This document shows positions 1-64,000 of a DNA stretch of 64,000 nt, piece by piece. Under the pieces are notes generated by a model, which was given only the letters and a program-made list of their open reading frames with translations, made no database searches and was not told the origin of the DNA. The DNA lies in NCBI RefSeq assembly GCF_018129085.1, contig NZ_JAAGBB010000011.1, positions 62,001-126,000 of the forward strand, given 5' to 3'. The DNA comes from Plastoroseomonas hellenica (lineage in GTDB: Bacteria > Pseudomonadota > Alphaproteobacteria > Acetobacterales > Acetobacteraceae). The stretch's first letter is position 1. Every line of letters starts with the position of its first letter. The position numbers were made by a program, and so were the translations under genes.

Positions 1-1
1 A

Positions 2-730
2 AAGCTTGAGGGTAAGGTTGCAGTCATCACGGGCGGATCGAGCGGCATGGCGCTGGCGAGCGCCAAGCGGTTCGTTGAAGAAGGCGCCTATGTTTTCATC
101 ACGGGTCGGAGGCAGGAGGCGCTGGACGAGGCCGTCAAGCTGATCGGCCGGAACGTGACCGGCCTGCGCGGCGACGCGTCCAATCTCGACGACCTCGACC
201 GCCTGTTCGATACGGTCAAGCGGGAAAAGGGCAAGATCGACGTCCTGTATGCGAGCGCCGGCACGGGCGAAGCCGCCCCACTGGGCGAGATTACCGAGCA
301 GCACTTCGATGCGGCCTTCAACCTGAATGCGCGCGGCACGCTGTTTACGGTCCAGAAGGCGTTGCCGCTGTTCAACGATGGCGGATCGATTTTCATGACC
401 GGGTCAGTTGCTTCGATCAAAGGCTTTCCTGGTTACAGCGTGTATGCGGCGAGCAAGGCGGCGCTGCACGCATTCGCACGCGGTTGGCTCAATGAACTGA
501 AGGGCAGGAATATCCGGGTGAACGTGCTGCACCCGGGGCCGATCGCCACACCGATGCAGGACCAGGTCCTCACCGAGGAGGCGAAGCAGATGTTCGAATC
601 CCTGATCCCGCGGGGAAAGATGGGTCGCCCTGAGGAAATTGCGGCGGTCGCGCTGTTCCTCGCTTCCGACGATTCGAGCTTCGTGAATGGGGTGGAGCTG
701 TCCGTCGACGGCGGCTTCTCGGCCATCTGA
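2..730 (+). CDS. SDR-family NAD(P)-dependent oxidoreductase (5' end cut by window)
   Basis: The reading frame is open from base 2, so the first internal ATG at 47 is not the true start; the gene begins upstream of the window. It is a classical short-chain dehydrogenase/reductase. The cofactor motif near the N-terminus reads TGGSSGMA, where the family usually has TGxxxGxG, so the third glycine is replaced by alanine. The catalytic serine lies in TGSVAS and the catalytic pair in YAASK (YxxxK). A family-typical C-terminus follows (LFLASDDSSFVNG, then VDGGFS). Substrate cannot be deduced. It is co-directional with the reductase at 882 but separated by about 150 bases. Confidence 0.9.
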   Translation, partial: KLEGKVAVITGGSSGMALASAKRFVEEGAYVFITGRRQEALDEAVKLIGRNVTGLRGDASNLDDLDRLFDTVKREKGKIDVLYASAGTGEAAPLGEITEQHFDAAFNLNARGTLFTVQKALPLFNDGGSIFMTGSVASIKGFPGYSVYAASKAALHAFARGWLNELKGRNIRVNVLHPGPIATPMQDQVLTEEAKQMFESLIPRGKMGRPEEIAAVALFLASDDSSFVNGVELSVDGGFSAI

Positions 731-881
731 ATTCGCGCCGGATCGCCGGAAGTGGCTGACGGTCCGGCCGCGCCGAAGTTGTCCACGGCAGGACGACTAC
801 TCGAAGGTCACCACACATCGGAACGGATAACCCAGCGCCGTTGAAGGCCGGGCATCAATAGCAACAGATCGGAGACGCACT

Positions 882-1481
882 ATGAGTTATGCGATCGTAG
901 GATTCGGTAAGATTGGCCAGGCCCTCGCTCACGCCTTCGCCCGCAGAAACATCGACGTGACCGTCGCGAGCCGCCGTCCGCCCGAGGCGTTGGCGCCGCA
1001 GGCTGGGGCGATCGGGCACACGGTCGTCGCCAAGTCGCTGCGGGATGCACTCGAGGCCGATACGATCATCTTGGCGGTCCCGTTCGGGGAGCATCGCGAG
1101 GTCGCGAAGGCCCTGCCGAGCTGGGAAGGCAAGACAATCATCGACGCGACGAACGCGTTCCCAGTGCCTGAAGAGCTGGACGGGCTCCCGTCCTCCGCCT
1201 TCGTCGCGAAGGCGTTCGCCGGCGCCAAGCTCGTCAAAGGGTTCAATCACCTGATTGCGGCCACCCTGGCTGCCGATCCGATCGTCGAGGGCGGGCACCG
1301 GGTCGTCTTTCTGTCTGGTGACGACGAGGACGCGATCGCTCCCGTGGCGGCCCTGGCCAAACAACTCGGGTTCGCACCCGTCAAGCTGGGAAAGCTCAAC
1401 GAGGGTGGCGCGCTGGTGCACGCACGCGGCCGCACTTGGGGCCCGCTGATCTTCCAGGACCTGTTCAAGAAGGAGCAGTAA
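882..1481 (+). CDS. NADPH-dependent F420-reductase-like NAD(P)-binding protein
   Basis: A 199-residue protein with an N-terminal Rossmann motif IVGFGKIGQALA (residues 4-15), followed by VASRRPP, where the arginines suit the NADP 2'-phosphate. The middle contains the family segments IILAVPF and DATNAF. It belongs to the group annotated as NADPH-dependent F420 reductase or NAD(P)-binding oxidoreductase; members in organisms without F420 probably act on other flavins or quinones, so the name gives the fold and not the substrate. The ATG follows a GGAGACGC ribosome-binding site. It is the last gene before the att-like sequence at 1592. Confidence 0.85.
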   Translation: MSYAIVGFGKIGQALAHAFARRNIDVTVASRRPPEALAPQAGAIGHTVVAKSLRDALEADTIILAVPFGEHREVAKALPSWEGKTIIDATNAFPVPEELDGLPSSAFVAKAFAGAKLVKGFNHLIAATLAADPIVEGGHRVVFLSGDDEDAIAPVAALAKQLGFAPVKLGKLNEGGALVHARGRTWGPLIFQDLFKKEQ

Positions 1482-1932
1482 TCGATTTATGTGACCGTGT
1501 GATCGACGCCGAGAACTGGTCGCGCGCGCCGACGTCTTCGAGCAGCGCGCGACCGGTTATTGGAAGGCCAACTGCTCCACGGTACTCCCCTTCACTCCCA
1601 CTCGATTATTTCCTAGAGTTATAAGTCATTGATTTCTCATGTCAAAAAAAATTTCGCGGGACGCTATACCGTCAAGCACACCGTCAGAAATCCGTGCTCC
1701 TGAAAACATTGGCTTTTCTGGCCAGATTCCGGAAAAGCACATTCCGCCATCTATCGGGATGCACGGCCGCACGGACCGTCTTAAAGTCAATGCGCCTCGT
1801 CCGCCGGATCTGGCCAAAGTGACGGACGTTGCGACGAATTATACCGTCACAACTACATCCATCGAAGCCGCTTGCGAAACAAAATGAACTCTGCCGCGAG
1901 AGCGTCGGCTCGCGCCGGTGGGTTCATGCAAT
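1482..1932. other. Intergenic boundary region, AT-richer, no convincing gene
   Basis: About 450 bases between the reductase and the end of the defence operon. It contains the guaA-like att core at 1592-1606 and then a noticeably AT-richer stretch (about 1600-1680) with a run of eight A at 1645. An 82-codon open frame (1639-1887, plus strand) starts with ATG but has no ribosome-binding site and no recognisable motif. It may be a remnant of an element end. Confidence 0.5.
1592..1606 (-). other. Putative attachment-site core (guaA 3'-end sequence)
   Basis: Read on the minus strand this is ATCGAGTGGGAGTGA, which encodes I-E-W-E-stop, the conserved C-terminus of GMP synthase GuaA. The upstream bases do not continue the guaA frame, so this is a copy of the core and not the gene end. 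The 3' end of guaA is a well-known integration target for genomic islands, which leave this sequence as a direct repeat at their other end. No second copy was seen in the window. That it marks an island end is inference. Confidence 0.5.
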
Positions 1933-3012
1933 CTAAGCGCCGCGACGCTGAGGCTTGGCACGCGAGCGATCCTCGCTAATTTCGGCTAGGCGAACGGCTG
2001 CGCGCGCTAAGGTCGCAAGCTGCCTTGCCTGGAATTTGGATACTAGCGTGGGAAGGCGAAGATTGATCCTGTCATCGCCACTATAGAATAGCGCGCGATT
2101 CTTGTGACGATCGAGCCTGCCATCAGTTCGGTCGGGCATAAGTACGAACTTCTCGACTGCGCGCCCGTCCTTCACAACCTTATAAACCTTGGGCATGTCA
2201 TCAAGGAGCCCGTCATGGATGACGAGATTCCTCACCAACTCTATCTCTCGTATCGGCTCACTGAGCTCGAACAGCGATCCTGGCGCTTCACCCCAGCCGG
2301 TGCGTCTGCGGTCACCGAACTGGATGCTGGATGACGACAGCTTGGGGTAGGTCGCGAAATCGCTGCGCAGATGTTCGATCTCGTGGACCAGCTTCGTCGT
2401 GTAGTCGAGAAGGCTGTGTAGGCGGATGAAGATCACGTTGAGCGTTGCGGTTAGGCTGGTTACGACCGGAGACGTTACCCACCGCACGCCGTCTGGTTCA
2501 GCCAAAGGCGGATAGAAGAGGTGATCCAGATTGAGCGAGCGATAGAACTCCCCAACCAGAAAGCAGACCTCCTTCGTACACTCCTGGATACCCGATACTA
2601 GTTTCCTGCAATCATACAGATACAGTAGCTTATACAGGTGGGGCATTTCCCGTAGCGCAATAAGTGCTTGCTCGAAATCAGATCGTGACAAAGTTGATTC
2701 CGAATTCAAGCCGGCCTCGTAGAGGAACGGCGGAACAACCGGCAAAAGCGCATAGTAGGCAGCAATTCCGCCAAAGAGCGCTGACGCGAATCCATCGTGG
2801 AGCCGGATGCATTCCGCCTCGATCTCATAAAGCAGATCGCCATGCACCGGACGCCAAGCGCCTTGCGGATCAAGACAGTATGCGGGTTGCCCTTCAGGCG
2901 GTGGATCCTGCTGCGGCACGCCATGGAGTGTCAGGAACATCGGCTCTGCCGATCCCAAGGTTGAACTTGCCGCTTTGTCTGAGGGTGTGACTACCATGCG
3001 CAATTCACGCAC
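1933..3012 (-). CDS. Qat-operon fifth gene; hypothetical protein with HEPN-like R-x4-H motif
   Basis: A 359-residue protein that I do not recognise as a named family. A GTG start at 3012 overlaps the qatD stop by 8 bases, so it is translationally coupled as the last gene of the qat operon; an internal ATG at 2997 is an alternative start. Residues 261-268 read RNLVIHDG. R261-x4-H266 followed by D-G resembles the catalytic motif of HEPN RNases and related helical HEPN-like proteins, and the surrounding sequence is predicted helical and rich in Leu, Arg and His. The core Qat system is described with four genes, so this looks like an accessory or effector subunit. The HEPN assignment is inference from one motif. 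Confidence 0.6.
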   Translation of the reverse strand: MRELRMVVTPSDKAASSTLGSAEPMFLTLHGVPQQDPPPEGQPAYCLDPQGAWRPVHGDLLYEIEAECIRLHDGFASALFGGIAAYYALLPVVPPFLYEAGLNSESTLSRSDFEQALIALREMPHLYKLLYLYDCRKLVSGIQECTKEVCFLVGEFYRSLNLDHLFYPPLAEPDGVRWVTSPVVTSLTATLNVIFIRLHSLLDYTTKLVHEIEHLRSDFATYPKLSSSSIQFGDRRRTGWGEAPGSLFELSEPIREIELVRNLVIHDGLLDDMPKVYKVVKDGRAVEKFVLMPDRTDGRLDRHKNRALFYSGDDRINLRLPTLVSKFQARQLATLARAAVRLAEISEDRSRAKPQRRGA

Positions 3013-3772
3013 TCACCAAGCGTTTTAGGTTCTGGAGAATCGCGTCTTCCACGGCCTTCGCCGAAACGTTCCGAGCTTCCGCCAGTTCGACGACCGTGTG
3101 GCCGACATCGCGTGGCCTGAGCGGCTGCCCATCCCTTTCCACAAACGGCCCGTCGGTTTCAGTCAGCAAACGGTCGAGCGGAAGACTCCCAACCAGCTGT
3201 CGGTGCTTGGGTGAGCGCAGCATCTCTCCGTTGATCGAGAAATAGCAGCCGAGCGCGACCGCCCGACGGGCTTCGGCCGACGTGCCGGTGAACCAGTGGA
3301 GGACAACGCGTCCCCGGTCCTGCGGGAGAGAGCTTTCAATATGATTCAGCACTTTGCCAACCGCGCGGACACTATGGACGGTTAGTATCTTCCCGCCCTG
3401 TTCAGCGCAGGCGCGCAGGATGCGCTCGAACACCCGCTCCTGGGCCGGAAAACTGCGATAGAAGCGAGGGCCGGCGTCCAGGCCAACCTCGCCGACATAG
3501 CGTGCATCCGAGAGGTAGCGCTCGAAGATCGGCAACTCATTCTCACGTTCGGCGACGAGCTGCGGATGTAGCCCCAAGGCGATCCGCACAAGCGCCGACT
3601 TCGCCGCCAGCTCACGGTTTCGCGGCCAGGCCTTCGGCGTGGTCGTGACCGCAAGCGTCGCCACGCGCTCTCGATCGCATTCGGCAATAAGAGCCGAATG
3701 GTCTTTGTAGAGATCGACGTGGCAGTGCAAATCGACCCAGCGCGCGGCCGATTGGCTGGATGTCTCTATCAT
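3005..3772 (-). CDS. qatD: QatD, TatD-family metal-dependent nuclease of the Qat anti-phage system
   Basis: A 255-residue TIM-barrel amidohydrolase of the TatD DNase family. All metal ligands are visible: H16 and H18 (DLHCHVD), E95 (GEVGLD), H133 (VHS), H159 (HWFTG) and D207 (TETDGPF). TatD enzymes are DNA exo/endonucleases. The ATG overlaps the qatC stop by ATGA, placing it third after qatA in the coupled order qatA-qatB-qatC-qatD. The gene order with a KAP ATPase, a QueC-like protein and TatD matches the QatABCD defence system. Confidence 0.92.
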   Translation of the reverse strand: MIETSSQSAARWVDLHCHVDLYKDHSALIAECDRERVATLAVTTTPKAWPRNRELAAKSALVRIALGLHPQLVAERENELPIFERYLSDARYVGEVGLDAGPRFYRSFPAQERVFERILRACAEQGGKILTVHSVRAVGKVLNHIESSLPQDRGRVVLHWFTGTSAEARRAVALGCYFSINGEMLRSPKHRQLVGSLPLDRLLTETDGPFVERDGQPLRPRDVGHTVVELAEARNVSAKAVEDAILQNLKRLVSA

Positions 3773-5142
3773 AGCGGACGGGCCTGAACGCCGTGCAACA
3801 GTCTGCCGACCTCCTGTAGGCCGGCGACGTAGACGGCCTCATAGTCGGAGAGCTTGTCAGGATGATCGATCAATGGGCCGGGTCGATGAATATCGAAACG
3901 GGCTCGTCCAGGCTTTCGTGCTAGGCGCGATAGCGCAAGCTGGAAGGAGCGCACATGCTCGCCCTCCGCCTTGTTTGTGTCGAGGACCTGCGCACGAAGA
4001 TCGGGAATGCGATACGACGTATCGTCGATGCCCCAGCCCTCGAGGATCGAAGCGCGCCGGATGAGACACGGCACACAACGTCCGCAATGTTTGGGCGTCC
4101 TCTCATTCGGATCCGGATCGTAGCGGCGACTTCCGGGCGACGAGCACGACATCGTGTGCTTCGCTTCTTTCCGGAGGAACGGGATGTCGGCGCATCCCTT
4201 CGCCATTTGGCCCTTCGTCATGAATGCGTAGGGATTTTCCAATCGGACGCTCAGGCCGAGGCCTTTGAGTAGATCCTCGAAACGCGCCATGTAGAACGGA
4301 TGTGTCGTGCGAGTGCTAAGTGCTCCGAGGCGGAGCGGATCCAGGGGCACGTTCAGCGAGATCAGGCCATTCTCTGGCACATGCACGACCATGTCGCCGC
4401 CGATCGCGTCGGCCGCCATGACCGCCAGCGAGAAGAACAAAAATGAACGCCCCCTCAGCGTGTCTTCGACCGCAGAATGCTCCACCGTATCGGTCGGGAA
4501 TCCCACTCTTGCCCGAATGTGATGAAGAGTTGTTCCGCCGAAGCGACGCTTCATCACCTCGGCGCAATAGGCTTGGTGCGTGCTGGTGATGCCGTCCCAA
4601 TAGTGGCTCACCAAAATCGGCGCCTCACCCCGCGCGAGCAGATCGATCGCACCAATGAAACTGTCCAGCCCGCCCGAAAACAGGCAGACCGTTGTCGGAC
4701 TAGCCGTGCGCAGCTTCGTCGGTCTGGGCGCCAGATCGCGAGCGCCGGCAGCGCGAGCACGAAAATAGACGCCCCAGCGGTCGCCGGTCAGGAAGTTCAA
4801 CGTTGTCGCGATCAATGACGCCAGCCCTTGCCAGCGAGCGGCGTCATGTACCGGCAAGTGGAGGTCGATCTCGCGGGTCCAGGCGTCCTGCGCGTCAGCC
4901 GCACGCGAGATACGCGTGTCGGCGGCAGTGATGGCCGCCGCCAACAGCGCCAGATCGACCGCCGTTTCGGAGGGGCGAAGGCCGAGCTCACAGAGTTGAT
5001 CCAACGCCTGGCCCAGCCCATAGCCCAAACGGAACTCGCCATCGACGAAGTTGATCTCCGTCTCTTGTGTGTCCACACGGCTCGGCGAAACACCTGTGCG
5101 GTCGCCCGGACCGAGCCGGGCAATGATCGTATGGTGCCTCAT
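3769..5142 (-). CDS. qatC: QatC, QueC-like PP-loop nucleotide-modifying protein
   Basis: A 457-residue protein related to 7-cyano-7-deazaguanine synthase QueC. The PP-loop is SGGLDS at residues 156-161, preceded by a hydrophobic strand, and would bind ATP. A zinc site of the QueC type is visible as C333 and then C353-x2-C356-x2-C359 (HCGRCVPC). The N-terminal ~145 residues are additional compared with QueC. In Qat systems the QueC-like member is thought to modify a nucleotide or protein substrate; the target is unknown. It overlaps qatB by ATGA at its start and qatD by ATGA at its end. Confidence 0.92.
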   Translation of the reverse strand: MRHHTIIARLGPGDRTGVSPSRVDTQETEINFVDGEFRLGYGLGQALDQLCELGLRPSETAVDLALLAAAITAADTRISRAADAQDAWTREIDLHLPVHDAARWQGLASLIATTLNFLTGDRWGVYFRARAAGARDLAPRPTKLRTASPTTVCLFSGGLDSFIGAIDLLARGEAPILVSHYWDGITSTHQAYCAEVMKRRFGGTTLHHIRARVGFPTDTVEHSAVEDTLRGRSFLFFSLAVMAADAIGGDMVVHVPENGLISLNVPLDPLRLGALSTRTTHPFYMARFEDLLKGLGLSVRLENPYAFMTKGQMAKGCADIPFLRKEAKHTMSCSSPGSRRYDPDPNERTPKHCGRCVPCLIRRASILEGWGIDDTSYRIPDLRAQVLDTNKAEGEHVRSFQLALSRLARKPGRARFDIHRPGPLIDHPDKLSDYEAVYVAGLQEVGRLLHGVQARPL

Positions 5143-6035
5143 GCGGCGGCCTCCCCGGCGACGGCAACCAGCTCGAAAGCGGTCTCGTAAATCTGGTTGA
5201 CGACATTCTCGATATCGCGGTCAGACAGGCGCTCCAGGCTTTCGAGCCTTCCGGCGAGCTGGCCGCGCGTTGCGCCCTCGACAAAATCATGAAGCTGCGC
5301 CTGGGCGCTTTCCACGGCAGCGATGTCATCGGGGAAGGTGATACCCCGCCCGCCAAGGTCTGCCATCACCCGCCCTTCGATCGAACGGGAAATGAAGTCC
5401 AGGAAGACGTCCTGGAGCTGCTCCGGTGTAAGGGTATCGAAGCTACCCACGCCCGCTTCCGCGAGATCACCTATCGTCTCCAGCATCGCCTGCCGCGCGA
5501 TCGCGTCGTCCACCGCGCCGCCAGGCGGGCAGATAAATTCCAGGATCGCGACGAACACATCTGCCGCCGGCTGTGTTGCCAATCCGGCAAGGTTGAGCTG
5601 ACGAAGCGTTTCGGTCGGTCCGAGACGCTGGAAGTCACGAACGACGCCCAACAATCCGCTGGCCGTGGCGCGGGATGAGCCCATGCGCCGCGCCGCCCGT
5701 CGGGCGCCGCCGGTGCTGCCGCGTACATAACCCGACAGCGCACTCCCAAGCGCACTACGGCTGCCAGTCCTTGCGAAGCGCGTGAAACTGCCCCGCGCGC
5801 CACCCAGGCTGCCGGTGCCTTGCGTATCCGGACGTGGCGGCGTGCGCGGAACGCCCGGCACGGTAGGAGTCGCCGGCTGCGTCGGCGGGGATGACGGCCC
5901 GGCCGGCATACCTGGCGCGCCAGGAGTGGGCGGCACGGGGGCCGAAGGTCGCGGCTGGGTCGGCGGCGTCGGGTCATCGACGAAGGATGGAACGAGGCCG
6001 CTTGCGGGTCCGCCGTAGCGTTTTGAGGTGCCCAT
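5139..6035 (-). CDS. qatB: QatB, uncharacterised subunit of the Qat system
   Basis: The start is taken as the ATG at 6035, which gives the typical QatB beginning MGTSKRYGGP and lies four bases after the qatA stop; an upstream ATG at 6068 would overlap qatA. The 298-residue product has a proline-rich, probably disordered N-terminal quarter (residues 20-70, runs of PTPP, PGAPG, PSSPP), then a Gly/Arg/Ser-rich segment and a helical C-terminal domain (LEFICPPGG, LETIGDLAEAG, FLDFISRSIEGRV). No catalytic motif is evident. QatB is required in the described system but has no assigned biochemical function. Confidence 0.88.
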   Translation of the reverse strand: MGTSKRYGGPASGLVPSFVDDPTPPTQPRPSAPVPPTPGAPGMPAGPSSPPTQPATPTVPGVPRTPPRPDTQGTGSLGGARGSFTRFARTGSRSALGSALSGYVRGSTGGARRAARRMGSSRATASGLLGVVRDFQRLGPTETLRQLNLAGLATQPAADVFVAILEFICPPGGAVDDAIARQAMLETIGDLAEAGVGSFDTLTPEQLQDVFLDFISRSIEGRVMADLGGRGITFPDDIAAVESAQAQLHDFVEGATRGQLAGRLESLERLSDRDIENVVNQIYETAFELVAVAGEAAA

Positions 6036-6039
6036 CCGA

Positions 6040-7992
6040 TCAACCCCGCTGCAGTCTGCTGATGCCATGCGCGGCCTTTTGCAGGATCGCGTTTTCCGTC
6101 TGCTCGGCCCATGACTGCAGCGTCGTCTGGTACTCCGCCGCGATGCCCGTGTCCGTGAAGCAGGCCCCCCAACTGGAAGCCGCCCAGCTCCCGACCTTTG
6201 TCACGGGCAACTCGCGGATGAACTCCAGCAGGCGACGCTGCAGCGCCGGATGCGCCTCGACCAGACGGACGAGGCCGTCCGCCCCCTTTGGCTTGGCTGT
6301 GAAGTTGTCCTCCTGGAGAATCCGGCCACGGATCGCTTCGAATACCTCCTCGGGCTCTGGGCCCGTGAGCTTTGCGATCTCGCCGGCGGCCCCGCGGACC
6401 ATCATCGTCGGGCCCATCAGCTTCTCGACGAGGCCCTCGAGGTGGCTTGCTGCGGCCAGCCCGCCCAGCGAGCTGCGCTTGTCACGTGTGACGAACACAT
6501 ATGGCCGTAGGTCGACGCCCGTCAGCGGCGGGTCGATCGCCGCCCACCCCTTCGCCCACTCGTTCTTCTCCCATTCCACGGCTTCGGCCGGGAGCGGTGC
6601 AGGTGCGGAGCGCGCAGCTTTGCGTCCGCCCTTGCCGGCGGGCTTCTCGTCATCGTCCTCCGGCGCTGGTGCCTGGACATGCTCCTCGAAACGACGAAGC
6701 GCCTCGGGTTGACCGTCAGAGTGATTGGCCGCGAGCCGTGCGATCTGTTCGTAGAAGTCCGGATAAAATCGCTCGGCGAGCATGATCTTGGCCAAAACCG
6801 GACGCTGAATATCGGCACCGAAACCCCGCTCCTCGGCAATGGCGTGTCGCAACATCATGGAATTGAGGAAACGTTTGATCTGGCGCGGATTGCCGCGGGT
6901 GCCCTCGCTCAGAATCTTCGTCACGTGGGCACTGATCACAAGCGCCTGGTCAACCTCGGGCGGCATTTTGCCTGCCATGGCCAGCTCAACGGTCCTTCGG
7001 TCGAGGCCACGGCTCTTCCACGGCCGTCGCATATCCTCCCGCGCCGATGCGAGCAGGCTGAGGAACCGCGGGTCCTTAGGACCGAGCGCGTTCTCCGCCA
7101 GCAGAAGGGTCACATACACGCGTGTTTCGGCGACGCCGAGCGCAGGAATGCGGAACGGGACCTGAATCAACTTTTCCAGGTAGTTGCGCGCGTAGCTGAC
7201 CGGGCCGGAGCTGGGCGGCAAGTCGGGGAAGTGCTCGCGCACTGCATACTCAATCATCAGTTCATCGGCGCCGATGACAAAGGCGGTGCGTTCGACAAAA
7301 AGGAAAAGACGGATCGCTTCGAGCGTCGCGATCGCCGTCTTCGGCAAGCACCGGTCGAGATCGTCGACGATGACGACGAGTTGGTCGATGTCGGCGGCGT
7401 CGAGCAGCTCCTTGAACTCCTTACGGAAGGCATGAATGTGCTCGGGAAGGTTATCGCTCTCGTCCGGAGCTTCCTTCAGGAACTCGCCCGCCTTTTCGGC
7501 GACCCCCTTCAGATCCTCGATCGAGACATGGTCCTGGGGTTTGGCCAGGAACGAGGTGGCAACATCATAGAGGCCCTTGACCTGATCGAAGGTCGGGATA
7601 CCGGTCGTCGCCGTAAACGCGAAACCGCCAGCCTTGCGAGCAAGCTTCAGCCAGTCTACCCGCTTCAGAACCTTCTTCGCGGCGTCGGCCACCTTCGTCG
7701 ACGTCGGACGGGCGCGACGAAGTTCGTCGACAATGGTCTCGATGACGACCGTTTTTGCGTCCTCGAAGCCCTCGAACGTCCAGCCGTTGAACCAGAGGCA
7801 GAGGACACGATCGTCCTCCGCGAAGGCGCCCTCGAGCATTTTAAGAACGCTTGACTTGCCGGCGCCCCAATCGCCGTGGACCCCGATCGTTACCGGCGCA
7901 TCAGGCGTCTTACGGATCAGCGTGACGACGGTCTTCGCGATCGCTTCATAATATAGGAGATCGGTTGCCGTCTCCTGATCGTTCAAAAACAT
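6040..7992 (-). CDS. qatA: QatA, KAP-family P-loop NTPase of the Qat system
   Basis: A 650-residue KAP P-loop NTPase. Walker A is GDWGAGKS at residues 40-47 and Walker B is VVIVDDLDR at 206-214, with the two aspartates typical of KAP/STAND-like ATPases. About 60 residues between these motifs are rich in Ala, Lys and Phe (AGGFAFTATTG), matching the place where KAP proteins carry insertions. The ATG follows a GGGGGGATC ribosome-binding site. A 67-base gap separates it from the upstream ATPase gene, and a 7-1-7 palindrome at 8007-8021 lies in that gap, so qatA may have its own promoter and head the qat operon. Confidence 0.92.
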   Translation of the reverse strand: MFLNDQETATDLLYYEAIAKTVVTLIRKTPDAPVTIGVHGDWGAGKSSVLKMLEGAFAEDDRVLCLWFNGWTFEGFEDAKTVVIETIVDELRRARPTSTKVADAAKKVLKRVDWLKLARKAGGFAFTATTGIPTFDQVKGLYDVATSFLAKPQDHVSIEDLKGVAEKAGEFLKEAPDESDNLPEHIHAFRKEFKELLDAADIDQLVVIVDDLDRCLPKTAIATLEAIRLFLFVERTAFVIGADELMIEYAVREHFPDLPPSSGPVSYARNYLEKLIQVPFRIPALGVAETRVYVTLLLAENALGPKDPRFLSLLASAREDMRRPWKSRGLDRRTVELAMAGKMPPEVDQALVISAHVTKILSEGTRGNPRQIKRFLNSMMLRHAIAEERGFGADIQRPVLAKIMLAERFYPDFYEQIARLAANHSDGQPEALRRFEEHVQAPAPEDDDEKPAGKGGRKAARSAPAPLPAEAVEWEKNEWAKGWAAIDPPLTGVDLRPYVFVTRDKRSSLGGLAAASHLEGLVEKLMGPTMMVRGAAGEIAKLTGPEPEEVFEAIRGRILQEDNFTAKPKGADGLVRLVEAHPALQRRLLEFIRELPVTKVGSWAASSWGACFTDTGIAAEYQTTLQSWAEQTENAILQKAAHGISRLQRG

Positions 7993-8006
7993 GATCCCCC
8001 CAATTG

Positions 8007-8021
8007 CCTACATTATGTAGG
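8007..8021. promoter_or_regulatory. Palindrome upstream of qatA, candidate operator
   Basis: Perfect inverted repeat CCTACAT-T-ATGTAGG, 15 bases upstream of the qatA ATG, in the only sizeable gap of the downstream half of the defence operon. The flanking sequence is AT-rich. No regulator is known; a role as operator or transcript hairpin is inference. Confidence 0.35.
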
Positions 8022-8059
8022 TCCGTAGCCTCAGTTTATTTATTCTTCTCTTTGACTAA

Positions 8060-11038
8060 TTACCGATCCAATCGCACGCGCAGTCTCCGCGCTCGTTCCT
8101 GAAATGCGCCTTCGCCACCTTCAAGGATGTCGCATACGGCCTTCCTGATCTCCGCACTCTCCAATCCGCCAGAGCGGTATGTGATCGGCGGCAGGGCTCC
8201 GTGCGGATGCGGCCCGGACTCGGCGATAATGATCTGGTCGGCGTCAGTATTGATGACCAGGTTGGCGTTGTGCGTGACCATGATCACCTGACGATGGGAC
8301 TTCGCCTCGACGAACAGATGCACCAGTTCATCGAAGACCGATTTCGGATCGAGGTTCTCTTCCGGCTGATCGATCACCAGCGGCCGATTGTCACTGTCAT
8401 CTAGGGCAAGGTAGAGGAGCAGGAGCACGATGCCGCGCGTGCCCGGTGACAGCTTGCGGATATCGACGCCATCATAGTCGATGCCGTAGCGGATCGAGAT
8501 GTGGTCGGTGCTGAAGAGCCATTGCGCGAAGCGCTTTGACCACGCCCGGAACTCGACCTGATCGGTATGGGCAACCGGCGAGTGGTCCAACAGGTCCTTC
8601 TGATAAAAACGACGGAACTCCGCCATTGCTGCACGGACAGCGGTGGAGTCACCCGTTTCCCAAGCTGTCTTCAGCACCTCGTTCGCCTTTTGCAGCAAGG
8701 TACCCTTGCCACGGAACGCGCCGGCCTTCCTCAGGTCGACCAGCCCCTCTTCCGCCTCTGACGCCCACTGCTCGACATTGGCGATCCGCGCGACCGAGAA
8801 TGAGAGCTTCTTCAGCGTGCCGGATGAAGCGGCGAGCCTTGCCATCAGCGGTGCGTAGAGCGCTTCCAGCACCGATTGCTCGGCGACCAACGCGTCAAAG
8901 GCCCTGCCATAGGCCTCCTCGCGCTCGGTCTGCAGCGCCCGCGCACGATCCTTGGCGCCCTGCGCGTCCTTCAGTTTATCGGTAAGAGTCTGTAGCGCCG
9001 CCGTCTCGGTCGTGATGTTGCCCGATAGGGCTGTGTATCGCTTCTGCGTTTCCTTGTCCGCGCTGACCAGCTTTTCAAGCCGTCCCATCTCCGCGTCGAG
9101 CATCGCCTGCGACAGGGTGTTCAGGTCGGTGTCGTCCGGAAAGAAGGGCTTGTTCGGATCGCTCGTTGTGGGCGCAGTGCCCTTGAGCTTTGTGATCTCG
9201 CCGTCCACCCATTTCACGTAGCCGACAAGGTTGTCGTCGACCGGACCAGTATAATCCAGCAGGAACGCCGCCCACTGCTCGTCCGACATGCCGCTGTGCG
9301 GATGTCGGGTCTGCGCTTGCCGCAGCGTCTCGGGGGCTTGATTGCGCCTCAGATCCTTCACTTCGTCCTGCATCGCAAGGAAGGTCTGACGTTGCCCGGC
9401 GAACCGCCGCAACTTCGTTCGAACCTGGTTCGCCGCACCGGCCAGGTCAGTATGCCGCTGGGCCCGTTGTTCGCTACCCGCCGAGACGAGTTTGGCTCGA
9501 TCGGCCGTGTAAGCGTCGACCAGCTTCTTTTTCTGCGCGACCTGGCCTTCGTAGCTCGCGACCAGCTTTTCCTTCTCCAGTTCGGTGCTGATTCGATCGG
9601 AAATCTGCGCAACGGCTTCAGCCTCTCGCTCGCGAGCCAGACGATGCCGCGACGCGCGATGTTCAAGCAGCTCCTCAAAATCCAGCGCCCCATCGCGATC
9701 ATCGTCGGGATGGGCTTCGAAGATCACGCGCTCAATCTCGCGGAGCAGGCCATCCGTCAGGCCACTCGACGAGCAAAGCTCCTCGACGAACTGTTGGGAG
9801 AGGTAGCGTATCCGCTCATAGGCGAATGGCCCATTTGCGTCCGAACCATCGAGCGCACGAACGCTCGGCTCGCCCGCGGCCCAGCTCACCCGCACTTTGC
9901 CATCTCCGATCAACGGCCGAGCCCGGACGAGGAAGGAAGGGTTGGCCCATTCCTCCGCATTCCACGCTGCCTCCGAAATCGAGTCACAGCCGGCCGCGAT
10001 CATATCGGCCAGCGCGGTCTTGCCGGACCCTCGCGCGCCGATGATGGCCACCAGACCGGGATTGAGCGGAATGACCGGGGTGGTCAACCAGGGGGCATCG
10101 AGCACCTCGATTTGCGAAATCACTTGCGAAGGCGTGGCCGACGCTGGCGGCTCTGCACCGACGTGGGCTCGCCCGCCAGGATCGATGCACGCCTGCCGCA
10201 GCGCGTCGAACTCGAGGTCGCCCTTGATCCATGAAAATCGGTCGCCGAACGGGGTCGCGACGTCCTCCAGCTTATGCGCGTCGCTGCCATGGAGGCACGG
10301 CTTCAAGCCGCCATATCGGGCCCGGACCGCGGCGGGGGCGAGATCCCTTTGGCCCAACCAGAACTCGCGTTGTGCCGAGCTGCTGGCGAATATCACATCC
10401 GCGAAACCCTCGATCTCGCGCCGGATCGTCTGGTCCGCCGCCTCCCTTACTCCTGACGTGCCGTCGGTCGCGCCGCCCGCGACGGCGATGACGATGTTCT
10501 TCTTCGCCCATCCGCTCTCGGAGAACACCTCCCGCAACTTCTGGAAGTTCACCTTGAATTGGTTGGCCCCATACGCCAGCGCAGCGCGATCGTCGGTGAT
10601 GCTCGCATCGGCCTTCTTGCCGAGCCTGATGAGGTCCGCCCTGGTGCAATCGAACCGGTCCTGCATGACGTTGAATTGCAGGCGCGACAACAAACGCTGC
10701 AATTCCTCGATATGTTTTGGGTCTTCCGGGCTGACAAACAGATGGAGGTTGACGAAGCCGCCCTTGGCGGTCGCCACGTCCAGTCGAAGCTCTACATTCG
10801 GAAACACCAGCTTGGCGTGAGGCAGTCGGCCGGCCGCCCTATGCTTGAGCACCTCTTCGTAGGTGTCCGTCACGTAGTAATCCGTGACGGCGATCGCCTC
10901 GATGAGCGGCGTGGCTTGCTCAAGCGCGGCAAGGTAATCGTTCCACGCCGTGGGGCCGCTGAACTGATTGTTCATCACCGTGCCTGGCGCGTGAATATGA
11001 GGCTCCCACCTCCGCCACTCCGATCCCCGACTCAACAT
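8060..11038 (-). CDS. TrlF-like protein: PHP-type N-terminus plus SMC/ABC-type ATPase
   Basis: The start is set at the ATG 11038 (ribosome-binding site AGGGGGAAGC, 20 bases after abiEii); the open frame upstream of it is antisense-like, Arg-rich and overlaps abiEii. The 992-residue protein begins with RGSEWRRWEPHIHAPGT, a PHP-type metal-binding entry with H14-x-H16, and later has GSDAHKLED, another PHP-like element. An ABC/SMC-type ATPase follows: Walker A GARGSGKT at 334-341, a long coiled-coil middle (about residues 440-800), a signature LSPGTRG near 863, Walker B VIDQPEENLD near 890, and an H-loop VTHNAN. This resembles the family annotated as TrlF-like AAA ATPases. A nuclease or sensor role in phage defence is inferred from its neighbours. 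Confidence 0.8.
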   Translation of the reverse strand: MLSRGSEWRRWEPHIHAPGTVMNNQFSGPTAWNDYLAALEQATPLIEAIAVTDYYVTDTYEEVLKHRAAGRLPHAKLVFPNVELRLDVATAKGGFVNLHLFVSPEDPKHIEELQRLLSRLQFNVMQDRFDCTRADLIRLGKKADASITDDRAALAYGANQFKVNFQKLREVFSESGWAKKNIVIAVAGGATDGTSGVREAADQTIRREIEGFADVIFASSSAQREFWLGQRDLAPAAVRARYGGLKPCLHGSDAHKLEDVATPFGDRFSWIKGDLEFDALRQACIDPGGRAHVGAEPPASATPSQVISQIEVLDAPWLTTPVIPLNPGLVAIIGARGSGKTALADMIAAGCDSISEAAWNAEEWANPSFLVRARPLIGDGKVRVSWAAGEPSVRALDGSDANGPFAYERIRYLSQQFVEELCSSSGLTDGLLREIERVIFEAHPDDDRDGALDFEELLEHRASRHRLAREREAEAVAQISDRISTELEKEKLVASYEGQVAQKKKLVDAYTADRAKLVSAGSEQRAQRHTDLAGAANQVRTKLRRFAGQRQTFLAMQDEVKDLRRNQAPETLRQAQTRHPHSGMSDEQWAAFLLDYTGPVDDNLVGYVKWVDGEITKLKGTAPTTSDPNKPFFPDDTDLNTLSQAMLDAEMGRLEKLVSADKETQKRYTALSGNITTETAALQTLTDKLKDAQGAKDRARALQTEREEAYGRAFDALVAEQSVLEALYAPLMARLAASSGTLKKLSFSVARIANVEQWASEAEEGLVDLRKAGAFRGKGTLLQKANEVLKTAWETGDSTAVRAAMAEFRRFYQKDLLDHSPVAHTDQVEFRAWSKRFAQWLFSTDHISIRYGIDYDGVDIRKLSPGTRGIVLLLLYLALDDSDNRPLVIDQPEENLDPKSVFDELVHLFVEAKSHRQVIMVTHNANLVINTDADQIIIAESGPHPHGALPPITYRSGGLESAEIRKAVCDILEGGEGAFQERARRLRVRLDR

Positions 11039-11058
11039 GCTTCCCCCTAAGCCATTTC

Positions 11059-12075
11059 TTATGCAGCCGCGTTGTTCGCACGCGTGGTAATGTCGGCGCA
11101 GCGCGCCATGAGCGCCTCGAAAGGCTCGGCGTCTTCCAGAAGAAGCCCGTCGTCGACCATGCGGGCGTAATCCTCTTCCAGCGCCTTCAGACCATCGCCT
11201 GCGGGCACAAGCCGCAGCCCGCCGTTGACCGCCGCTGCGTAGTCGATGGGCGTCCGATCGGACGCCTTCTCGGCGAAGAACATGCTCTTGTGGCGCGCCA
11301 CCGCGTTCGCCAGGTCGCGATCGGCGACAGCGGACGCGGCAAAATTGGCTTCGTCCAACCGCGCGACATCGTGCCAGTGACGCGCGAAGCGATCGCCGCG
11401 CAGCCGCTCCTGCAGGCAGAAGACATGGATGGCCGTCGCCTTCTCCCAGAAGGTTCGCTCCGCATGCATCACGCGTGGACGAGCCTTGGGAAAGGTCACG
11501 CCCTCGATCAGGCCGGACGCGTCGCAAACGATGTCGCGCGAGCTCGCGGGCTCACCCGTCGATCGCGCTCCGAATTCGAGCATCACGCTCGGCGCCACAT
11601 AGCCGGAGCCGGCCGTGGCGGCCTCGTAGTCGATGAACAGCCTCTCGCCGTCGACGCGGATTGTGGCCGCCAAGGCTTCACCAGCCAACGTATTCGCGAT
11701 GATCGGCTGAACGCTGCCTTCAACCCACTCGGGCAGGCGCTTGCGCACCTCGCTGGACCACCGCTTTTCCTCGCTACGGGTCTTCGGCAGCGCTTCGCCG
11801 TTGTCGCCGACGAGATCAGGTGCGATCGCCCGAATGTCGTAGGTCAGGTCGACGTCCTCGGAAAACCGCCGGATGACCTGATAAGCTTTGGACAGCGACG
11901 TGCCGCCCTTGAACACCAGATGTTCGCCGAGCGCCGAGCCGTAAAGGGTGGCGAGCGCCCAGACCAACCAGACGTCCTTCTCCAGGAGGTGCGCCGGCCG
12001 GCCGGACCGATCGGCCGCGACTCCCAGCGCCTCCCGCCGATCCTCAACCGGGAGGTGGAGAAAGGGATCAGCCAT
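11059..12075 (-). CDS. abiEii: AbiEii-type nucleotidyltransferase toxin
   Basis: A 338-residue protein of the AbiEii/MenT nucleotidyltransferase family. The active-site elements are KGGTSLSK (residues 56-63) and the acidic pair in FSEDVDLTYD (D74 and D76), which bind metal and NTP. In the related type IV systems, such toxins block growth by transferring nucleotides to a cell target such as tRNA, aborting phage infection. Its ATG overlaps the abiEi stop by 8 bases, the normal antitoxin-toxin coupling. The next gene begins 20 bases downstream, so it probably shares a transcript. Confidence 0.9.
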   Translation of the reverse strand: MADPFLHLPVEDRREALGVAADRSGRPAHLLEKDVWLVWALATLYGSALGEHLVFKGGTSLSKAYQVIRRFSEDVDLTYDIRAIAPDLVGDNGEALPKTRSEEKRWSSEVRKRLPEWVEGSVQPIIANTLAGEALAATIRVDGERLFIDYEAATAGSGYVAPSVMLEFGARSTGEPASSRDIVCDASGLIEGVTFPKARPRVMHAERTFWEKATAIHVFCLQERLRGDRFARHWHDVARLDEANFAASAVADRDLANAVARHKSMFFAEKASDRTPIDYAAAVNGGLRLVPAGDGLKALEEDYARMVDDGLLLEDAEPFEALMARCADITTRANNAAA

Positions 12076-12661
12076 GGGCGGCCTTGCCCACGCTGCGCGC
12101 CAGCCAGGTCGGAAGCTGCGGCGCTACCGCGACCAGCTCGCTGAATGCGCCCGGCGGAAGTTTCCGCTTCAAGGTCTGGAGGGCGGCCTCGGCCTTCTCG
12201 GGCCCAAGCCAGGCCAGCGCGCGCACCGCCTCGCCAGCCGGCCGATCCGCCATGGCGAGCTGCCAACGCGGCGCATGGCGAAGCTCGACCACCTGCTTGC
12301 CGAGATTCATCTTCCTGCTGCGGCCCGAGGTCAGATAGACCGACCGGACCGGGACCTGGGTCGTTAGGCCCAAGGTGTTGGCCGCAGCAGCGCCGCTCGG
12401 GACGATGGTCTCTCCCCGCTGGCTGGCCAACGCCCCAACCGCCTGTTCAACGGACGGAGCGCGGGTGCCGAACCGGCTCGTGACCGGGAGCAGATAGACA
12501 CCGCGACCCGCCCGGAGCAGTTGCCCCCTCTCGGTCAGGCGCGACAATGCCTGGTCCACCGCGGCGCGATTGCCAAGGTGGAGCAAGCTTTTAGCCGCGA
12601 CCGGTGTGCCCTCTGGCAGCCCTTTCGCGTGCGCAAGAATTTGTTCGGTCAAGCGTCGCAT
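12068..12661 (-). CDS. abiEi: AbiEi-type antitoxin / transcriptional autorepressor (DUF6088)
   Basis: The start is put at the ATG 12661, seven bases after AGGAG; an ATG at 12667 is too close to that site, and the longer frame from 12739 runs through the operator. The 197-residue product starts with a winged-helix region (LTEQILAHAKGLPEGTPVAAKSLLHLGNRAAVDQALSRL split around residues 3-40), then RAGRGVYLLP, typical of the DUF6088/AbiEi family. The antitoxin counters AbiEii and represses its own promoter by binding inverted repeats; such a repeat is present at 12672-12701. Confidence 0.88.
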   Translation of the reverse strand: MRRLTEQILAHAKGLPEGTPVAAKSLLHLGNRAAVDQALSRLTERGQLLRAGRGVYLLPVTSRFGTRAPSVEQAVGALASQRGETIVPSGAAAANTLGLTTQVPVRSVYLTSGRSRKMNLGKQVVELRHAPRWQLAMADRPAGEAVRALAWLGPEKAEAALQTLKRKLPPGAFSELVAVAPQLPTWLARSVGKAAHG

Positions 12662-12671
12662 GGCCATTCTC

Positions 12672-12701
12672 CTGTCAGAAACATACGCAGTTTTCTGACA
12701 G
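12672..12701. promoter_or_regulatory. Inverted-repeat operator of the abiE operon
   Basis: Two perfect 10-base arms, CTGTCAGAAA (12672-12681) and TTTCTGACAG (12692-12701), with a 10-base spacer, ending 11 bases before the abiEi start. On the minus strand the element AAAACTG also occurs twice in tandem. AbiEi antitoxins bind inverted repeats at their own promoter, so this is the probable autoregulatory site. Confidence 0.6.
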
Positions 12702-12849
12702 TTTTCAAGGATAGCTGCGAAGCAGGCGCGCTGATCCAAGCCCCTCCCGCGATCAGGCCGTCACGTTCCAGATTGCGCAGGTTCTCCCCGGCCGCTCGAG
12801 CGCGTGTGTCTCTAGGACGAATCCGGCTTGACTCAATTGCCGAGAAATA

Positions 12850-12864
12850 GAACAAATGGAGAAC
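12850..12864 (+). promoter_or_regulatory. LexA (SOS) box upstream of imuA
   Basis: GAAC-N7-GAAC, equivalent to GTTC-N7-GTTC on the other strand, the LexA recognition sequence of alphaproteobacteria. It lies 38 bases before the imuA start. A TTGACT element at 12828-12833 could be the -35 hexamer, so bound LexA would cover the -10 region. A further GAAC follows at 12873. Confidence 0.75.
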
Positions 12865-12901
12865 ATGATGCTGAACCCGTTCCCGGAGGTCAAGAAGGAG
12901 C

Positions 12902-13654
12902 TTGCGGCCCGAGCCCGCCATAGAGTCGTTGCGCGTGCAGATCGCCAAAATCGAAGGCAGGGATCGACGCGTGAAATCGGTGCTTCCCTTCGGAATCGCC
13001 GATGTGGACTCGCGACTCCCCGGCGGCGGCCTCGCGCTTGGCGCACTGCATGAAGTAGCCGGAGGCGGCAACGGCGCGATCGATGGCGCCGCCGCAGCGC
13101 TCTTCGGTGCCGGCATCGCCGCCCGTACCAAGGGCAAGATCCTGTGGTGCATCACGCGCGCGGATCTGTTTGCGCCCGCCATCGCGCAGGCCGGACTTGT
13201 GGCGGACCGCGTCATCTATGTCGAAACCGGCGACGACAAGACGGTCCTCGCCTGCATGGAGGAAGGTCTGCGACACGGCGGACTCGGTGCGGTCGTGGGC
13301 GAAATCGCTCGACTCTCCATGACCGCGTCGCGACGCCTGCAGCTCGCGGCCGAAGGGACCGGCACGATCGCGATCGCGCTGCGCCGCTGGCGCCGGCAGA
13401 CCGAAGCGATCGACTTCGGCCAGCCCACGGCGGCCACGACGCGCTGGCGCGTTTCAGCGCTGCCGTCGACGCCGCTGCCCGTCCCGGGCGTCGGTCGCCA
13501 TCGCTGGCTTGTTGAACTCATCCGCGCTCGCGCGGGTGAAAGTGCAGATTTTGAGTTGGAGGCGTGCGATGACACGGGTCGTCTCGCTCTTCCTCCCGAG
13601 CTGGTCCACCGACCGGCTGCGGCGGAAGGCTGGCGACGCGGCGCCTCCGGCTGA
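12902..13654 (+). CDS. imuA: ImuA, accessory protein of the SOS mutagenesis cassette
   Basis: A 250-residue RecA/SulA-like protein. The N-terminal helix RVQIAKIEG, then LPFGIADVDSRLPGGGLALGALHEV, is the standard ImuA beginning. The start is a TTG at 12902, preceded closely by AAGGAG; no in-frame ATG or GTG exists between it and the upstream stop at 12872. ImuA works with ImuB and DnaE2 in error-prone synthesis past DNA lesions. The LexA box at 12850 predicts damage induction. The 3' end overlaps imuB by 86 bases, a long but real out-of-frame overlap. Confidence 0.85.
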   Translation: MRPEPAIESLRVQIAKIEGRDRRVKSVLPFGIADVDSRLPGGGLALGALHEVAGGGNGAIDGAAAALFGAGIAARTKGKILWCITRADLFAPAIAQAGLVADRVIYVETGDDKTVLACMEEGLRHGGLGAVVGEIARLSMTASRRLQLAAEGTGTIAIALRRWRRQTEAIDFGQPTAATTRWRVSALPSTPLPVPGVGRHRWLVELIRARAGESADFELEACDDTGRLALPPELVHRPAAAEGWRRGASG

Positions 13655-15089
13655 GGCGCCGCTCGTCCTGATAGGCCGCGACGGGAACCGGCGGGTGGTG
13701 TTGGCGGCGGACGCCGCGGCCCAGGCCGCCGGCCTGCGTCGCGGAATGCCAGTGACGAAAGCGCAGGTGCTGGTGCCGGGCCTGATCGTGCGCGATGCCG
13801 ATCCGGCGGCCGACGCCGAGGCGCTGGATAGACTGGCGGTTTGGCTCCTCCGCTTTGCGCCGATCGTCGCTTCCGATCCTCCCGACGGCATCGTCATCGA
13901 TACGACTGGCGCTGACCATCTCCATGGCGGCGAGCCCGCTATGCTTGAGGGTTTACTCGGGCGCCTCGCAATGTCCGGTATCGTCGCGCGAGCGGCTATC
14001 GCCGACACCTGGGGCGCGGCACACGCGCTGGCGCGCTATGCCGCTTGGCCGACAATCATCGCCGGTTCAGGTCATAGGCAAGCCATTCTCGAACCGTTGC
14101 CGCTTGATGCCCTCCGGATCACCGCGGCGACCGTTGCGGGCCTGCGGACACTCGGCTTCGAGCGGATCGGCGATCTCCTCGAGCAGCCGCGCGCGCCTTT
14201 GGCGTTGCGGTTCGGGCCGGAGATCGGCCGACGGATCGATCAGGCGCTTGGCGATACGGCGGAACTGATCGAGCCGATCCGGCCAGCCGATCTCATCGAG
14301 GTTCGTCGTGCCTTCGCGGAACCAATCGGCGCGGCCGAGACCATCGCCCACTATATCGGCAAGCTGGTGGTCCAGCTCTGTGAGCTGCTAGAGGAACGTG
14401 GCCTCGGCGCTCGCCGCCTCGATCTCATCTGTCACCGCGTCGATAACCAGGCTCAGGCAGTTCGCGTCGGAACGGCGACGCCGGTCCGCGACGTCAAACG
14501 GCTGACGCGGCTGCTCTGCGATAAGATCGAGACCATTTCGCCCGGCTTCGGCATCGAGGTGATGACACTCAGTGCCACGGCCGCCGAGCGGCTCGATCGC
14601 AAGCAGATCGTCAACTCGCTTGTCGAGGAGAGCGTACCGGACGTGTCCGACCTGATCGACACGCTGATGAACCGGGTCGGCGAGCGCGCGATCTATCGAC
14701 TCGCGCCGGTCGCGAGCGACGTGGCCGAGCGCTCGGTGTGCCGCATCCCAGCGATGGCGGCCGATACGGGGGCGAGTTGGCCCGGCCATTGGCCGCGGCC
14801 CTCCCGCCTGCTCGCCCAACCCGAGCCTGTCGAGACCGTCGCCCTTCTGCCGGATCATCCGCCGGTGTCCTTCACCTGGCGCGGTGTGCGTAGGCGCGTG
14901 AAGCGCGCCGACGGTCCAGAGCGCGTGTTCGGCGAATGGTGGAAGCGAGACGCCGAGCTCGCTGCCGTGCGCGACTATTTCCGGGTCGAGGACGACGCCG
15001 GCGAGCGCTATTGGCTATACCGCGCGGGCGACGGCGAGGACGCCGCCACCGGCTCGCATCGATGGTTCCTGCATGGGGTGTTCGGATGA
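13569..15089 (+). CDS. imuB: ImuB, Y-family polymerase-like protein of the mutasome
   Basis: The start is the ATG at 13569 behind TTGGAGGCGTGCG, giving [12 protein letters not shown] and 506 residues. It has the Y-family polymerase fold ([27 protein letters not shown], then the helix-hairpin-helix region [20 protein letters not shown]) and the C-terminal ImuB region ending in [10 protein letters not shown] and WFLHGVFG. ImuB proteins lack polymerase activity and act as the hub that links DnaE2, ImuA and the beta clamp. The stop codon overlaps the dnaE2 ATG (ATGA), so the three genes form one coupled operon. Confidence 0.92.
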
Positions 15090-18000
15090 GCTGCCTCCGC
15101 TATCCCGAGCTGCAGGTCACCTCGCACTTCAGCTTTCTGCGGGGCGCGTCCTCCTGTGAGGAACTGTTTTCCCAGGCGGCGCTCGCCGGAATCGAGGTGC
15201 TCGCCGTCGTCGATCGAAACTCGCTGGCTGGGATCGTCCGCGCTCATGAGGCCGCCAAGACCACAGGCGTCCGTCTCGTCGTCGGCTGCCGGCTCGACCT
15301 TGTCGATGGCACGTCAGTGCTCGTCTACCCGACCGACCGGCCCGCCTATTCGCGTCTCTGCCGGCTGCTCTCGCTCGGGAAACAGCGCGCCGGCAAGGCC
15401 AAGTGCCATCTCGAGTGGCCGGACCTCGTCGCCTACGGCGAAGGCCTCATCGTGGTCCTCGTGCCCGACCTGGCGGACGACGAGTGCGCGTTCCGTCTGC
15501 GGCGCCTGCGCGACGCATTCGGCGACCGCGCCTATCTGGCGTTGACCCTGCGCCGCCGGCCGAACGACCAGCTGCGGCTCCACGAGCTGTCGAACCTCGC
15601 CGCGCAGATGCGCGTGCCGACCGTGGTCACGAACGACGTGCTGTTTCACGAGCCGGGTCGCCGCATCCTGCAAGACGTGGTGACCTGCATCCGACACAAC
15701 GTCACGATCGACCAGCTCGGCGATCGTCGCGAGCGTCACGCGGACCGCTACATCAAGCCGCCTGAGGAGATGCATCGGCTGTTCAGCCGATATCCCGAGG
15801 CGCTCGCCAGAACGCTGCAGATCGCCGATCGCTGTCGCTTCAATCTCGACGAGCTCGCCTATCAATATCCGGAGGAACGTGACGACCCGGCGCTCACACC
15901 GCAGGAGACGCTGGCGACGCTCACCTGGGAAGGCGCTGCTCAGCGCTATCCCGAAGGCCTGCCCGATAGGGTGCGAGCGACCATCAGCCACGAACTGGCG
16001 CTGATCGAGAAGCTCGGCTACGCCCCCTACTTCCTGACCGTCAATTCGATCGTCCGCTTCGCGCGGTCGAAGGACATTCTCTGCCAGGGGCGCGGCTCAG
16101 CCGCCAATTCGGCCGTCTGCTATGTCCTGGGCATCACATCGATCGACCCGGGCCGCAACGACCTCCTGTTCGAGCGCTTCGTCTCCGAGGAGCGGCGCGA
16201 GCCGCCGGACATTGATGTCGATTTCGAGCACGAGCGACGTGAGATCGTCATGCAGTGGGTGTTCGACACTTATGGTCGTGATCACGCCGCGCTCTGCTCG
16301 ACCGTGATCCGCTATCGCACCAAGGGCGCCCTACGCGATGTCGGCAAGGCGCTCGGTCTGCCGGAAGATCTCATCCGCACCTTGTCCGGCCAGGTCTGGG
16401 GCTGGTCCGAAGAAGGCGTCGAGGATCGGCACGTTCAGGAGCTAAATCTCAACCTCGCCGACCGACGCCTTGGTCTGGTGCTCGATCTCGCCCGACAGCT
16501 CATGGGCACACCGCGACACCTCAGCCAGCATCCCGGCGGCTTCGTCCTGACCCATGATCGGCTTGATGATCTGGTGCCGATCGAGCCGGCCGCCATGAAG
16601 AATCGGCAGGTGATCGAGTGGGACAAGGACGACATCGACGCGCTGAAATTCATGAAGGTCGACGTGCTGGCGCTTGGCATGCTGACCTGCATGAAGAAGG
16701 GTCTCGATCTTCTGACCGAGCACAAAGGGATCACGCTCGACCTCGCGACCATCCCCGCGGAGGATCCACGCACCTACGCGATGATCCGGAAGGCCGACAC
16801 GCTCGGCACCTTCCAGATCGAATCCCGCGCGCAGATGTCGATGCTGCCGAGGCTCAAGCCGCGCACCTACTACGACCTCGTCGTCCAAGTCGCGATCGTC
16901 CGGCCCGGGCCGATCCAGGGCGACATGGTCCACCCGTATCTGCGCCGCCGCGAAGGGATTGAGCCGGTCCATTATCCAAAGCCGGAGCTGGAGAAGGTGC
17001 TGGGCAAAACCCTTGGGGTCCCCCTCTTCCAGGAACAGGCGATGCGTGTGGCCATCGAATGCGCGGGCTTCACGCCGGGCGAAGCCGACATGCTTCGCAA
17101 GTCGATGGCGACCTTCAAGTTCACCGGAGGCGTTTCGTCATTCAAGATGAAGCTGATCGACGGCATGGTTGCCAACGGATACGAGCGCGAGTTCGCCGAA
17201 CAGACCTTTAAGCAACTGGAGGGGTTCGGCTCATACGGATTTCCGGAAAGCCACGCAGCCTCTTTTGCGCTTATCGCCTATGCCAGCGCCTGGTTGAAGT
17301 GCTGGCATCCCGACGTCTTCTGCGCGGCATTGCTGAATTCACAACCCATGGGCTTCTATGCCCCCGCCCAGATCGTCAGGGACGCGATCGAGCACGGCGT
17401 CGACGTCCGGCCCGTCTGCGCGAACGCCTCGCGCTGGGACTGCACCTTGGAGTCGACCGAAGACGACAGCCGCTTCGCCGTGCGTCTGGGCTTGCGGATG
17501 GTCAAAGGACTCGCCAACGCACACGGGGCCGCGATCGTCGCCGCGCGGGCTGATCAGCAATATGCCTCGACCGACGATCTCTGGCGGCGCGCCAGCGTCC
17601 CGTCCGCCGCCCTCGTCCAGCTCGCCGAGGCCGACGCCTTCCGTCCGGGCTTGCAGCTCGCCCGCCGCGAGGCTCTATGGGCAATCAAGGCGCTGCGCGA
17701 CGAACCGCTTCCGCTGTTCGCAGCGGCGTCCGCACGCGAAGCCGCCATCGTATCCGAGGTGAATGAGCCGATGGTGTCGCTGCGGCCGATGACGACGGGC
17801 AGCGAGGTCGTCGAGGATTACGGGCATGTCGGCCTGACACTGAGGGCGCATCCCCTCAGCTTCCTCCGTGAGGATCTCCGGCGCCGGCGCATCATCAGCT
17901 GCGCCGAGGCCATGGCGACGCGCGACGGGCGCTGGGTCGAGGCGGCAGGCATCGTCCTCGTTCGCCAGCGCCCGGGCAGCGCGAAAGGCGTCATGTTCAT

Positions 18001-18358
18001 CACGTTGGAGGATGAGAGCGGCATCGCCAACCTCGTGGTCTGGGCAAAGGTGTTCGAGGCGAACCGGCGCGCCGTCCTGTCCGCCAGCATGATGGCGGTA
18101 CGGGGTCGGATTCAGCGCGAGGGCGAGGTCGTTCACCTGGTCGCGCAGCGCATCACGGACCTTTCGGCCGAGCTCGCCAGCGTGGGCAGCCGCGACGCGG
18201 CGTTTCCTCTCCCGCACGGCCGCGGTGACCAAGTGCGCAGTGGTGGGTCCGGGCCCGACGCGCGCGAATTGCCGCCCAAGGGTTTGCGCACGCGCGACAT
18301 CTACATTCCCGACCTGCACATCGACACGATCAAGGTGAAGGGCCGCGATTTCCGTTGA
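15086..18358 (+). CDS. dnaE2: DnaE2, error-prone DNA polymerase III alpha subunit
   Basis: The start is the ATG overlapping the imuB stop. The 1090-residue protein has an N-terminal PHP domain ([18 protein letters not shown]), the C-family polymerase palm with the catalytic acidic triad [13 protein letters not shown] (D375, D377, D379), [17 protein letters not shown] just before it, fingers and HhH regions ([33 protein letters not shown]), and a C-terminal OB fold ([12 protein letters not shown]). It is the translesion polymerase of the ImuA-ImuB-DnaE2 mutasome and would act at stalled forks after damage. The length matches full DnaE2; nothing is broken. Confidence 0.96.
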
Positions 18359-18505
18359 CGAGCTCATCCACCCCGGAGAAAGCGGTCTCATCTCTTGCCA
18401 GGACGCCAGGCAGGCGGGCTTGATAGTAGAAACGTCGCCGATTGCATCGACCGGCGCGTGCCAAGTAGATAAGGTATGCGGGCCCGCGTGCGGGCGGGAG
18501 GGGCT

Positions 18506-20545
18506 ATGGCAGGCGAAGAACATGTCTCCGTTGCGGTAAGAGATGATTTTCTGGCGCGCCAGACGAAGGCCAAGCCAATTCCTGCGCTTGCTGAGCTGCT
18601 TTGGAACAGCCTCGACGGTGATGCTAGCGAGGTCTCAGTGGAGTTCGTGCACAACGATCTCGCCGGAGGAATGTCCAAGATCGTCGTCTATGATAATGGA
18701 GACGGATTCTCCCGCACCGATGCACGGGCGCTGTTTGGCAATCTAGGTGGTTCCTGGAAGCGCCATACTCGTCAGACGAAACGCACCCACCGCATGATCC
18801 ACGGCCAGGAGGGCCGCGGGCGCTACAAGGCATTCGCTCTCGGTCAGTCTGCCACCTGGAAGGTGTGTTACGAGGACTCAGATGGGCGCAAGGCGTTTGA
18901 CGTCAAAGTCCTGGAGTCTGATCTCACGGACGTAACCATCACGGAGGAGATCTCCGCGCCCGATCGCGGAACAGGCGTCATCGTCGAAATCGACGATCTT
19001 CGGCGGGATTTCAGGACCTTCGAGAGCGAGGAAGGTCTCCAGGACCTGAACGAGATTTTCGCTCTCTACCTCATGAACTATCGCGGCGTATCAGTATCGA
19101 TCGCCGGCCAAAGGCTTGATCCAGAGAAGGCGATAGCCAGCCATCACAAAGCCCCCCTTCCGCCGATCGTAACCACGGACGGCACCCAACATAGCGTCGA
19201 GTTGGAGGTAATCGAATGGAGAACGGATGCGCGCCGCGCGCTGTACCTTTGCTCCGCAAACGGATTTCCGTTTGATCAGCTCGAGACTCGCTTTCACGTC
19301 CCTGGCTTCTCGTTCTCGGCCTACCTGAAATCGAGCTACGTAGAGGAGCTTCACAACGAGGAGCGGGTCGCGCTCTCGGAGATGGACCCTCTGCTCACCT
19401 CGGCGGTCGAAAACGCGCGAGCCGCGATCAAGGATTACTTCCGAGAGAAGGCGGCGGAAAAGGCGCGATCGCTCGTCGACGAATGGATCGCCGAGGACGT
19501 CTATCCATATCGGGGCGAACCGCAAAACGCCGTCGAAAAGGTGGAGCGTCAAGTCTTCGATATCGTTGCGGTTCAGGTTCAGGAGCTAGCGCCGGACCTC
19601 GGCCTTAGCTCGGCAAAAGCTAAGGCGCTGCACCTTCGCATGCTTCGCAACGCGATCGAGCGCGGACCGGAGGAGTTGCAACTGATCTTGAAGGAAGTTC
19701 TCGACTTGCCGGCCCGTAAGCAGAAAGAGCTCGCCACGCTCCTACAGGAGACGACGCTTTCCGCAATCATCACCGCGGCCAAGACGGTTGCCGACCGGCT
19801 GAAGTTCATCTCTGCCCTCGAGTCGATCGTCTTTGATCCCGAAACCAAGGGCCGGCTGAAGGAGCGGACACAACTCCATAAGATCCTCGCCGAAAACACT
19901 TGGATTTTCGGCGAAGAGTATAACCTGTGGGTCAGCGACAAGGATCTTCGCCGTGTCCTCGAAAAGCATCGAGACCACCTCGCCCCGGACATCTCGATTG
20001 ACGACCCGGTGAAAGTGATCGGCAAGACGCGAGGCATCATCGATCTGATGTTCTCTCGTTCCACCCGCCGACACCGGGCCAACGACATCGAACACATGAT
20101 CGTCGAACTCAAGGCTCCAAAGGTGAAGATCGGCGCCAAGGAAATCACCCAGGCGAAGCAGTATGCGATCGCCGTCACATCGGATGAGCGATTTTCGACC
20201 GTCGAGGGCGTGCGCTGGCACTTCTGGCTCGTGTCGAACGCCTATGACGACTTTGCTAGGCACGAAATCGACAGCGGCCCGGATCGCGAGCGACGCCTAA
20301 TTGCAAAAGGGCCTCGACATATCGTCGGAATAAAAACCTGGGGTGAACTCATTGAGGATAACCGCGCTCGCCTTCAGTTCTTTCAAGAGCATCTGCAGCA
20401 TTCAGCCGATGAGGGTGCCGCTATCAAGTATCTCCAGGAGAAGCACAGCCAATACCTAGAGGGTGTTATTGTCGAGGAAGCCGGCGACAGCAACGAGGAT
20501 CAGGCGGCAGCTCGCGTCCCGGAAAGTTCCGGACAGCCTGCTTAG
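18506..20545 (+). CDS. GHKL ATPase fused to PD-(D/E)XK-like (Shedu-type) nuclease domain
   Basis: The start is taken at the ATG 18506 after GGGAGGGG. The N-terminal domain of this 679-residue protein carries the GHKL ATP-binding boxes: E30 and N34 in ELLWNSLDGDA, DNGDG at 63-67, and GRGRYKAFALG at 103-113, as in Hsp90/MORC/MutL ATPases. The C-terminal part has D513 (IIDLMF), then E534-L-K536 in IVELKAP, and QAKQYA near 548: a D-xn-ExK-Q arrangement of PD-(D/E)XK nucleases, close to the DUF4263 domain of Shedu defence proteins. An ATP-gated nuclease in phage defence or repair is inferred. Its stop overlaps the converging SRAP gene by four bases. Confidence 0.75.
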   Translation: MAGEEHVSVAVRDDFLARQTKAKPIPALAELLWNSLDGDASEVSVEFVHNDLAGGMSKIVVYDNGDGFSRTDARALFGNLGGSWKRHTRQTKRTHRMIHGQEGRGRYKAFALGQSATWKVCYEDSDGRKAFDVKVLESDLTDVTITEEISAPDRGTGVIVEIDDLRRDFRTFESEEGLQDLNEIFALYLMNYRGVSVSIAGQRLDPEKAIASHHKAPLPPIVTTDGTQHSVELEVIEWRTDARRALYLCSANGFPFDQLETRFHVPGFSFSAYLKSSYVEELHNEERVALSEMDPLLTSAVENARAAIKDYFREKAAEKARSLVDEWIAEDVYPYRGEPQNAVEKVERQVFDIVAVQVQELAPDLGLSSAKAKALHLRMLRNAIERGPEELQLILKEVLDLPARKQKELATLLQETTLSAIITAAKTVADRLKFISALESIVFDPETKGRLKERTQLHKILAENTWIFGEEYNLWVSDKDLRRVLEKHRDHLAPDISIDDPVKVIGKTRGIIDLMFSRSTRRHRANDIEHMIVELKAPKVKIGAKEITQAKQYAIAVTSDERFSTVEGVRWHFWLVSNAYDDFARHEIDSGPDRERRLIAKGPRHIVGIKTWGELIEDNRARLQFFQEHLQHSADEGAAIKYLQEKHSQYLEGVIVEEAGDSNEDQAAARVPESSGQPA

Positions 20546-21132
20546 CCGACCTGCTCTACCTGCAGCGTCCCAGCAGCAAGCGGTTTAATCAATGTCTGCG
20601 CCGACACCGATGGATCGAGCCAATCGGCCCAGACGGCGCGTTCGAGAATTACGATCTGCCGATCATGATATGGCGCGATGTCGGGACCGGGCTCCATGGT
20701 CAGCATCGTGAACGCCTCACCGACGTCCTTGGTCTCGCGCCAGATGCCGGCGATGCAGAAGATCGGCTCGTCGCGCTTCGTGAACAGCCACTTATCCTTG
20801 CGCTTCTTGCCCTTCTCGGTCGGATCGGTGAACTCGTAGAATCCGTCGGCGACGATCAGGCATCGGTTCGACGTGAACTCGCGCCCTTCCGAGCGGAAAT
20901 TATAGACGGGCCGCTTGTTTGGTCCCGGCCAACTCCAGCGCCGCTGCACCAGGTCGCCCTCGCCGCGCACGCCGTCAGCCGTGCGGATGATCGGCGCGAG
21001 ATCGGTGATCTTGATGTCGTCGCGCGCCTCGATGTTCGGTGCGCCCTCACCGAAGCGGATCTTGATCTTCAGGTCGGCGAAGTCGTCCATGATGGAAGCG
21101 AAATCCACCTTCAGTCGATAATCATTGCACAT
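20542..21132 (-). CDS. SRAP protein (YedK/HMCES-like abasic-site crosslinker), intact
   Basis: The start is the ATG 21132 behind GGAGGACCG; it places cysteine at position 2 (MCNDYRL), which becomes the N-terminal nucleophile after Met removal. The 196-residue SRAP domain keeps all active-site residues: C2, N78 (YNFRSEG), E100 (GFYEF) and H156 (PYHDRQ). SRAP proteins form a thiazolidine crosslink with abasic sites in single-stranded DNA to protect them at replication forks. It is divergent from the second SRAP gene, with a LexA box between them. Confidence 0.93.
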   Translation of the reverse strand: MCNDYRLKVDFASIMDDFADLKIKIRFGEGAPNIEARDDIKITDLAPIIRTADGVRGEGDLVQRRWSWPGPNKRPVYNFRSEGREFTSNRCLIVADGFYEFTDPTEKGKKRKDKWLFTKRDEPIFCIAGIWRETKDVGEAFTMLTMEPGPDIAPYHDRQIVILERAVWADWLDPSVSAQTLIKPLAAGTLQVEQVG

Positions 21133-21169
21133 CGGTCCTCCGTCTCGATCGCCATTGCCTCGCGACATC

Positions 21170-21184
21170 GTTCTTGTTATGTTC
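21170..21184 (+). promoter_or_regulatory. LexA (SOS) box between divergent SRAP genes
   Basis: Perfect GTTC-N7-GTTC (spacer TTGTTAT) in the 59-base interval between the two SRAP start codons, 37 bases from the minus-strand start and 7 bases from the plus-strand ATG. One LexA site could repress both genes. Confidence 0.75.
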
Positions 21185-21191
21185 GCATGCT

Positions 21192-21698
21192 ATGAGCGCG
21201 AAGGTATTCGATTCCGAAGCATCGCTCGACGAACGCCGGACCATCATAAGGCGCGACGGCGGCGATGTTGAGATGGTGGAGCTGCCCTGGGGCCTTCAGC
21301 CCCGCGAGCCCGGCGGCCGCCCCTTCACGGTCGTGCGCGCCGAAGGTCGAACCTTCCCGAACCATCGCTGCCTCGTTCCCGCGTCTGAGTTTCGGCATCG
21401 CAGCCACGGCAAACATTACGGGTTTTCGCTGGCAAACGGCGACTGGTTCTATTTCGCGGGCATTTGGCGACCGGCGACGCGAGACTGGCCTGAAGCCTAC
21501 GCAATCCTGACGACCGCGGCGAACGATGACGTCTCGCCCTATCACGAGCGCCAGATGGCAGTATTGCGTCGCGAGCAGCGAATGGCGTGGCTCGACCTGA
21601 CGGTGCCAGAGAATCAGCTTTTGCAGCCGTTGCCGGCGGGCAGCTTTAGGATCGTGCGTCTTCGAGATCACGAAGCCCAAGCGGCGCTCGCATTCTGA
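21192..21698 (+). CDS. Degenerate SRAP-domain paralogue
   Basis: A 168-residue SRAP-fold protein from the ATG 21192. An upstream TTG at 21174 lies inside the LexA box and is unlikely as a start. Compared with the neighbour gene, the alignment RPFTVVRAEGRTFPNHRCLVPASEFRHR shows that Asn is replaced by Val and the catalytic Glu by His or Arg, and there is no Cys at position 2; only H118 in SPYHERQ remains. It therefore cannot form the usual abasic-site crosslink but may still bind DNA. It has no clear ribosome-binding site. Shared SOS control with the intact SRAP is suggested by the box at 21170. Confidence 0.8.
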   Translation: MSAKVFDSEASLDERRTIIRRDGGDVEMVELPWGLQPREPGGRPFTVVRAEGRTFPNHRCLVPASEFRHRSHGKHYGFSLANGDWFYFAGIWRPATRDWPEAYAILTTAANDDVSPYHERQMAVLRREQRMAWLDLTVPENQLLQPLPAGSFRIVRLRDHEAQAALAF

Positions 21699-21820
21699 CA
21701 TCCTGATTTACGCATTTGCGTTTCTACGGCTTTGAGGGGAAAGCCTTCCCCTGCGTCCAAGCCCTGCGGTCTCGGCCGACCCCTTCTGCAGGGCCTGCCG
21801 CCCCGCAACGCCCCGCAAGA

Positions 21821-21887
21821 GAGTGAGAGTGCGGACCGGGTTTCCGTGACGGGTTGAGGGCTGGGAGAGAGGCTTCCGGCGCCCGTC
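21821..21887 (+). promoter_or_regulatory. Structured leader, copy 1 (before DUF932 gene)
   Basis: A 67-base element ending 13 bases before the DUF932 ATG. It begins GAGTGAGAG. An outer stem GACGGG (21848-21853)/CCCGTC (21882-21887) encloses an inner hairpin GCTGGGAG/CTTCCGGC (21860-21867/21873-21880) with loop AGAGG. A second copy lies before the ParB-like gene at 23188, and pairs in the inner stem change in a compensatory way between copies. A cis-acting RNA or protein-binding leader is inferred. Confidence 0.65.
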
Positions 21888-21900
21888 ATGGAGACGACCC

Positions 21901-23097
21901 ATGACTCAGGTGGAAATTCTGGACGCCGATCGCGATGGGCGGCAGGGCTACAAAGTGGACGTCAATCGCGGCCAGCGGATCGGCCGGGTGTCCTCGGAGT
22001 GGTTCTCGCGGCCTGCGGACGAGCGTTACCTGTCCCTGTCCAACCTCTACGCCGCCGTGCGCGGCCGGACCGAGCGCAGCCGGACCCGGACCGTGGAAAG
22101 CGCGACAATCCGGGTGGAGGCCAGCCGTAACGACGCGGAGCTCCTGGCGCTGCTGTTGCCTGGCTCCGATGCGCCGATCGCCCCAACCCATTGGAGCTTC
22201 GGCCAGCTCGCGAGCCTGGTCGGGGCGCCGGCCGCCTACCTCCGCCAGCTCCCGGCGCCGCTCGCCGGCATCAACCTGCAATATGGCCTCGCATCGCATC
22301 GCGCCGAGCAGGTGAAGACGCTCGAGATCGAAGACGGCCGCGTCGAACTGCGCGCCGTCACCGGCCCCGACTATGGCCGTATCTTCGACCATGAGCTGGT
22401 CGCGGCGGTGCAGCGCATCGCGGGCAACGGCACGGGCGACACGCGCTGGAAGGTGCCGGGCGTCCTCGACTGGTCAACCGGCGTCTACAATCCGCGCGTT
22501 GACATCACCCAGGACACGACGACGCTCTACGCTTCCGACCGCGACGTCTTCCTCTTCCTGGTCGATGACCTCAACCCGATCGAAGCCGGCCGGCTCCCCG
22601 ACGGCTCGCCAGACCTCTACTTCCGCGGCTTTTACTGCTGGAATTCCGAGGTCGGCGCCAAGACGCTCGGCATGGCGAGCTTCTATCTCCGCGCCGTCTG
22701 CCAGAACCGCAATCTCTGGGGTGTCGAAGACTTCGAGGAGATCACCATCCGCCATTCCAAATACGCCGCCTCGCGCTTCGCCCATGAGGCGGCGCCGGCG
22801 CTGACCCGCTTCGCCAACTCTTCGCCGCTGCCCTTCGTCAACGGCGTCAAGGCAGCGCGGGAGAAGATCGTCGCCCGCACCGACGACGATCGCAGCGAGT
22901 TCCTGCGCAAGCGCGGCTTCTCCAAGACCGAGACCACGAAGATCATCGAGACAGTGCTGGCTGAGGAAGGACGCAAGCCCGAGAGCGTATTCGACTTCGT
23001 ACAGGGCATCACCGCCCTCGCCCGCGACAAGACCCATCAGGACGCGCGGCTCGATTTGGAGGGGCGGGCGAAGAAGCTGCTCGACCGGGCAGCCTGA
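21901..23097 (+). CDS. DUF932 domain protein (ICE backbone)
   Basis: A 398-residue DUF932 protein, recognised by YKVDVNRGQRIGRVSSEWFSRPADERYLSLSNLYAAV split across residues 17-55, WSFGQLASLVGAP, GRIFDHELVAAVQRI and RDVFLFLVDD. The family is common on phages, plasmids and ICEs and has no settled biochemical role. It is the first of a co-directional group (DUF932, ParB-like, Toprim, DUF2493) that forms a conserved block of ICEs with this trb/rlx backbone. A structured leader precedes it. Confidence 0.85.
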   Translation: MTQVEILDADRDGRQGYKVDVNRGQRIGRVSSEWFSRPADERYLSLSNLYAAVRGRTERSRTRTVESATIRVEASRNDAELLALLLPGSDAPIAPTHWSFGQLASLVGAPAAYLRQLPAPLAGINLQYGLASHRAEQVKTLEIEDGRVELRAVTGPDYGRIFDHELVAAVQRIAGNGTGDTRWKVPGVLDWSTGVYNPRVDITQDTTTLYASDRDVFLFLVDDLNPIEAGRLPDGSPDLYFRGFYCWNSEVGAKTLGMASFYLRAVCQNRNLWGVEDFEEITIRHSKYAASRFAHEAAPALTRFANSSPLPFVNGVKAAREKIVARTDDDRSEFLRKRGFSKTETTKIIETVLAEEGRKPESVFDFVQGITALARDKTHQDARLDLEGRAKKLLDRAA

Positions 23098-23107
23098 CTC
23101 CCGGAAA

Positions 23108-23137
23108 GCCGGAGATGCGGATCGGCGTGTCTCCGGC
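23108..23137 (+). terminator. Hairpin after the DUF932 gene
   Basis: Arms GCCGGAGA (23108-23115) and TCTCCGGC (23130-23137) with a 14-base loop, 11 bases after the stop codon. There is no U-tract, only CCTTTCC a few bases later. It may be a weak terminator or an RNA-stability hairpin. Confidence 0.35.
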
Positions 23138-23187
23138 TCCGTGCCTTTCCGTCTTTCCTGGTCGTCGGTTTTGCGGCGCTGCCCTCA

Positions 23188-23255
23188 GAGTGAGAGGGCG
23201 GCGCTGCGCTTCGTGACGGGTTGGAGGCTGAGAGAGAGGCTCTCAGTCGCCCGTC
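23188..23255 (+). promoter_or_regulatory. Structured leader, copy 2 (before ParB-like gene)
   Basis: Second copy of the leader at 21821, ending 15 bases before the ParB-like ATG. The same order is kept: GAGTGAGAG, outer stem GACGGG (23215-23220)/CCCGTC (23250-23255), and inner hairpin GCTGAGAG/CTCTCAGT (23227-23234/23240-23247) with the identical loop AGAGG. Here an A-U pair (23231/23243) replaces a G-C pair of copy 1, and other pairs exchange G-C with G-U. Confidence 0.65.
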
Positions 23256-23270
23256 GCGGAGTACATCCCG

Positions 23271-25364
23271 ATGGCAATTGCGAAGAAGAAGATCACCCTC
23301 TCGCCCTCGCGCGACATTCCCTTCAATCAGCTCGTGCTAAGCCAATCGAACGTCCGGCGCGTCAAGGCTGGCGTTTCGGTTGAGGAGCTGGCGGAGGACA
23401 TCGCCCGGCGCGGCCTGCTTCAAGGCCTCAGCGTCCGTCCCGTCATCGACCAGGCCGGTATCGAGACCGGCATGTTCGAGATCCCCGCCGGCGGCCGGCG
23501 CTACCGAGCACTGGAGCTGCTGGTAAAGCAGAAGCGCCTCGCCAAGACGGCGCCGGTGCCCTGCGTCGTCCGCGAAAGCGGGATCGCCGAGGAAGACTCG
23601 CTCGCCGAGAACGTCCAGCGCGCTCCATTGCATCCGCTCGACCAGTTCCGGGCCTTCCTGGCATTGCGCGAGAAGGGCCAGTCCGAGGAGGAGATCGCCG
23701 CCGCCTTCTTCGTCTCGGTCAACGTCGTGAAGCAGCGGCTGAAGCTCGCCTCGGTCTCGCCGACGCTGCTCGACGTCTATGCCGAGGACGGTATGACGCT
23801 CGACCAGCTCATGGCGTTCACGGTCTCCGGCGACCACGAACGCCAGGAGCAGGTGTTCGAGAGGTTGCAGCACGCCTACGACAAGCAGCCCTATGCCATC
23901 CGCCGCATGCTGACAGAGGGCGCCGTGCGCGCGTCCGAGAAACGCGCGCAGTTCATCGGCATAGACGCTTATGTCGCGGCGGGCGGCACGGTGCTGCGCG
24001 ACCTGTTCCAGGGCGATGACGGCGGCTGGCTGCAGGATGTGGCTCTGGTGGATCAGATGGTGACCGACAAGCTGAAGGCCGAATCCGACGCGATCGCCGC
24101 GGAAGGCTGGAGGTGGATCGAGGTCGCGCCCGACTTCGCCTATGGCCACACCTTCGGCCTGCGCCAACTGCGCGGCGAGACCGTGCCGCTCACGGCCGAG
24201 GAGGAAGCGACGCGCGACGCCTTCCAGGCGGAGTTCGATCGCCTGTCCGAGGAATACCAGGACGCGGACGACCTGCCCGACGCGGTCGACGAGCGCCTGT
24301 CGGAGCTTGAAACGGCGCTGGAGGGATTCCAGTCACTGCCGGTTGTCTTCGACCAAGCCGAAATCGGACGCGCCGGTGCCTTCGTCAGCATCGCGCATGA
24401 CGGCCAGCTTCGCATCGAGCGCGGCTATGTGCGGCCTGAAGACGAACTGCCTGTGGAGCCGGAAACCGATGCAGCAGAGGAAGAGGCGCCTCGCGCCGCC
24501 GCGGAGAGCTTCGATTCTGCGGGAGTTGAAGTCGTCGCACACGAGCCGATGGCAGAACCGGAGGAAGACGAGGGCCTTTCGCCAATCTCCGACCGGCTGA
24601 TGACGGAGCTGACATCCCATCGCACGCTTGGCCTGCGTCAGGCGCTCGGGGAGCGGCCGGATGTCGCCTTCCTCGCGGCCTTGCATGTCATGACGCTCAA
24701 GACCTTCTACCACTATGGCTCTGATAGCTGCCTCGAGCTGGACCTCAAGAGCGTCACCTTCGGCACGCAGGCGCCGGGCCTCAACGACAGCGCCTCGGCC
24801 GAGGCGATCCGCGCTCGGCATGAGAGCTGGGCAAAGGCGCTTCCGAAGGAGTCCGCTGATCTCTGGGCAGTGCTTCAGGAATGGGACGGCGACAGCCGGG
24901 AAAGTCTCTTTGCCCATGTCGTCAGCCTGTCGGTCAACGCAGTGCATGAGGCCTGGAACCGGCGGCCCCGCGCCTTCGCCCATGCCGATCGTCTCGCCCA
25001 GGCGGTCGAGCTCGACATGGCGGCGGCTGGGTGGAAGCCGACCGTGGTCAATTTCCTCGGCCGCGTGACCAAGGCCAGGATTCTTCAGGCCGTGGCCGAG
25101 GCGAAGGGCCCGCGCGCGGCGGATCGCATCGCGCACCTGAAGAAGGGCGACATGGCCACCGAAGCGGAAACGCTGCTCGCCGACACCGGCTGGCTGCCCG
25201 AGCCGCTGCGCACGCCAGGCAACGGATCGGCCGATACCGCGCCTACCGGTGCGGCCGGCGAACAAACGACGGCGGAAGGCGGCGAAACGGCTATGGGCGA
25301 TCAGATGACGTCGCACGAGAATGAATTGGCCGACGACGTTTCCCACGCGATCGCGGCCGAATAA
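23271..25364 (+). CDS. ParB/RepB/Spo0J-like partition or nuclease protein (large)
   Basis: A 697-residue protein, much longer than a chromosomal ParB (about 300). The N-terminal ParB/sulfiredoxin-like domain shows SQSNVRRVKAGVSVEELAEDI, AGGRRYRALELL and ENVQRAPLHPLDQF (residues 25-115), followed by the KorB/HTH-type region EEEIAAAFFVSVNVVKQRLKLASVSP. The rest is acidic and Ala/Glu-rich (about 380-440), with a C-terminal domain of unknown role. Proteins of this type sit in the DUF932-Toprim-DUF2493 block of ICEs; DNA binding is likely, partition is only inferred because parA lies 8 kb away beside repA. Confidence 0.85.
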   Translation: MAIAKKKITLSPSRDIPFNQLVLSQSNVRRVKAGVSVEELAEDIARRGLLQGLSVRPVIDQAGIETGMFEIPAGGRRYRALELLVKQKRLAKTAPVPCVVRESGIAEEDSLAENVQRAPLHPLDQFRAFLALREKGQSEEEIAAAFFVSVNVVKQRLKLASVSPTLLDVYAEDGMTLDQLMAFTVSGDHERQEQVFERLQHAYDKQPYAIRRMLTEGAVRASEKRAQFIGIDAYVAAGGTVLRDLFQGDDGGWLQDVALVDQMVTDKLKAESDAIAAEGWRWIEVAPDFAYGHTFGLRQLRGETVPLTAEEEATRDAFQAEFDRLSEEYQDADDLPDAVDERLSELETALEGFQSLPVVFDQAEIGRAGAFVSIAHDGQLRIERGYVRPEDELPVEPETDAAEEEAPRAAAESFDSAGVEVVAHEPMAEPEEDEGLSPISDRLMTELTSHRTLGLRQALGERPDVAFLAALHVMTLKTFYHYGSDSCLELDLKSVTFGTQAPGLNDSASAEAIRARHESWAKALPKESADLWAVLQEWDGDSRESLFAHVVSLSVNAVHEAWNRRPRAFAHADRLAQAVELDMAAAGWKPTVVNFLGRVTKARILQAVAEAKGPRAADRIAHLKKGDMATEAETLLADTGWLPEPLRTPGNGSADTAPTGAAGEQTTAEGGETAMGDQMTSHENELADDVSHAIAAE

Positions 25365-25386
25365 CCCGTCAACGACTTGCGAGACT

Positions 25387-25412
25387 GGCCCGCCGGCGAC
25401 GGCGGGCCTTTT
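25387..25412 (+). terminator. Rho-independent terminator after the ParB-like gene
   Basis: GGCCCGCC (25387-25394), loop GGCGAC, GGCGGGCC (25401-25408), followed directly by TTTT. It ends 18 bases before the Toprim ATG, so it would separate or attenuate transcription into that gene. Confidence 0.75.
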
Positions 25413-25430
25413 CGCATGAAGGAGGCCATC

Positions 25431-26465
25431 ATGGCGGAGAGCCCGCATGACTTGGCCCGCCGTCTCTCCGATCAAGCCGAGGCGGTGTGCCGCCACTATC
25501 TATCCAGCGGTCGGCGCGAAGGCCGCTACTGGCTGGTGGGCGACGTGCGCAACACGCCTGGTCGGTCGATGTATGTCCGGCTCAAGGATTCGCCGAAGGG
25601 CCCTGCCGGCAAATGGACCGACGCGGCAACGGGCGAGCATGGCGATCTCCTCGACGTCATCCGCGAGAGCTGCGGCCTCATCGACTTCAAGGACGTCGCC
25701 GACGAGGCCCGGGTCTTCCTCAGCATGCCTCCACCGGAGCCGGAACCGCGCCAGCAGCAGCGCCAGAGCCCGGCGCCGCACGGTTCACCCGAGGCGGCCC
25801 GACGGCTGATTCGCATCTCACAGCCGATCTACGGCACGCTCGTACAGGCGTATCTTCGGGAACGCGGCATTACGGATTTACGCGGAGCCGGAAGCCTACA
25901 TTACCACCCCCGTTGCTATTATCGTCCCGACGAGCATTCGCCGACCGAGACATGGCCGGCGATGATCGCGGCCGTCACCGATCTCGACGGCAAGATCACA
26001 GGGGCCCATCGCACCTGGCTCGATCCAGGCCGCCGCGACAAGGCGCCGATCGACACGCCGAGGCGGGCGATGGGCGATCTTCTTGGGCATGCAGTCCGCT
26101 TCGGCATCGGCGGCGAGGTGATGGCGGCCGGCGAAGGCATCGAGACCGTTCTGTCGCTCCGGCAAGTCCTTCCTGACATGCCGATGCTGGCGGCGCTCTC
26201 CGCGGCCCATCTCACCGCCACCCTGTTCCCGGACACGCTACGGCGACTCTACATCGTCCGCGACAACGATCCGGCCGGCGACGGGGCGCGCGACAGCCTG
26301 ATCGAGCGGGCGAACGCGGCCGGGATCGAGGCGATCGTCATCTCGCCCGAGCTGGGCGACTTCAACGAGGATCTCCGCACGCTTGGCCTGGACGCCCTGC
26401 GGATGGAAGCCCGGTTGCAGGTCGCACCGCAGGACGTGGCCCGTTTCATGGCGCTGCCGGCCTAG
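25431..26465 (+). CDS. Toprim-domain protein (mobile-element primase-like)
   Basis: The start is the ATG 25431 behind GAAGGAGG. The 344-residue protein has an N-terminal zinc-finger-less primase region (RYWLVGDVRNTPGRSMYVRL, residues 29-48), a linker rich in Pro and Gln (about 103-122), and a C-terminal Toprim domain with GEGIETVLSL (catalytic Glu) and YIVRDNDPAGDGARD (the DxD-type motif). Such proteins resemble phage and plasmid primases and may act in priming the transferred strand; activity is inferred. The gene follows the terminator at 25387. Confidence 0.85.
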   Translation: MAESPHDLARRLSDQAEAVCRHYLSSGRREGRYWLVGDVRNTPGRSMYVRLKDSPKGPAGKWTDAATGEHGDLLDVIRESCGLIDFKDVADEARVFLSMPPPEPEPRQQQRQSPAPHGSPEAARRLIRISQPIYGTLVQAYLRERGITDLRGAGSLHYHPRCYYRPDEHSPTETWPAMIAAVTDLDGKITGAHRTWLDPGRRDKAPIDTPRRAMGDLLGHAVRFGIGGEVMAAGEGIETVLSLRQVLPDMPMLAALSAAHLTATLFPDTLRRLYIVRDNDPAGDGARDSLIERANAAGIEAIVISPELGDFNEDLRTLGLDALRMEARLQVAPQDVARFMALPA

Positions 26466-26599
26466 CCGGCAGGGGAACGGGGCTGCGGGACGCCGTCGTG
26501 CTCGGCGGATGCGTCAATCCATCGGAGGGGGACCGCGCCTCGGCCTTCGAGAGGGCGATCGGCCCACAAGCCGGCCAGCCGGGCAATGGCGGCGGCCGA

Positions 26600-26730
26600 C
26601 TATTTTCCGGCGGCGCGTGCCGCGCCTTTCCATCGCGAGACAAAATAGCCGGCCTTAGCCATCGAGCCCTGCGCTTGCGCTCCGGGTGCCCATCCGTCCG
26701 GCCCGTGGGCTTCGTCGCCATGAAGGCCGC
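26600..26730 (+). promoter_or_regulatory. Second leader family, copy A (before DUF2493 gene)
   Basis: In the 296-base gap before the DUF2493 gene. Stem CTATTTT (26600-26606)/AAAATAG (26642-26648) brackets a GC-rich segment and TCGCGAGACAA (26633-26643). Then come CCTTAGC, a hairpin based on GAGCCC...GGGTGC, and TCGCCAT-GAAGGCCGC near 26715-26730. The same elements in the same order occur at 29941-30064 before a DUF736 gene, with compensatory changes in the first stem. The rest of the gap shows nothing else. Confidence 0.65.
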
Positions 26731-26761
26731 GACGGTCGCGGTCCAACCGACGGAGCATCCC

Positions 26762-27685
26762 ATGCGCGAGCACGACGACTACGAACCGCACCACGCATCC
26801 TCACCCACCGACCATGTCCTCAACGAACTCCAGCTCCACGGCTACCGCCCCTTCGCCGACGAACCCGACCAGCGGCTTCTGCCCGATGGCAACGCGGTCT
26901 CGGGCGCCGTCGCCGACGTCTTCAACGCGCTGATCGGAACGCTGGAGGACACCCGTCTTGAGCCCGACCTCGACGATCTCCTCTGGTCAACCGTCAACGT
27001 CTTCCACCGCGCCACCGAGCGGATCGCCCGCGAGCTCGATGACAACGAGCAGGCCCAGAAGCGTTCCCAGCGCGAACAGGACGGCAGCGAGGTGAAGTCG
27101 GTCGAGCTGGAGCGCCAGATCGCCGAGGGCATGACGCTGATCGAACGTCAGAACGTCTTCGAGTTGATGCGCGACCAGGCCGCCGAGCACTATGAGCGCC
27201 AGGTCGGCAAGGCGTGGCTCCCCCGCAGCGGGTCGAAGGTCAACCACCGCAATCTCACCTCGGCGATGATCGACAGCCGCGACTTCCTCATGGCGAAGAA
27301 GCGCGCCGAGCAAGAGGTGCTGCTGCCGCCGGGTCCGAAGATCGTCGTCACCGGCGGGCTGGACTACGACGACCACCGCCTGATCTGGGCCAAGCTCGAC
27401 CAAGTGCATGAGAAGCACCCGGACATGGTGCTGGTCCACGGCAAGTCGCCGAAGGGCGCCGAAAAAATTGCATCGCTCTGGGCGAAGAACCGCAATGTCC
27501 CGCAGATCGGCTTCGCGCCCGACTGGACGAAGCACGGCCGGGCAGCGCCGTTCAAGCGCAATGACGAGATGCTGCAGATCGTGCCGAAGGGCGTGATGCA
27601 CTTCCCCGGCACGGGCATCAACGACAACCTCGCCGACAAGGCCAAGAAGCTCGGCATCCCGGTCTGGAAGTTCGACGGCGCGTAA
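26762..27685 (+). CDS. DUF2493 domain protein (DprA/SLOG-like fold)
   Basis: The start is taken at the ATG 26762, at the end of the leader; the open frame extends upstream to 26498 through the leader and is not coding there. The 307-residue protein has an N-terminal helical region with heptad-like Glu/Gln/Arg (ARELDDNEQAQKRSQREQ, residues 93-110) and a C-terminal DUF2493 domain (KIVVTGGLDYDDHRLIWAKLDQV, then LVHGKSPKGAEKIASLWAK). DUF2493 belongs to the SLOG/Rossmann nucleotide-binding group. It is a regular member of this ICE block, with unknown role. Confidence 0.85.
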   Translation: MREHDDYEPHHASSPTDHVLNELQLHGYRPFADEPDQRLLPDGNAVSGAVADVFNALIGTLEDTRLEPDLDDLLWSTVNVFHRATERIARELDDNEQAQKRSQREQDGSEVKSVELERQIAEGMTLIERQNVFELMRDQAAEHYERQVGKAWLPRSGSKVNHRNLTSAMIDSRDFLMAKKRAEQEVLLPPGPKIVVTGGLDYDDHRLIWAKLDQVHEKHPDMVLVHGKSPKGAEKIASLWAKNRNVPQIGFAPDWTKHGRAAPFKRNDEMLQIVPKGVMHFPGTGINDNLADKAKKLGIPVWKFDGA

Positions 27686-27728
27686 GCGCCGCCATCTTTC
27701 ACGTTCCCGCCCCGACAGACGAAGGCGT

Positions 27729-28433
27729 TCAAGGCTGCTGGCGCCAAAACTGCGTGCTGTAATTGTTCAGCCCGCGGCTATGAGAATCGACTGTCGCTTG
27801 GAAGGTGTCCGGGATCTTGTCCCCCTCACCACCTTCCCTGAAATAATCCCTGACCGAATAGAGCGCGCCTCTCATGAGGTGCTCCCAGGTTTGATAGAGC
27901 GTGTTTTGCAGTTCCTGCTCTTGCTTGGCGGCGCTCGGCTTCCGCTTGGGGATCGGCCTCGTATAGTCCGGACGCAGATCGACGTCATGGACGAAGGTTA
28001 TGTGGCTGAACTTCCACTCGTCGTCGACCGTCCCGCGCCACCGATAGCTCACCCTGACACTCAGATGTTTGCTGAAGCGATGCGGCGGCATGATCTGGTC
28101 ATCGACTATGAAAAGCTGCGCGTCCTTCTGTTCGGTTTCCAGTCGTCGCTTCATAGCGCCGACGGCGAAGGACAAATCACGTCCTGCGCGTCGAAGTGCG
28201 TCTCCTGTTTCCGCCCGCTTTTTCGGCGCCTTAGCCTTGCGGTGTTTCGCCAAGCTCTGATCGAATGAATGAAGCTTCGTTGCGATGTAGGAGCCGCAGT
28301 TCGCCAGAGCGAGACGGTGCAAATCACCCGACCGTTCCTCCCGGATCGCCTCCTCGATGAGCCTGTCCACCTCGCTGGCGTCGAGGGCCACGATGGCAAC
28401 CTGCTGATCTCGGGGGATGTTGATCTCTCCCAT
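27729..28433 (-). CDS. Hypothetical cargo protein, inserted against backbone orientation
   Basis: I do not recognise this family. With the ATG 28433 as start it has 234 residues; a longer frame reaches 28493. It is hydrophilic, with a basic region (HRKAKAPKKRAETGDALRRAGRD) and another at PKRKPSAAKQEQ, and no membrane segment or catalytic motif. It has a lower GC content than its neighbours and runs opposite to the backbone genes, converging on DUF2493, so it is probably a recently acquired cargo gene in a variable slot of the element. Several such orphan genes in ICE slots are defence proteins, but nothing here proves that. Confidence 0.7.
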   Translation of the reverse strand: MGEINIPRDQQVAIVALDASEVDRLIEEAIREERSGDLHRLALANCGSYIATKLHSFDQSLAKHRKAKAPKKRAETGDALRRAGRDLSFAVGAMKRRLETEQKDAQLFIVDDQIMPPHRFSKHLSVRVSYRWRGTVDDEWKFSHITFVHDVDLRPDYTRPIPKRKPSAAKQEQELQNTLYQTWEHLMRGALYSVRDYFREGGEGDKIPDTFQATVDSHSRGLNNYSTQFWRQQP

Positions 28434-28787
28434 GCCGTGTATCCTCGTTCTCCTGCTGACGCGTGGGTCTCCGCCGACCACCTCGGAGCTCAAGTCACAG
28501 ACGGCGAGTCACCCAGTGCAAGAATAGCCGACACGGAGTGAATTCGCACGGTGAAGCACATGAGGTCTCTGGACTGATTAGTGCCTCCACGTAGAGCAAA
28601 GCACCCCCGCTTATCTGCGCTGATCCTTGGTCGGATTGATCGCTTGACGCCATCAACCCGTAAAGGGTCGGCTATGCGAGCACGCCGCCACTTCGGCTGC
28701 GCCTGCGCGATGATTGCAGCGCTCACTCCGACACTCCGGGCGCCTGTCAGAGGGGGATGGTCCTCCGCTCGAACAGGAGCCGGATCG
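28434..28787. other. Intergenic region beside the cargo gene
   Basis: About 350 bases between the divergent cargo gene and the small gene at 28788. Open frames here have no family resemblance or ribosome-binding sites. It probably holds the divergent promoters; a TTGACG at 28644 could be a -35 element, but no clear -10 was found. Confidence 0.4.
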
Positions 28788-28955
28788 ATGTCCGTCAACG
28801 ACGCTCACGCCTTCGCCTTCAGCCTCGCCACCACGTTGATGGCGACCATCATCATCTTCCAGGCTGGTGACGGCACCCTCTCAGTTACGCCCGCCTGCGA
28901 GTACGACGGCGACCCCGCCGCCATCGTCCACGAAATCGATCCCTTCGCCCCCTGA
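28788..28955 (+). CDS. Small conserved-looking protein of the ICE backbone (55 aa)
   Basis: The ATG 28788 is placed well behind CAGGAGCCG, better than other starts in a longer frame. The product begins MSVNDAHAFAFSLATTLMATIIIFQAGDG and ends in an acidic tail with EIDPF. It looks like a small single-domain protein with a hydrophobic helix (about residues 8-25) that could be amphipathic. I cannot assign a function. It is co-directional with the membrane protein downstream. Confidence 0.55.
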   Translation: MSVNDAHAFAFSLATTLMATIIIFQAGDGTLSVTPACEYDGDPAAIVHEIDPFAP

Positions 28956-29098
28956 CCGGGGCGAGCCGGCGCGGCCGAGCGGAGATCACATGCGATTTCC
29001 GCTCCCGGCGCAGCCGGTTTTCGACTATATTTCGATCGCGCCGTGGTGGTGGTGGTGGAGGCGCAACCGTCAGACCTTTTCTCACGGAGGCCACCATC

Positions 29099-29542
29099 AT
29101 GATCATCCTCGCCATCCTCGTATCGCTGGCCGCCATCGGCCTACTCTGCTGGCTGCTGTTCACGCTGGCCGTGTTCGCGCTGCCGGCGTTCGCCGGCGTG
29201 ACCACCGGCGCCTGGGCGTATGGCACCGGCGCGGGCATCGTCGGCGCGATCGTCGTCGGCGCCGTCGCCGCCGGCGCCACGCTGGGCATCGGCCAGTTCC
29301 TGCTCCTCTTCGTCCGACTGATGTGGCTCAAGCTCGTCGTGGCCATCGCCTTTGTCGCCCCGGCGGCGATCGCCGGATTCCACGCCACCCATGGCATCGT
29401 GAAGCACCTGATGCCCTCGGAAGCGTGGCAGATCGCCTTCTCGATCATTGGCGCCATCGCAATCGGCATCACCGCCTTCGTTCGGATCGCTGGCATCGCG
29501 GCGGCACCGAGCCCGTCCGACCGGGATCTTGTCCAGGCCTGA
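29099..29542 (+). CDS. Small multi-pass membrane protein
   Basis: 147 residues with four or so hydrophobic segments: about 2-30 (LAILVSLAAIGLLCWLLF), 44-75 (a Gly/Ala/Val-rich helix GIVGAIVVGAVAAGATLG), 78-98 and 113-135. The ATG has a GGAGG site nine bases upstream. No catalytic motif is visible. A short GTG/GGT simple repeat (29043-29058) lies in its leader. It is in the ICE accessory block; whether it serves surface exclusion or another role cannot be told. Confidence 0.65.
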   Translation: MIILAILVSLAAIGLLCWLLFTLAVFALPAFAGVTTGAWAYGTGAGIVGAIVVGAVAAGATLGIGQFLLLFVRLMWLKLVVAIAFVAPAAIAGFHATHGIVKHLMPSEAWQIAFSIIGAIAIGITAFVRIAGIAAAPSPSDRDLVQA

Positions 29543-30102
29543 TCTTCGTCATCACCATCAGAGGGTCAGACTAGCGGTGGGCGTAGCGGCCCTGCCGCCT
29601 CATGGCGTTGCGACGGCGGGTGCGGCGCGGATCGAGGCTCGGCCCGGAGAAGCGGTCGTCGTTCGAGCGCTGCAGAGGCAGAGCGATGCCTCGGCGGCGC
29701 ACCGGACATTCGGCGCGGCGATCACCTTGAGCGCGGTGGAAGGTCAGGATGCAGCAGCGGCAGCCTGACGGGAGGAGACGAAGCGGTGAGCATCGATCGC
29801 GGTGTCTTGCCGGTAGCGCAGAGCCGCCATGGTCTCCGTCATCTGGCCGTCCAGAGACCGCTCCACACGGCCTCTTCAATGGCTTGATCTGGCCGAAGGC
29901 CGGCTTCGCCTCGATCGCCTATGACGCAACAGCCGCGTCAGACTTTCTTCCCCTGCCGGCTGCGCCGCCATTCCTCGCGAGACAAGAAAGTCCTCCTTAG
30001 CTGTCGAGCCCCTTCGGGGTGCGCCGTCGATCGCCTCCGGCCTGCCGATCGCCATCGAGGCCGCAATGGTGCGGGCTCGGGAACGGAGAACGGAGACTTA
30101 CC
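29543..30102. other. Long gene-poor stretch with structured leader at its 3' end
   Basis: 560 bases without a supported gene. Frames on both strands are Arg/Pro-rich and of the kind GC-rich non-coding DNA produces. The last 160 bases hold leader copy B (29941-30064). The first 400 bases contain no repeat or motif that I can support. Confidence 0.5.
29941..30064 (+). promoter_or_regulatory. Second leader family, copy B (before DUF736 gene)
   Basis: Stem GACTTTCTT (29941-29949)/AAGAAAGTC (29984-29992), with TCGCGAGACAA at 29975-29985, then CCTTAGC, the hairpin GAGCCCC-TTC-GGGGTGC (about 30006-30022) and TCGCCATCGAGGCCGC (about 30049-30064). It is the counterpart of 26600-26730. Two positions of the first stem differ from copy A on both sides so that pairing is kept. 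Confidence 0.65.
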
Positions 30103-30429
30103 ATGGCGACCATCGGCACCTTCAAGAAGTCCGGCTCGAACGAGTTCACCGGCGAAATCGTCACCCTCAGCGTCCAGGCCAAAAACGTGCGCATCGTCCC
30201 CGACACCCGCGCCACTGGCGAGAACGCCCCCAGCCACCGGGTCCTGGTCGGCCGCGCCGAGATCGGCGCCGCCTGGTCCAAGCGCTCAAACGAGGGCCGC
30301 GATTATCTGGGCCTCAAGCTCGACGATCCGAGCTTCAACGCCCCGATCTACGCCAACCTCTTCGACGACGAGGAAGCCGAGACCTTCTCGCTGATCTGGT
30401 CCCGCCCCAACGGCCGGCGCGGCGACTGA
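30103..30429 (+). CDS. DUF736 domain protein, copy 1
   Basis: 108 residues, starting MATIGTFKK behind CGGAGACTTACC. The DUF736 signature is complete: an N-terminal beta strand with FTGEIVTLSV, then a conserved GAAWSKRSNEGRDYLGLKLDDPSFNAPIYANLF and IWSRPNGRR. DUF736 proteins are small and found almost only on conjugative elements of alpha- and betaproteobacteria; their role is unknown. A paralogue lies at 35638 inside the transfer operon. A strong hairpin follows at 30440. Confidence 0.9.
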   Translation: MATIGTFKKSGSNEFTGEIVTLSVQAKNVRIVPDTRATGENAPSHRVLVGRAEIGAAWSKRSNEGRDYLGLKLDDPSFNAPIYANLFDDEEAETFSLIWSRPNGRRGD

Positions 30430-30439
30430 GACCCATCGC

Positions 30440-30467
30440 AAGGCCCCGGCCGAAAGGTCGGGGCCTT
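30440..30467 (+). terminator. Terminator-like hairpin after DUF736 copy 1
   Basis: A 12-base-pair stem AAGGCCCCGGCC/GGTCGGGGCCTT (one G-U pair) with a GAAA tetraloop, 10 bases after the stop. The stem ends in TT but no longer U-tract follows. Confidence 0.6.
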
Positions 30468-30555
30468 CGCCCATGAGACGACCGAATCAGTCACAGCAAT
30501 CAGGAACGAAGTGGCAGCGCATAAGGAGCTTGTGGCTGGATTCGTCGCGCTAAAG

Positions 30556-30570
30556 CGACTATTATAGTCG
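30556..30570. promoter_or_regulatory. Palindromic operator upstream of the XRE gene
   Basis: Perfect inverted repeat CGACTAT-T-ATAGTCG, 43 bases before the XRE start. A second, overlapping dyad GTCGC-N6-GCGAC lies immediately upstream. It is a likely autoregulatory site of the XRE repressor. Confidence 0.5.
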
Positions 30571-30613
30571 TAGTTCTGGCGTACGCGTGGGTCCGAATGG
30601 GAGGTGATCATGC

Positions 30614-30856
30614 ATGATCACCGCCCGACAATCGCGGGCCGCACGCGCGTTGCTGGGTTGGACGCAGGAGACGCTCGCTGACAAGGCCCGAGTATCGCTG
30701 ACCGCGCTCAAGCGCCTTGAATCCGCAAGCGGTCTCGAGGTCTTTGAGAGCACACGCGATGAGGTCCGGCGTGCGTTCGAGCGGGGCGGGATCGTCTTCC
30801 TGAACTCCGACCAGGGCGTGGGAGTGATGCTTGTCGACAGGAAGAAGAAGAGCTGA
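30614..30856 (+). CDS. Small XRE-family helix-turn-helix regulator
   Basis: 80 residues. The helix-turn-helix spans ITARQSRAARALLGWTQETLADKARVSLTALKRLESASG (split over residues 2-40), followed by a short tail with VFLNSDQGVGVMLVDRKKK. The ATG is preceded by GGAGGTGATC. It is placed just upstream of the QseM-like gene, where a small XRE-type regulator (QseC) controls the antiactivator in ICEs of the ICEMlSymR7A type; orthology to QseC is not shown. The palindrome at 30556 is the probable operator. Confidence 0.85.
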   Translation: MITARQSRAARALLGWTQETLADKARVSLTALKRLESASGLEVFESTRDEVRRAFERGGIVFLNSDQGVGVMLVDRKKKS

Positions 30857-30976
30857 CGCATCGGCGCAGGTTCCGACCGCCCGATCGCCCTGCGACGGCA
30901 TCGCGGATAGCCAACACCTTCAAAACAGCGTTAACAATTCCCTTCAAAATGGATACATCCTTGCTCGGGGGATGCC

Positions 30977-31240
30977 GTGACCAAGGAAGACTTTCTGGAC
31001 CAGCCGCCTGGGGGCACCGCCCTCACCGCCTATGATCGGGCGCATCTGAAGCTGTATCTGCGCCTCCTCGACGCGGACGCCGAAGGCGCGGACTGGAAAG
31101 AAGTCGTCGAAGTGCTGTTTGGAATCTGTGCCAAAGCCGAACCGGAGCGCGCCGCGCGCGTCCACACCACCCATCTCGCCCGTGCAAAATGGATGACCGA
31201 GAACGGCTTCTCCGAGCTGTTGGGGCCCCGTTTGCATTGA
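30977..31240 (+). CDS. QseM-like DUF2285 protein (putative transfer antiactivator)
   Basis: An 87-residue protein starting at GTG 30977 behind CGGGGGATGCC. It has the DUF2285 pattern: LRLLDADAEGADWKEVVEVLFG, then HLARAKWMTENGFSELL. This aligns with the C-terminal half of the FseA-like product downstream (LRAVDARQSGA..., RLARDGMKLVRGGYRTLL). In ICEMlSymR7A the small DUF2285 protein QseM blocks the activators TraR and FseA, keeping transfer off. The same role here is inferred from family and position, not shown. Confidence 0.75.
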   Translation: MTKEDFLDQPPGGTALTAYDRAHLKLYLRLLDADAEGADWKEVVEVLFGICAKAEPERAARVHTTHLARAKWMTENGFSELLGPRLH

Positions 31241-31241
31241 G

Positions 31242-31262
31242 GTGATGCAGAACCTGCATCAC
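31242..31262. promoter_or_regulatory. Inverted repeat between qseM-like and fseA-like genes
   Basis: Arms GTGATGCAG (31242-31250) and CTGCATCAC (31254-31262) with spacer AAC, starting two bases after the upstream stop. A further pair GTTGATCC (31264-31271)/GGATCAAC (31330-31337 region) follows in the same 119-base gap. It could be an operator or a processing hairpin. No U-tract follows, so a terminator is less likely. Confidence 0.4.
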
Positions 31263-31359
31263 GTTGATCCGACTTCGTTCTTCCCAGCCGAAATTCAACT
31301 TGGAATCGTGACGCCCGCGCAACTCGCGTTGGATCAACATTACGCAGAGGCGGTGGAGG

Positions 31360-31674
31360 ATGTCGGAGGATGAAAATTGGCGGTCGGAGGCCGCCTACGA
31401 GTATATTGATGATCTGACGCCCAGCGAGCTCGCCTGGGAATTCCTGCGGCGGAACCCCGATTACAGACAATCCTATTACCAGCTGTTGTCCAGCGGCCGA
31501 CTGACGGACGAGACAGCTCGGGACTTTGCGCAGCAATGGGGGTTGCGATTTCGTAGCCGACCCGCAATCCACGGCTCTCGCCCGGCCGATATTCTGGACC
31601 CCGCAAGTCGATCCAGCCGCGATCCTGCTCGAAGCCAGCCCCTCGCCGTCCGAAGGCTTTCACCTCACCGCTGA
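31360..31674 (+). CDS. FseA-like activator, N-terminal frame (DUF6499), joined to next by +1 frameshift
   Basis: A 104-codon frame starting ATG 31360. Residues 13-64 (YEYIDDLTPSELAWEFLRRN, then DFAQQWGLRF) form a DUF6499-type domain. After WGLRF at residue 64 the frame turns into unrelated sequence, while the +1 frame continues with ADPQSTALARPIFWTPQ, as homologous single proteins do. The switch falls at TTT-C (31549-31552), where tRNA-Phe could slip from TTT to TTC, with GGGGG six bases upstream. In ICEMlSymR7A the homologous activator FseA is made by programmed +1 frameshifting between two frames; this looks like the same arrangement. Confidence 0.75.
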   Translation: MSEDENWRSEAAYEYIDDLTPSELAWEFLRRNPDYRQSYYQLLSSGRLTDETARDFAQQWGLRFRSRPAIHGSRPADILDPASRSSRDPARSQPLAVRRLSPHR

Positions 31675-32125
31675 TGAACTGCGAGGGCAAGCGAGGCTCG
31701 ACCGGGATGCCACGCTGATCCAGCTTCAGCTACGTGGCGAGCGCTACGACGTCGGCCTGACCGCGCTTGATGGGAACGAGCCGCTTGCGGCCGTCATCCC
31801 GCTGGACGAGCTCACACTAGACCGCCTCACCGCTCTCGGACGGTTCTGGGCGGCCGTGACGGGAAGGCGTGTTCCTCCCGACCCACGCATGACCCCGCAA
31901 CGCCGCGAGCGAGCCCGCCAGATGCTGCGCGCGGTCGACGCGCGCCAGAGCGGCGCCATTTACCGCGTCGTCGCCGAGTATCTCTTTCCCCAACACAAGA
32001 TCGACACAGCGTCCTGGGTCGGCGATCCGATCCGCGAGATCACCATCCGTCTCGCCCGCGACGGCATGAAGCTCGTGCGCGGCGGCTACCGCACATTGCT
32101 GCGCCGACCACGCCGCGACCGCTGA
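31553..32125 (+). CDS. FseA-like activator, C-terminal frame (DUF2285)
   Basis: The open frame runs from 31526, but homology begins at 31553 after the slip site, and no ribosome-binding site supports separate initiation. It encodes about 190 residues: FWTPQVDPAAILLEASPSPSEGFHLTADELRGQARLDRD (split at 1-50), then a beta-rich middle LIQLQLRGERYDVGLTALDG and a C-terminal DUF2285 helical domain (MLRAVDARQSGAIYRVVAEYLF, IRLARDGMKLVRGGYRTLL). Joined to the upstream frame the protein would have about 254 residues. It would activate the rdfS-like operon that begins 126 bases downstream. Confidence 0.75.
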   Translation, partial: VADPQSTALARPIFWTPQVDPAAILLEASPSPSEGFHLTADELRGQARLDRDATLIQLQLRGERYDVGLTALDGNEPLAAVIPLDELTLDRLTALGRFWAAVTGRRVPPDPRMTPQRRERARQMLRAVDARQSGAIYRVVAEYLFPQHKIDTASWVGDPIREITIRLARDGMKLVRGGYRTLLRRPRRDR

Positions 32126-32136
32126 CACCCGCAGCG

Positions 32137-32164
32137 TGTCGATCTTAGCCGCCTTACTTCGACA
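32137..32164. promoter_or_regulatory. Dyad upstream of the AlpA/RdfS-like gene
   Basis: TGTCGA (32137-32142) and TCGACA (32159-32164), 16 bases apart, about 88 bases before the RdfS-like ATG. The position suits an activator site for the FseA-like protein. The role is inference. Confidence 0.3.
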
Positions 32165-32251
32165 TCGTCCGAGGCGCCGTCTTCGCGCCACCGTGCTCGC
32201 AACCCGCCGCTCGTTCGCAGCGGCCTCCCGCGAGACCACGGAGGTTCGATC

Positions 32252-32533
32252 ATGGCCGAAAAAGCCGCCAACCTACCGCCACGCTACCTGAGAACTCAGG
32301 AAGCCGCGCGCTTCCTCGGCCTCTCCGAACGCACCCTCGAGAAGCACCGCACCTACGGCACCGGCCCGATCTACCGCAAGCTCGGCGGTCGCGTCGTCTA
32401 CTCCGTCGAGGACCTGCAGAGCTGGGCGGATCGCGGCCTCGTCACCTCGACCTCCGATCCTCGCGGCGGCTCTGTGCTGCCGGCCAAGCGCCAGCCCTCG
32501 CCCGCTACCGCCGGCGGCCGCTTTCCGCGCTGA
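32252..32533 (+). CDS. AlpA/MerR-type HTH protein, RdfS-like recombination directionality factor
   Basis: 93 residues; ATG behind CGGAGGTTCGATC. The helix-turn-helix YLRTQEAARFLGLSERTLEKHRTYGTGPIYRKLGGRVVYSVEDLQSW (in pieces, residues 12-60) is the excisionase/AlpA type (HTH_17). The C-terminal tail is Pro/Ser/Ala-rich. In ICEs with this gene order, the RdfS excisionase is the first gene of the operon that continues through repA, parA, traF and the relaxase. That order is kept here. A transcriptional activator role alone is an alternative. Confidence 0.8.
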   Translation: MAEKAANLPPRYLRTQEAARFLGLSERTLEKHRTYGTGPIYRKLGGRVVYSVEDLQSWADRGLVTSTSDPRGGSVLPAKRQPSPATAGGRFPR

Positions 32534-32545
32534 GGTGGGCCGTCC

Positions 32546-33433
32546 ATGTCGTCCCGCCATCATCATCGCGACGAGCGCGCGCAGCTCGATCTGTTCCGGG
32601 CGCTGCCCGGCGATCTTGCGCCCCGCGATGCGCAGGACCTCATGGCCTATCCGTTCTTCTCGCTCGCCAAGTCGAAGCGCCTGGCGCCGATCGACTTCAC
32701 GGCGGGCTCGGTGAAGATCCGCGTCGAGGCCGTATCCGAGCATGGCATGGCCACGATCTGGGATGCAGACGTCCTGATCTGGGCCGCCTCGCAGATCGTC
32801 GAGGCCCGCGACGTCGGTTTGCGGCCGTCGCGGCTGATGGCCACCACACCCTATGAGATTCTGAACTTCATCGGCCGCGGCGTCAGCTTGCGCGATTACG
32901 ACCGCCTGAAGGCCGCGCTCGACCGGCTGCAATCGACCACCGTCGCGACCTCGATCCGCCAGCCCACCGAGCGGCGGATGCACCGCTTCTCCTGGATCAA
33001 CGAATGGAAGGAGCGCGCCGATCACCGCGGCCGTCCGCTCGGCCTGGAGCTGATCGTCCCCGACTGGTTCTACGGCGCCGTTCTCGACGACGCGCTCGTC
33101 CTCACGATCGACCGAAACTATTTCGGTCTCACGGGCGGCCTGGAGCGCTGGCTGTATCGCCTCGTGCGCAAGCACGGCGGCAAACAGGAGTTCGGCTGGA
33201 GCTTCGACTTCCCGCACCTCCACGCCAAGTCCGGCAGCCTCTCGCCGCTCAAACACTTCGCCTACGACCTGCGCGACATCGTCCGTCGCCAGCCGCTGCC
33301 CGGTTACCGGCTCACCATCGAGCAGTGCCTCGCCGGTCCCGAAATCCTGTCCTTCGTACCCACCGATCCCGACGCGCTCGGCATCCCACGCCGCCGTCGC
33401 CGCTCGACAACTCGCCCTGGGGATAAGCTGTGA
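32546..33433 (+). CDS. repA: RepA-like replication initiator protein
   Basis: A 295-residue plasmid-type initiator (RepA_C family), with FFSLAKSKRLAPIDF, MATTPYEILNFIGRGVSLRDYDRLKAALDRLQSTTVAT and RIWSW-type positions SWINEW, ending in a basic tail RRRRRSTTRPGDKL. It starts 12 bases after the rdfS-like gene. Three iteron-like repeats lie directly behind the stop codon. Together these indicate that the excised circular form can replicate by itself, as known for several ICEs. Confidence 0.88.
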   Translation: MSSRHHHRDERAQLDLFRALPGDLAPRDAQDLMAYPFFSLAKSKRLAPIDFTAGSVKIRVEAVSEHGMATIWDADVLIWAASQIVEARDVGLRPSRLMATTPYEILNFIGRGVSLRDYDRLKAALDRLQSTTVATSIRQPTERRMHRFSWINEWKERADHRGRPLGLELIVPDWFYGAVLDDALVLTIDRNYFGLTGGLERWLYRLVRKHGGKQEFGWSFDFPHLHAKSGSLSPLKHFAYDLRDIVRRQPLPGYRLTIEQCLAGPEILSFVPTDPDALGIPRRRRRSTTRPGDKL

Positions 33434-33617
33434 ATCGTCTCGTGCTATCAGGGACCGGCACTATCGTGCCATCGGGGACCGGAGTCTCGTGCTATCGGGG
33501 ACCGAAATCGCCGATTCGTCGCGCTGAATCAGCAGCTTGCGAACCCCGTAACTTATCTAACCTAGATTCCTTCGGAATCTTTCTAACGGACCCGCGCTTT
33601 TCCACGCCTGCGGATAA
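33418..33617 (+). other. Putative origin of replication: three iterons, DnaA-like boxes, hairpin
   Basis: Three direct repeats with consensus TCGTGCYATCRGGGACCG at 33440-33457, 33464-33481 and 33487-33504, starting 24 and 23 bases apart, about two helical turns. Near-consensus DnaA boxes (TTATCCMCA type with one mismatch) flank them at 33418-33426 and 33609-33617 on the minus strand. An AT-rich segment with a hairpin AGATTCC-TTC-GGAATCT (33564-33580) sits between. This fits an iteron origin bound by the RepA encoded just upstream. Confidence 0.7.
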
Positions 33618-33644
33618 CCATCCGCCGGCAAGGAGGAGCGCGCC

Positions 33645-34283
33645 ATGATCGTCGCGCTGCTCAACCAGAAGGGCGGCGTTGGCAAGACCACGCTCGCACT
33701 GCATCTCGCCGGCGAATGGGCTCGCCGTGGCAAGCGCGTCACGCTGATCGACGCCGACCCGCAGGGCTCGGCGCTCGACTGGTCGCAGCAGCGCAGCCGG
33801 GAGGGGTTGGAGCGGCTGTTCGGAGTCGTGGGGCTCGCCCGCGATACGCTGCATCGCGAAGCGCCGGAGCTCGCCCGCGACGCCGACCACATCGTCATCG
33901 ATGGGCCGCCGCGCGTCGCGGGGCTGATGCGCTCGGCGCTCCTTGCCGCCGACCTGGTGTTGATCCCCGTGCAGCCGTCACCGCTCGATGGCTGGGCCTC
34001 GGCCGAGATGCTGACCTTGCTCGGCGAGGCGCGCATCTATCGCCCTCAGCTCGCTGCCCGCTTCGTGCTGAACCGCTGCGCGGCCCGCACCGTGCTGGCG
34101 CGCGAGACGGCCGAAACGCTCGCGGACCACGATCCGCCGCTGCTTGCGACCACCATCGGCCAGCGCATCGTCTTCGCCGACGTCGTGCAGACTGGCCGGC
34201 TAGCCGCCGAGCAGGATCAGGATTGTCCTGGCGCGCGCGAGATCGCCGCGCTGGCGGCCGAAGTGGCGAGGATCGGCGGATGA
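33645..34283 (+). CDS. parA: ParA-type partition ATPase
   Basis: 212 residues. The deviant Walker A is LNQKGGVGKTT (residues 6-16), Walker A' is LIDADPQGSALDW, and Walker B is HIVIDGPPR. It has the short ParA form without an N-terminal HTH. It starts 28 bases after the origin region and overlaps the following small gene by ATGA. ParA positions DNA on the nucleoid; its partner may be the RHH protein next to it. Confidence 0.93.
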   Translation: MIVALLNQKGGVGKTTLALHLAGEWARRGKRVTLIDADPQGSALDWSQQRSREGLERLFGVVGLARDTLHREAPELARDADHIVIDGPPRVAGLMRSALLAADLVLIPVQPSPLDGWASAEMLTLLGEARIYRPQLAARFVLNRCAARTVLARETAETLADHDPPLLATTIGQRIVFADVVQTGRLAAEQDQDCPGAREIAALAAEVARIGG

Positions 34284-34534
34284 GCGATCGGTCCCCGAAG
34301 CGCAGCTTCGCGTCCCGGCCTGCCGATCCCGAGAGCTGGATCAAGGCGCCCGATCGCCAGGCGCAGCGCGTCCACCCTGCCGAGGAGTTCTCGGCCCGGC
34401 TGACGATCGACGTCACCGCCGAGATGCGCGGCCGGATCAAGATCGCGGCCTTCCAGCGCGGCCAGACGGTTGCGGACATGCTGCGCGCGCTGTTCGAGCG
34501 CGAATTCCCGCCCCCATCAGGAGAAGAATCATGA
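34280..34534 (+). CDS. Small RHH-like DNA-binding protein, probable ParA partner
   Basis: 84 residues, start overlapping parA by ATGA. The C-terminal half (ARLTIDVTAEMRGRIKIAAFQRGQTVADMLRALFEREFP split at residues 38-76) is a ribbon-helix-helix pattern: a beta strand LTIDV, then two helices. The N-terminus is basic and disordered. Position after parA suggests a centromere-binding partner, as in ParG/Omega-type partition systems. It overlaps the DUF2840 gene by ATGA. Confidence 0.75.
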   Translation: MSDRSPKRSFASRPADPESWIKAPDRQAQRVHPAEEFSARLTIDVTAEMRGRIKIAAFQRGQTVADMLRALFEREFPPPSGEES

Positions 34535-35049
34535 CCGGCCTCGCCGCCGCATCCGCGCGCGTCGGCCGCGCCGCCGCCGCGCCGCCAGACGATCTCACCC
34601 AGGTCGAACTCGTCTGGATCGAGAAGCAGATCGAGCACTGGATCCGCTTCGGCCGCGAGGTTTGCGAACAGGATCTCGATCGCCGCCGCCGCATCCTCTT
34701 CTTCCCTCCCGGCAGCATCTTCGCGCTCGTACGCTGGGCCGCGAACGAGCACGGCACCGTGCTCTCGCGACTTGACATCCTGCGCGCCGTTCCTTGCGGC
34801 GCGTTCTGCCAGACGATCCCGACGGTGACGCCCGGCGGTGACATCCTGCTGCGCGTCGGCGGATGGCCGAAGGTCGACCGCGTGCTCCAGCTCATCGATG
34901 CGATCGAGGCGATCGGCATCGATCCAGCGGAGGTCTCGCCCGATCATTGGCGGCACGTCCACAACCGCCTGGCCGCCGGCGAGACGCCGCGCGCGTACAC
35001 GATGCAGCGCCATCGGGCCTTCCTCCTGCGCCGGGAGATCGACGCATGA
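34531..35049 (+). CDS. DUF2840 domain protein (transfer operon)
   Basis: 172 residues of the DUF2840 family, with VELVWIEKQIEHWIRFGREV, a FFPPGSIFALVRWAANEHGTVLSRLDILRA region and the C-terminal RAYTMQRHRAFLLRREI. Members lie between parA and traF in conjugative elements of this type. The function is unknown. It overlaps traF by ATGA, so all genes from parA to the DUF736 copy are tightly coupled. Confidence 0.88.
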   Translation: MTGLAAASARVGRAAAAPPDDLTQVELVWIEKQIEHWIRFGREVCEQDLDRRRRILFFPPGSIFALVRWAANEHGTVLSRLDILRAVPCGAFCQTIPTVTPGGDILLRVGGWPKVDRVLQLIDAIEAIGIDPAEVSPDHWRHVHNRLAAGETPRAYTMQRHRAFLLRREIDA

Positions 35050-35591
35050 CCCGGCTCGGCTACGCCATCACCACGACCGCCGCCGTGTCGCTGCTGGGTG
35101 TCCTGTCGCTCGTCTCCTTCACGCCGAAGCTGATCTGGAACGCGTCGGCGAGCACGCCGATCGGCCTCTATGCGATCGAGCCCGAGCGCTCCTCGGAGGT
35201 CACCGATCTGGTCGCCGTCCGCGCGCCCGAGCCGCTGGCGAGCTTCCTCGCCGAGGGCGGCTACCTGCCACGCGGCGTACCGCTGATGAAGCGCATCGCA
35301 GCCCTTCCCGGGCAGCGCGTCTGCCGGACGGGCGTCGCCATCACCGTCGACGCCGTGCCGATGGGTGAAGCGCTCGAGCATGATCGCCGTGGCAATCCGC
35401 TGCCGATTTGGCAGGGGTGCCGCGTCGTCGCCGAAGGCGAACTGTTCCTGATGAACTGGCAGGTCCGCGACAGCCTCGACGGCCGCTACGTCGGGCCGCT
35501 ACCCGCCTCCGCTGTGATCGGCAGGGCGACCCCTCTCTACACCGACGAGGACGGCGATGGCCGCTTCGTCTGGCGCGCGCCGACGCGGTGA
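35046..35591 (+). CDS. traF: TraF, S26-family pilin-processing peptidase
   Basis: 181 residues. An N-terminal membrane segment (about residues 8-28, ITTTAAVSLLGVLSLVSF) is followed by the signal-peptidase-I-like domain: the nucleophile Ser in ASASTPIGLY (near residue 37) and the general base Lys in LMKRIAALPG (near 81). GRYVGPLP and RATPLYTDE match the C-terminal S26 boxes. TraF of IncP-type systems cyclises the TrbC pilin after processing. The target here would be TrbC at 42330. Confidence 0.92.
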   Translation: MTRLGYAITTTAAVSLLGVLSLVSFTPKLIWNASASTPIGLYAIEPERSSEVTDLVAVRAPEPLASFLAEGGYLPRGVPLMKRIAALPGQRVCRTGVAITVDAVPMGEALEHDRRGNPLPIWQGCRVVAEGELFLMNWQVRDSLDGRYVGPLPASAVIGRATPLYTDEDGDGRFVWRAPTR

Positions 35592-35637
35592 CGGCGCGCC
35601 CATGCCCTTCCTCGCCGCAATCCTACGGAGGCAAATC

Positions 35638-35976
35638 ATGTCCCTGATCGGTCAATTTAGCCGCACCAAGACGGGCTATGCCGGGCGCATCAGAACGCTT
35701 GGCCTCGACGCCGAGCTGGTGCTCGTGCCCGCCGAGCACTCCGATGCCGAGAACGCTCCCGACTATCGCGTCCATCTCGGGTCTGACGACGATGGCCCGG
35801 AGGTCGGGGCCGGCTGGAAACGGACCGGCGAGAAGGCTGGCGATTACGTCTCGCTGCAGCTCGACGATCCAACGCTCAGTCATCCGATCCGCGCCAACCT
35901 GTTCCAGTCGGCCGACGACAAATCCGCCTGGGGCCTGCACTGGACCCGCCCGCCCAAGCGCAGCGAGCGGGACTGA
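35638..35976 (+). CDS. DUF736 domain protein, copy 2
   Basis: 112 residues; the ATG follows TACGGAGGCAAATC. It has the same domain as the protein at 30103 (MSLIGQFSRTKTGYAGRI, GAGWKRTGEKAGDYVSLQLDDP, ANLFQ, LHWTRPPKR) with moderate identity. It is part of the transfer operon, between traF and the lytic transglycosylase. The function is unknown; carrying two diverged copies is typical of these ICEs. Confidence 0.9.
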   Translation: MSLIGQFSRTKTGYAGRIRTLGLDAELVLVPAEHSDAENAPDYRVHLGSDDDGPEVGAGWKRTGEKAGDYVSLQLDDPTLSHPIRANLFQSADDKSAWGLHWTRPPKRSERD

Positions 35977-35979
35977 GCG

Positions 35980-36744
35980 ATGCCGGCCCGTCGCCATCGC
36001 ACTGCCGCCGGACGGTTCACCATCGTCCGGCCCACTGCGCTCCTTCTCCTTTCCGGCCTCACTCTCGTGATACCGGCGGCGGCCCTCGCCCAGGCACAGG
36101 ATGCGCCGACCGCGCGCCCGTCTCCCGCCGATCCCTACGCCGGCCAGATCGCCGAAGCCGCGCGGCGCTTCGGTATTCCGGAGGCTTGGATCCGAGCCGT
36201 CATGCGTGTCGAGAGCCGCGGCAATGTGCGCGCGATCTCGACCAAGGGCGCGATCGGCCTGATGCAGATCATGCCCGCGACCTGGACGGATCTGAGTGCC
36301 CGCCACGGTCTCGGCAACGATCCCTATGATCCGCGCGATAACATCCTGGCGGGCGCCGCCTATCTGCGCGAAATGCACGACCGCTACGGCTCGCCGGGTT
36401 TCCTGGCGGCGTACAATGCCGGTCCCAGCCGCTATGAGGAATATCGCGACAGCGGCCGCCCGTTGCCGGACGAAACGCGCGCCTATGTTGCCGTCCTCGC
36501 ACCGATGATCGGCAGCGGCGATGTCGCCGCCTCCGTCACGGTGGCGGCCGCCGATCCGCTCGCCTGGACGCGTGCGCCGCTCTTCATCGCGCAGGCCGAC
36601 AGCAGCGCGACTGCAGATCAGCGGCCGAGCGCGCACGATCCGACCGCACCGTCACCGCACGCATCCGAGCGCGATCGCACGCCGTCGTCACCACCATCTG
36701 ACGGGCTCTTCGTGGCGCGCGCAGCCAGTGCGGGGCCGCGATGA
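35980..36744 (+). CDS. Lytic transglycosylase (SLT family) of the transfer system
   Basis: 254 residues. A signal peptide (residues about 18-38, ALLLLSGLTLVIPAAALAQA) directs export. The SLT domain has the catalytic Glu in RVESRGN (near residue 79), GAIGLMQIMPATW, and AYLREMHDRYGSPGFLAAYNAGP. It opens peptidoglycan for assembly of the type IV channel, like VirB1. The C-terminal 60 residues are Pro/Ser/Ala-rich and probably disordered. The gene starts three bases after DUF736 copy 2. Confidence 0.93.
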   Translation: MPARRHRTAAGRFTIVRPTALLLLSGLTLVIPAAALAQAQDAPTARPSPADPYAGQIAEAARRFGIPEAWIRAVMRVESRGNVRAISTKGAIGLMQIMPATWTDLSARHGLGNDPYDPRDNILAGAAYLREMHDRYGSPGFLAAYNAGPSRYEEYRDSGRPLPDETRAYVAVLAPMIGSGDVAASVTVAAADPLAWTRAPLFIAQADSSATADQRPSAHDPTAPSPHASERDRTPSSPPSDGLFVARAASAGPR

Positions 36745-36817
36745 GCGCTTTCGCACTCCATGCGGCGTTGTCGGGCTCTGGCGTAGGATTGACCGGAGAG
36801 CGGGGCAGCGCAGGCAC

Positions 36818-36898
36818 CACAACCGCACGATGGCAGGATAAAGGGCCGCGACGTGCGGCTCTGTGCGGTTGTGCTTTTTCAACGGGTTATGGCCCGTT
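36818..36898 (-). other. oriT: Putative origin of transfer (oriT), IncP-type nic
   Basis: In the 244-base gap before the relaxase gene. A perfect 11-base inverted repeat CACAACCGCAC (36818-36828)/GTGCGGTTGTG (36863-36873) encloses the minus-strand sequence TATCCTG/C (36840-36833), which fits the IncP/MOBP nic consensus YATCCTG/Y; the cut would lie between 36834 and 36833. An inner dyad GCCGC/GCGGC (36845-36859) and a further repeat AACGGG/CCCGTT (36881-36898) follow. The neighbouring relaxase is of the matching type. Confidence 0.7.
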
Positions 36899-36988
36899 TG
36901 CGCGAGGTGCGCCTGATCGGCACAGCCTGCGCGCACGGCGCTTTCCCAATGATTTCCTCGGCTTTGCGCGATGTGCGGAGCAGCGGCC

Positions 36989-38728
36989 ATGAGCGCCGAG
37001 GACGATTTCCGCATTCGGCCAGGCCGCATCCGCTCGACCCGCGCGCAACAGGTCCGACCCTTCATCGCGCAGGCGCTCGCCGCCGCCCAGAAGGCCGGCG
37101 GCGCCGTCTCCCAGCCAGGAAGGATCGGTCCTGGCAACCGCTCGCGCTTCGGCCGCGGCCAGCGCGCGGCGGTGCAGGCCAACCGGGTCCTAACCGCCCG
37201 TTCGCGCGGAGCCGTCGTTAAGGCCCGCGTCGTGCGCCACGGCGGACGCAACGCGCCGCTCGGCACGCACCTCAACTATCTGCGTCGAGAGGGCGTGACC
37301 CGGGATGGAGAGAAGGCCCGGCTGTTCGGCCCCGGCGGCGATGATGCCGATCCCAAGGCGTTCGCGGAGCGGTGCGAGGATGACCGGCATCATTTCCGCT
37401 TCATCGTCTCGCCCGACGACGCGCTGGAGATGGCCGACCTCAAGGGATTCGCCCGAGAGCTGGTCGGCCAGATGGAGAAGGATCTCGGCACCCGGCTCGA
37501 CTGGGTGGCGGTCGATCACTGGAACACCGAGCATCCTCATGTCCATCTGATCGTGCGCGGCGTCCGCGACGATGGCGAGAACCTCGTCATCTCCCGCGAC
37601 TACATCAAGGAGGGCATGCGCGACCGCGCGCGCGACCTCATCACCCAGGAGCTCGGACCGCGCACTGACCAAGAGATCCGTCGCACCCTCGAGCGCCAGG
37701 TCGAGTCCGAGCGCTGGACCCATCTCGATCGCCAGCTCACGCGCGACGCTTACAGAACCGGGGTCGTTGATCTCGCCCCGCAGCCCGATCGACAGCCCGA
37801 CGAATTCCACGCCCTGAAGGTCGGGCGCCTGCGCAAGCTGGAAACGATGGGACTCGCCGACCAGGTCGGGCCCGGCCAATGGACGATCTCCGAGAAGGCG
37901 GAGGCGACCCTGCGCGAGCTCGGCGAGCGCGGCGACATCATCAAGCGCATGCATCGCGCGCTGACCGACCGTGGGATCGAGCGCGGCGCGGCGGGCTATG
38001 TGCTCGCCAGCGAAAGCCTGAACGACCCCGTCGTCGGCCGGCTGGTGACACGAGGCCTCGACGACGAGCTCAAGGGCACGGCCTTCGCCGTGGTCGATGG
38101 TGTGGACGGCCGCACCCATCACATCAAGCTGCCCGATCTCGAGGCCGCCGGTGACAGCGCGCCGGGTTCGATCGTCGAGCTGCGCAAGTTCGATGATGCG
38201 AAAGGCCAGCGGCGCGTCGCACTCGCCGTGCGCTCCGATCTCGACATTTCTGCCCAGGTCACCGCGACCGGCGCGACCTGGCTCGACCGGCAGGCGATCG
38301 CCCGCGAGCCCGTGGCCCTTGGCGGTGGCGGGTTCGGCGCCGAGGTGCGGGACGCGATGGACCGCCGCGCCGAACATCTGATTGAGCAGCGTCTGGCTGA
38401 GCGCCATGGCCGCAGCGTCATCTTCTCTCGCAACCTCATCGACACGCTGCGTCAGCGTGAGGTCGAGGCGCTGGGCGAAAAGCTTGCAGCCGAGACCGGG
38501 CGTCCCTTCACCAAGGCCGGGATCGGGGAATATGTCGCCGGCGCCTATCGGCAGCGCATCGCCCTCGCTTCCGGCCGCTTCGCGATGATCGACGACGGTC
38601 TCGGCTTCCAGCTCGTGCCCTGGTCGCCCTCGCTCGAAAAGCACCTTGGCCAGCACGTCTCCGGCGTCGCCCGCGGCGATGGCGCGGTCGACTGGAGTTT
38701 TGGCCGCAAGCGCGGCCTCGGACTGTAG
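36989..38728 (+). CDS. rlxS: MOBP-type relaxase (RlxS/VirD2-like, DUF3363)
   Basis: The start is the ATG 36989 (MSAEDDFRIRPGRIRS); 579 residues. The relaxase domain lies in the first 230 residues: RHHFRFIVSPDDA, then the metal-binding histidines HPHVH at 182-186 in NTEHPHVHLIVRG, with the DYIKEGMR region just after. The candidate Tyr is in THLNYLRREG. The rest is the DUF3363 region (RAGYVLASESLNDP to FQLVPW). It would nick the oriT immediately upstream and lead the strand into the channel via TraG. Confidence 0.92.
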   Translation: MSAEDDFRIRPGRIRSTRAQQVRPFIAQALAAAQKAGGAVSQPGRIGPGNRSRFGRGQRAAVQANRVLTARSRGAVVKARVVRHGGRNAPLGTHLNYLRREGVTRDGEKARLFGPGGDDADPKAFAERCEDDRHHFRFIVSPDDALEMADLKGFARELVGQMEKDLGTRLDWVAVDHWNTEHPHVHLIVRGVRDDGENLVISRDYIKEGMRDRARDLITQELGPRTDQEIRRTLERQVESERWTHLDRQLTRDAYRTGVVDLAPQPDRQPDEFHALKVGRLRKLETMGLADQVGPGQWTISEKAEATLRELGERGDIIKRMHRALTDRGIERGAAGYVLASESLNDPVVGRLVTRGLDDELKGTAFAVVDGVDGRTHHIKLPDLEAAGDSAPGSIVELRKFDDAKGQRRVALAVRSDLDISAQVTATGATWLDRQAIAREPVALGGGGFGAEVRDAMDRRAEHLIEQRLAERHGRSVIFSRNLIDTLRQREVEALGEKLAAETGRPFTKAGIGEYVAGAYRQRIALASGRFAMIDDGLGFQLVPWSPSLEKHLGQHVSGVARGDGAVDWSFGRKRGLGL

Positions 38729-38749
38729 CCCGCAGGAAAGGACCCCGCC

Positions 38750-40735
38750 ATGTCAGCGACCAAAATCCTCTGGGGCCAGATCCTCACCGTCATCATGATC
38801 GTGCTCTTCACGACCTGGGCGGCGACAGAGTGGACGGCGTGGCGTCTCGGCTTCCAGGCACAGCTCGGGCCGGCGTGGTTCGAGCTGGCCGGCTGGCCGA
38901 TCTATTATCCGTGGTGCTTCTTCCCCTGGTGGTACTTCTACGACGCCTATGCGCCACCAATCTTCGTCGAGGGCGCCTACATCGCGGCGTCGGGCGGCTT
39001 CATCTCGATCGCCGTGGCCATCGGCATGTCGGTCTGGCGGGCACGTGAAGCGAAGAATGTCGAAACCTATGGATCGGCGCGCTGGGCTCGGGCTGAGGAA
39101 GTTCGAGCGGCCGGCTTGCTCGGCGCTGACGGTGTCGTGCTCGGCAAGCTCGATCGCGATTATCTGCGCCATGATGGGCCAGAGCATGTGCTGTGCTTCG
39201 CGCCGACCCGCTCCGGCAAGGGCGTTGGCCTCGTCGTGCCCTCGCTGCTGACCTGGCCGGGCTCGGCGATCGTTCATGACATCAAGGGCGAGAACTGGAC
39301 GCTGACAGCGGGCTTCCGATCGCGGCACGGGCGCGTGCTGCTGTTCGATCCGACCAATCCGAAGTCCGCCGCCTACAATCCGCTGCTGGAGGTCCGCAAA
39401 GGGGAATGGGAGGTCCGCGACGTTCAGAACATCGCTGACATTCTGGTCGACCCCGAGGGGAGCCTCGAGAAGCGCAATCACTGGGAAAAAACCAGTCACG
39501 CGCTGCTGGTCGGCGCGATCCTCCATGTCCTCTATGCCGAGGCCGACAAGACGCTGGCCGGCGTCGCCGCCTTCCTCTCCGATCCGAAACGGCCGATCGA
39601 GTCGACCCTGGCCGCCATGATGAAGACCGCGCATCTCGGCGAAGCCGGGCCGCACCCCGTGATCGCCAGCGCCGCGCGCGAGCTGCTCAACAAATCGGAC
39701 AACGAACGGTCCGGCGTGCTGTCGACCGCCATGTCGTTCCTCGGCCTCTATCGCGATCCCGTCGTCGCCGAGGTCACGAGGCGCTGCGACTGGCGTATCG
39801 CCGACATTGTGGGAGCCAAGCACCCGGCCACGCTCTACCTCGTGGTGCCACCGTCCGACATCAACCGCACCAAGCCGCTGATGCGCCTCATCCTCAACCA
39901 GATCGGGCGGCGCCTCACTGAGGACCTACGGGCGAAGGGCGGCCGGCATCGGCTGCTCCTCATGCTGGACGAATTCCCGGCGCTCGGCCGGCTCGACTTT
40001 TTCGAAAGCGCTCTGGCGTTCATGGCCGGCTATGGCCTCAAAAGCTTCCTGATCGCCCAGTCGCTCAACCAGATCGAGAAGGCCTATGGGCCGAACAATT
40101 CGATCCTCGACAACTGCCATGTGCGGGTGAGCTTCGCCACCAACGACGAGCGCACCGCCAAGCGCGTCTCGGACGCGCTCGGCACCGCCACCGAGATGAA
40201 GGCGATGAAGAACTATGCCGGTCACCGGCTCTCCCCGTGGCTCGGCCACATGATGGTGTCGCGTTCGGAGACGGCCCGCCAACTGCTCACGCCCGGCGAG
40301 ATCATGCAGCTCCCGCCGTCCGACGAAATCGTCATGGTCGCCGGCACGCCGCCGATCCGCGCGAAGAAGGCGCGCTACTATGAGGACCGCCGATTCCAGG
40401 AGCGGATCCTTCCGCCGCCCGCGCACGCCAAACCGAAACAGGCGTCGACAGACGACTGGAGCAATCTGGCCCTGCCGCGCATGCCGGAGATCCTGTCGGC
40501 GGCGCCGGCAGCCAGCCCAGATGACGAGGACACCACCGAATCCGAGCGTCGCCGCCAGCCCGAGTTGAACCGCGTGCAGCCGATCGAGAAGAAGGCGCCG
40601 ATCGAGAACGAGTTCGAGATCGATCCGGCCGACGACACCGACGAAGACGTCGCCCGCACCAGCCGCATGCGGGACACGATGCGGCAGGTCGCGCGTCAGG
40701 CCTCGCTCGATCCCGGCGACGGCATCGAGCTTTAG
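38750..40735 (+). CDS. traG: TraG/VirD4-type coupling protein
   Basis: 661 residues. N-terminal membrane segments (about 7-28 and 62-105, with aromatic-rich PWCFFPWWYFYDAY between) anchor it in the inner membrane. The cytoplasmic ATPase has Walker A PTRSGKGVGLV (near 154-163) and Walker B LLLMLDEFPALGRL (near 400-412). IVHDIKGENW and TAGYGLKS-like boxes match the TraG/VirD4 family. It connects the relaxase-DNA complex with the Trb channel. It starts 21 bases after the relaxase stop. Confidence 0.95.
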   Translation: MSATKILWGQILTVIMIVLFTTWAATEWTAWRLGFQAQLGPAWFELAGWPIYYPWCFFPWWYFYDAYAPPIFVEGAYIAASGGFISIAVAIGMSVWRAREAKNVETYGSARWARAEEVRAAGLLGADGVVLGKLDRDYLRHDGPEHVLCFAPTRSGKGVGLVVPSLLTWPGSAIVHDIKGENWTLTAGFRSRHGRVLLFDPTNPKSAAYNPLLEVRKGEWEVRDVQNIADILVDPEGSLEKRNHWEKTSHALLVGAILHVLYAEADKTLAGVAAFLSDPKRPIESTLAAMMKTAHLGEAGPHPVIASAARELLNKSDNERSGVLSTAMSFLGLYRDPVVAEVTRRCDWRIADIVGAKHPATLYLVVPPSDINRTKPLMRLILNQIGRRLTEDLRAKGGRHRLLLMLDEFPALGRLDFFESALAFMAGYGLKSFLIAQSLNQIEKAYGPNNSILDNCHVRVSFATNDERTAKRVSDALGTATEMKAMKNYAGHRLSPWLGHMMVSRSETARQLLTPGEIMQLPPSDEIVMVAGTPPIRAKKARYYEDRRFQERILPPPAHAKPKQASTDDWSNLALPRMPEILSAAPAASPDDEDTTESERRRQPELNRVQPIEKKAPIENEFEIDPADDTDEDVARTSRMRDTMRQVARQASLDPGDGIEL

Positions 40736-40745
40736 GAGAGCCGCG

Positions 40746-41180
40746 ATGACGAAATCCCCGAAGAAGCAGCGGCTCTCCGTCTATCTCGAGCCCGATGTCA
40801 TGAAAGCTCTCGCTGCGCACGCGGCCCGCCGTGGCCACTCGCTGTCACTGATCGCAGAGGCCGGCATTGCATCCTTCCTGTCGCCCGACGCTGCGGAACG
40901 TCAGGAGGCGTCGATCACCAAGCGCCTCGACCAGATCGACCGGCGCATGACCCGCGTGGAGCGCGACGTCGGTATCTCCGTCGAGACGCTGGCGATCTTC
41001 GTGCGCTTCTGGCTGACCACGACGCCGGCGTTGCCCGAGCCCGCGGCTCAGGCTGCTCGTGCGAAAGCCGGCGAGCGGTACGAGGCGTTCATCGCGGCTC
41101 TGGGTCGTCGACTCGCAAGCGGGCCGAAGCTCAGGCAGGAAATTTCGGAAGACATCGATTCCGCGCGCGTCGCGGAATAA
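40746..41180 (+). CDS. CopG/RHH-type protein after traG
   Basis: 144 residues. The N-terminus KKQRLSVYLEPDVMKALAAHAARRGHSLSLIAEAGIASFLSP (pieces, residues 5-48) is a ribbon-helix-helix fold with strand RLSVYL. A helical region with DQIDRRMTRVERDVGISVETLAIFVRFWLTTTP follows, hydrophobic enough for a membrane-peripheral helix. It is the usual gene between traG and trbB in this ICE family. Possible roles are regulator of the trb operon or relaxosome accessory. The 169 bases behind it hold the likely trb promoter. Confidence 0.8.
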   Translation: MTKSPKKQRLSVYLEPDVMKALAAHAARRGHSLSLIAEAGIASFLSPDAAERQEASITKRLDQIDRRMTRVERDVGISVETLAIFVRFWLTTTPALPEPAAQAARAKAGERYEAFIAALGRRLASGPKLRQEISEDIDSARVAE

Positions 41181-41349
41181 TCGTCTGAAAGGATATCACA
41201 AGTATAGAGTGGTTCCGCCGTTTCCCTGTCTTTGTACGCCACAGTACGCCGACCACATTTCGGTTGTTGTCATGCCCTGATTTCTGCCTCTTCTACTCAT
41301 CCCCGATCCAGGGCCGCACTTCGCGGGCCCGCACGAGAACGGGGGCGAC

Positions 41350-42333
41350 GTGGCGGCCACTCACCAGAAATCGGAGGCGATCCTTCGCGGCGCACGCATG
41401 CTGCGCACGGCCCTCGGGCCGGCGATCGCCCAATTTCTGGAAGATCCCGCGATCGTCGAGGTGATGCTCAACCCCGATGGGCGGCTCTGGATCGACCGCC
41501 TTTCCGAGGGACTCTCCGACACGGGTGAACGGCTGTCGCCAGCCGATGGCGAACGCATCGTTCGCCTCGTCGCGCACCATGTCGGCGCCGAGGTGCATCC
41601 AGGCAGCCCGCGCGTCTCCGCCGAGTTGCCCGAAACAGGGGAGCGGTTCGAGGGGCTGCTTCCGCCGGTCGTTGCCGCACCGGCTTTCGCCATCCGCAAA
41701 CCCGCCGTCGCCGTGTTCACGCTCGATGACTATGTCGCGGCCGGCATCATGGCGGCCGCCCAGGCTGAAGCGCTGCGGGTCGCCGTCGCCGAGCGTCGCA
41801 ATATCCTGGTCGCCGGCGGCACGTCGACCGGCAAGACCACGCTCACCAACGCACTGCTTGCCGAGGTGTCAAAGACGTCCGATCGCGTGGTCCTGATCGA
41901 AGACACGCGCGAGCTCCAATGCGCCGCCCCGAACCTCGTCGCCATGCGGACGAAGGATGGCGTGGTTTCGCTGTCCGAACTCGTCCGATCTTCCCTGCGC
42001 CTCCGCCCTGATCGCATCCCGATCGGCGAGGTACGCGGCGCCGAGGCTCTCGACCTTCTGAAAGCGTGGGGCACCGGTCACCCCGGCGGCATCGGCACCA
42101 TCCATGCCGGCACCGCGATCGGTGCGCTGCGCCGCCTCGAGCAGCTCATCCAGGAAGCTGTCGTCACCGTCCCGCGCGCCCTTATCGCCGAGACGATCGA
42201 CCTCGTCGCCGTGCTCTCCGGCCGCGGCGCGTCGCGCCGACTCGCCGAGCTCGCCCGCGTCGAAGGGCTCGGTCCCGACGGCGATTATCGCGTCCTTCCC
42301 GCCCGCCAGCCCCTCACAGGAGATCTGTTATGA
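41350..42333 (+). CDS. trbB: TrbB, VirB11-type ATPase
   Basis: 327 residues from a GTG start at 41350. The hexameric VirB11/PulE-type ATPase is recognised by Walker [11 protein letters not shown] (near 156-165), the Asp box IEDTRELQC, Walker [17 protein letters not shown], and the His box [14 protein letters not shown]. It powers pilus assembly and DNA transfer at the inner membrane. Its stop overlaps the trbC start, opening the gapless trb operon. Confidence 0.95.
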
Positions 42334-42662
42334 TCCATCGCGCCATAGCCATCCGCCGTCACGTCGCGACGGCGGCGTCCGTCACCTTCCTAACCCTTGC
42401 GCTCGCGCCGGCGGCCCATGCGTCCGGTTCGTCGATGCCTTGGGAGCAGCCGCTGCAGCAGATCCTGCAGTCGATCGAGGGGCCGGTGGCCAAGATCGTC
42501 GCTGTGATCATCATCATCGTGACCGGGCTCACGCTCGCCTTCGGCGACACCTCGGGCGGCTTTCGGCGCCTGATCCAGATCGTCTTCGGCCTGTCGATCG
42601 CCTTCGCCGCGTCGAGCTTCTTCCTGTCCTTCTTCTCGTTCGGCGGCGGAGCGCTGGTCTAA
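42330..42662 (+). CDS. trbC: TrbC, VirB2-type prepilin
   Basis: 110 residues. A long signal sequence ends near AAHASG (residues 27-32); the mature part has two hydrophobic helices (IVAVIIIIVTGLTLAF and IVFGLSIAFAASSFFLSFFSF), as in VirB2/TrbC pilins. TraF would process and cyclise it. It overlaps trbB by ATGA and trbD by one base. Confidence 0.93.
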   Translation: MIHRAIAIRRHVATAASVTFLTLALAPAAHASGSSMPWEQPLQQILQSIEGPVAKIVAVIIIIVTGLTLAFGDTSGGFRRLIQIVFGLSIAFAASSFFLSFFSFGGGALV

Positions 42663-42943
42663 TGGCGACCTCGGTCGACGCCGCGAGCGAGGTGCCGGGC
42701 TTCTCGGTTCCGGTCCATCGCGCGCTGACCGAGCACATCCTGCTCGGCGGCGCGCCGCGCTCGATCGCCATTCTGAACGGGACGCTGGCGGCGGCGCTCG
42801 GCCTAGGCCTGCGCCTCTGGCTGGTCGGCCTCGGTCTCTGGGCGATCGGTCACTTCGCCGCCGTCTGGGCCGCCAAGCGCGATCCGCAGTTCGTCGACGT
42901 GGTGCGCCGCCATCTGCGCATTCCCGGGCATCTGTCGGTTTGA
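42662..42943 (+). CDS. trbD: TrbD, VirB3-like membrane protein
   Basis: 93 residues. FSVPVHRALTEHILLGGAPRSIAILNGTLAAALGLGLRLW (pieces, 14-55) is the VirB3/TrbD pattern: a short N-terminus, one or two membrane helices (about 38-70) and the conserved DPQFVDVVRRHLRIPGHL end. It acts with TrbE at the inner membrane. Confidence 0.93.
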   Translation: MATSVDAASEVPGFSVPVHRALTEHILLGGAPRSIAILNGTLAAALGLGLRLWLVGLGLWAIGHFAAVWAAKRDPQFVDVVRRHLRIPGHLSV

Positions 42944-42955
42944 GGGCTCGCGGCC

Positions 42956-45412
42956 ATGATGAACCTTGCCGAATATCGCAACCGCAACACCCGGCTTGCC
43001 GACTTCCTTCCCTGGGTCGCGCTGGTCGGCGAAGGCGTCGTCCTCAACAAGGACGGCAGCCTGCAGCGCACCGCCCGGTTTCGCGGCCCCGACCTCGACA
43101 GCGCCGTGCCGGCCGAGTTGATCGCGGTCGCCGGACGGCTCAACAACGCCTTCCGCCGCCTCGGCTCCGGCTGGGCGATCTTCATCGAGGCGCAGCGGCA
43201 TGGCGCCGCCACCTATCCCGCCAGCGTGTTCGCCGACAGCGCCTCCGCGCTGGTCGACGCCGAACGCAAGGCAGACTTTGAGGAAGCGGGAGCGCATTTC
43301 GAGTCGAGCTACTTCCTGACCTTCCTCTACCTTCCGCCGGCCGAGGACGCCGCGCGCGCCGAGAGCTGGCTCTATGAGGGCCGCGATCATGCGGGCATCG
43401 ACGCCCACGAGATCCTGCGCGGCTTCGTCGATCGCACCGATCGCATCCTCCAGCTCATCGACGCGTTCATGCCGGAATGCGCCTGGCTTGATGACGCTGA
43501 GACGCTGACCTTCCTGCATTCGACGGTCTCGACCAAACGCCATCGCGTCCGCGTGCCCGAGACGCCGATGTATCTCGACGCGCTGCTCGCCGACCAGCCG
43601 CTCACCGGCGGCCTCGAGCCGCGCCTCGGCGACGCGCATCTGCGTATCCTCACCGTCGTTGGCTTTCCGACGGCGACCACGCCTGGCATTCTCGACGAGC
43701 TGAACCGCTTGGCTTTTCCCTACCGCTGGTCGACCAGGGCCGTTCTCCTCGACAAGACCGACGGCATCAAGCTGCTGACCAAGATCCGCCGGCAATGGTT
43801 CGCCAAGCGCAAGTCGATCGCCGCCATCCTCAAGGAGGTGATGACCAACGAGGCCAGCGTGCTGGTCGATACCGACGCCGCCAATAAGGCCGCGGACGCC
43901 GACATGGCGCTGCAGGAGCTCGGCGCGGACTATGCCGGCCAAGCCTATGTCACGGCGACGATCACCGTCTGGGACGACGATCCGCGCATTGCCGCCGAGA
44001 AGCTGCGTCTCGTCGAGAAGGTCATCCAGGGCCGCGACTTCACCGCCATGCCCGAGACCATCAACGCGGTCGACGCCTGGCTCGGCTCGCTGCCGGGCCA
44101 CGTCTACGCCAATGTCCGCCAGCCCCCAATCAACACGCTCAATCTCGCCCACATGATCCCGCTGTCGGCGGTATGGGCGGGACCGGAGCGGGACGAGCAT
44201 CTGGCAGGGCCCCCACTGCTCTTCGGCAAGACCGAAGGCTCGACCCCGTTCCGGCTTTCCATTCACGTCGGCGACGTTGGTCACACGCTGATTGTCGGCC
44301 CGACCGGCGCCGGAAAATCCGTGCTGCTGGCCCTGATGGCGCTGCAGTTCCGCCGCTACGAGCGGTCTCAGGTCTTCGCCTTCGATTTCGGCGGCTCGAT
44401 CCGCGCCGCGGCGCTCGCCATGCGCGGCGACTGGCACGATCTCGGCGGCGGGTTCACCGAAGGCGCCGAGGACAGCGTCTCGCTCCAACCGCTGGCCCGG
44501 ATCGACGATGTCGCGGAGCGCGCCTGGACGGCCGACTGGCTGACAGCGATCCTCGGGCGCGAGAGCGTCACCATCACTCCCGAGGTAAAGGAGCATCTGT
44601 GGTCGGCGCTCACCTCGCTCGCCTCAGCGCCGGTCGGCGAACGCACGCTGACCGGCCTATCGGTTCTGCTCCAGTCGAACGACCTCAAACAAGCGATGCA
44701 GCCCTTCTGCGTCGGCGGCCCCTACGGCCGGCTGCTCGACGCCGAAACCGAGCATCTCGGCGAAGCCTCAATCCAGGTGTTCGAGACCGAGGGCTTGATC
44801 GGGACCGGCGCCGCTGCTGCGGTCCTCGCCTATCTCTTCCACCGCATCGAAGACCGGCTCGACGGCCGGCCCACGCTGCTGATCGTCGATGAAGGCTGGC
44901 TCGCACTCGATGACGAGGGCTTCGCGGGTCAGCTCCGCGAATGGCTAAAGACTCTGCGCAAGAAGAACGCCAGCGTGATCTTCGCCACCCAGTCGCTGTC
45001 GGACATCGACGGCTCGGCGATCGCGCCGGCCATCATCGAGAGCTGCCTCACTCGCATCCTGTTGCCGAACGAACGCGCGATCGAGCCGCAGATCACCGCG
45101 ATCTATCGCCGGTTCGGATTGAACGATCGCCAGATCGAGATCCTCGCCCGCGCCATACCGAAGCGCGACTATTACTGCCAATCACGACGCGGCAATCGCC
45201 TGTTCGAGTTGGGGCTCTCGGACGTCGCGCTCGCGCTCTGCGCCGCCTCATCGAAGCAGCACCAAGCGCTGATTGCAGAGGTGCATGCCCGCAGCGGCAC
45301 CGACGGCTTCCTGCGTGAATGGCTCGCCGAAAACCGTCTCGCCTGGGCGGCCGATCTCATCGCCGATCTCACCAACGTCATCCCCCAAACCGACCCGGAG
45401 GTACGCTCATGA
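42956..45412 (+). CDS. trbE: TrbE, VirB4-type ATPase
   Basis: 818 residues; a second ATG at 42959 is possible. The N-terminal CagE/TrbE domain (LADFLPWVALVGEGVVLNKDGSLQRTARFRGPDLDS in pieces, 14-50) is followed by the VirB4 ATPase: Walker A GPTGAGKSVLL (448-458), Walker B LLIVDEGWLALDD, and FATQSLSDI. VirB4 proteins drive pilin extraction and substrate passage. It overlaps trbJ by ATGA. The long open frame on the opposite strand here is a GC-bias shadow. Confidence 0.96.
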   Translation: MMNLAEYRNRNTRLADFLPWVALVGEGVVLNKDGSLQRTARFRGPDLDSAVPAELIAVAGRLNNAFRRLGSGWAIFIEAQRHGAATYPASVFADSASALVDAERKADFEEAGAHFESSYFLTFLYLPPAEDAARAESWLYEGRDHAGIDAHEILRGFVDRTDRILQLIDAFMPECAWLDDAETLTFLHSTVSTKRHRVRVPETPMYLDALLADQPLTGGLEPRLGDAHLRILTVVGFPTATTPGILDELNRLAFPYRWSTRAVLLDKTDGIKLLTKIRRQWFAKRKSIAAILKEVMTNEASVLVDTDAANKAADADMALQELGADYAGQAYVTATITVWDDDPRIAAEKLRLVEKVIQGRDFTAMPETINAVDAWLGSLPGHVYANVRQPPINTLNLAHMIPLSAVWAGPERDEHLAGPPLLFGKTEGSTPFRLSIHVGDVGHTLIVGPTGAGKSVLLALMALQFRRYERSQVFAFDFGGSIRAAALAMRGDWHDLGGGFTEGAEDSVSLQPLARIDDVAERAWTADWLTAILGRESVTITPEVKEHLWSALTSLASAPVGERTLTGLSVLLQSNDLKQAMQPFCVGGPYGRLLDAETEHLGEASIQVFETEGLIGTGAAAAVLAYLFHRIEDRLDGRPTLLIVDEGWLALDDEGFAGQLREWLKTLRKKNASVIFATQSLSDIDGSAIAPAIIESCLTRILLPNERAIEPQITAIYRRFGLNDRQIEILARAIPKRDYYCQSRRGNRLFELGLSDVALALCAASSKQHQALIAEVHARSGTDGFLREWLAENRLAWAADLIADLTNVIPQTDPEVRS

Positions 45413-46182
45413 CCCGTTCCGTTCATTCCCGGTCCCGCGCCATGCGCGTCGCCGCAGCTCTGCTCGCCACGCCGGTGGCGCTGTCGCCGATCCTCAGCAC
45501 CCCGGCCGCGGCGCAGTGGATCGTTTATGACCCGACCAACTACGTTCAGAACGTCCTGTCGGCCGCCCGAGCGCTTCAGCAGATCAACAACCAGATCACT
45601 TCGTTGCAGAACGAAGCGACAATGCTGATCAACCAGGCGCGCAATCTCGCAAGCCTGCCCTATTCCTCACTCCAGCAGCTCCAGCAATCGGTCCAGCGCA
45701 CCCAGCAGCTTCTGAGCCAAGCGCAGCGCATCGCCTATGACGTCCAGAACATCGATCAGGCGTTCCAGACCACCTACGGCAACGCGTCGATGTCGGCCTC
45801 CGATCAACAACTCGTCACCCAGGCGCGCGAGCGTTGGCAGAACACGGTTGGCGGGCTTCAGGACGCGATGCGCGTCCAGGCCGGCGTGATCGGCAACATC
45901 GACACCAACCGCACCCAAATGTCGGCGCTGGTCGGCCAGAGCCAGGGCGCGCCCGGCGCGCTGCAGGCGATGCAGGCCGGCAACCAGCTCCTCGCGCTTC
46001 AGGCGCAGCAGCTTGCTGATCTCACCGCCGTTGTCTCCGCCAATGGCCGCGCGCAGGCGCTAGCCGATGCGGAGCGCGCCGCGGCCGCTGAACAGGGTCG
46101 CGAGCAACGCCGCCGCTTCCTGACGCCGGGCTCCGGCTATCAGGCTGGCAACGCCCGCATGTTCTCCAACAGCGGCAATTGA
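45409..46182 (+). CDS. trbJ: TrbJ, VirB5-like channel component
   Basis: 257 residues. A signal peptide (cleavage near STPAAAQW, residue 35) leads to a periplasmic, coiled-coil-rich protein with many Gln (NQITSLQNEATMLINQARNLASLP, QQLQQSVQRTQQLLSQAQR). WIVYDPTNYVQNVLSAARALQQI is the TrbJ family start. It is a minor pilus component that may contact recipients. Confidence 0.93.
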   Translation: MTRSVHSRSRAMRVAAALLATPVALSPILSTPAAAQWIVYDPTNYVQNVLSAARALQQINNQITSLQNEATMLINQARNLASLPYSSLQQLQQSVQRTQQLLSQAQRIAYDVQNIDQAFQTTYGNASMSASDQQLVTQARERWQNTVGGLQDAMRVQAGVIGNIDTNRTQMSALVGQSQGAPGALQAMQAGNQLLALQAQQLADLTAVVSANGRAQALADAERAAAAEQGREQRRRFLTPGSGYQAGNARMFSNSGN

Positions 46183-46192
46183 GGGCGCGCCG

Positions 46193-46552
46193 ATGGACGG
46201 CAAGATGCTCGCGCGCCTCGGGGCCGTGGTGTTCGCTGGGGTCGCGATCACTGCGACCGCGATCGAGATAACCCGGAAAGAGGAGCCGGCGGAGAGCTGG
46301 GCTTCGTCACGGCCGAACACGGCTCCGTTCGACCCGTTGCGCGACGAGCTGTTCCGCTGCCAAGCCCTCGGCGAGGCCGGGCCGCGCGACGCGGCCTGCC
46401 TGCGGGCCTGGGCGGAGAACCGGCGTCGCTTTCTCGCCCCCGACGCTCGCCCCGCCGAACGCCTGCCGGACGCCGCGCCGGCTCCGCATCCGCCAGCGGA
46501 AGCAGCGGCCCCCGCCGAGCCAGCTCCGGTCCCGCCGACCGAGACGCGGTAG
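46193..46552 (+). CDS. trbK: TrbK-like entry-exclusion family protein
   Basis: 119 residues. An N-terminal membrane helix (about 7-24, LGAVVFAGVAITATAIEIT) is followed by FDPLRDELFRCQALGEAGPRDAACLRAWAENRRRFL (pieces, 45-80) with two conserved Cys, the TrbK-alt pattern. The C-terminus is Pro/Ala-rich. TrbK proteins can mediate entry exclusion, but this variant lacks an evident lipobox. Position between trbJ and trbL is standard. Confidence 0.85.
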   Translation: MDGKMLARLGAVVFAGVAITATAIEITRKEEPAESWASSRPNTAPFDPLRDELFRCQALGEAGPRDAACLRAWAENRRRFLAPDARPAERLPDAAPAPHPPAEAAAPAEPAPVPPTETR

Positions 46553-46556
46553 AGTC

Positions 46557-47921
46557 ATGGGCAACACCGGCGTCATCGACCATTTCCTCGAGGTCTTCAC
46601 CCGCTACATCGATTCCGGCTTCGGCCTGCTCGGCGGCGAAGTCGCGTTCATCGCCACGACGCTGATCGTGATCGATGTGACGCTCGCCGCGCTGTTCTGG
46701 TCTTGGGGAGCGGACGACGACATCATCGCGCGGCTGGTGAAGAAGACGCTGTTCGTCGGCGTGTTCGCCTACATCATCGGCAACTGGAATAACCTCGCTC
46801 GCATCGTCTTCGAGAGCTTTGCCGGCCTCGGCCTCAAGGCCAGCGGCACCGGCTTCACCACCGCCGACCTGCTTCGCCCGGGCAAGGTGGCGCAAACTGG
46901 CCTCGACGCTGGCCGCCCGCTCCTGGATTCGATCTCCGGCCTGATGGGCTACTGGTCCTTCTTCGAGAACTTCATCCAAATCGCCTGCATGTTCCTCGCC
47001 TGGGCGCTGGTGCTGCTCGCCTTCTTCATCCTCGCCATCCAGCTCTTCGTTACGCTCATCGAATTCAAGCTGACGACGCTCGCCGGCTTCGTGCTCATTC
47101 CGTTCGGCCTGTTCGGCAAGTCCGCCTTCATGGCCGAGCGGGTGCTGGGCAACGTCATCTCCTCGGGCATCAAGGTGCTCGTCCTCGCCGTCATTATCGG
47201 CATCGGCTCGACGCTGTTTTCCGAGTTCACCGCGGGCTTCGGCGGCGCAACGCCGTCAATCGACCAAGCCATGGCGATCGTGCTCGCCGCGCTCTCGCTC
47301 CTCGGCCTTGGCATCTTCGGCCCTGGCATCGCCAACGGTCTCGTCTCTGGCGGCCCGCAGCTCAGCGCGGGTGCGGCCGTCGGCACGGGTATGGCGGCAG
47401 GCGGCATGATCGCCGCCGGCGTCGGAGCGGTTGGCGCGGTCGCGTCCGGCGGCGCCGCACTTGCCGGTGGCGCTGCCGCCGCTGCCCGCGGCGGTGCGGC
47501 GGTCGCCGGCGGAGCCTCCACCGCTTACAGCCTCGGCGCAGCCGGGCAGTCGGGCGCGGCTGGCGTGGCGTCGGGCCTTGGAGGTGTGGCCCGCGCGGGC
47601 GGTAGCGCCGCCACCTCGCCGCTCCGTCGCGCCGCCTCGCGCGCTGCCGAGAGCATGCGATCGAGCTTCGAGGCGGGCGGCAAGGCCGCGTTCGAAGCGA
47701 CGGGCGGCTCCTCGACGATGGGCACGACCGGCGGTGAGGCGGCCGCAGACGACGCCGGCGCACCCAACCCCGCGCCGGCCGGCGGGCCACCCGAATGGGC
47801 GAAGCGCATGCGCCGTACGCAACGCATGACCCACGCCGTCCAGGCCACCGCGCATGCTGTCCGGTCCGGTGATGCCCATGGCGGCGGCTCCTCCGTCAAT
47901 CTCTCCGAAGGCGACCGCTGA
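46557..47921 (+). CDS. trbL: TrbL, VirB6-like polytopic channel protein
   Basis: 454 residues. Several membrane segments lie between about 25 and 270 (LLGGEVAFIATTLIVIDVTLAALFW, KTLFVGVFAYIIGNW, LAWALVLLAFFILAIQLFVTLIEF, VLVLAVIIGIGSTLF). A Gly/Ala-rich region follows (about 270-370), and a hydrophilic tail. It forms the inner-membrane part of the channel, as VirB6 does. The stop overlaps the trbF ATG. Confidence 0.95.
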   Translation: MGNTGVIDHFLEVFTRYIDSGFGLLGGEVAFIATTLIVIDVTLAALFWSWGADDDIIARLVKKTLFVGVFAYIIGNWNNLARIVFESFAGLGLKASGTGFTTADLLRPGKVAQTGLDAGRPLLDSISGLMGYWSFFENFIQIACMFLAWALVLLAFFILAIQLFVTLIEFKLTTLAGFVLIPFGLFGKSAFMAERVLGNVISSGIKVLVLAVIIGIGSTLFSEFTAGFGGATPSIDQAMAIVLAALSLLGLGIFGPGIANGLVSGGPQLSAGAAVGTGMAAGGMIAAGVGAVGAVASGGAALAGGAAAAARGGAAVAGGASTAYSLGAAGQSGAAGVASGLGGVARAGGSAATSPLRRAASRAAESMRSSFEAGGKAAFEATGGSSTMGTTGGEAAADDAGAPNPAPAGGPPEWAKRMRRTQRMTHAVQATAHAVRSGDAHGGGSSVNLSEGDR

Positions 47922-48604
47922 TGTTCAAACGACCCTCCACTCACTATGGCAAAGTCACCGAACCCGAAACGCCCTATCAACGCGCTGCACAGGTCTGGGA
48001 CGAGCGTATCGGCGCCTCCCGTGTTCAGGCGAAGAACTGGCGGCTGATGGCCTTCGGGTCGCTGATCCTGTCGGCGGGCTTCGCAGCCGCCCTGGTCTGG
48101 CAGTCGGCGCGCGGGACGATCGTGCCTTGGGTGGTGCAGGTCGACCGGCTCGGCCAAGCGCAGGCCGTGGCGCCCGCCGTCGCCGACTATCGCCCGACCG
48201 ACCCGCAGGTCGCCTTCCACCTGGCGCGCTTCATCGAGCAGGTCCGCTCGATTCCGGCCGACGCCATCATCGTGCGGCAGAACTGGCTGCGCGCCTACGA
48301 CTTCACGACCGACCGTGGCGCGGCGGCGCTCAACGACTATGCGCGGGCCAACGACCCCTTCACCAAGGTCGGCCGCCAGCAGGTCGCCGTCGAGGTCTCC
48401 AGCGTCATCCGCGCCTCTCCGGACAGCTTCCGTGTCGCCTGGGTCGAGCGCCGCTACGAGAACGGGCAGCTCGCCACGACCGAGCGCTGGACCGCGATCC
48501 TTACGATCGTGGTGCAGGTCCCGCGCAACGCCGACCGGCTCAGGGCGAACCCGCTCGGCATCTACGTCAACGCCATCAACTGGTCACGGGAGCTTGGTCA
48601 ATGA
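47921..48604 (+). CDS. trbF: TrbF, VirB8-like assembly protein
   Basis: 227 residues. TPYQRAAQVWDERIGASRVQAKNWRLMAFG leads into one membrane helix (about 43-62) and a periplasmic NTF2-like domain (VAFHLARFIEQVRSIPADAI, RTERWTAILTIVVQVPR-like, NPLGIYVNAINWSREL). VirB8/TrbF proteins nucleate channel assembly. It overlaps trbG by ATGA. Confidence 0.95.
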   Translation: MFKRPSTHYGKVTEPETPYQRAAQVWDERIGASRVQAKNWRLMAFGSLILSAGFAAALVWQSARGTIVPWVVQVDRLGQAQAVAPAVADYRPTDPQVAFHLARFIEQVRSIPADAIIVRQNWLRAYDFTTDRGAAALNDYARANDPFTKVGRQQVAVEVSSVIRASPDSFRVAWVERRYENGQLATTERWTAILTIVVQVPRNADRLRANPLGIYVNAINWSRELGQ

Positions 48605-49650
48605 AGCCGTCTTTCCGTAAAGCCGGAAACCCGGCTTCGCACTTTTCCGCCGTCCCGACATTGCGCAGAGGCGCATTGCCGATTCTGATGCTGGCGACGA
48701 CGGCGCTCGCCGGCTGCGCCACCACCAATCCGCCGCCGGAAATCTCCTACGACGCCGCCGCGCCTGCCATGCTGACGGTCGACCCGCCCGCGCCGGTCAC
48801 CGTCGTCGAGGTGCCGCGACCGCTTCCGCTGCCCGGGCAGATGCAGCGCGTCGAGCGCTCCCGATCGACACCCGAGCCGGCCGATCCGACCGCACGTGTC
48901 AACCAGGCCAACGCCGCCGCCCGCATGCAGCCCGTGCGAAACGGCTTCATCAACTCGATGCAAGTCTATCCGTTCGTCCAGGGCGCACTCTATCAGGTCT
49001 ACACCGCTGTCGGTCAGATCACCGACATCGCGCTGCAGCCGGGCGAGCAGCTCGTCGGCTCCGGCCCGGTCGCCGCGGGCGACACGGTGCGCTGGATCAT
49101 CGGCGACACGCAGAGCGGCGCGGGAGCCACCCAACAGGTCCATATCCTGGTCAAGCCGACCCGCCCGGAGCTGATGACCAATCTCGTCATCAACACCAAT
49201 CTTCGCACCTATCACATGGAGCTGCGCTCGACGGAGCGCACCTACATGGCTTCGGTCTCCTGGCAATATCCGCAGGACCAGCTCATCGCGTTGCGCAGGC
49301 AAAACCAGGAGGCACAGGCCGCACAACCCGTCGCCACCGGGATTGATCTCGCCAACATCAATTTCCGCTACGAGGTGACCGGCGACCGCGCGCCCTGGCG
49401 TCCGCTGCGTGCTTATGATGACGGCCGTCAGGTGTTCATCGAATTCCCGCGCGGGATCGCCCAAGGCGAGATGCCGCCGCTGTTCGTGGTCGGGCCCGAG
49501 GGCAACACGTCGGAGCTCGTCAACTACCGTGTCCGCGGCAACTACATGATCGTCGACCGGCTCTTCGCCGCCGCCGAACTGCGCTTTGGCTCCGGTGACC
49601 ACCAGAAGCGCGTCCGGATCGTGCGTACCGACGGGAGGCCGGCGTCGTGA
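48601..49650 (+). CDS. trbG: TrbG, VirB9-like outer-membrane core protein
   Basis: 349 residues. The lipoprotein-type signal LMLATTALAGC (Cys near residue 39) suggests outer-membrane anchoring. The N-terminal part is Pro-rich; VirB9-type beta domains follow (YPFVQGALYQVYTAVGQITDIALQPGEQLVG, and FIEFPRGIAQGEMPPLFVVGPEG, LVNYRVRGNYMIVDRLF). It forms the core complex with TrbI. It overlaps trbI (GTGA). Confidence 0.95.
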   Translation: MKPSFRKAGNPASHFSAVPTLRRGALPILMLATTALAGCATTNPPPEISYDAAAPAMLTVDPPAPVTVVEVPRPLPLPGQMQRVERSRSTPEPADPTARVNQANAAARMQPVRNGFINSMQVYPFVQGALYQVYTAVGQITDIALQPGEQLVGSGPVAAGDTVRWIIGDTQSGAGATQQVHILVKPTRPELMTNLVINTNLRTYHMELRSTERTYMASVSWQYPQDQLIALRRQNQEAQAAQPVATGIDLANINFRYEVTGDRAPWRPLRAYDDGRQVFIEFPRGIAQGEMPPLFVVGPEGNTSELVNYRVRGNYMIVDRLFAAAELRFGSGDHQKRVRIVRTDGRPAS

Positions 49651-50873
49651 GCGAGACGAATCCCCGGAAAGAAGAGCCGGATGACGATGCCCGGCCGCTG
49701 ACCGGAGAGCCGGTCAGTCCCGCGGCCATGCGCCTGCGCGCGGAGCCACCCCGGGTCACCCGCCTGTCGCGAAAGGTGCTGGCAGGCCTCGGCCTGGTCG
49801 CTAGCGTCGGGATCGGCGGCGCCCTCGTCTACGCGCTTCAGACCCGCGATGGCGGTCGGTCGAACGAGGAACTCTATTCGACCGAGAACCGTCCGACCGC
49901 CGACGGCATCGCCGGACTGCCGCGCGACTACTCCGGCGTGCCTCAGCTCGGGCCACCGCTGCCCGGTGATCTCGGCCGGCCGATGCTCGAGGCGCAAAAC
50001 CGAGGTCAGCCCGTGCCGGCGCCCGGGGCCGCCGCCCCCAATCCTGGCATCAGCGCAGAGGAGCAGCGCCGGCTTCAGGAGCTGGAATCGGCACGAACCG
50101 CGCGTCTGTTCGCTCCGACAGAGACCAGAACAGCCAATCAGGCGCCGGCGGCGCCGACCGGCACGGCAACCCCGCCCATACCGGATCTCACCGGCCTCGG
50201 TCTGGCGCCGACGCCAGCGACGCCCACAGCTCAGGATCGCCAGAACGCCTTCCTCAACGCCGCCGCTGACCGCCGCACCGTTGCGCCCGATCGCGTCGCA
50301 GCGCCGGCCTCGCCAAACATTCTGCAGGCTGGCGCCGTGATTTCCGCCGCGCTGATCACTGGGATCCGCTCCGACCTCCCAGGCCAGATTACCGCTCAGG
50401 TGACAGAGAACATCTATGATAGTCCGACCGGCCGCATCCTGCTCGTCCCGCAGGGCACGCGCGTCATCGGCCAATACGACAACAACGTTCAGTTCGGTCA
50501 GAGCCGGGTGCTGCTCGTCTGGAACCGGCTCATCATGCCGAACGGACGCTCGATCGTGCTCGAGCGCCAGCCGGGCGCCGACTCCGAAGGCTATGCGGGG
50601 CTCCAGGACGGCGTCGACTATCACTGGTGGGATCTCGCCAAGGCGGCGGGCCTGTCGACGCTGCTCAGCGTCGGCGCCGAGCTCGCCACCAATGACGACG
50701 ATCGCCTGATCCAGGCGATCCGCAATGGCGGTCAGGACACGATCAATGACGCCGGTCAGCAGATCGTCCGCCGCCAGCTCAATGTCGCGCCGACCCTGAC
50801 GATCCGGCCCGGATTTCCAGTCCGCGTGATCGTCACCAGAGATCTCGTACTCGAACCATATGGAGGCTCGTGA
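49647..50873 (+). CDS. trbI: TrbI, VirB10-like core protein
   Basis: 408 residues from GTG 49647. A cytoplasmic start, one membrane helix (about 48-67, VLAGLGLVASVGIGGALVYAL), a long Pro-rich periplasmic linker (about 85-200), and the C-terminal VirB10 domain (LQAGAVISAALITGIRSDLPGQITAQVTENIYDS, LVPQGTRVIGQYDNNVQFGQSRVLLVWNRL, in pieces; FPVRVIVTRDLVLEPY) are all visible. It bridges inner and outer membranes. It overlaps the DUF2274 gene by ATGA-type contact. Confidence 0.95.
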   Translation: MSETNPRKEEPDDDARPLTGEPVSPAAMRLRAEPPRVTRLSRKVLAGLGLVASVGIGGALVYALQTRDGGRSNEELYSTENRPTADGIAGLPRDYSGVPQLGPPLPGDLGRPMLEAQNRGQPVPAPGAAAPNPGISAEEQRRLQELESARTARLFAPTETRTANQAPAAPTGTATPPIPDLTGLGLAPTPATPTAQDRQNAFLNAAADRRTVAPDRVAAPASPNILQAGAVISAALITGIRSDLPGQITAQVTENIYDSPTGRILLVPQGTRVIGQYDNNVQFGQSRVLLVWNRLIMPNGRSIVLERQPGADSEGYAGLQDGVDYHWWDLAKAAGLSTLLSVGAELATNDDDRLIQAIRNGGQDTINDAGQQIVRRQLNVAPTLTIRPGFPVRVIVTRDLVLEPYGGS

Positions 50874-51094
50874 TGCCGAAGCTCAGGCTCGGTCCAATCG
50901 TCGATGACAAGCCCTTGAAAGTCACGCTCGACCTGCCAGCGTCGCTTCATCGAGACCTTGCCGCCTATGCCGAGGCACTGGGCCGTGAGCAGGGGCGCCC
51001 GATCGCGGATCCGGTGAGACTGATCGTGCCGATGCTCGAGCGATTCATCGCATCAGATCGAGGCTTCGCAAAGGCGAAGCGCACACCGTCATAA
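50873..51094 (+). CDS. DUF2274 protein, last gene of the trb operon
   Basis: 73 residues with the DUF2274 pattern: KLRLGPIVDDKPLKVTLDLPASLHRDLAAYAEAL, then PVRLIVPMLERFIASDRGF. The strand-helix-helix layout resembles ribbon-helix-helix proteins. It normally closes trb operons of this type. Its function is unknown; autoregulation of the operon is possible. It is the last gene that clearly belongs to the ICE backbone in the window. Confidence 0.88.
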   Translation: MPKLRLGPIVDDKPLKVTLDLPASLHRDLAAYAEALGREQGRPIADPVRLIVPMLERFIASDRGFAKAKRTPS

Positions 51095-51164
51095 CGCGGC
51101 AAGATTCTACCAGTCGACTTCCTGCGGCACGCCGTCGATGCATCCCGCTGTGCCCCTCTGCCCC

Positions 51165-52124
51165 TTAAACACGGCGCGCAGGGGTCGTGCTCAAATCCAG
51201 CAGCCGCTTCAGCACTGGGTTCTGATTATCCGAGGACCAGACAGCGCTCCAGCGAATGCTCTCATTACGCGGGAAGATGGGGACAAACGTAACGCCAGGA
51301 TAAGTGGCGCCTAATGTTGAACTCGCCGCCAGAGTCAGGCCGTACTTCCTGCCCACCAAGTTGATGAGGTTTTCGCGACCGACACTATGTACCGAAATTT
51401 TCGGGTGAAAACCAAGAGCAGAGACGTTCCGTACGATGATGTCATCGACCTCCGGTCCGTGAACATCCGAGCAAATGAGGAACGTCTCGTTGCGAAGGTC
51501 ATTCCAGGTTACCCCTTCGCGGGTCGCCAGTCGGTGTTGTGTCGACATCGCGACGAACAGCTCTTCGTCCCAGACGTGTTTGGCCTCGCAACCGGGAAGA
51601 CGAGGCTCGCCTGGAATAAAAGCGATGTCGAGACGACCGCTCAATACGCACGCGGCGTTCGCCTGCGAAGTGGCCTCCTGCAGTCTAACCTCGACTTTCG
51701 GGAACTTGCATCGGAAGGCCTCGAGAATATCGCCCAGCCCCCCCTGCGCGAGAGAGGCGACCAAGCCGATTCTCAATTCTCCTGCGTCGCCGCGCTGGAC
51801 AAGCGCCATTTCGTTGACCGCCTGGCGAAGATGTTCCGCGCCCACCGCAGCGGCCCGCATAAACCTTTCCCCCATCACCGTTGGTTTGGCGCCAGTCCGT
51901 TTCCGCTCGAATAGCGGCGCCCCGAGTCTACGTTCGAGCAACTTAATCCGTCGGCTGACGGTCGATTGCGAGAGGCTAAGACTCTCGGCAGCGCGGCGAA
52001 AGCTTCCGTGCTCGGCGACGAGCATCGCATATTTCAGATAACGAAGATCGAATGCGAGATCGGGCACTCCGATGTGTCTTTCGAGCGTATTGTTGGTCTG
52101 GGTTAGTAATGCGCTGCTCTGCAT
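51165..52124 (-). CDS. LysR-type transcriptional regulator A
   Basis: About 319 residues from the ATG 52124; a GTG at 52166 would add 14. The N-terminal winged helix (LRYLKYAMLVAEHGSFRRAAESLSLSQSTVSRRIKLLERRLGAPLFERKRTGAKPT in pieces) is standard LysR, and the substrate-binding domain follows (LRIGLVASLAQGGLGDILEAF). It converges on the trb operon and is separated by 105 bases from the FMN reductase gene upstream on the same strand. Target and inducer cannot be deduced. Confidence 0.9.
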   Translation of the reverse strand: MQSSALLTQTNNTLERHIGVPDLAFDLRYLKYAMLVAEHGSFRRAAESLSLSQSTVSRRIKLLERRLGAPLFERKRTGAKPTVMGERFMRAAAVGAEHLRQAVNEMALVQRGDAGELRIGLVASLAQGGLGDILEAFRCKFPKVEVRLQEATSQANAACVLSGRLDIAFIPGEPRLPGCEAKHVWDEELFVAMSTQHRLATREGVTWNDLRNETFLICSDVHGPEVDDIIVRNVSALGFHPKISVHSVGRENLINLVGRKYGLTLAASSTLGATYPGVTFVPIFPRNESIRWSAVWSSDNQNPVLKRLLDLSTTPARRV

Positions 52125-52229
52125 CTGGTCGCGGAGAACCTGTGGCGGGCTTCCCCTTGCCGCCACAGACGACCACCAGCCGGCATTTCAGACGAGGTCG
52201 ACGCCGCCGGGGCGCGATCACCGACTTTT

Positions 52230-52814
52230 CTAGACGGCTGACGCTACGGGCGTCCGCATAGGCCTCAAAGCAAGTGCCCATTTATGCAGCTCACCTAGCA
52301 GCGTGTTCGTTCCAGAAGAAATTGCATCATTCGGACCGAAAACACCGTCATCGCCGATGAACTGCGAATAGAACGGGACAGGAACCGGTTGATTTATGGC
52401 CACGACGTTCAGGTTGCCAAGGAGCTGACGAAGTTCCTGAGAACCGCGCAGGCCACCTGACACTCCACCGTAGCTGACAATTGCAGCTGGCTTGTATGAC
52501 CATTCGTGAAAGAGGCACTGAATGGCATTAACGAGAGACGCTGGAACAAAGTAATCATATTCGGGCGTCACAAACAGAAAAGCATCTGCGGAACCCACGC
52601 TCTCGCTCCACCGCTTCGTGTGTTCATGCTCATACTTGCGCGCAGCAGGGTGTGCAGGTTCATCGAGGAGCGGAAGTTCAAAATCGACGAGATCTATCAG
52701 ATCCACGTCAAATGAACTGTTTTCCTTTGCGTATCGGTGGACCCATTCTGCAACCGTCGGACCGCCGCGACCGGGGCGTGTTGAAGCAATGATAATATTT
52801 AGTTTCAGCGCCAT
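52230..52814 (-). CDS. NADPH-dependent FMN reductase / quinone reductase-like flavoprotein
   Basis: 194 residues of the flavodoxin-like FMN_red family: LNIIIASTRPGRGGPTVAEWV holds the FMN phosphate loop (ASTRPGR), FVTPEYDYFVPASLVNAIQ the second FMN contact, and IVSYGGVSGGLRGSQELR the family C-terminal signature. It reduces quinones, azo dyes or metals with NADPH in different members; the substrate here is open. It lies 27 bases behind the alpha/beta hydrolase and probably shares its transcript. Confidence 0.9.
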   Translation of the reverse strand: MALKLNIIIASTRPGRGGPTVAEWVHRYAKENSSFDVDLIDLVDFELPLLDEPAHPAARKYEHEHTKRWSESVGSADAFLFVTPEYDYFVPASLVNAIQCLFHEWSYKPAAIVSYGGVSGGLRGSQELRQLLGNLNVVAINQPVPVPFYSQFIGDDGVFGPNDAISSGTNTLLGELHKWALALRPMRTPVASAV

Positions 52815-52841
52815 AACGAGGCCATTTGCTATTGAAAGAAG

Positions 52842-53831
52842 TTATGCGCTCCTACATGACGCCGGAACGTCCCAGGCCGAATAGGTGAACCGACGAGCCT
52901 CCGCCATGATCTCGGCGTCTTCGGGCGAGGCTCCCAAAAACCCGCCGTGAGGACCGGCTTCGATAACGTGGAGTTCGGCCGCCACGCCGGCATTCCTGAG
53001 GGCCCGGTGCATGCGCACCGTATCGGACAGAAGCAGGTCGCGTGTTCCCGTCGCCAGAAGCGTCCGTGGCCAGTTTGAATCGATGTTTCCGAACAGCGGC
53101 GAGACGTAGGGGTGCTTGAGGTCCTCAGCGCCGGCGTAGCTGCGGATATAGTCGATGCCACCGTAGAGGTTCACGTCGAGGAAGCGGTTGGCCTGGTGGC
53201 TGTCGCCTGCGAGCGTGAGATCAAGCGCAGGGGTGAACAGGAACAGGCCCGCGGGAAGCGGCAGGCCCTCGTCGCGGGCGCGCAGCATCAGGGCCGCGGC
53301 GAGATTCCCTCCCGCCGAGGTGCCCGCCACGACCAATGCCGACGGCGAATAGCTCTTCAGGATCTCGGCGTAGGCTTCGAGGCAATCGTCCAGGGCAGCC
53401 GGATAGGGATATTCGGGGAGCATCCGATAGTCGACCGAGAAGACTTCGGCGCCATAGTCGGCAGCCTTTAGCTTCGCGGCCAGAGCGCACATCTCGCCAC
53501 CGCCGACGGCGAAGCCGCCGCCATGGATGTCGAAATAGGCCACTTCCCCGAGGCGCCCGGTAGCGCCTTCCGGCTTCGCGCGGTGCAGTTCTGCGCCGCT
53601 CGGCAACGTGATCACCGTCGCCGAACCCTGAAACCCGGCTGCGAGCGACCGCATCATGTCGAGCATGGGATCCATAAAATCAGAGAGCGCTTCTGGCTCT
53701 ACGTGCGTCTGGCCGGAGGCCACCAGCTGAGCCGTTCTCCGCGCCAGATAGGCTTGGGCTTGCGAACTTAAACTCGTCGGCACCGGGATCAGCTGCTCCG
53801 GCCTGTTAAGCGCTGTCGTTTCACTTGCCAT
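52842..53831 (-). CDS. Alpha/beta hydrolase of the hormone-sensitive lipase family
   Basis: 329 residues; ATG behind CTAGGAGG. The HSL-type oxyanion motif HGGGFAVGGG, nucleophile GTSAGG (Ser), acid D in GTRDLLLSD, and catalytic His in AGPHGGF make a complete triad. It is probably a carboxylesterase for small or medium esters. It belongs to the minus-strand group OYE, NAD(P)-binding protein, hydrolase, FMN reductase. Confidence 0.92.
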   Translation of the reverse strand: MASETTALNRPEQLIPVPTSLSSQAQAYLARRTAQLVASGQTHVEPEALSDFMDPMLDMMRSLAAGFQGSATVITLPSGAELHRAKPEGATGRLGEVAYFDIHGGGFAVGGGEMCALAAKLKAADYGAEVFSVDYRMLPEYPYPAALDDCLEAYAEILKSYSPSALVVAGTSAGGNLAAALMLRARDEGLPLPAGLFLFTPALDLTLAGDSHQANRFLDVNLYGGIDYIRSYAGAEDLKHPYVSPLFGNIDSNWPRTLLATGTRDLLLSDTVRMHRALRNAGVAAELHVIEAGPHGGFLGASPEDAEIMAEARRFTYSAWDVPASCRSA

Positions 53832-53911
53832 ATGTTCATCCTCCTAGTTCTCTGACCTAATCGGAAGACAGGGCTCATCTCGCTAGCCCTGAGATGCTGG
53901 CCCCCTCTGCT

Positions 53912-54850
53912 TCACGAAATCAGCTGATTGCTTCTCGCCCATCGCTTGATCGCATCTCGGGGCGTCGGCGCGGGTCCGAAGAAGTGCTCTTGCTTAGAGA
54001 TGTTCGAGACATAGACCCCCGTCCTGAAGAACAGGAACATCTGGATCATGTCGTAGCCAAGCTCGGAAAACAGCTTTACCGGACGTGCGAGCAGGCGGAA
54101 AAGCAGCCACGGTATAACCCGCACCTTGAGCGGCTTCTTCGTCACTTGGGATATGAGATCGGCGATCTCTTCCTGGCTTTTCGGGCCTTCGCGCCAGCCG
54201 ACATCAATCGTTTGATTATCGATCTCACTGCCGGGAAACATGGCGGCCTTGGCGAGATACGAGGCCAGATCATCCGTCAGCACATAGGACCACTTTGTGG
54301 TCTTATCGCCCAGCGCCAGGAACCGGCCAGCTTTCACGCCCTTCACAATGAAGTCGGCGCTCTGATCGAGAAACGTGGGCGCGCGTATGAATACGTACGG
54401 CACGCCAGAGGCCTTGATCAGGTCCTCCGCCACCTTCTTGGCGTGGAAATGGGGGACTGCTGACGCTGCCTCGCTGCTGACGATGCTGAGGAAGACAAAT
54501 CTGCCGACATTGGCTCTTGCCGCCGCTTCAACGAGATTCTTGTTGCCCTGAAAGTCGGTGTCGATGCTTCCCTTCATATAGCCGTTCGCCGAACTGACGA
54601 CGACGTCGACGCCCCTCAGGGCGCGATCCAGCGACGCCGGATCCATCATGTCGCCGCGCACCCATTCGACGCCGGTGCTGTCATTCGGTGGCGCGCCCTT
54701 ACGCGACATCGCAACGACGTCTGCGTTCGCATCCTGCGCCAGATTGCGGAGGATCTTGGCTCCGAGGAATCCTGTGGCGCCGACGACAAGGACCTTCTTT
54801 TTGGCCGTCGAAGGATGGGGTGATTGGGTCAACTTAAGATCTCCCGTCAT
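53912..54850 (-). CDS. NAD(P)-binding (NmrA/atypical SDR) protein
   Basis: 312 residues. The Rossmann motif VVGATGFLGAKILRNL (residues 21-36) is the GxxGxxG form of atypical SDRs; AMSRKGAPP follows the second strand. The tail has a hydrophobic patch (VIPWLLFRLLARPVKLF) that may touch the membrane. It is of the NmrA/complex-I-assembly-like group, with substrate unknown. The ATG overlaps the OYE stop (ATGA). Confidence 0.85.
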   Translation of the reverse strand: MTGDLKLTQSPHPSTAKKKVLVVGATGFLGAKILRNLAQDANADVVAMSRKGAPPNDSTGVEWVRGDMMDPASLDRALRGVDVVVSSANGYMKGSIDTDFQGNKNLVEAAARANVGRFVFLSIVSSEAASAVPHFHAKKVAEDLIKASGVPYVFIRAPTFLDQSADFIVKGVKAGRFLALGDKTTKWSYVLTDDLASYLAKAAMFPGSEIDNQTIDVGWREGPKSQEEIADLISQVTKKPLKVRVIPWLLFRLLARPVKLFSELGYDMIQMFLFFRTGVYVSNISKQEHFFGPAPTPRDAIKRWARSNQLIS

Positions 54851-55926
54851 GAACTGGTGTCGCCTTTGGCGCTCAGGACGGGGTAGTCGATGTAACCCTT
54901 CGCAGCTCCGCCGTAGAAGGTTTTGGGGTCTGCCTCGTTCATCGCTGCATTGGTCTTCAGCCGAACGACGAAGTCCGGATTGGCCAGGACCATCTGGCCA
55001 TATGCCTCAAGATCGGCCAGCCCCGACGCCACATCGGCACCGATCTGGTCACGCGGACGACCTGGCCGGTTGAGGATCAGCGGTTGGCGCCAGAGCTTGC
55101 GGATATCGGCCAGTAACGCCTCGTTGCCCTGGTGCATGATGTGCACATAGGCGAGGCCGAGCTTGTCGAGCTCGGCGACGAGATAGCGATAGAGGTCCGG
55201 CCCTTCGGGGCCTTCATCGATCCCCCACATTGCCGTTCCGGGAGACAGGCGGACCGCGGTTCGGTCCGTGCCGATCTCCGCGGCGATCGCCGTGAGGACC
55301 TCGATGGCGAAGCGGGCGCGGTTCTCGATGGAGCCGCCATATTCGTCCGTGCGCGTGTTTGCGCTCGGCGCGAAGAACTGCTGGACGAGGTAGGCGTTCG
55401 CCCCATGAATCTCGATGCCGTCGGCTCCGGCCTCGATCGCCGAACGCGCCGCATGGCGGAAGTCGGTGACGGTCTGGCGGACCTCTTCAGTCGTCAGCGC
55501 GCGCGGCGTGGGAATGTCCTGCATCCCTGCCGCCGTGAACATCCCCGTTCCCGGCGCGATCGCGGACGGTGCGACGCCCTGGCGGTGATGCGGCGTATTG
55601 TCGGGATGCGACATGCGCCCGACATGCATGAGCTGGATGAAAATGTGGCCGCCCTTTTCGTGTACGACGGAAGTGATCTTCCGCCAGCCGGCGACGTGAG
55701 CGGGCGTGTAGATGCCGGGAGTGGTGAGATAGCCCTGCCCGTCGTCGGAGGGCTGAGTGCCCTCTGTGACGACCAGTCCGAGGCCGGCGCGCTGGGAGTA
55801 ATAGTCGGCGGCCAGCTCGCCCGGCGTGCCGTCGAAGGCGGCACGGCTGCGGGTCATTGGAGCCATGACAAGGCGGTTCGGCAGAGAATAGCGGCCGACG
55901 CGGACAGGGGCGAATATTGAAGTCAT
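54847..55926 (-). CDS. Old yellow enzyme family alkene reductase (NemA-like)
   Basis: 359 residues from the ATG 55926, seven bases behind GGAGAA; longer starts exist at 55938 and 55947. FMN-binding TIM barrel with NRLVMAPMTRSRA, QLMHVGRMSH, IEIHGANAYLVQQFFAPSANTRTDEYGGS (the H-x2-N substrate pair in HGAN), and LANPDFVVRLK. Family members reduce activated alkenes, nitro compounds and quinones with NADPH. It is the first gene of the minus-strand group and is divergent from the LysR remnant at 56029, whose operator-like dyads lie between them. Confidence 0.95.
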   Translation of the reverse strand: MTSIFAPVRVGRYSLPNRLVMAPMTRSRAAFDGTPGELAADYYSQRAGLGLVVTEGTQPSDDGQGYLTTPGIYTPAHVAGWRKITSVVHEKGGHIFIQLMHVGRMSHPDNTPHHRQGVAPSAIAPGTGMFTAAGMQDIPTPRALTTEEVRQTVTDFRHAARSAIEAGADGIEIHGANAYLVQQFFAPSANTRTDEYGGSIENRARFAIEVLTAIAAEIGTDRTAVRLSPGTAMWGIDEGPEGPDLYRYLVAELDKLGLAYVHIMHQGNEALLADIRKLWRQPLILNRPGRPRDQIGADVASGLADLEAYGQMVLANPDFVVRLKTNAAMNEADPKTFYGGAAKGYIDYPVLSAKGDTSS

Positions 55927-55954
55927 CAGGTTCTCCATTCGCCCCAATATCGAC

Positions 55955-56009
55955 TATCCCGCTGTCGGGATAAATCCCGTTATGCTGGAATCAGTATTCC
56001 ACTGGTGGA
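55955..56009. promoter_or_regulatory. LysR-type operator region, copy 1 (OYE promoter)
   Basis: Three dyads in 55 bases: TATCCCG-CTGT-CGGGATA (55955-55972), GGAAT-CAGT-ATTCC (55987-56000) and TCCACTGGTGGA (55998-56009). The last two recur upstream of the LysR gene at 57301. They lie 29 bases before the OYE start on the opposite strand, as is usual for a divergent LysR-regulated gene. Confidence 0.6.
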
Positions 56010-56028
56010 TCAATAGGAGGTCCGTCGG

Positions 56029-56165
56029 ATGGCCGGCGCGATCTGGAGGAAAATGAACCGGCTGCAGGAGACGGAGGCTCTCGACGAACCAAACTCCCCG
56101 TGGCGACGTATCTCCGGACTGGAGAAGCGATCGGCTTGAGACTTCTGCTCACCACACGATCGGCA
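56029..56165 (+). pseudogene. Decayed N-terminal fragment of a LysR-type regulator
   Basis: From about 56074 to 56150 the sequence closely follows the helix-turn-helix region of the intact LysR gene at 57369-57450 (shared blocks GGAGGCTCTCG, GCGACGTATC, CGATCGGC, TGAGACT), but single-base losses break the frame and TGA stops appear. The remainder of a LysR gene is missing. Together with the shared operator it is a remnant of a paralogue or of a duplicated regulator. Confidence 0.7.
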
Positions 56166-56319
56166 CAGTCTCGCCTAGACCGGTCGGCCCGGGCTGTCCG
56201 CGCACCAGCGATGGGATAACACCGCCCTGCTCATGTCTCGCGATCGAAGCCCGCCGGAAGCATGGCCACCGTGTCGCGCCCTCACTGATAACGATCAGCG
56301 ACGGTTCCGACGACCGCCT

Positions 56320-56967
56320 TCAGCTGTCCGGCGTGAGGGCCTTGGCAACCAGGTTCTTGACCACGGACAGAGGCGGGATGGCGATCGTCGATACCAGATC
56401 CTTGATCATCAGCTCCTGTAGCGCGGCGCCGGTCGGCGTAGAGAAGTCATAAATCGCTTCTGCTATCACCGATACTGCTGCTGTGAGCACCACGCCTGCC
56501 TTCTCCATGCGGCGACGGGCCATCTCTTCGGAGATGTCGGACCAGGCGCCGGTAGCGTCCATGACCGCATGAACCTGATACCCGGCCTCGGCCATGCTCG
56601 TCGCGGCGAAGACAAGGCAGACGTCGGCCGTCAAGCCGGCCATGATGACCTGCTTGCGCCCGATCTTCTCGATGGCGCGCTTGAACTCCGGCTGATGCCA
56701 AGCGTTCACGAGGCCGGGCCGCTTGATCCGACGCTCGTACGCCTCGGGAAGAGCCTCTGCCAGTTCCGAGAAGATCCGACCTGTCAGACCGTCTTCCATG
56801 CTGGACGATATGACGACTGGTAGCTTCAGGATGTTCGCTGCTTTCGCGAGCGCCAATACCGCACGGCGGACATCAGCCTCGGAGGCCGTCTTGATCTGCC
56901 TCACCACGCCATCTTGATGGTCGATCAGAACAAGGACCGATTGGTCGGGTTTGATTTCTAAACTCAC
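56320..56967 (-). CDS. Isochorismatase-family cysteine hydrolase
   Basis: 215 residues from a GTG at 56967 behind GCAGGAGGCAAATC (a TTG at 56985 would include the ribosome-binding site). The triad is visible: Asp in LVLIDHQDG, Lys in RIKRPGL, and Cys in AGLTADVCLVFAA. The family hydrolyses amides such as nicotinamide, or ureido compounds; this subgroup often has no known substrate. It lies between the LysR remnant and the intact LysR gene, reading away from the latter, and so may be under its control. Confidence 0.9.
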   Translation of the reverse strand: MSLEIKPDQSVLVLIDHQDGVVRQIKTASEADVRRAVLALAKAANILKLPVVISSSMEDGLTGRIFSELAEALPEAYERRIKRPGLVNAWHQPEFKRAIEKIGRKQVIMAGLTADVCLVFAATSMAEAGYQVHAVMDATGAWSDISEEMARRRMEKAGVVLTAAVSVIAEAIYDFSTPTGAALQELMIKDLVSTIAIPPLSVVKNLVAKALTPDS

Positions 56968-57300
56968 GATTTGCCTCCTGCGCAACGTTCATCAACAACG
57001 ATCAACCAGCCAGAGGCTCGCATCACCTTGTGAACGGTCAGCTCCATGCTGAGCACCTCGAACAGGAGCAGCCGTCCGCGACGAGCGCCGGCCGACAAGA
57101 GCGCGCTTGTCGAGCGGGTGCTATCTCAGTCGGCTAAGCCGCTAGCTCGTTGGCTTTATCCTTGGCGGTGCATGCGCGCCGCGACCTGATCAGGGATCAC
57201 GCGCTGCAGCCGCTCGTCGGTGCGCGCTTGTTTACCACTGCCCACTTTCGGGATAAATACTGCGAAATTGGAATGAGAATTCCACTGGTGGAGCAATCCG
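56968..57300. other. Intergenic region between isochorismatase and LysR B
   Basis: 333 bases between divergent genes. The part nearest the LysR start holds the conserved operator (57249-57292). The remaining 280 bases show no gene or repeat that I can support. Confidence 0.5.
57249..57292. promoter_or_regulatory. LysR-type operator region, copy 2 (upstream of LysR B)
   Basis: CGGGATAAAT (57249-57258), GGAAT-GAGA-ATTCC (57270-57283) and TCCACTGGTGGA (57281-57292), in the same order and spacing as copy 1. The last dyad ends nine bases before the LysR B start, so the region suits autoregulation. Confidence 0.6.
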
Positions 57301-58176
57301 TTGAGCCATTTGAACGACATGGCGCTGTTCGTGGAGGTCGCCAAAGCCAGGAGCTTTCGAAAGGCTGCGGAGGCTCTCGGCATGCCCAATTCCACTCTGT
57401 CGCGACGTATCGGCGAGCTGGAGAAGGCGATCGGCCTGAGACTGCTGCATCGTACGACGCGCAAGATCGAGCTCACAGAGGCCGGCCAGATCTATTTTGA
57501 ACGAAGCAAGAGGATCGTAGATGAGGCGCGGCTGGCGCACGAGCAGCTCGGCGCGATGTTAGAGCAGCCGAGCGGTGTCCTGCGGGTTTCGCTCCCTGTC
57601 GACTTGGCGACGCTTTATCTCACGCCGATCATCGTCGATTTTGCGCGGCACTACCCCGGCATCACGTTCGAATTCGACCTGACCCCACGCCGTGTCGATC
57701 TGGTCACCGAGCCGTTCGATGTGGCGATCCGCATCGGCAAACTGCAGGATTCCACTCTGATCGCCCGACTCATCGGGGGACATTCGCGCCATCTCTATGC
57801 CTCGCCTGGATACATCGAGGCGTCAGGCGAGCCCGCCACACCGGCGGAACTGGCGGAGCATGAATGCCTCTGCATGCCACGGACCCCGAGCTGGACTTTG
57901 CACCAGGAGATGAACAAGGTCGATGTCGACGTTCACGGCCGCTTCACGCTCAACAGCGTCGGGATGATCCGCACCCTGGCAGTCAACCATCAGGGCATCG
58001 GCCTACTTCCTGAGAAGATCGTCGCCGAGGACTTGGCCACCGGCCGGCTCCGCCGTGTCCTGCCCGAATGGCAAGGTTCACCGGTCAGCATTTACGCCGT
58101 CACTGAGACTCGCCTTGTTCCAGCCAAAACACAGCGGTTCATCGACTTTCTGTCGTCCACGCTGATGGAAGTTTGA
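57301..58176 (+). CDS. LysR-type transcriptional regulator B
   Basis: 291 residues from a TTG at 57301; an ATG at 57319 is the alternative, but MSHLNDMALFVEVAKARSF fits the family start. The winged helix has RKAAEALGMPNSTLSRRIGELEKAIGLRLLHRTTRK (pieces), and the effector domain shows VSLPVDLATLYLTPIIVDFARHYPGI. It is the CrgA/DmlR-like group that often regulates divergent oxidoreductases. The conserved dyads upstream, also present at the OYE promoter, suggest that this protein controls both. Confidence 0.92.
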   Translation: MSHLNDMALFVEVAKARSFRKAAEALGMPNSTLSRRIGELEKAIGLRLLHRTTRKIELTEAGQIYFERSKRIVDEARLAHEQLGAMLEQPSGVLRVSLPVDLATLYLTPIIVDFARHYPGITFEFDLTPRRVDLVTEPFDVAIRIGKLQDSTLIARLIGGHSRHLYASPGYIEASGEPATPAELAEHECLCMPRTPSWTLHQEMNKVDVDVHGRFTLNSVGMIRTLAVNHQGIGLLPEKIVAEDLATGRLRRVLPEWQGSPVSIYAVTETRLVPAKTQRFIDFLSSTLMEV

Positions 58177-58252
58177 ATGGAATGTTTCCAGCAAGCTTGA
58201 ATATTTTTTGGTCTCTTCGCAGTTATGTCTCTAGATGCTGAATGCACGGAGA

Positions 58253-59191
58253 TCAGTTCGGATTGCCTAGCACCTCCAAATCCCGCGGGCGGGAGTGGCT
58301 CGCGCACGTTCCCAGTCTCTGAATGAGCCATCGGCCGGCCGGTCCTGGGGGGTCATCGGCGCGGTAGGCGATGGACATCGGCAGTTTGAGATCGCTGGCG
58401 GGGACGCCTTCGATGCGCAGCGAGACCAATCGTCCTTCATCGATATCTGCTCTGACGGCGTGGCCAGGCATACCTCCCCAGCCGAGGCCATTAAGTAGGA
58501 ACGTCTGCTTGGCGAAGAGATCGGCCAGCCGCCAGGTCTGCGACGACATCACGCCGAACTCCCGCCCCTGCGAAAGATCGGTGCGATCGGTAAGGACAAG
58601 CTGGACATGGTTGCTGAGTTCGCTGCGGGGGATTGGTGCGGTGAACGCTGCCAGCGGATGATGCGCAGCTGCCACGATTTCAAAATCCACGGTGCCGAGC
58701 GGCTCGGTGCGAATGCCGGGGGGCATTACGGGCAAGGTGCCCACGATGCCGACATTGGCGCGGCGATGAAGAATGGGCTGCACCGTGCCTCCCAGAGCTT
58801 CGACGAAGAGCCGAAGCGGCACCGTTGGGAAGTGCTCCCGAAACTCACGTGCGGCCTCGGCGATGACGCTGATGGGGAAGAAGACGTCGATGACGACGGA
58901 AAGCTCGGGCTCGAGCCCGGACGCCATGCCTTTCGCATGCGATTTGAACGCATCGACTTTGGCGATCACCTCGCGCGCGCCGGTGAGCAGCATGCTTCCG
59001 GCCGGCGTCAGTTGCGGGTAGCGACCGGTCCGGTCGAAGAGTTCCACGCCAAGCTGATGCTCAAGACCGCGCACGAGTTCGCTGACGGCCGACTGGGCGC
59101 GGCCGAGCTTGCGCGCGGCAGCGGAAAAACTTCCCTCGTCGACCGCGGCAATGAAGGTGCGGACTTGGTCCAGCGATAAGCCATCCAGCAT
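58253..59191 (-). CDS. LysR-type transcriptional regulator C
   Basis: 312 residues. Winged helix LDQVRTFIAAVDEGSFSAAARKLGRAQSAVSELVRGLEHQLGVELFDR (pieces, 7-54), effector domain LSVVIDVFFPISVIAEAAREF. It is divergent from the azoreductase gene, with 128 bases between; the interval contains TTCAGATGG twice (about 59212 and 59251), a possible binding site. Regulation of azoR is the simplest reading. Confidence 0.92.
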   Translation of the reverse strand: MLDGLSLDQVRTFIAAVDEGSFSAAARKLGRAQSAVSELVRGLEHQLGVELFDRTGRYPQLTPAGSMLLTGAREVIAKVDAFKSHAKGMASGLEPELSVVIDVFFPISVIAEAAREFREHFPTVPLRLFVEALGGTVQPILHRRANVGIVGTLPVMPPGIRTEPLGTVDFEIVAAAHHPLAAFTAPIPRSELSNHVQLVLTDRTDLSQGREFGVMSSQTWRLADLFAKQTFLLNGLGWGGMPGHAVRADIDEGRLVSLRIEGVPASDLKLPMSIAYRADDPPGPAGRWLIQRLGTCASHSRPRDLEVLGNPN

Positions 59192-59319
59192 CAGATACAG
59201 CCCATCGCCATTTCAGATGGATTGTATCGTATAATAACGTCTATTCAGATGGCAAGGGGCGCGACAGACTTGAGGAAAGGCGAGTGGCATGTGCTCGCAA
59301 ATTCGATTGGAGGCCCCCT

Positions 59320-59934
59320 GTGACGACAATCCTACAAATCGATTCAAGTATTCTCGGCGCGAATTCAGCCAGCCGCGCGCTGACGGCCGACATTGTCGCG
59401 CGCCAGCTCAAGCTGCATCCAGGTGCGAACGTCGTTCACCGCGATCTCGCCGCCGATCCGGCCTTCCATTTGTCTGGCCAGCACCTTGCCGCCTTCCAGG
59501 GCGCAACACCGGAAAGCTCTGCGCTAGGCGCCGATATTGCACAAGGTGCCGCCTATATCGACGATCTTTTCACGGCCGACGTGATCGTCATCGGCGCTCC
59601 GATGTACAACTTCACCATTCCGTCGCAGTTGAAAGGCTGGATCGACCGCGTGCTCGTGGCCGGGCGGACGTTCCGCTACACCGAGAAAGGCCCAGAGGGC
59701 CTGCTGCCCGCCGACAAGAAGGTCTATGTCGTTTCGACGCGTGGCGGCATCTACACCGGAGACAGCCCCGCCGCGTCGCTCGATTTCCAGGAAAGCTATC
59801 TGAAGGCGGCGCTCGCTTTCATCGGGCTGACCGATGTCAGCATCATCCGTGCGGAAGGCCTCGCGATCAGCGACGAGGCGAAGGCCTCCGCGATCGCGTC
59901 CGCGAAGACGGAGATTGAGGCACTGGCGGCCTGA
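59320..59934 (+). CDS. azoR: FMN-dependent NADH-azoreductase
   Basis: 204 residues from a GTG at 59320 behind TTGGAGGCC. Flavodoxin-like fold of the AzoR family: ILQIDSSILGANSASRALT (FMN phosphate loop), VIGAPMYNFTIPSQLKGWIDRVLVAGRTFRYTEKGPEGLL (pieces) and VVSTRGGIYTGDSP are diagnostic. It reduces azo dyes and quinones with NADH, in two-electron steps that avoid radicals. The divergent LysR gene C is its likely regulator. Confidence 0.95.
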   Translation: MTTILQIDSSILGANSASRALTADIVARQLKLHPGANVVHRDLAADPAFHLSGQHLAAFQGATPESSALGADIAQGAAYIDDLFTADVIVIGAPMYNFTIPSQLKGWIDRVLVAGRTFRYTEKGPEGLLPADKKVYVVSTRGGIYTGDSPAASLDFQESYLKAALAFIGLTDVSIIRAEGLAISDEAKASAIASAKTEIEALAA

Positions 59935-60145
59935 TCTGGCGTCGGCTTCGATCGCGTAGAGCTCACGGGTTGCTCACGCCATCCCCCCACCTCGCTCAAA
60001 CGCCCACGCGACTCGCTTCGGCAAGGGCGGCATCCGCACCGGTGAAGTGCTTCGCCGGAAATCACAGACTTCGAAAACGCGCAAACAAGTCGTCGGGTCG
60101 GCCTGCGCACGACCGATATTTCAACGCTCAATTACAAGGTGCTCT

Positions 60146-60550
60146 ATGCAAAATCTCTCGCAGTCCTCTCGAACCGAACACAGCAGAACTATCACCGTTG
60201 TCTCATGGACGCTGCGTATCCTTGCTGCCGCCGCCTTTCTGGCCGCCGGGGGCGCCAAGCTTGCGGGTGTGCCGATGATGGTCGCGATCTTCGACCAGAT
60301 CGGGGCGGGCCAGTGGTTCAGGCTCTTCACCGGCGCCGTCGAGGTCGTCGGGGGTATCGCCATTCTGGTCCCGGTGACAGCGGCGTTCGGCGCCGTCCTG
60401 CTGTCCGCAACCATGGTGTGCGCCGTACTGACCCATCTGGCGCTGATCGGCGGAAGCCCGCTTCCGGCTATCGTCCTGCTGGCAATCACCTCGACGGTCG
60501 CATGGCTGCACCGCCGCACTCTGTCCGCCTTCGTCCAGAGCTTCGGCTGA
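60146..60550 (+). CDS. DoxX-family membrane protein
   Basis: 134 residues from the ATG 60146. Four membrane helices (about 20-38, 50-68, 72-95, 100-120) with the DoxX features RILAAAAFLAAGGAKLAG and FRLFTGAVEVVGGIAIL. DoxX proteins are of ill-defined redox-related function and often accompany oxidoreductase and regulator genes, as here. It follows azoR after 211 bases. Confidence 0.85.
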   Translation: MQNLSQSSRTEHSRTITVVSWTLRILAAAAFLAAGGAKLAGVPMMVAIFDQIGAGQWFRLFTGAVEVVGGIAILVPVTAAFGAVLLSATMVCAVLTHLALIGGSPLPAIVLLAITSTVAWLHRRTLSAFVQSFG

Positions 60551-60624
60551 AACCGGCTTCGGGTTCATCACGGGCACTTCCTGAATGCCGATGGAAATCG
60601 GCACCGCACCTGTCGAGGTTACAG

Positions 60625-60741
60625 ATGATTCGTTTCGCCACCTTCTTCGCTATCTCGCTGGCTCTCGCCGGATGTCATACCACAAAGCTCGGCCAGTCGA
60701 TCGGCTTCCCCGAACCGCAGCGTAGTTATCCGAGCAATTGA
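60625..60741 (+). CDS. Small lipoprotein (38 aa)
   Basis: A short frame behind CGAGGTTACAG. It begins MIRFATFFAISLALAGC: positively charged start, hydrophobic core, and a lipobox LALAGC with Cys at 17. The mature part is only about 22 residues (HTTKLGQSIGFPEPQRSYPSN). The features of a lipoprotein signal are complete, so it is likely real although tiny. The function is unknown. Confidence 0.6.
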   Translation: MIRFATFFAISLALAGCHTTKLGQSIGFPEPQRSYPSN

Positions 60742-60788
60742 CACTAGTGGCGCGAGTTCCTAGCGGCGCGCTTCGAAAGGAATGAGCA

Positions 60789-61841
60789 TTGGAAATCGGT
60801 ATCGACAGTTTTGCGATGCTTGTGATCGACCCGAAGACCGGCCATCTGCAGTCCGCCACCGATCGCATGACAAGCGTGCTTGCCGAAGTGGAACTGGCTG
60901 ACAGCGTCGGCCTCGACGTCTTCGGCATGGGAGAGCATCATCGGGAGAATGCGCTCGATTCAGCTCCGGCCGTTATCCTCGCCGCCGCGGCGGCGCGCAC
61001 GAAGACAATCAGGCTGACAAGCGCTGTGGCGGTTATCAGCGCCGCCGACCCGGTGCGCATCTTTCAGGAGTTCGCGACGCTTGACCTTATCTCCAAAGGT
61101 AGGGCGGAACTGGTGGTTGGTCGGGGATCTTTCACCGAAGCCTATCCTCTATTTGGTTACGACCTGCGCGACTATGATGCACTATTCGTCGAAAAGCTCG
61201 ACCTCCTGCTCAAGCTTAACGACGCGCCTCATATCAAATGGCAAGGCCGTTTCCGCCCGCCGCTGAATGGTGAAGGTGTTTATCCTCGCCCGCATCAGGA
61301 CCGGTTACCGGTCTGGCTCGGTGTCGGCGGTACGCCGGAATCCTTCGCCCGCGCCGGTACGCTCGGCTTGCCGCTGATGGTCGCTATCATCGGAGGCAGT
61401 TTCGATCGCTTCCGGCCTCTTGTGGAACTCTACCGGCGCGCCTGGCAGGTTGCAGGTCATCCACTGGTGAAACAGCGGGTCGGTGTCCACGCCATGGGTT
61501 TCGTCGGCGATACCGATGAAGCGGCTCGAGAGGCGTTCTTTCCGGGCTGGCACCAGATGATGTCGGTCGCTGGCAAAGAGCGAGGCTGGCTGCCACCGTC
61601 GCGGGCGCAATTCGAAGCGATGTGCGGCCCTGGTGGAGCTTTCCTGATAGGCACCCCGCAGACGGTCGCCGCCAAGATGCTGGCCGCCAGCAAGGCATTG
61701 GGCGGCGTGTCCCGCATCACGTTCCAGATGAGCACCGCCGCACTTGAAACGGAGGCCATGCGACGATCAATCGAACTGCTCGGCACGAAAGTCGCCCCCG
61801 CCGTCAAGGCGGCGCTTGGCAAGGCATCCCGTCATGGGTGA
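60789..61841 (+). CDS. LLM-class flavin-dependent oxidoreductase
   Basis: 350 residues from a TTG at 60789 with AAAGGA upstream; the ATG at 60782 is in another frame. Luciferase-like TIM barrel: VFGMGEHHRENALDSAPAVILAAAAARTKTIRLTSAVAV (pieces, 44-85), DLISKGRAELVVGRGSF, and WLGVGGTPESFARAG. The group uses FMNH2 or F420 and oxidises diverse substrates. The stop overlaps the start of the glutathione transferase gene by eight bases, so both are co-transcribed. Confidence 0.93.
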   Translation: MEIGIDSFAMLVIDPKTGHLQSATDRMTSVLAEVELADSVGLDVFGMGEHHRENALDSAPAVILAAAAARTKTIRLTSAVAVISAADPVRIFQEFATLDLISKGRAELVVGRGSFTEAYPLFGYDLRDYDALFVEKLDLLLKLNDAPHIKWQGRFRPPLNGEGVYPRPHQDRLPVWLGVGGTPESFARAGTLGLPLMVAIIGGSFDRFRPLVELYRRAWQVAGHPLVKQRVGVHAMGFVGDTDEAAREAFFPGWHQMMSVAGKERGWLPPSRAQFEAMCGPGGAFLIGTPQTVAAKMLAASKALGGVSRITFQMSTAALETEAMRRSIELLGTKVAPAVKAALGKASRHG

Positions 61842-62796
61842 GCTGATCGCCGGCGCCTGGCGACGAGGCGGCCTCGAGAACGTGCTGGCCGAGGGCGAAC
61901 TGCGCCGCCCGCCGTCCATCTTCCGCAACTGGATCACCGCGAACGGCGACGGCCCGTTCCAGGCGGAGCGGAACCGCTATCACCTTTATGTTTCGCTCGC
62001 CTGCCCCTGGGCGCACCGCACACTAATCATGCGCAACCTGAAGGGCCTTACCGATCTGATCGACATCTCGGTGGTTCATTGGCTGATGGGTGAGGATGGC
62101 TGGTCCTTCGATCCCGCCCCCGGCGTGATCCCGGACAGCGTCAACGGCTCCACGTTCCTGCACGAGCTTTACACCATCGCCGATCCGACCTGCACCACCC
62201 GCGTCACCGTGCCCGTGCTCTGGGACAAGGCGACCTCCCGGATCGTCTCCAACGAATCCGCCGATATCCTGCGCATGTTCAACACCGCCTTCGATGGCTG
62301 CGGCGCGACGGCTGGCGACTATTATCCTGCAGAGCATCGCGACGACATCGATGCCGTCAACGAACGCGTGTACCCCACCCTCAACAATGGCGTCTATCGC
62401 TCCGGATTCGCCACGACCCAGGCGGCGTACGAGACGGCCGTGCGCGAGGTATTCGAGGCGCTCGACTGGCTTGAGCAACGCCTGGCGCACCAGCGCTATC
62501 TCATCGGTGGAAGGTTGACCGAGGCCGACATCCGGCTGTTCACGACGCTCGTGCGCTTCGACCCAGTCTATTACGGGCACTTCAAGTGCAACCGCCAGGC
62601 GCTCGCCGAGTACCCGGCACTCTGGGCTTATACGCGCGATATCTATCAGCATGCCGCTGTCCGCCCGACGGTCGATTTCACTCATATCAAAGGCCATTAT
62701 TACGGTAGCCATCCTTGGCTCAATCCAAACCGCATCGTCCCCATCGGCCCCGATCGCGATTTTGACCTTCCCCCTGGGCGCGGCGCCCTGCAATAA
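61834..62796 (+). CDS. Xi-class glutathione transferase (glutathionyl-hydroquinone reductase, YqjG/ECM4-like)
   Basis: 320 residues from the ATG 61834. The active-site motif is SLACPWAHRTLIMRNLKGL with the catalytic Cys of CPWAH (near residue 55); VPVLWDKATSRIVSNESADILRM and the C-terminal domain RYLIGGRLTEADIRLFTTLVRFDPVYYGHFKCN (pieces) are typical. These enzymes reduce glutathionyl-hydroquinones. With azoreductase and OYE nearby, quinone or electrophile detoxification is a coherent reading. Confidence 0.95.
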   Translation: MGELIAGAWRRGGLENVLAEGELRRPPSIFRNWITANGDGPFQAERNRYHLYVSLACPWAHRTLIMRNLKGLTDLIDISVVHWLMGEDGWSFDPAPGVIPDSVNGSTFLHELYTIADPTCTTRVTVPVLWDKATSRIVSNESADILRMFNTAFDGCGATAGDYYPAEHRDDIDAVNERVYPTLNNGVYRSGFATTQAAYETAVREVFEALDWLEQRLAHQRYLIGGRLTEADIRLFTTLVRFDPVYYGHFKCNRQALAEYPALWAYTRDIYQHAAVRPTVDFTHIKGHYYGSHPWLNPNRIVPIGPDRDFDLPPGRGALQ

Positions 62797-63031
62797 CGCC
62801 TGATAAACTGGACTACACCAATCGAGGACGGACGCCTGCGCGCTACGGCGAAAGGTGTCCACAGGGCTGAGATTCCAAGGGCGACAGCGCTTCAATAAGA
62901 GCAGAAGGGTCAGCCGGCGCTCCCGACCAGGTTGTTGGTCACATGGCGATTTCCATGGCTGGACCATCAACGTGGCAAGCGCGCGCCCGCCTAATGGCCG
63001 AGCGCGCGCTCCTGAAGATTATCTTACTCGA
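62797..63031. other. Convergent intergenic region
   Basis: 235 bases between the transferase gene and the converging MFS gene. No gene and no convincing terminator; a small open frame running through it (62855 onward) is a shadow of the MFS gene. Confidence 0.4.
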
Positions 63032-64000
63032 CTAGGCCTGGGACAAATCGACCTTGTATGTCTCCCGGGCGAAGATAAGGCTCAACACGAGGCATGCAGC
63101 GGCGATCCCGACCGGGTAGTAGAGACCGGAGTAGATGTTGCCTGTGGCCGCGACGATCGCGAACGCCGTCGCTGGCAGGAACCCTCCGAACCACGCCGCG
63201 CTCATGTGATAGGGAAACGACATGGCCGTGTAACGAATCCGGGACGGAAACATCTCCATCAGCGAGGTCGTTGTCGGAGCGAACGTCATCGCACCGAAGG
63301 TCAACAGGAGCGAAAGCAGCAGCACGATCACGGGTGCGTTGATATCTGCAGCGGCTGCATTACCGAGGGGGTACAGCTTCTCGGTCAGCGCCGCCATCAA
63401 CTCCCTGTCGAAGCGCGCCTTGTGAGCCGCCGCATCCGGAGCATCGCCGACATAGCCGACAATAACGCGGTCGCCGACCCTAACCTGCGCAATAGCCGCA
63501 TCGCTCGACCTCATGGTCGAGTAGTTCAGGCCGAGCTTAGCCAGGGAGTCGCTGACGACGTCGCAGGAAGAGGTGAACCTCGACGTTCCGAGCGGATTGA
63601 ACTGAAGCGAGCAGTCGTTGCTGTTTGCCGAAATCGAGATGGGATGGTTCTGCTGCGCCCGCTCGAGGGCCGGGTTGCCGTAATGCGTCAGGCCCTGAAA
63701 GACTGGAATCGTGAGCAGGGCCGCCGCCAAGTAACCTGCAATATAGACCGGCTTTCGCCCTATGCGATCCGACAGGCTTCCGAACACGACGTATAGAGGA
63801 ACGGTCAGGACTGTGGCGACGATTAGCATGGTATTCGCGGTCAGCGCCTCTATTCGCAGGACCTTGGTCAGAAAGAACAGCGAATAGAACTGGCCCGTGT
63901 ACCAAATAACGGCCTGGGCAGGCAGAATGCACAAGGCGCCGATGATAATGTACCGGACGTTCTTCCAGTTGCCGAAGGCCTCCGCCAAGGGAGCCTTGGA
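63032..64000 (-). CDS. MFS transporter (metabolite:H+ symporter type), N-terminus outside window
   Basis: The frame is open to the last base; what is seen is the C-terminal 322 residues. Membrane helices at NVRYIIIGALCILPAQAVIWYTG, TVLTVPLYVVFGSLSDRIGRKPVYIAGYL (the MFS loop G-x3-D-R-x-G-R-K), and a final set VIVLLLSLLLTFGAMTF to AAACLVLSLIF. Between them is an extra-cytoplasmic insertion of about 100 residues with two Cys (NDCSLQFNP, TSSCDVVSDSL). The ShiA/ProP-like branch of MFS includes members with this insertion. The substrate is unknown. Confidence 0.88.
   Translation of the reverse strand, partial: SKAPLAEAFGNWKNVRYIIIGALCILPAQAVIWYTGQFYSLFFLTKVLRIEALTANTMLIVATVLTVPLYVVFGSLSDRIGRKPVYIAGYLAAALLTIPVFQGLTHYGNPALERAQQNHPISISANSNDCSLQFNPLGTSRFTSSCDVVSDSLAKLGLNYSTMRSSDAAIAQVRVGDRVIVGYVGDAPDAAAHKARFDRELMAALTEKLYPLGNAAAADINAPVIVLLLSLLLTFGAMTFAPTTTSLMEMFPSRIRYTAMSFPYHMSAAWFGGFLPATAFAIVAATGNIYSGLYYPVGIAAACLVLSLIFARETYKVDLSQA

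Follow-up and report, generated by a model that had tools for sequence, protein, structure and literature searches.

Single-stranded DNA promoters of the Frpo/ssi type have been described for F and ColIb-P9 plasmids, where imperfect hairpins are present in several copies per element upstream of several leading-region operons, including those with anti-restriction genes, and where the early genes of F-type plasmids lie so that the transferred strand is used and the stems rebuild -35 and -10 boxes (PMC9849209; PMC11541004). In the pLS20 family of Bacillus, EGeRS1 is a conserved, inverted-repeat-rich block of 400–600 bp without a recognisable promoter, which is repeated in one plasmid directly upstream of the RBS of ardC and other establishment operons. 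The authors stated that the transferred strand is there the non-template strand, and therefore considered an ssDNA promoter highly unlikely (PMC8708921). Besides, Rfam contains cis-regulatory motifs, such as DUF3577, that are named after a downstream gene and form structured blocks upstream of genes of unknown function.

In a 64,000-nucleotide stretch of the Plastoroseomonas hellenica genome (contig NZ_JAAGBB010000011.1; the window), an initial annotation had pointed to two covarying leaders, A and B, before a DUF2493 and a DUF736 gene of an ICE. This observation was confirmed, and the structure was shown to be larger than reported. A and B aligned across the whole of the block that had been described, were homologous, and ended at the ribosome-binding sites (RBS) of the two genes. 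The combined motif GAGACAANNNAGNCNNCCTTAGC was found twice in the window, at A and B, against 0.03 expected, and a related pattern was found twice in the 7.28 Mb genome. The first stem was present as CTATTTT/AAAATAG in A and as GACTTTCTT/AAGAAAGTC in B (P1), with the compensatory changes that had been noticed. The shared CCTTAGC is explained by an outer helix, P0, as its GC and the next bases form the 3′ strand of this helix (ATGGC/GCCAT in A and ACAGC/GCTGT in B), which also covaries. However, the coordinates given were too short: the TCGCCAT..GAGGCCGC end is one strand of a long-range stem (PL) whose other strand lies about 50–75 nt upstream of P0, so that each element runs from an approximate start to the ATG of its gene (Table 1), and the stem and hairpin originally seen are the tip of a giant hairpin closed by PL. 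MFE z-scores of the original segments alone were 0.36 and 0.28; with the full arms they were -3.0 (B) and -2.2 (A) as sense RNA and -3.6 and -4.2 as template-strand DNA. Only these two forms were folded, so the z-scores do not tell the strands apart.

Table 1. Features of leaders A and B and of associated genes (positions in the window; starts of the whole elements are approximate).
Position	Strand	Feature	Details
26512..26761	+	Leader A (DUF2493/YAcAr gene), whole giant-hairpin element	Folding; homologues found
26536..26585	+	A, 5′ arm of PL	26536-26548 pairs 26722-26734 (85%); 26562-26585 pairs 26687-26710 (75%)
26586..26662	+	A, apical hairpin	P0 26586-26590/26658-26662; P1 26600-26606/26642-26648; P2 26612-26617/26621-26626; covariation
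26666..26687	+	A, side hairpin P3	GCCC..GGGT; sequence and covariation analysis
26687..26734	+	A, 3′ arm of PL	Pairing with 5′ arm
26725..26744	+	A, local hairpin P4	GGCCGCGA-CGG-TCGCGGTCC; uses the same GGCC as PL and so excludes part of it; sequence and family P4 scan
26762..27685	+	DUF2493 gene	Pfam YAcAr, SLOG family
29825..30102	+	Leader B (DUF736 gene), whole giant-hairpin element	Folding and pairing
29825..29833	+	B, outermost arm	Complementary to 30100-30108, which holds the DUF736 start codon; family-wide support moderate
29858..29895	+	B, 5′ arm of PL	CCGCTCCA, CGGCCTC, ATGGC, GATC, GGCCG
29929..30004	+	B, apical hairpin	P0 29929-29933/30000-30004; P1 29941-29949/29984-29992; P2 29954-29960/29964-29970; covariation
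30008..30020	+	B, side hairpin P3	GCCCC TTC GGGGT; sequence and covariation analysis
30041..30073	+	B, 3′ arm of PL	Pairing with 5′ arm
30059..30076	+	B, alternative local hairpin P4	GGCCGC AATGGT GCGGGC
30103..30429	+	DUF736 gene	PF05284
36971..38728	+	Relaxase-like ORF	Named only from synteny with locus L033; both leaders point towards it

A search of the window against Rfam 15 (4227 families) gave no match at gathering score over the leaders, and a search of five other stretches gave only ar15, away from the leader. In E-value mode, CrfA (26505-26629) and DUF3577 (26536-26629; 18.8 bits, gathering 42.6, E 0.39) overlapped the 5′ half of leader A far below their gathering scores, and an HDV-like and an HTT-AS1 match at A and a flavi_FSE match at B were weaker still; these matches are at chance level, and DUF3577 gave no match at B. 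The exact pattern GAGACAAN{3,14}CCTTAGC was too strict and mostly background at class level (14 of 289 genomes, 15 places against 21 for the reversed control). In contrast, a model of the family matched 113 of 299 genomes of the order, 26 of 385 of the class and 29 of 299 of the phylum, as well as Ti/Ri-type and rhizobial plasmids, with up to 9 matches in one genome, usually ending within about 10–40 nt of a start codon. Structured homologues in related elements, the absence of which would have counted against the family, were thus found. Model R1 was trained on 17 DUF736-type copies, and A7 and A8 are fitted to its structure.

In 67 distinct copies, 29 of 33 pairs showed double changes (264 cells, against 65±6 in shuffles). 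In a separate covariation test, one of five measures, the number of further pair types (17), did not exceed shuffles (17.2). The non-redundant sets used in the different analyses differ slightly by rule (62, 61, 59, 57, 56). For PL, complementarity of true arms was 41.5 against 28.8 (sd 7.0) for arms swapped between 59 copies (2 of 61 left out). A, B and ten of ten divergent copies selected for folding formed one giant imperfect hairpin with a branched tip. The first nested model had used a local hairpin (P4a, columns 138–161) that appears to compete with, and partly stand in for, the long-range stem.

Among 49 copies, the downstream gene was DUF736 in 26, DUF2493 in 10, ArdC (anti-restriction) in 4, a gene for an unknown protein of 76–81 aa in 4, and another gene in 5. 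DUF736 and DUF2493 were assigned by HMM/phmmer and the rest by eye, with ArdC confirmed by Pfam for 3 of the 4. The DUF736 loci were the best 80 of 571 confirmed, so tallies that include them are biased to DUF736. ArdC of R388 is needed in the recipient, not the donor (PMC7213743). A relaxase was found downstream on the same strand in 9 of 10 stretches with one in view, although locus L119 has a MobA/MobL gene on the opposite strand and orientation is mixed in genomes G956 and G969. An RSF1010-type nic-like TTGCGCCCT was found on the minus strand of the traC-traA gap in 3 of 4 Ti-type plasmids, and was lacking in locus L117; with the polarity assumed for this motif, the transferred strand would be the template strand of the genes.

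Mismatches at paired positions were compared, a structured sense RNA being expected to favour G-U over A-C, which corresponds to G-T in the template strand. In P0/P1, A-C was found 41 times and G-U 7 times, but part of this asymmetry comes from two positions with a mostly fixed A, without which the counts are 17 against 6. Isolated PL mismatches were A-C 30 and G-U 14, against 47 and 49 in swapped arms (4 of 61 copies left out), and within clusters A-C 77 and G-U 55, against 14 and 27 in the two RNase P clusters (Fisher p 0.008); as the sequences are related, the p-values are optimistic. The opposite was seen in tRNA (G-U 12, A-C 3; 19 tRNA-Lys of 34) and in clustered RNase P, but the RNA control is not clean, since all 27 RNase P as one group gave G-U 25 and A-C 23 (27 of 30 loci used, 3 near contig ends left out; the cluster count uses the 14 in clusters of three or more). 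P3 keeps a G-U-type closing pair (78 of 93 cells with letters), and the P4 scan was neutral (G-U 25, A-C 22), though in about a third of its rows it picked another local hairpin. G-U is thus not favoured over A-C at paired positions, with P3 as an exception, which suggests, without proving it, that the template strand, probably the transferred single strand, is what folds.

The interpretation offered by the initial annotation, a cis-regulatory RNA family giving common post-transcriptional control of several ICE accessory genes, was partly supported. A genuine covarying structured family shared by several genes is supported, so common control is likely, but it is not established that the working molecule is a sense RNA acting post-transcriptionally, and the genes are better described as leading-region or establishment genes. 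What the analysis itself shows is the fold in the copies examined and its end at the RBS; everything on activity, including initiation of transcription on a single strand and silence in the resident state, is inferred from sequence and by analogy. Our tentative explanation, held at somewhat less than even confidence, is that the leaders are copies of a control element of about 250–300 bp for establishment (early recipient) genes of conjugative elements, working like Frpo or EGeRS1. In this view, when the element enters a new cell as single-stranded DNA, the transferred strand, which would be the template strand of these genes, folds into the hairpin and gives a duplex-like start platform for transcription of ArdC, DUF736, DUF2493 and small early proteins, and once the complementary strand is made the hairpin is lost and expression stops. 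Read-through messages from upstream promoters would carry the same hairpin, with the RBS partly hidden, and so stay quiet. No sigma70-like -35/-10 was found above shuffled level (best score 7.31 real, 7.43 shuffled; 0 of 61 copies with 10 or more of 12 matches; E. coli consensus only), which speaks against this explanation, as does the position next to the RBS, which suits an mRNA leader. A further-reaching version, which we consider unlikely though not excluded, is a previously undescribed, widely spread class of single-stranded-DNA switch: the incoming template strand would fold into a branched giant hairpin without canonical -35/-10 boxes, be recognised by its conserved tip, and fire an establishment regulon (ArdC, DUF736, DUF2493, small unknown proteins) on rhizobial, Ti/Ri-type and other conjugative elements, while the same inverted repeat silences read-through mRNA by hiding the RBS.

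A sense-strand RNA leader remains possible and is only slightly less favoured than the explanation above. Here the message would start upstream, the giant hairpin would hide the RBS, and a protein, a small RNA or the P4/PL switch would open it. In 59 copies the SD was predicted to be unpaired with probability 0.19 in the full leader, 0.33 in a 5′-truncated one and 0.29 with a shuffled leader (SD below 0.3 in 46, 28 and 32 copies), a modest effect. The outer arm was more complementary to the SD/start region than swapped arms (24.5 against 20.4, sd 4.0; 16 of 56 above the 95th percentile; of 61 copies, 4 were left out by hand and 1 by the SD rule, and the SD and ATG pairing counts of this test have no control of their own). 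PL and P4 compete for the same GGCCGC strand, and as RNase P as one group shows no G-U excess either, lack of one does not exclude RNA. The wobble asymmetry and the absence of an Rfam match at the leaders argue against this reading. An antisense RNA from the opposite strand that pairs with the message and blocks translation, like plasmid copy-number antisense RNAs, would share the wobble asymmetry but is improbable, as it does not explain co-occurrence with leading-region genes; weak reverse-strand model matches over strong copies (e.g., 29852-30009 minus, E 0.016) are expected of any inverted repeat and add little. A single-strand initiation (primer RNA) site for the complementary strand, placed before early genes only by proximity to oriT, is the least likely, for although Frpo is reported to serve both transcription and primer synthesis (Masai and Arai, 1997), priming would not need so many copies ending this close to start codons.

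Other readings were rejected. A coding origin of the conserved 3′ block (open frame through A) was dropped because, by eye, indels in homologues shift the frame and one copy lacks the ATG, and a simple anti-SD in the linker because, by eye, some A-type copies (loci L034 and L048) do not keep it. DUF736 as an RNA-binding autoregulator gained no support: the AlphaFold2 model is all-beta (pLDDT 85), but Foldseek against the PDB gave nothing at E<=0.001. A sigma54 reading of TGG-N10-GC was considered by eye and was not conserved.

How conjugative elements outside the enterobacteria switch on anti-restriction and other early genes in a recipient is largely unknown. The present element is common, is located on Ti/Ri-type plasmids, rhizobial plasmids and ICEs, and marks a set of genes, so it gives a search handle for new anti-defence genes, with DUF736, DUF2493 and several tiny proteins as candidates, and makes the question of single-stranded expression in Alphaproteobacteria directly testable.

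Compared to the Rfam motifs named after a downstream gene, the leaders are likewise structured blocks, but no match to DUF3577 above threshold was obtained. Like Frpo, the element folds, in its single-stranded form, into a stable imperfect hairpin upstream of genes whose leading-region position is inferred, and is present in several copies; use of the transferred strand is here inferred from relaxase position and the nic-like motif. It is not a Frpo member, as no -35/-10 boxes were found in the stem with the E. coli consensus, and it has a branched tip with conserved loops and occurs mostly in Alphaproteobacteria. Like EGeRS1, it is a repeated inverted-repeat block immediately upstream of the RBS of ardC and other establishment genes, with no recognisable promoter, but it is shorter (about 250–300 bp), and here the template strand is inferred to be the likely transferred one.

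The initial annotation had claimed that two similar leaders precede a DUF2493 gene (leader A) and a DUF736 gene (leader B), that they share a stem changed on both strands, and that they represent a second cis-regulatory RNA family. The observation itself was confirmed. Pairwise alignment showed the ordered blocks in both leaders, the combined core motif occurred only at A and B in the window, and just these two were found by motif in the genome itself. By Pfam search the two genes were DUF736 (PF05284) and YAcAr (PF10686, the DUF2493/SLOG type). No match in the window was found in Rfam 15 at gathering scores, and a search by E-value gave only matches far below them. The interpretation was supported in part, as the leaders do form a large, covarying family, while the mismatch data lean towards a fold of the template strand rather than of a sense RNA.

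The family was found to be large. Blastn detected B-like sequence in 226 plasmid records and A-like sequence in 43, among them the Ri plasmid pRi1724 and another plasmid with Ti-type transfer genes, pAtS4c. A search of genome contigs with the DUF736 protein contributed the best 80 of 571 confirmed loci, and a nucleotide profile found 162 copies in 97 of 103 sequences searched, most of them running up to a DUF736 or DUF2493 start. A covariance model (R1) built from 17 copies matched 113 of 299 genomes of the order, 26 of 385 of the class and 29 of 299 of the phylum at E<=0.001, with the window's own genome included in each sample. Four of the 29 phylum-level genomes lie outside the class: the 5 copies in three of these (G965, G808, and G1062) precede DUF736, and the copy in the fourth (G893) precedes a 69-residue frame with ArdC sequence further on.

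The structure was shown to covary. In the 17 seed copies, 10 of 33 pairs and 29 cells showed double changes, compared to 9.7 (sd 2.3) in shuffles and 0-5 for slid partners, although the number of further pair types did not exceed shuffles in this set (17 against 17.2). In 67 distinct copies of the second set, 29 of 33 pairs and 264 cells showed double changes (shuffles 64.9, sd 6.4), with 69 further pair types (shuffles 51.8) and a covariation score of 0.341 against 0.112. These alignments are fitted to the structure, which inflates the numbers, but slid versions scored only 0.03-0.07. The tip is a hairpin P0-P1-P2 with conserved loops (GCAA; CC; TTCC..TCGCG..CAA), and the A/T-rich stem P1 changes sequence freely while staying paired, as TTTCTT, TATTTT, TGATTT, GAAATTT, and AAAACTT types all occur with exact partners. 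Some leaders (in the sequences L083, L087, L096-L098, L110, L055, and L068) carry an inserted palindrome of the CCACCCCACGCG..CGCGGGGACCCC type inside a hairpin loop at the tip of P2 or P3, as if a small mobile repeat prefers these loops.

The element was also larger than initially annotated. A listing of the upstream and downstream ends of divergent copies showed that the conserved GATCGCCAT(C)GAGGCCGC block is one strand of a long-range stem (PL), whose partner lies 50-75 nt before P0. Complementarity of true arms exceeded that of arms swapped between copies (41.5 against 28.8, sd 7.0, highest swap 47; 59 copies). The ten divergent copies chosen for folding were all predicted to form one giant hairpin with a branched tip, as judged by eye. 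For B and A, the full segments gave z = -3.0 and -2.2, respectively, as sense RNA and -3.6 and -4.2 as template-strand DNA. The stem often extends into the SD and start codon, as in B and, on the family level, with a complementarity of 24.5 compared to 20.4 (sd 4.0) for swapped arms and the SD mostly paired in 33 of 56 copies, but this outer part is weaker evidence. A local hairpin P4 with an AUGG-type loop competes with PL for the same GGCCGC strand; P4 showed no double changes in the seed set.

In 49 copies, chiefly from the class-wide search, the gene behind the element was DUF736 in 26, DUF2493 in 10, ArdC in 4, an unknown protein of 76-81 residues in 4 and other genes in 5, the last three categories being assigned by eye; Pfam confirmed ArdC for 3 of the 4. 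Among 200 distinct copies of all sets, 127 preceded DUF736, 58 DUF2493, 5 ArdC and 4 the small unknown protein, and 6 had no gene assigned, these counts being biased by the DUF736 search. Weaker matches to the model ended just before the ArdC or metallopeptidase genes of pOC167 and pAtS4c (E 0.0046 and 0.12), and the ArdC leader of the sequence L178 was similar by blastn to the DUF736 leader of Roseibium (E 4e-7). ArdC is an anti-restriction protein that R388 needs in the recipient (PMC7213743). The 76-81 residue family, found in the sequences L178, L180, L179, and L187, has a MSWDEY-like motif, and the two members scanned had no Pfam match; it is a candidate anti-defence gene. Two further proteins without a Pfam match follow leader copies in one genome (G789) with seven listed matches, and in L179 an ArdC start behind a leader is cut after a few codons by what looks like a transposase gene. 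A second DUF736 gene in the transfer region of the window, 38-39% identical to the first, had no model match in front of it.

Coordinates of features in the window and in other sequences carrying the element
Sequence	Position	Strand	Feature
Window	35641-35973		Second DUF736 gene
Window	36745-36970		Intergenic gap before the relaxase-like ORF; candidate oriT
Window	36818-36828/36863-36873		11-nt perfect inverted repeat within this gap
Window	36971-38728		Relaxase-like ORF
L178	870-1097	minus	Member of the 76-81 residue protein family
L178	81-272	minus	64-residue protein behind a leader copy
L179	2732-2923	minus	64-residue protein behind a leader copy
L179	about 15900-16220		Interrupted ArdC start behind a leader
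L199 (plasmid pAtS4c)	672-781	minus	ar15 alphaproteobacterial sRNA (Rfam RF02345), about 17 kb from the leader
L280	836-998 and 4499-4661		DUF736 cassettes with leaders, in inverted orientation

In a sense RNA, G-U should outnumber A-C at paired positions. This was the case in tRNA stems (12 to 3; 34 tRNAs, 19 of them Lys) and within two RNase P clusters (27 to 14; 14 sequences), but not when all 27 RNase P were taken as one group (25 to 23). In the leaders the reverse was found: G-U to A-C was 7 to 41 in P0/P1 (6 to 17 without two positions whose A is mostly fixed), 14 to 30 for isolated mismatches in PL (swapped control 49 to 47), and 55 to 77 for within-cluster changes (p 0.008 compared to the RNase P clusters, although relatedness of the sequences makes the p-values optimistic). 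The RNase P clusters read on their wrong strand gave 18 to 28, which is close to the leaders. P3, with a nearly fixed G-U-type pair, does not follow this pattern, and the scan of P4 was neutral (25 to 22). An A-C on the sense strand is a G-T on the template strand, so the data lean towards a fold of the template strand.

In the window, both leaders point towards the relaxase-like ORF. Of 16 annotated plasmid stretches (two of one plasmid) plus the window, ten showed a relaxase or mobilisation protein, which was downstream on the same strand in nine (in one of these it is a DUF3363 protein, a relaxase) and opposite in one (a cut MobA/MobL gene). In three of four Ti-type plasmids, a TTGCGCCCT resembling the nic core of RSF1010 was found on the minus strand of the traC-traA gap; about 0.4 matches are expected by chance in each whole stretch. 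L117 lacked it. With the polarity of the RSF1010 motif, the transferred strand would be the template of these genes, and they would enter first. Grouped copies shared orientation in 18 of 18 groups of the class-wide search, but two genomes of the phylum-wide search showed mixed copies, one of them an inverted duplicate; the leaders of the two DUF736 cassettes in L280, about 3.7 kb apart, were alike in all letters compared.

In the literature searched, DUF736 was mentioned in two papers, in one of them as a gene present on all the Mesorhizobium ICEs compared there, and a search of that paper for a leader gave no result. Further searches for a leader or ssDNA promoter of this kind listed nothing on it, as judged by titles and abstract beginnings of the entries seen. 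Within these searches the family is undescribed.

Frpo in F folds as single-stranded DNA, rebuilds -35 and -10 boxes and drives early, transient expression of leading genes (PMC9849209; PMC11541004). The copies described here showed no such boxes above chance, and we therefore do not classify them as Frpo. The fold and the set of genes served are demonstrated by the present analysis, while the strand that folds, the timing of expression and the initiation of transcription are inferred. Hiding of the RBS may act as a second layer, as the SD was predicted to be unpaired with a probability of 0.19 in full leaders, compared to 0.33 in truncated and 0.29 in shuffled leaders. EGeRS1 of Bacillus pLS20 is the nearest in layout, being an inverted-repeat block on the RBS of ardC and other establishment operons, without a recognisable promoter (PMC8708921), but there the transferred strand is non-template. 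We therefore tentatively propose a single-strand-activated establishment switch that would work like Frpo in place and time and that looks like EGeRS1 in anatomy.
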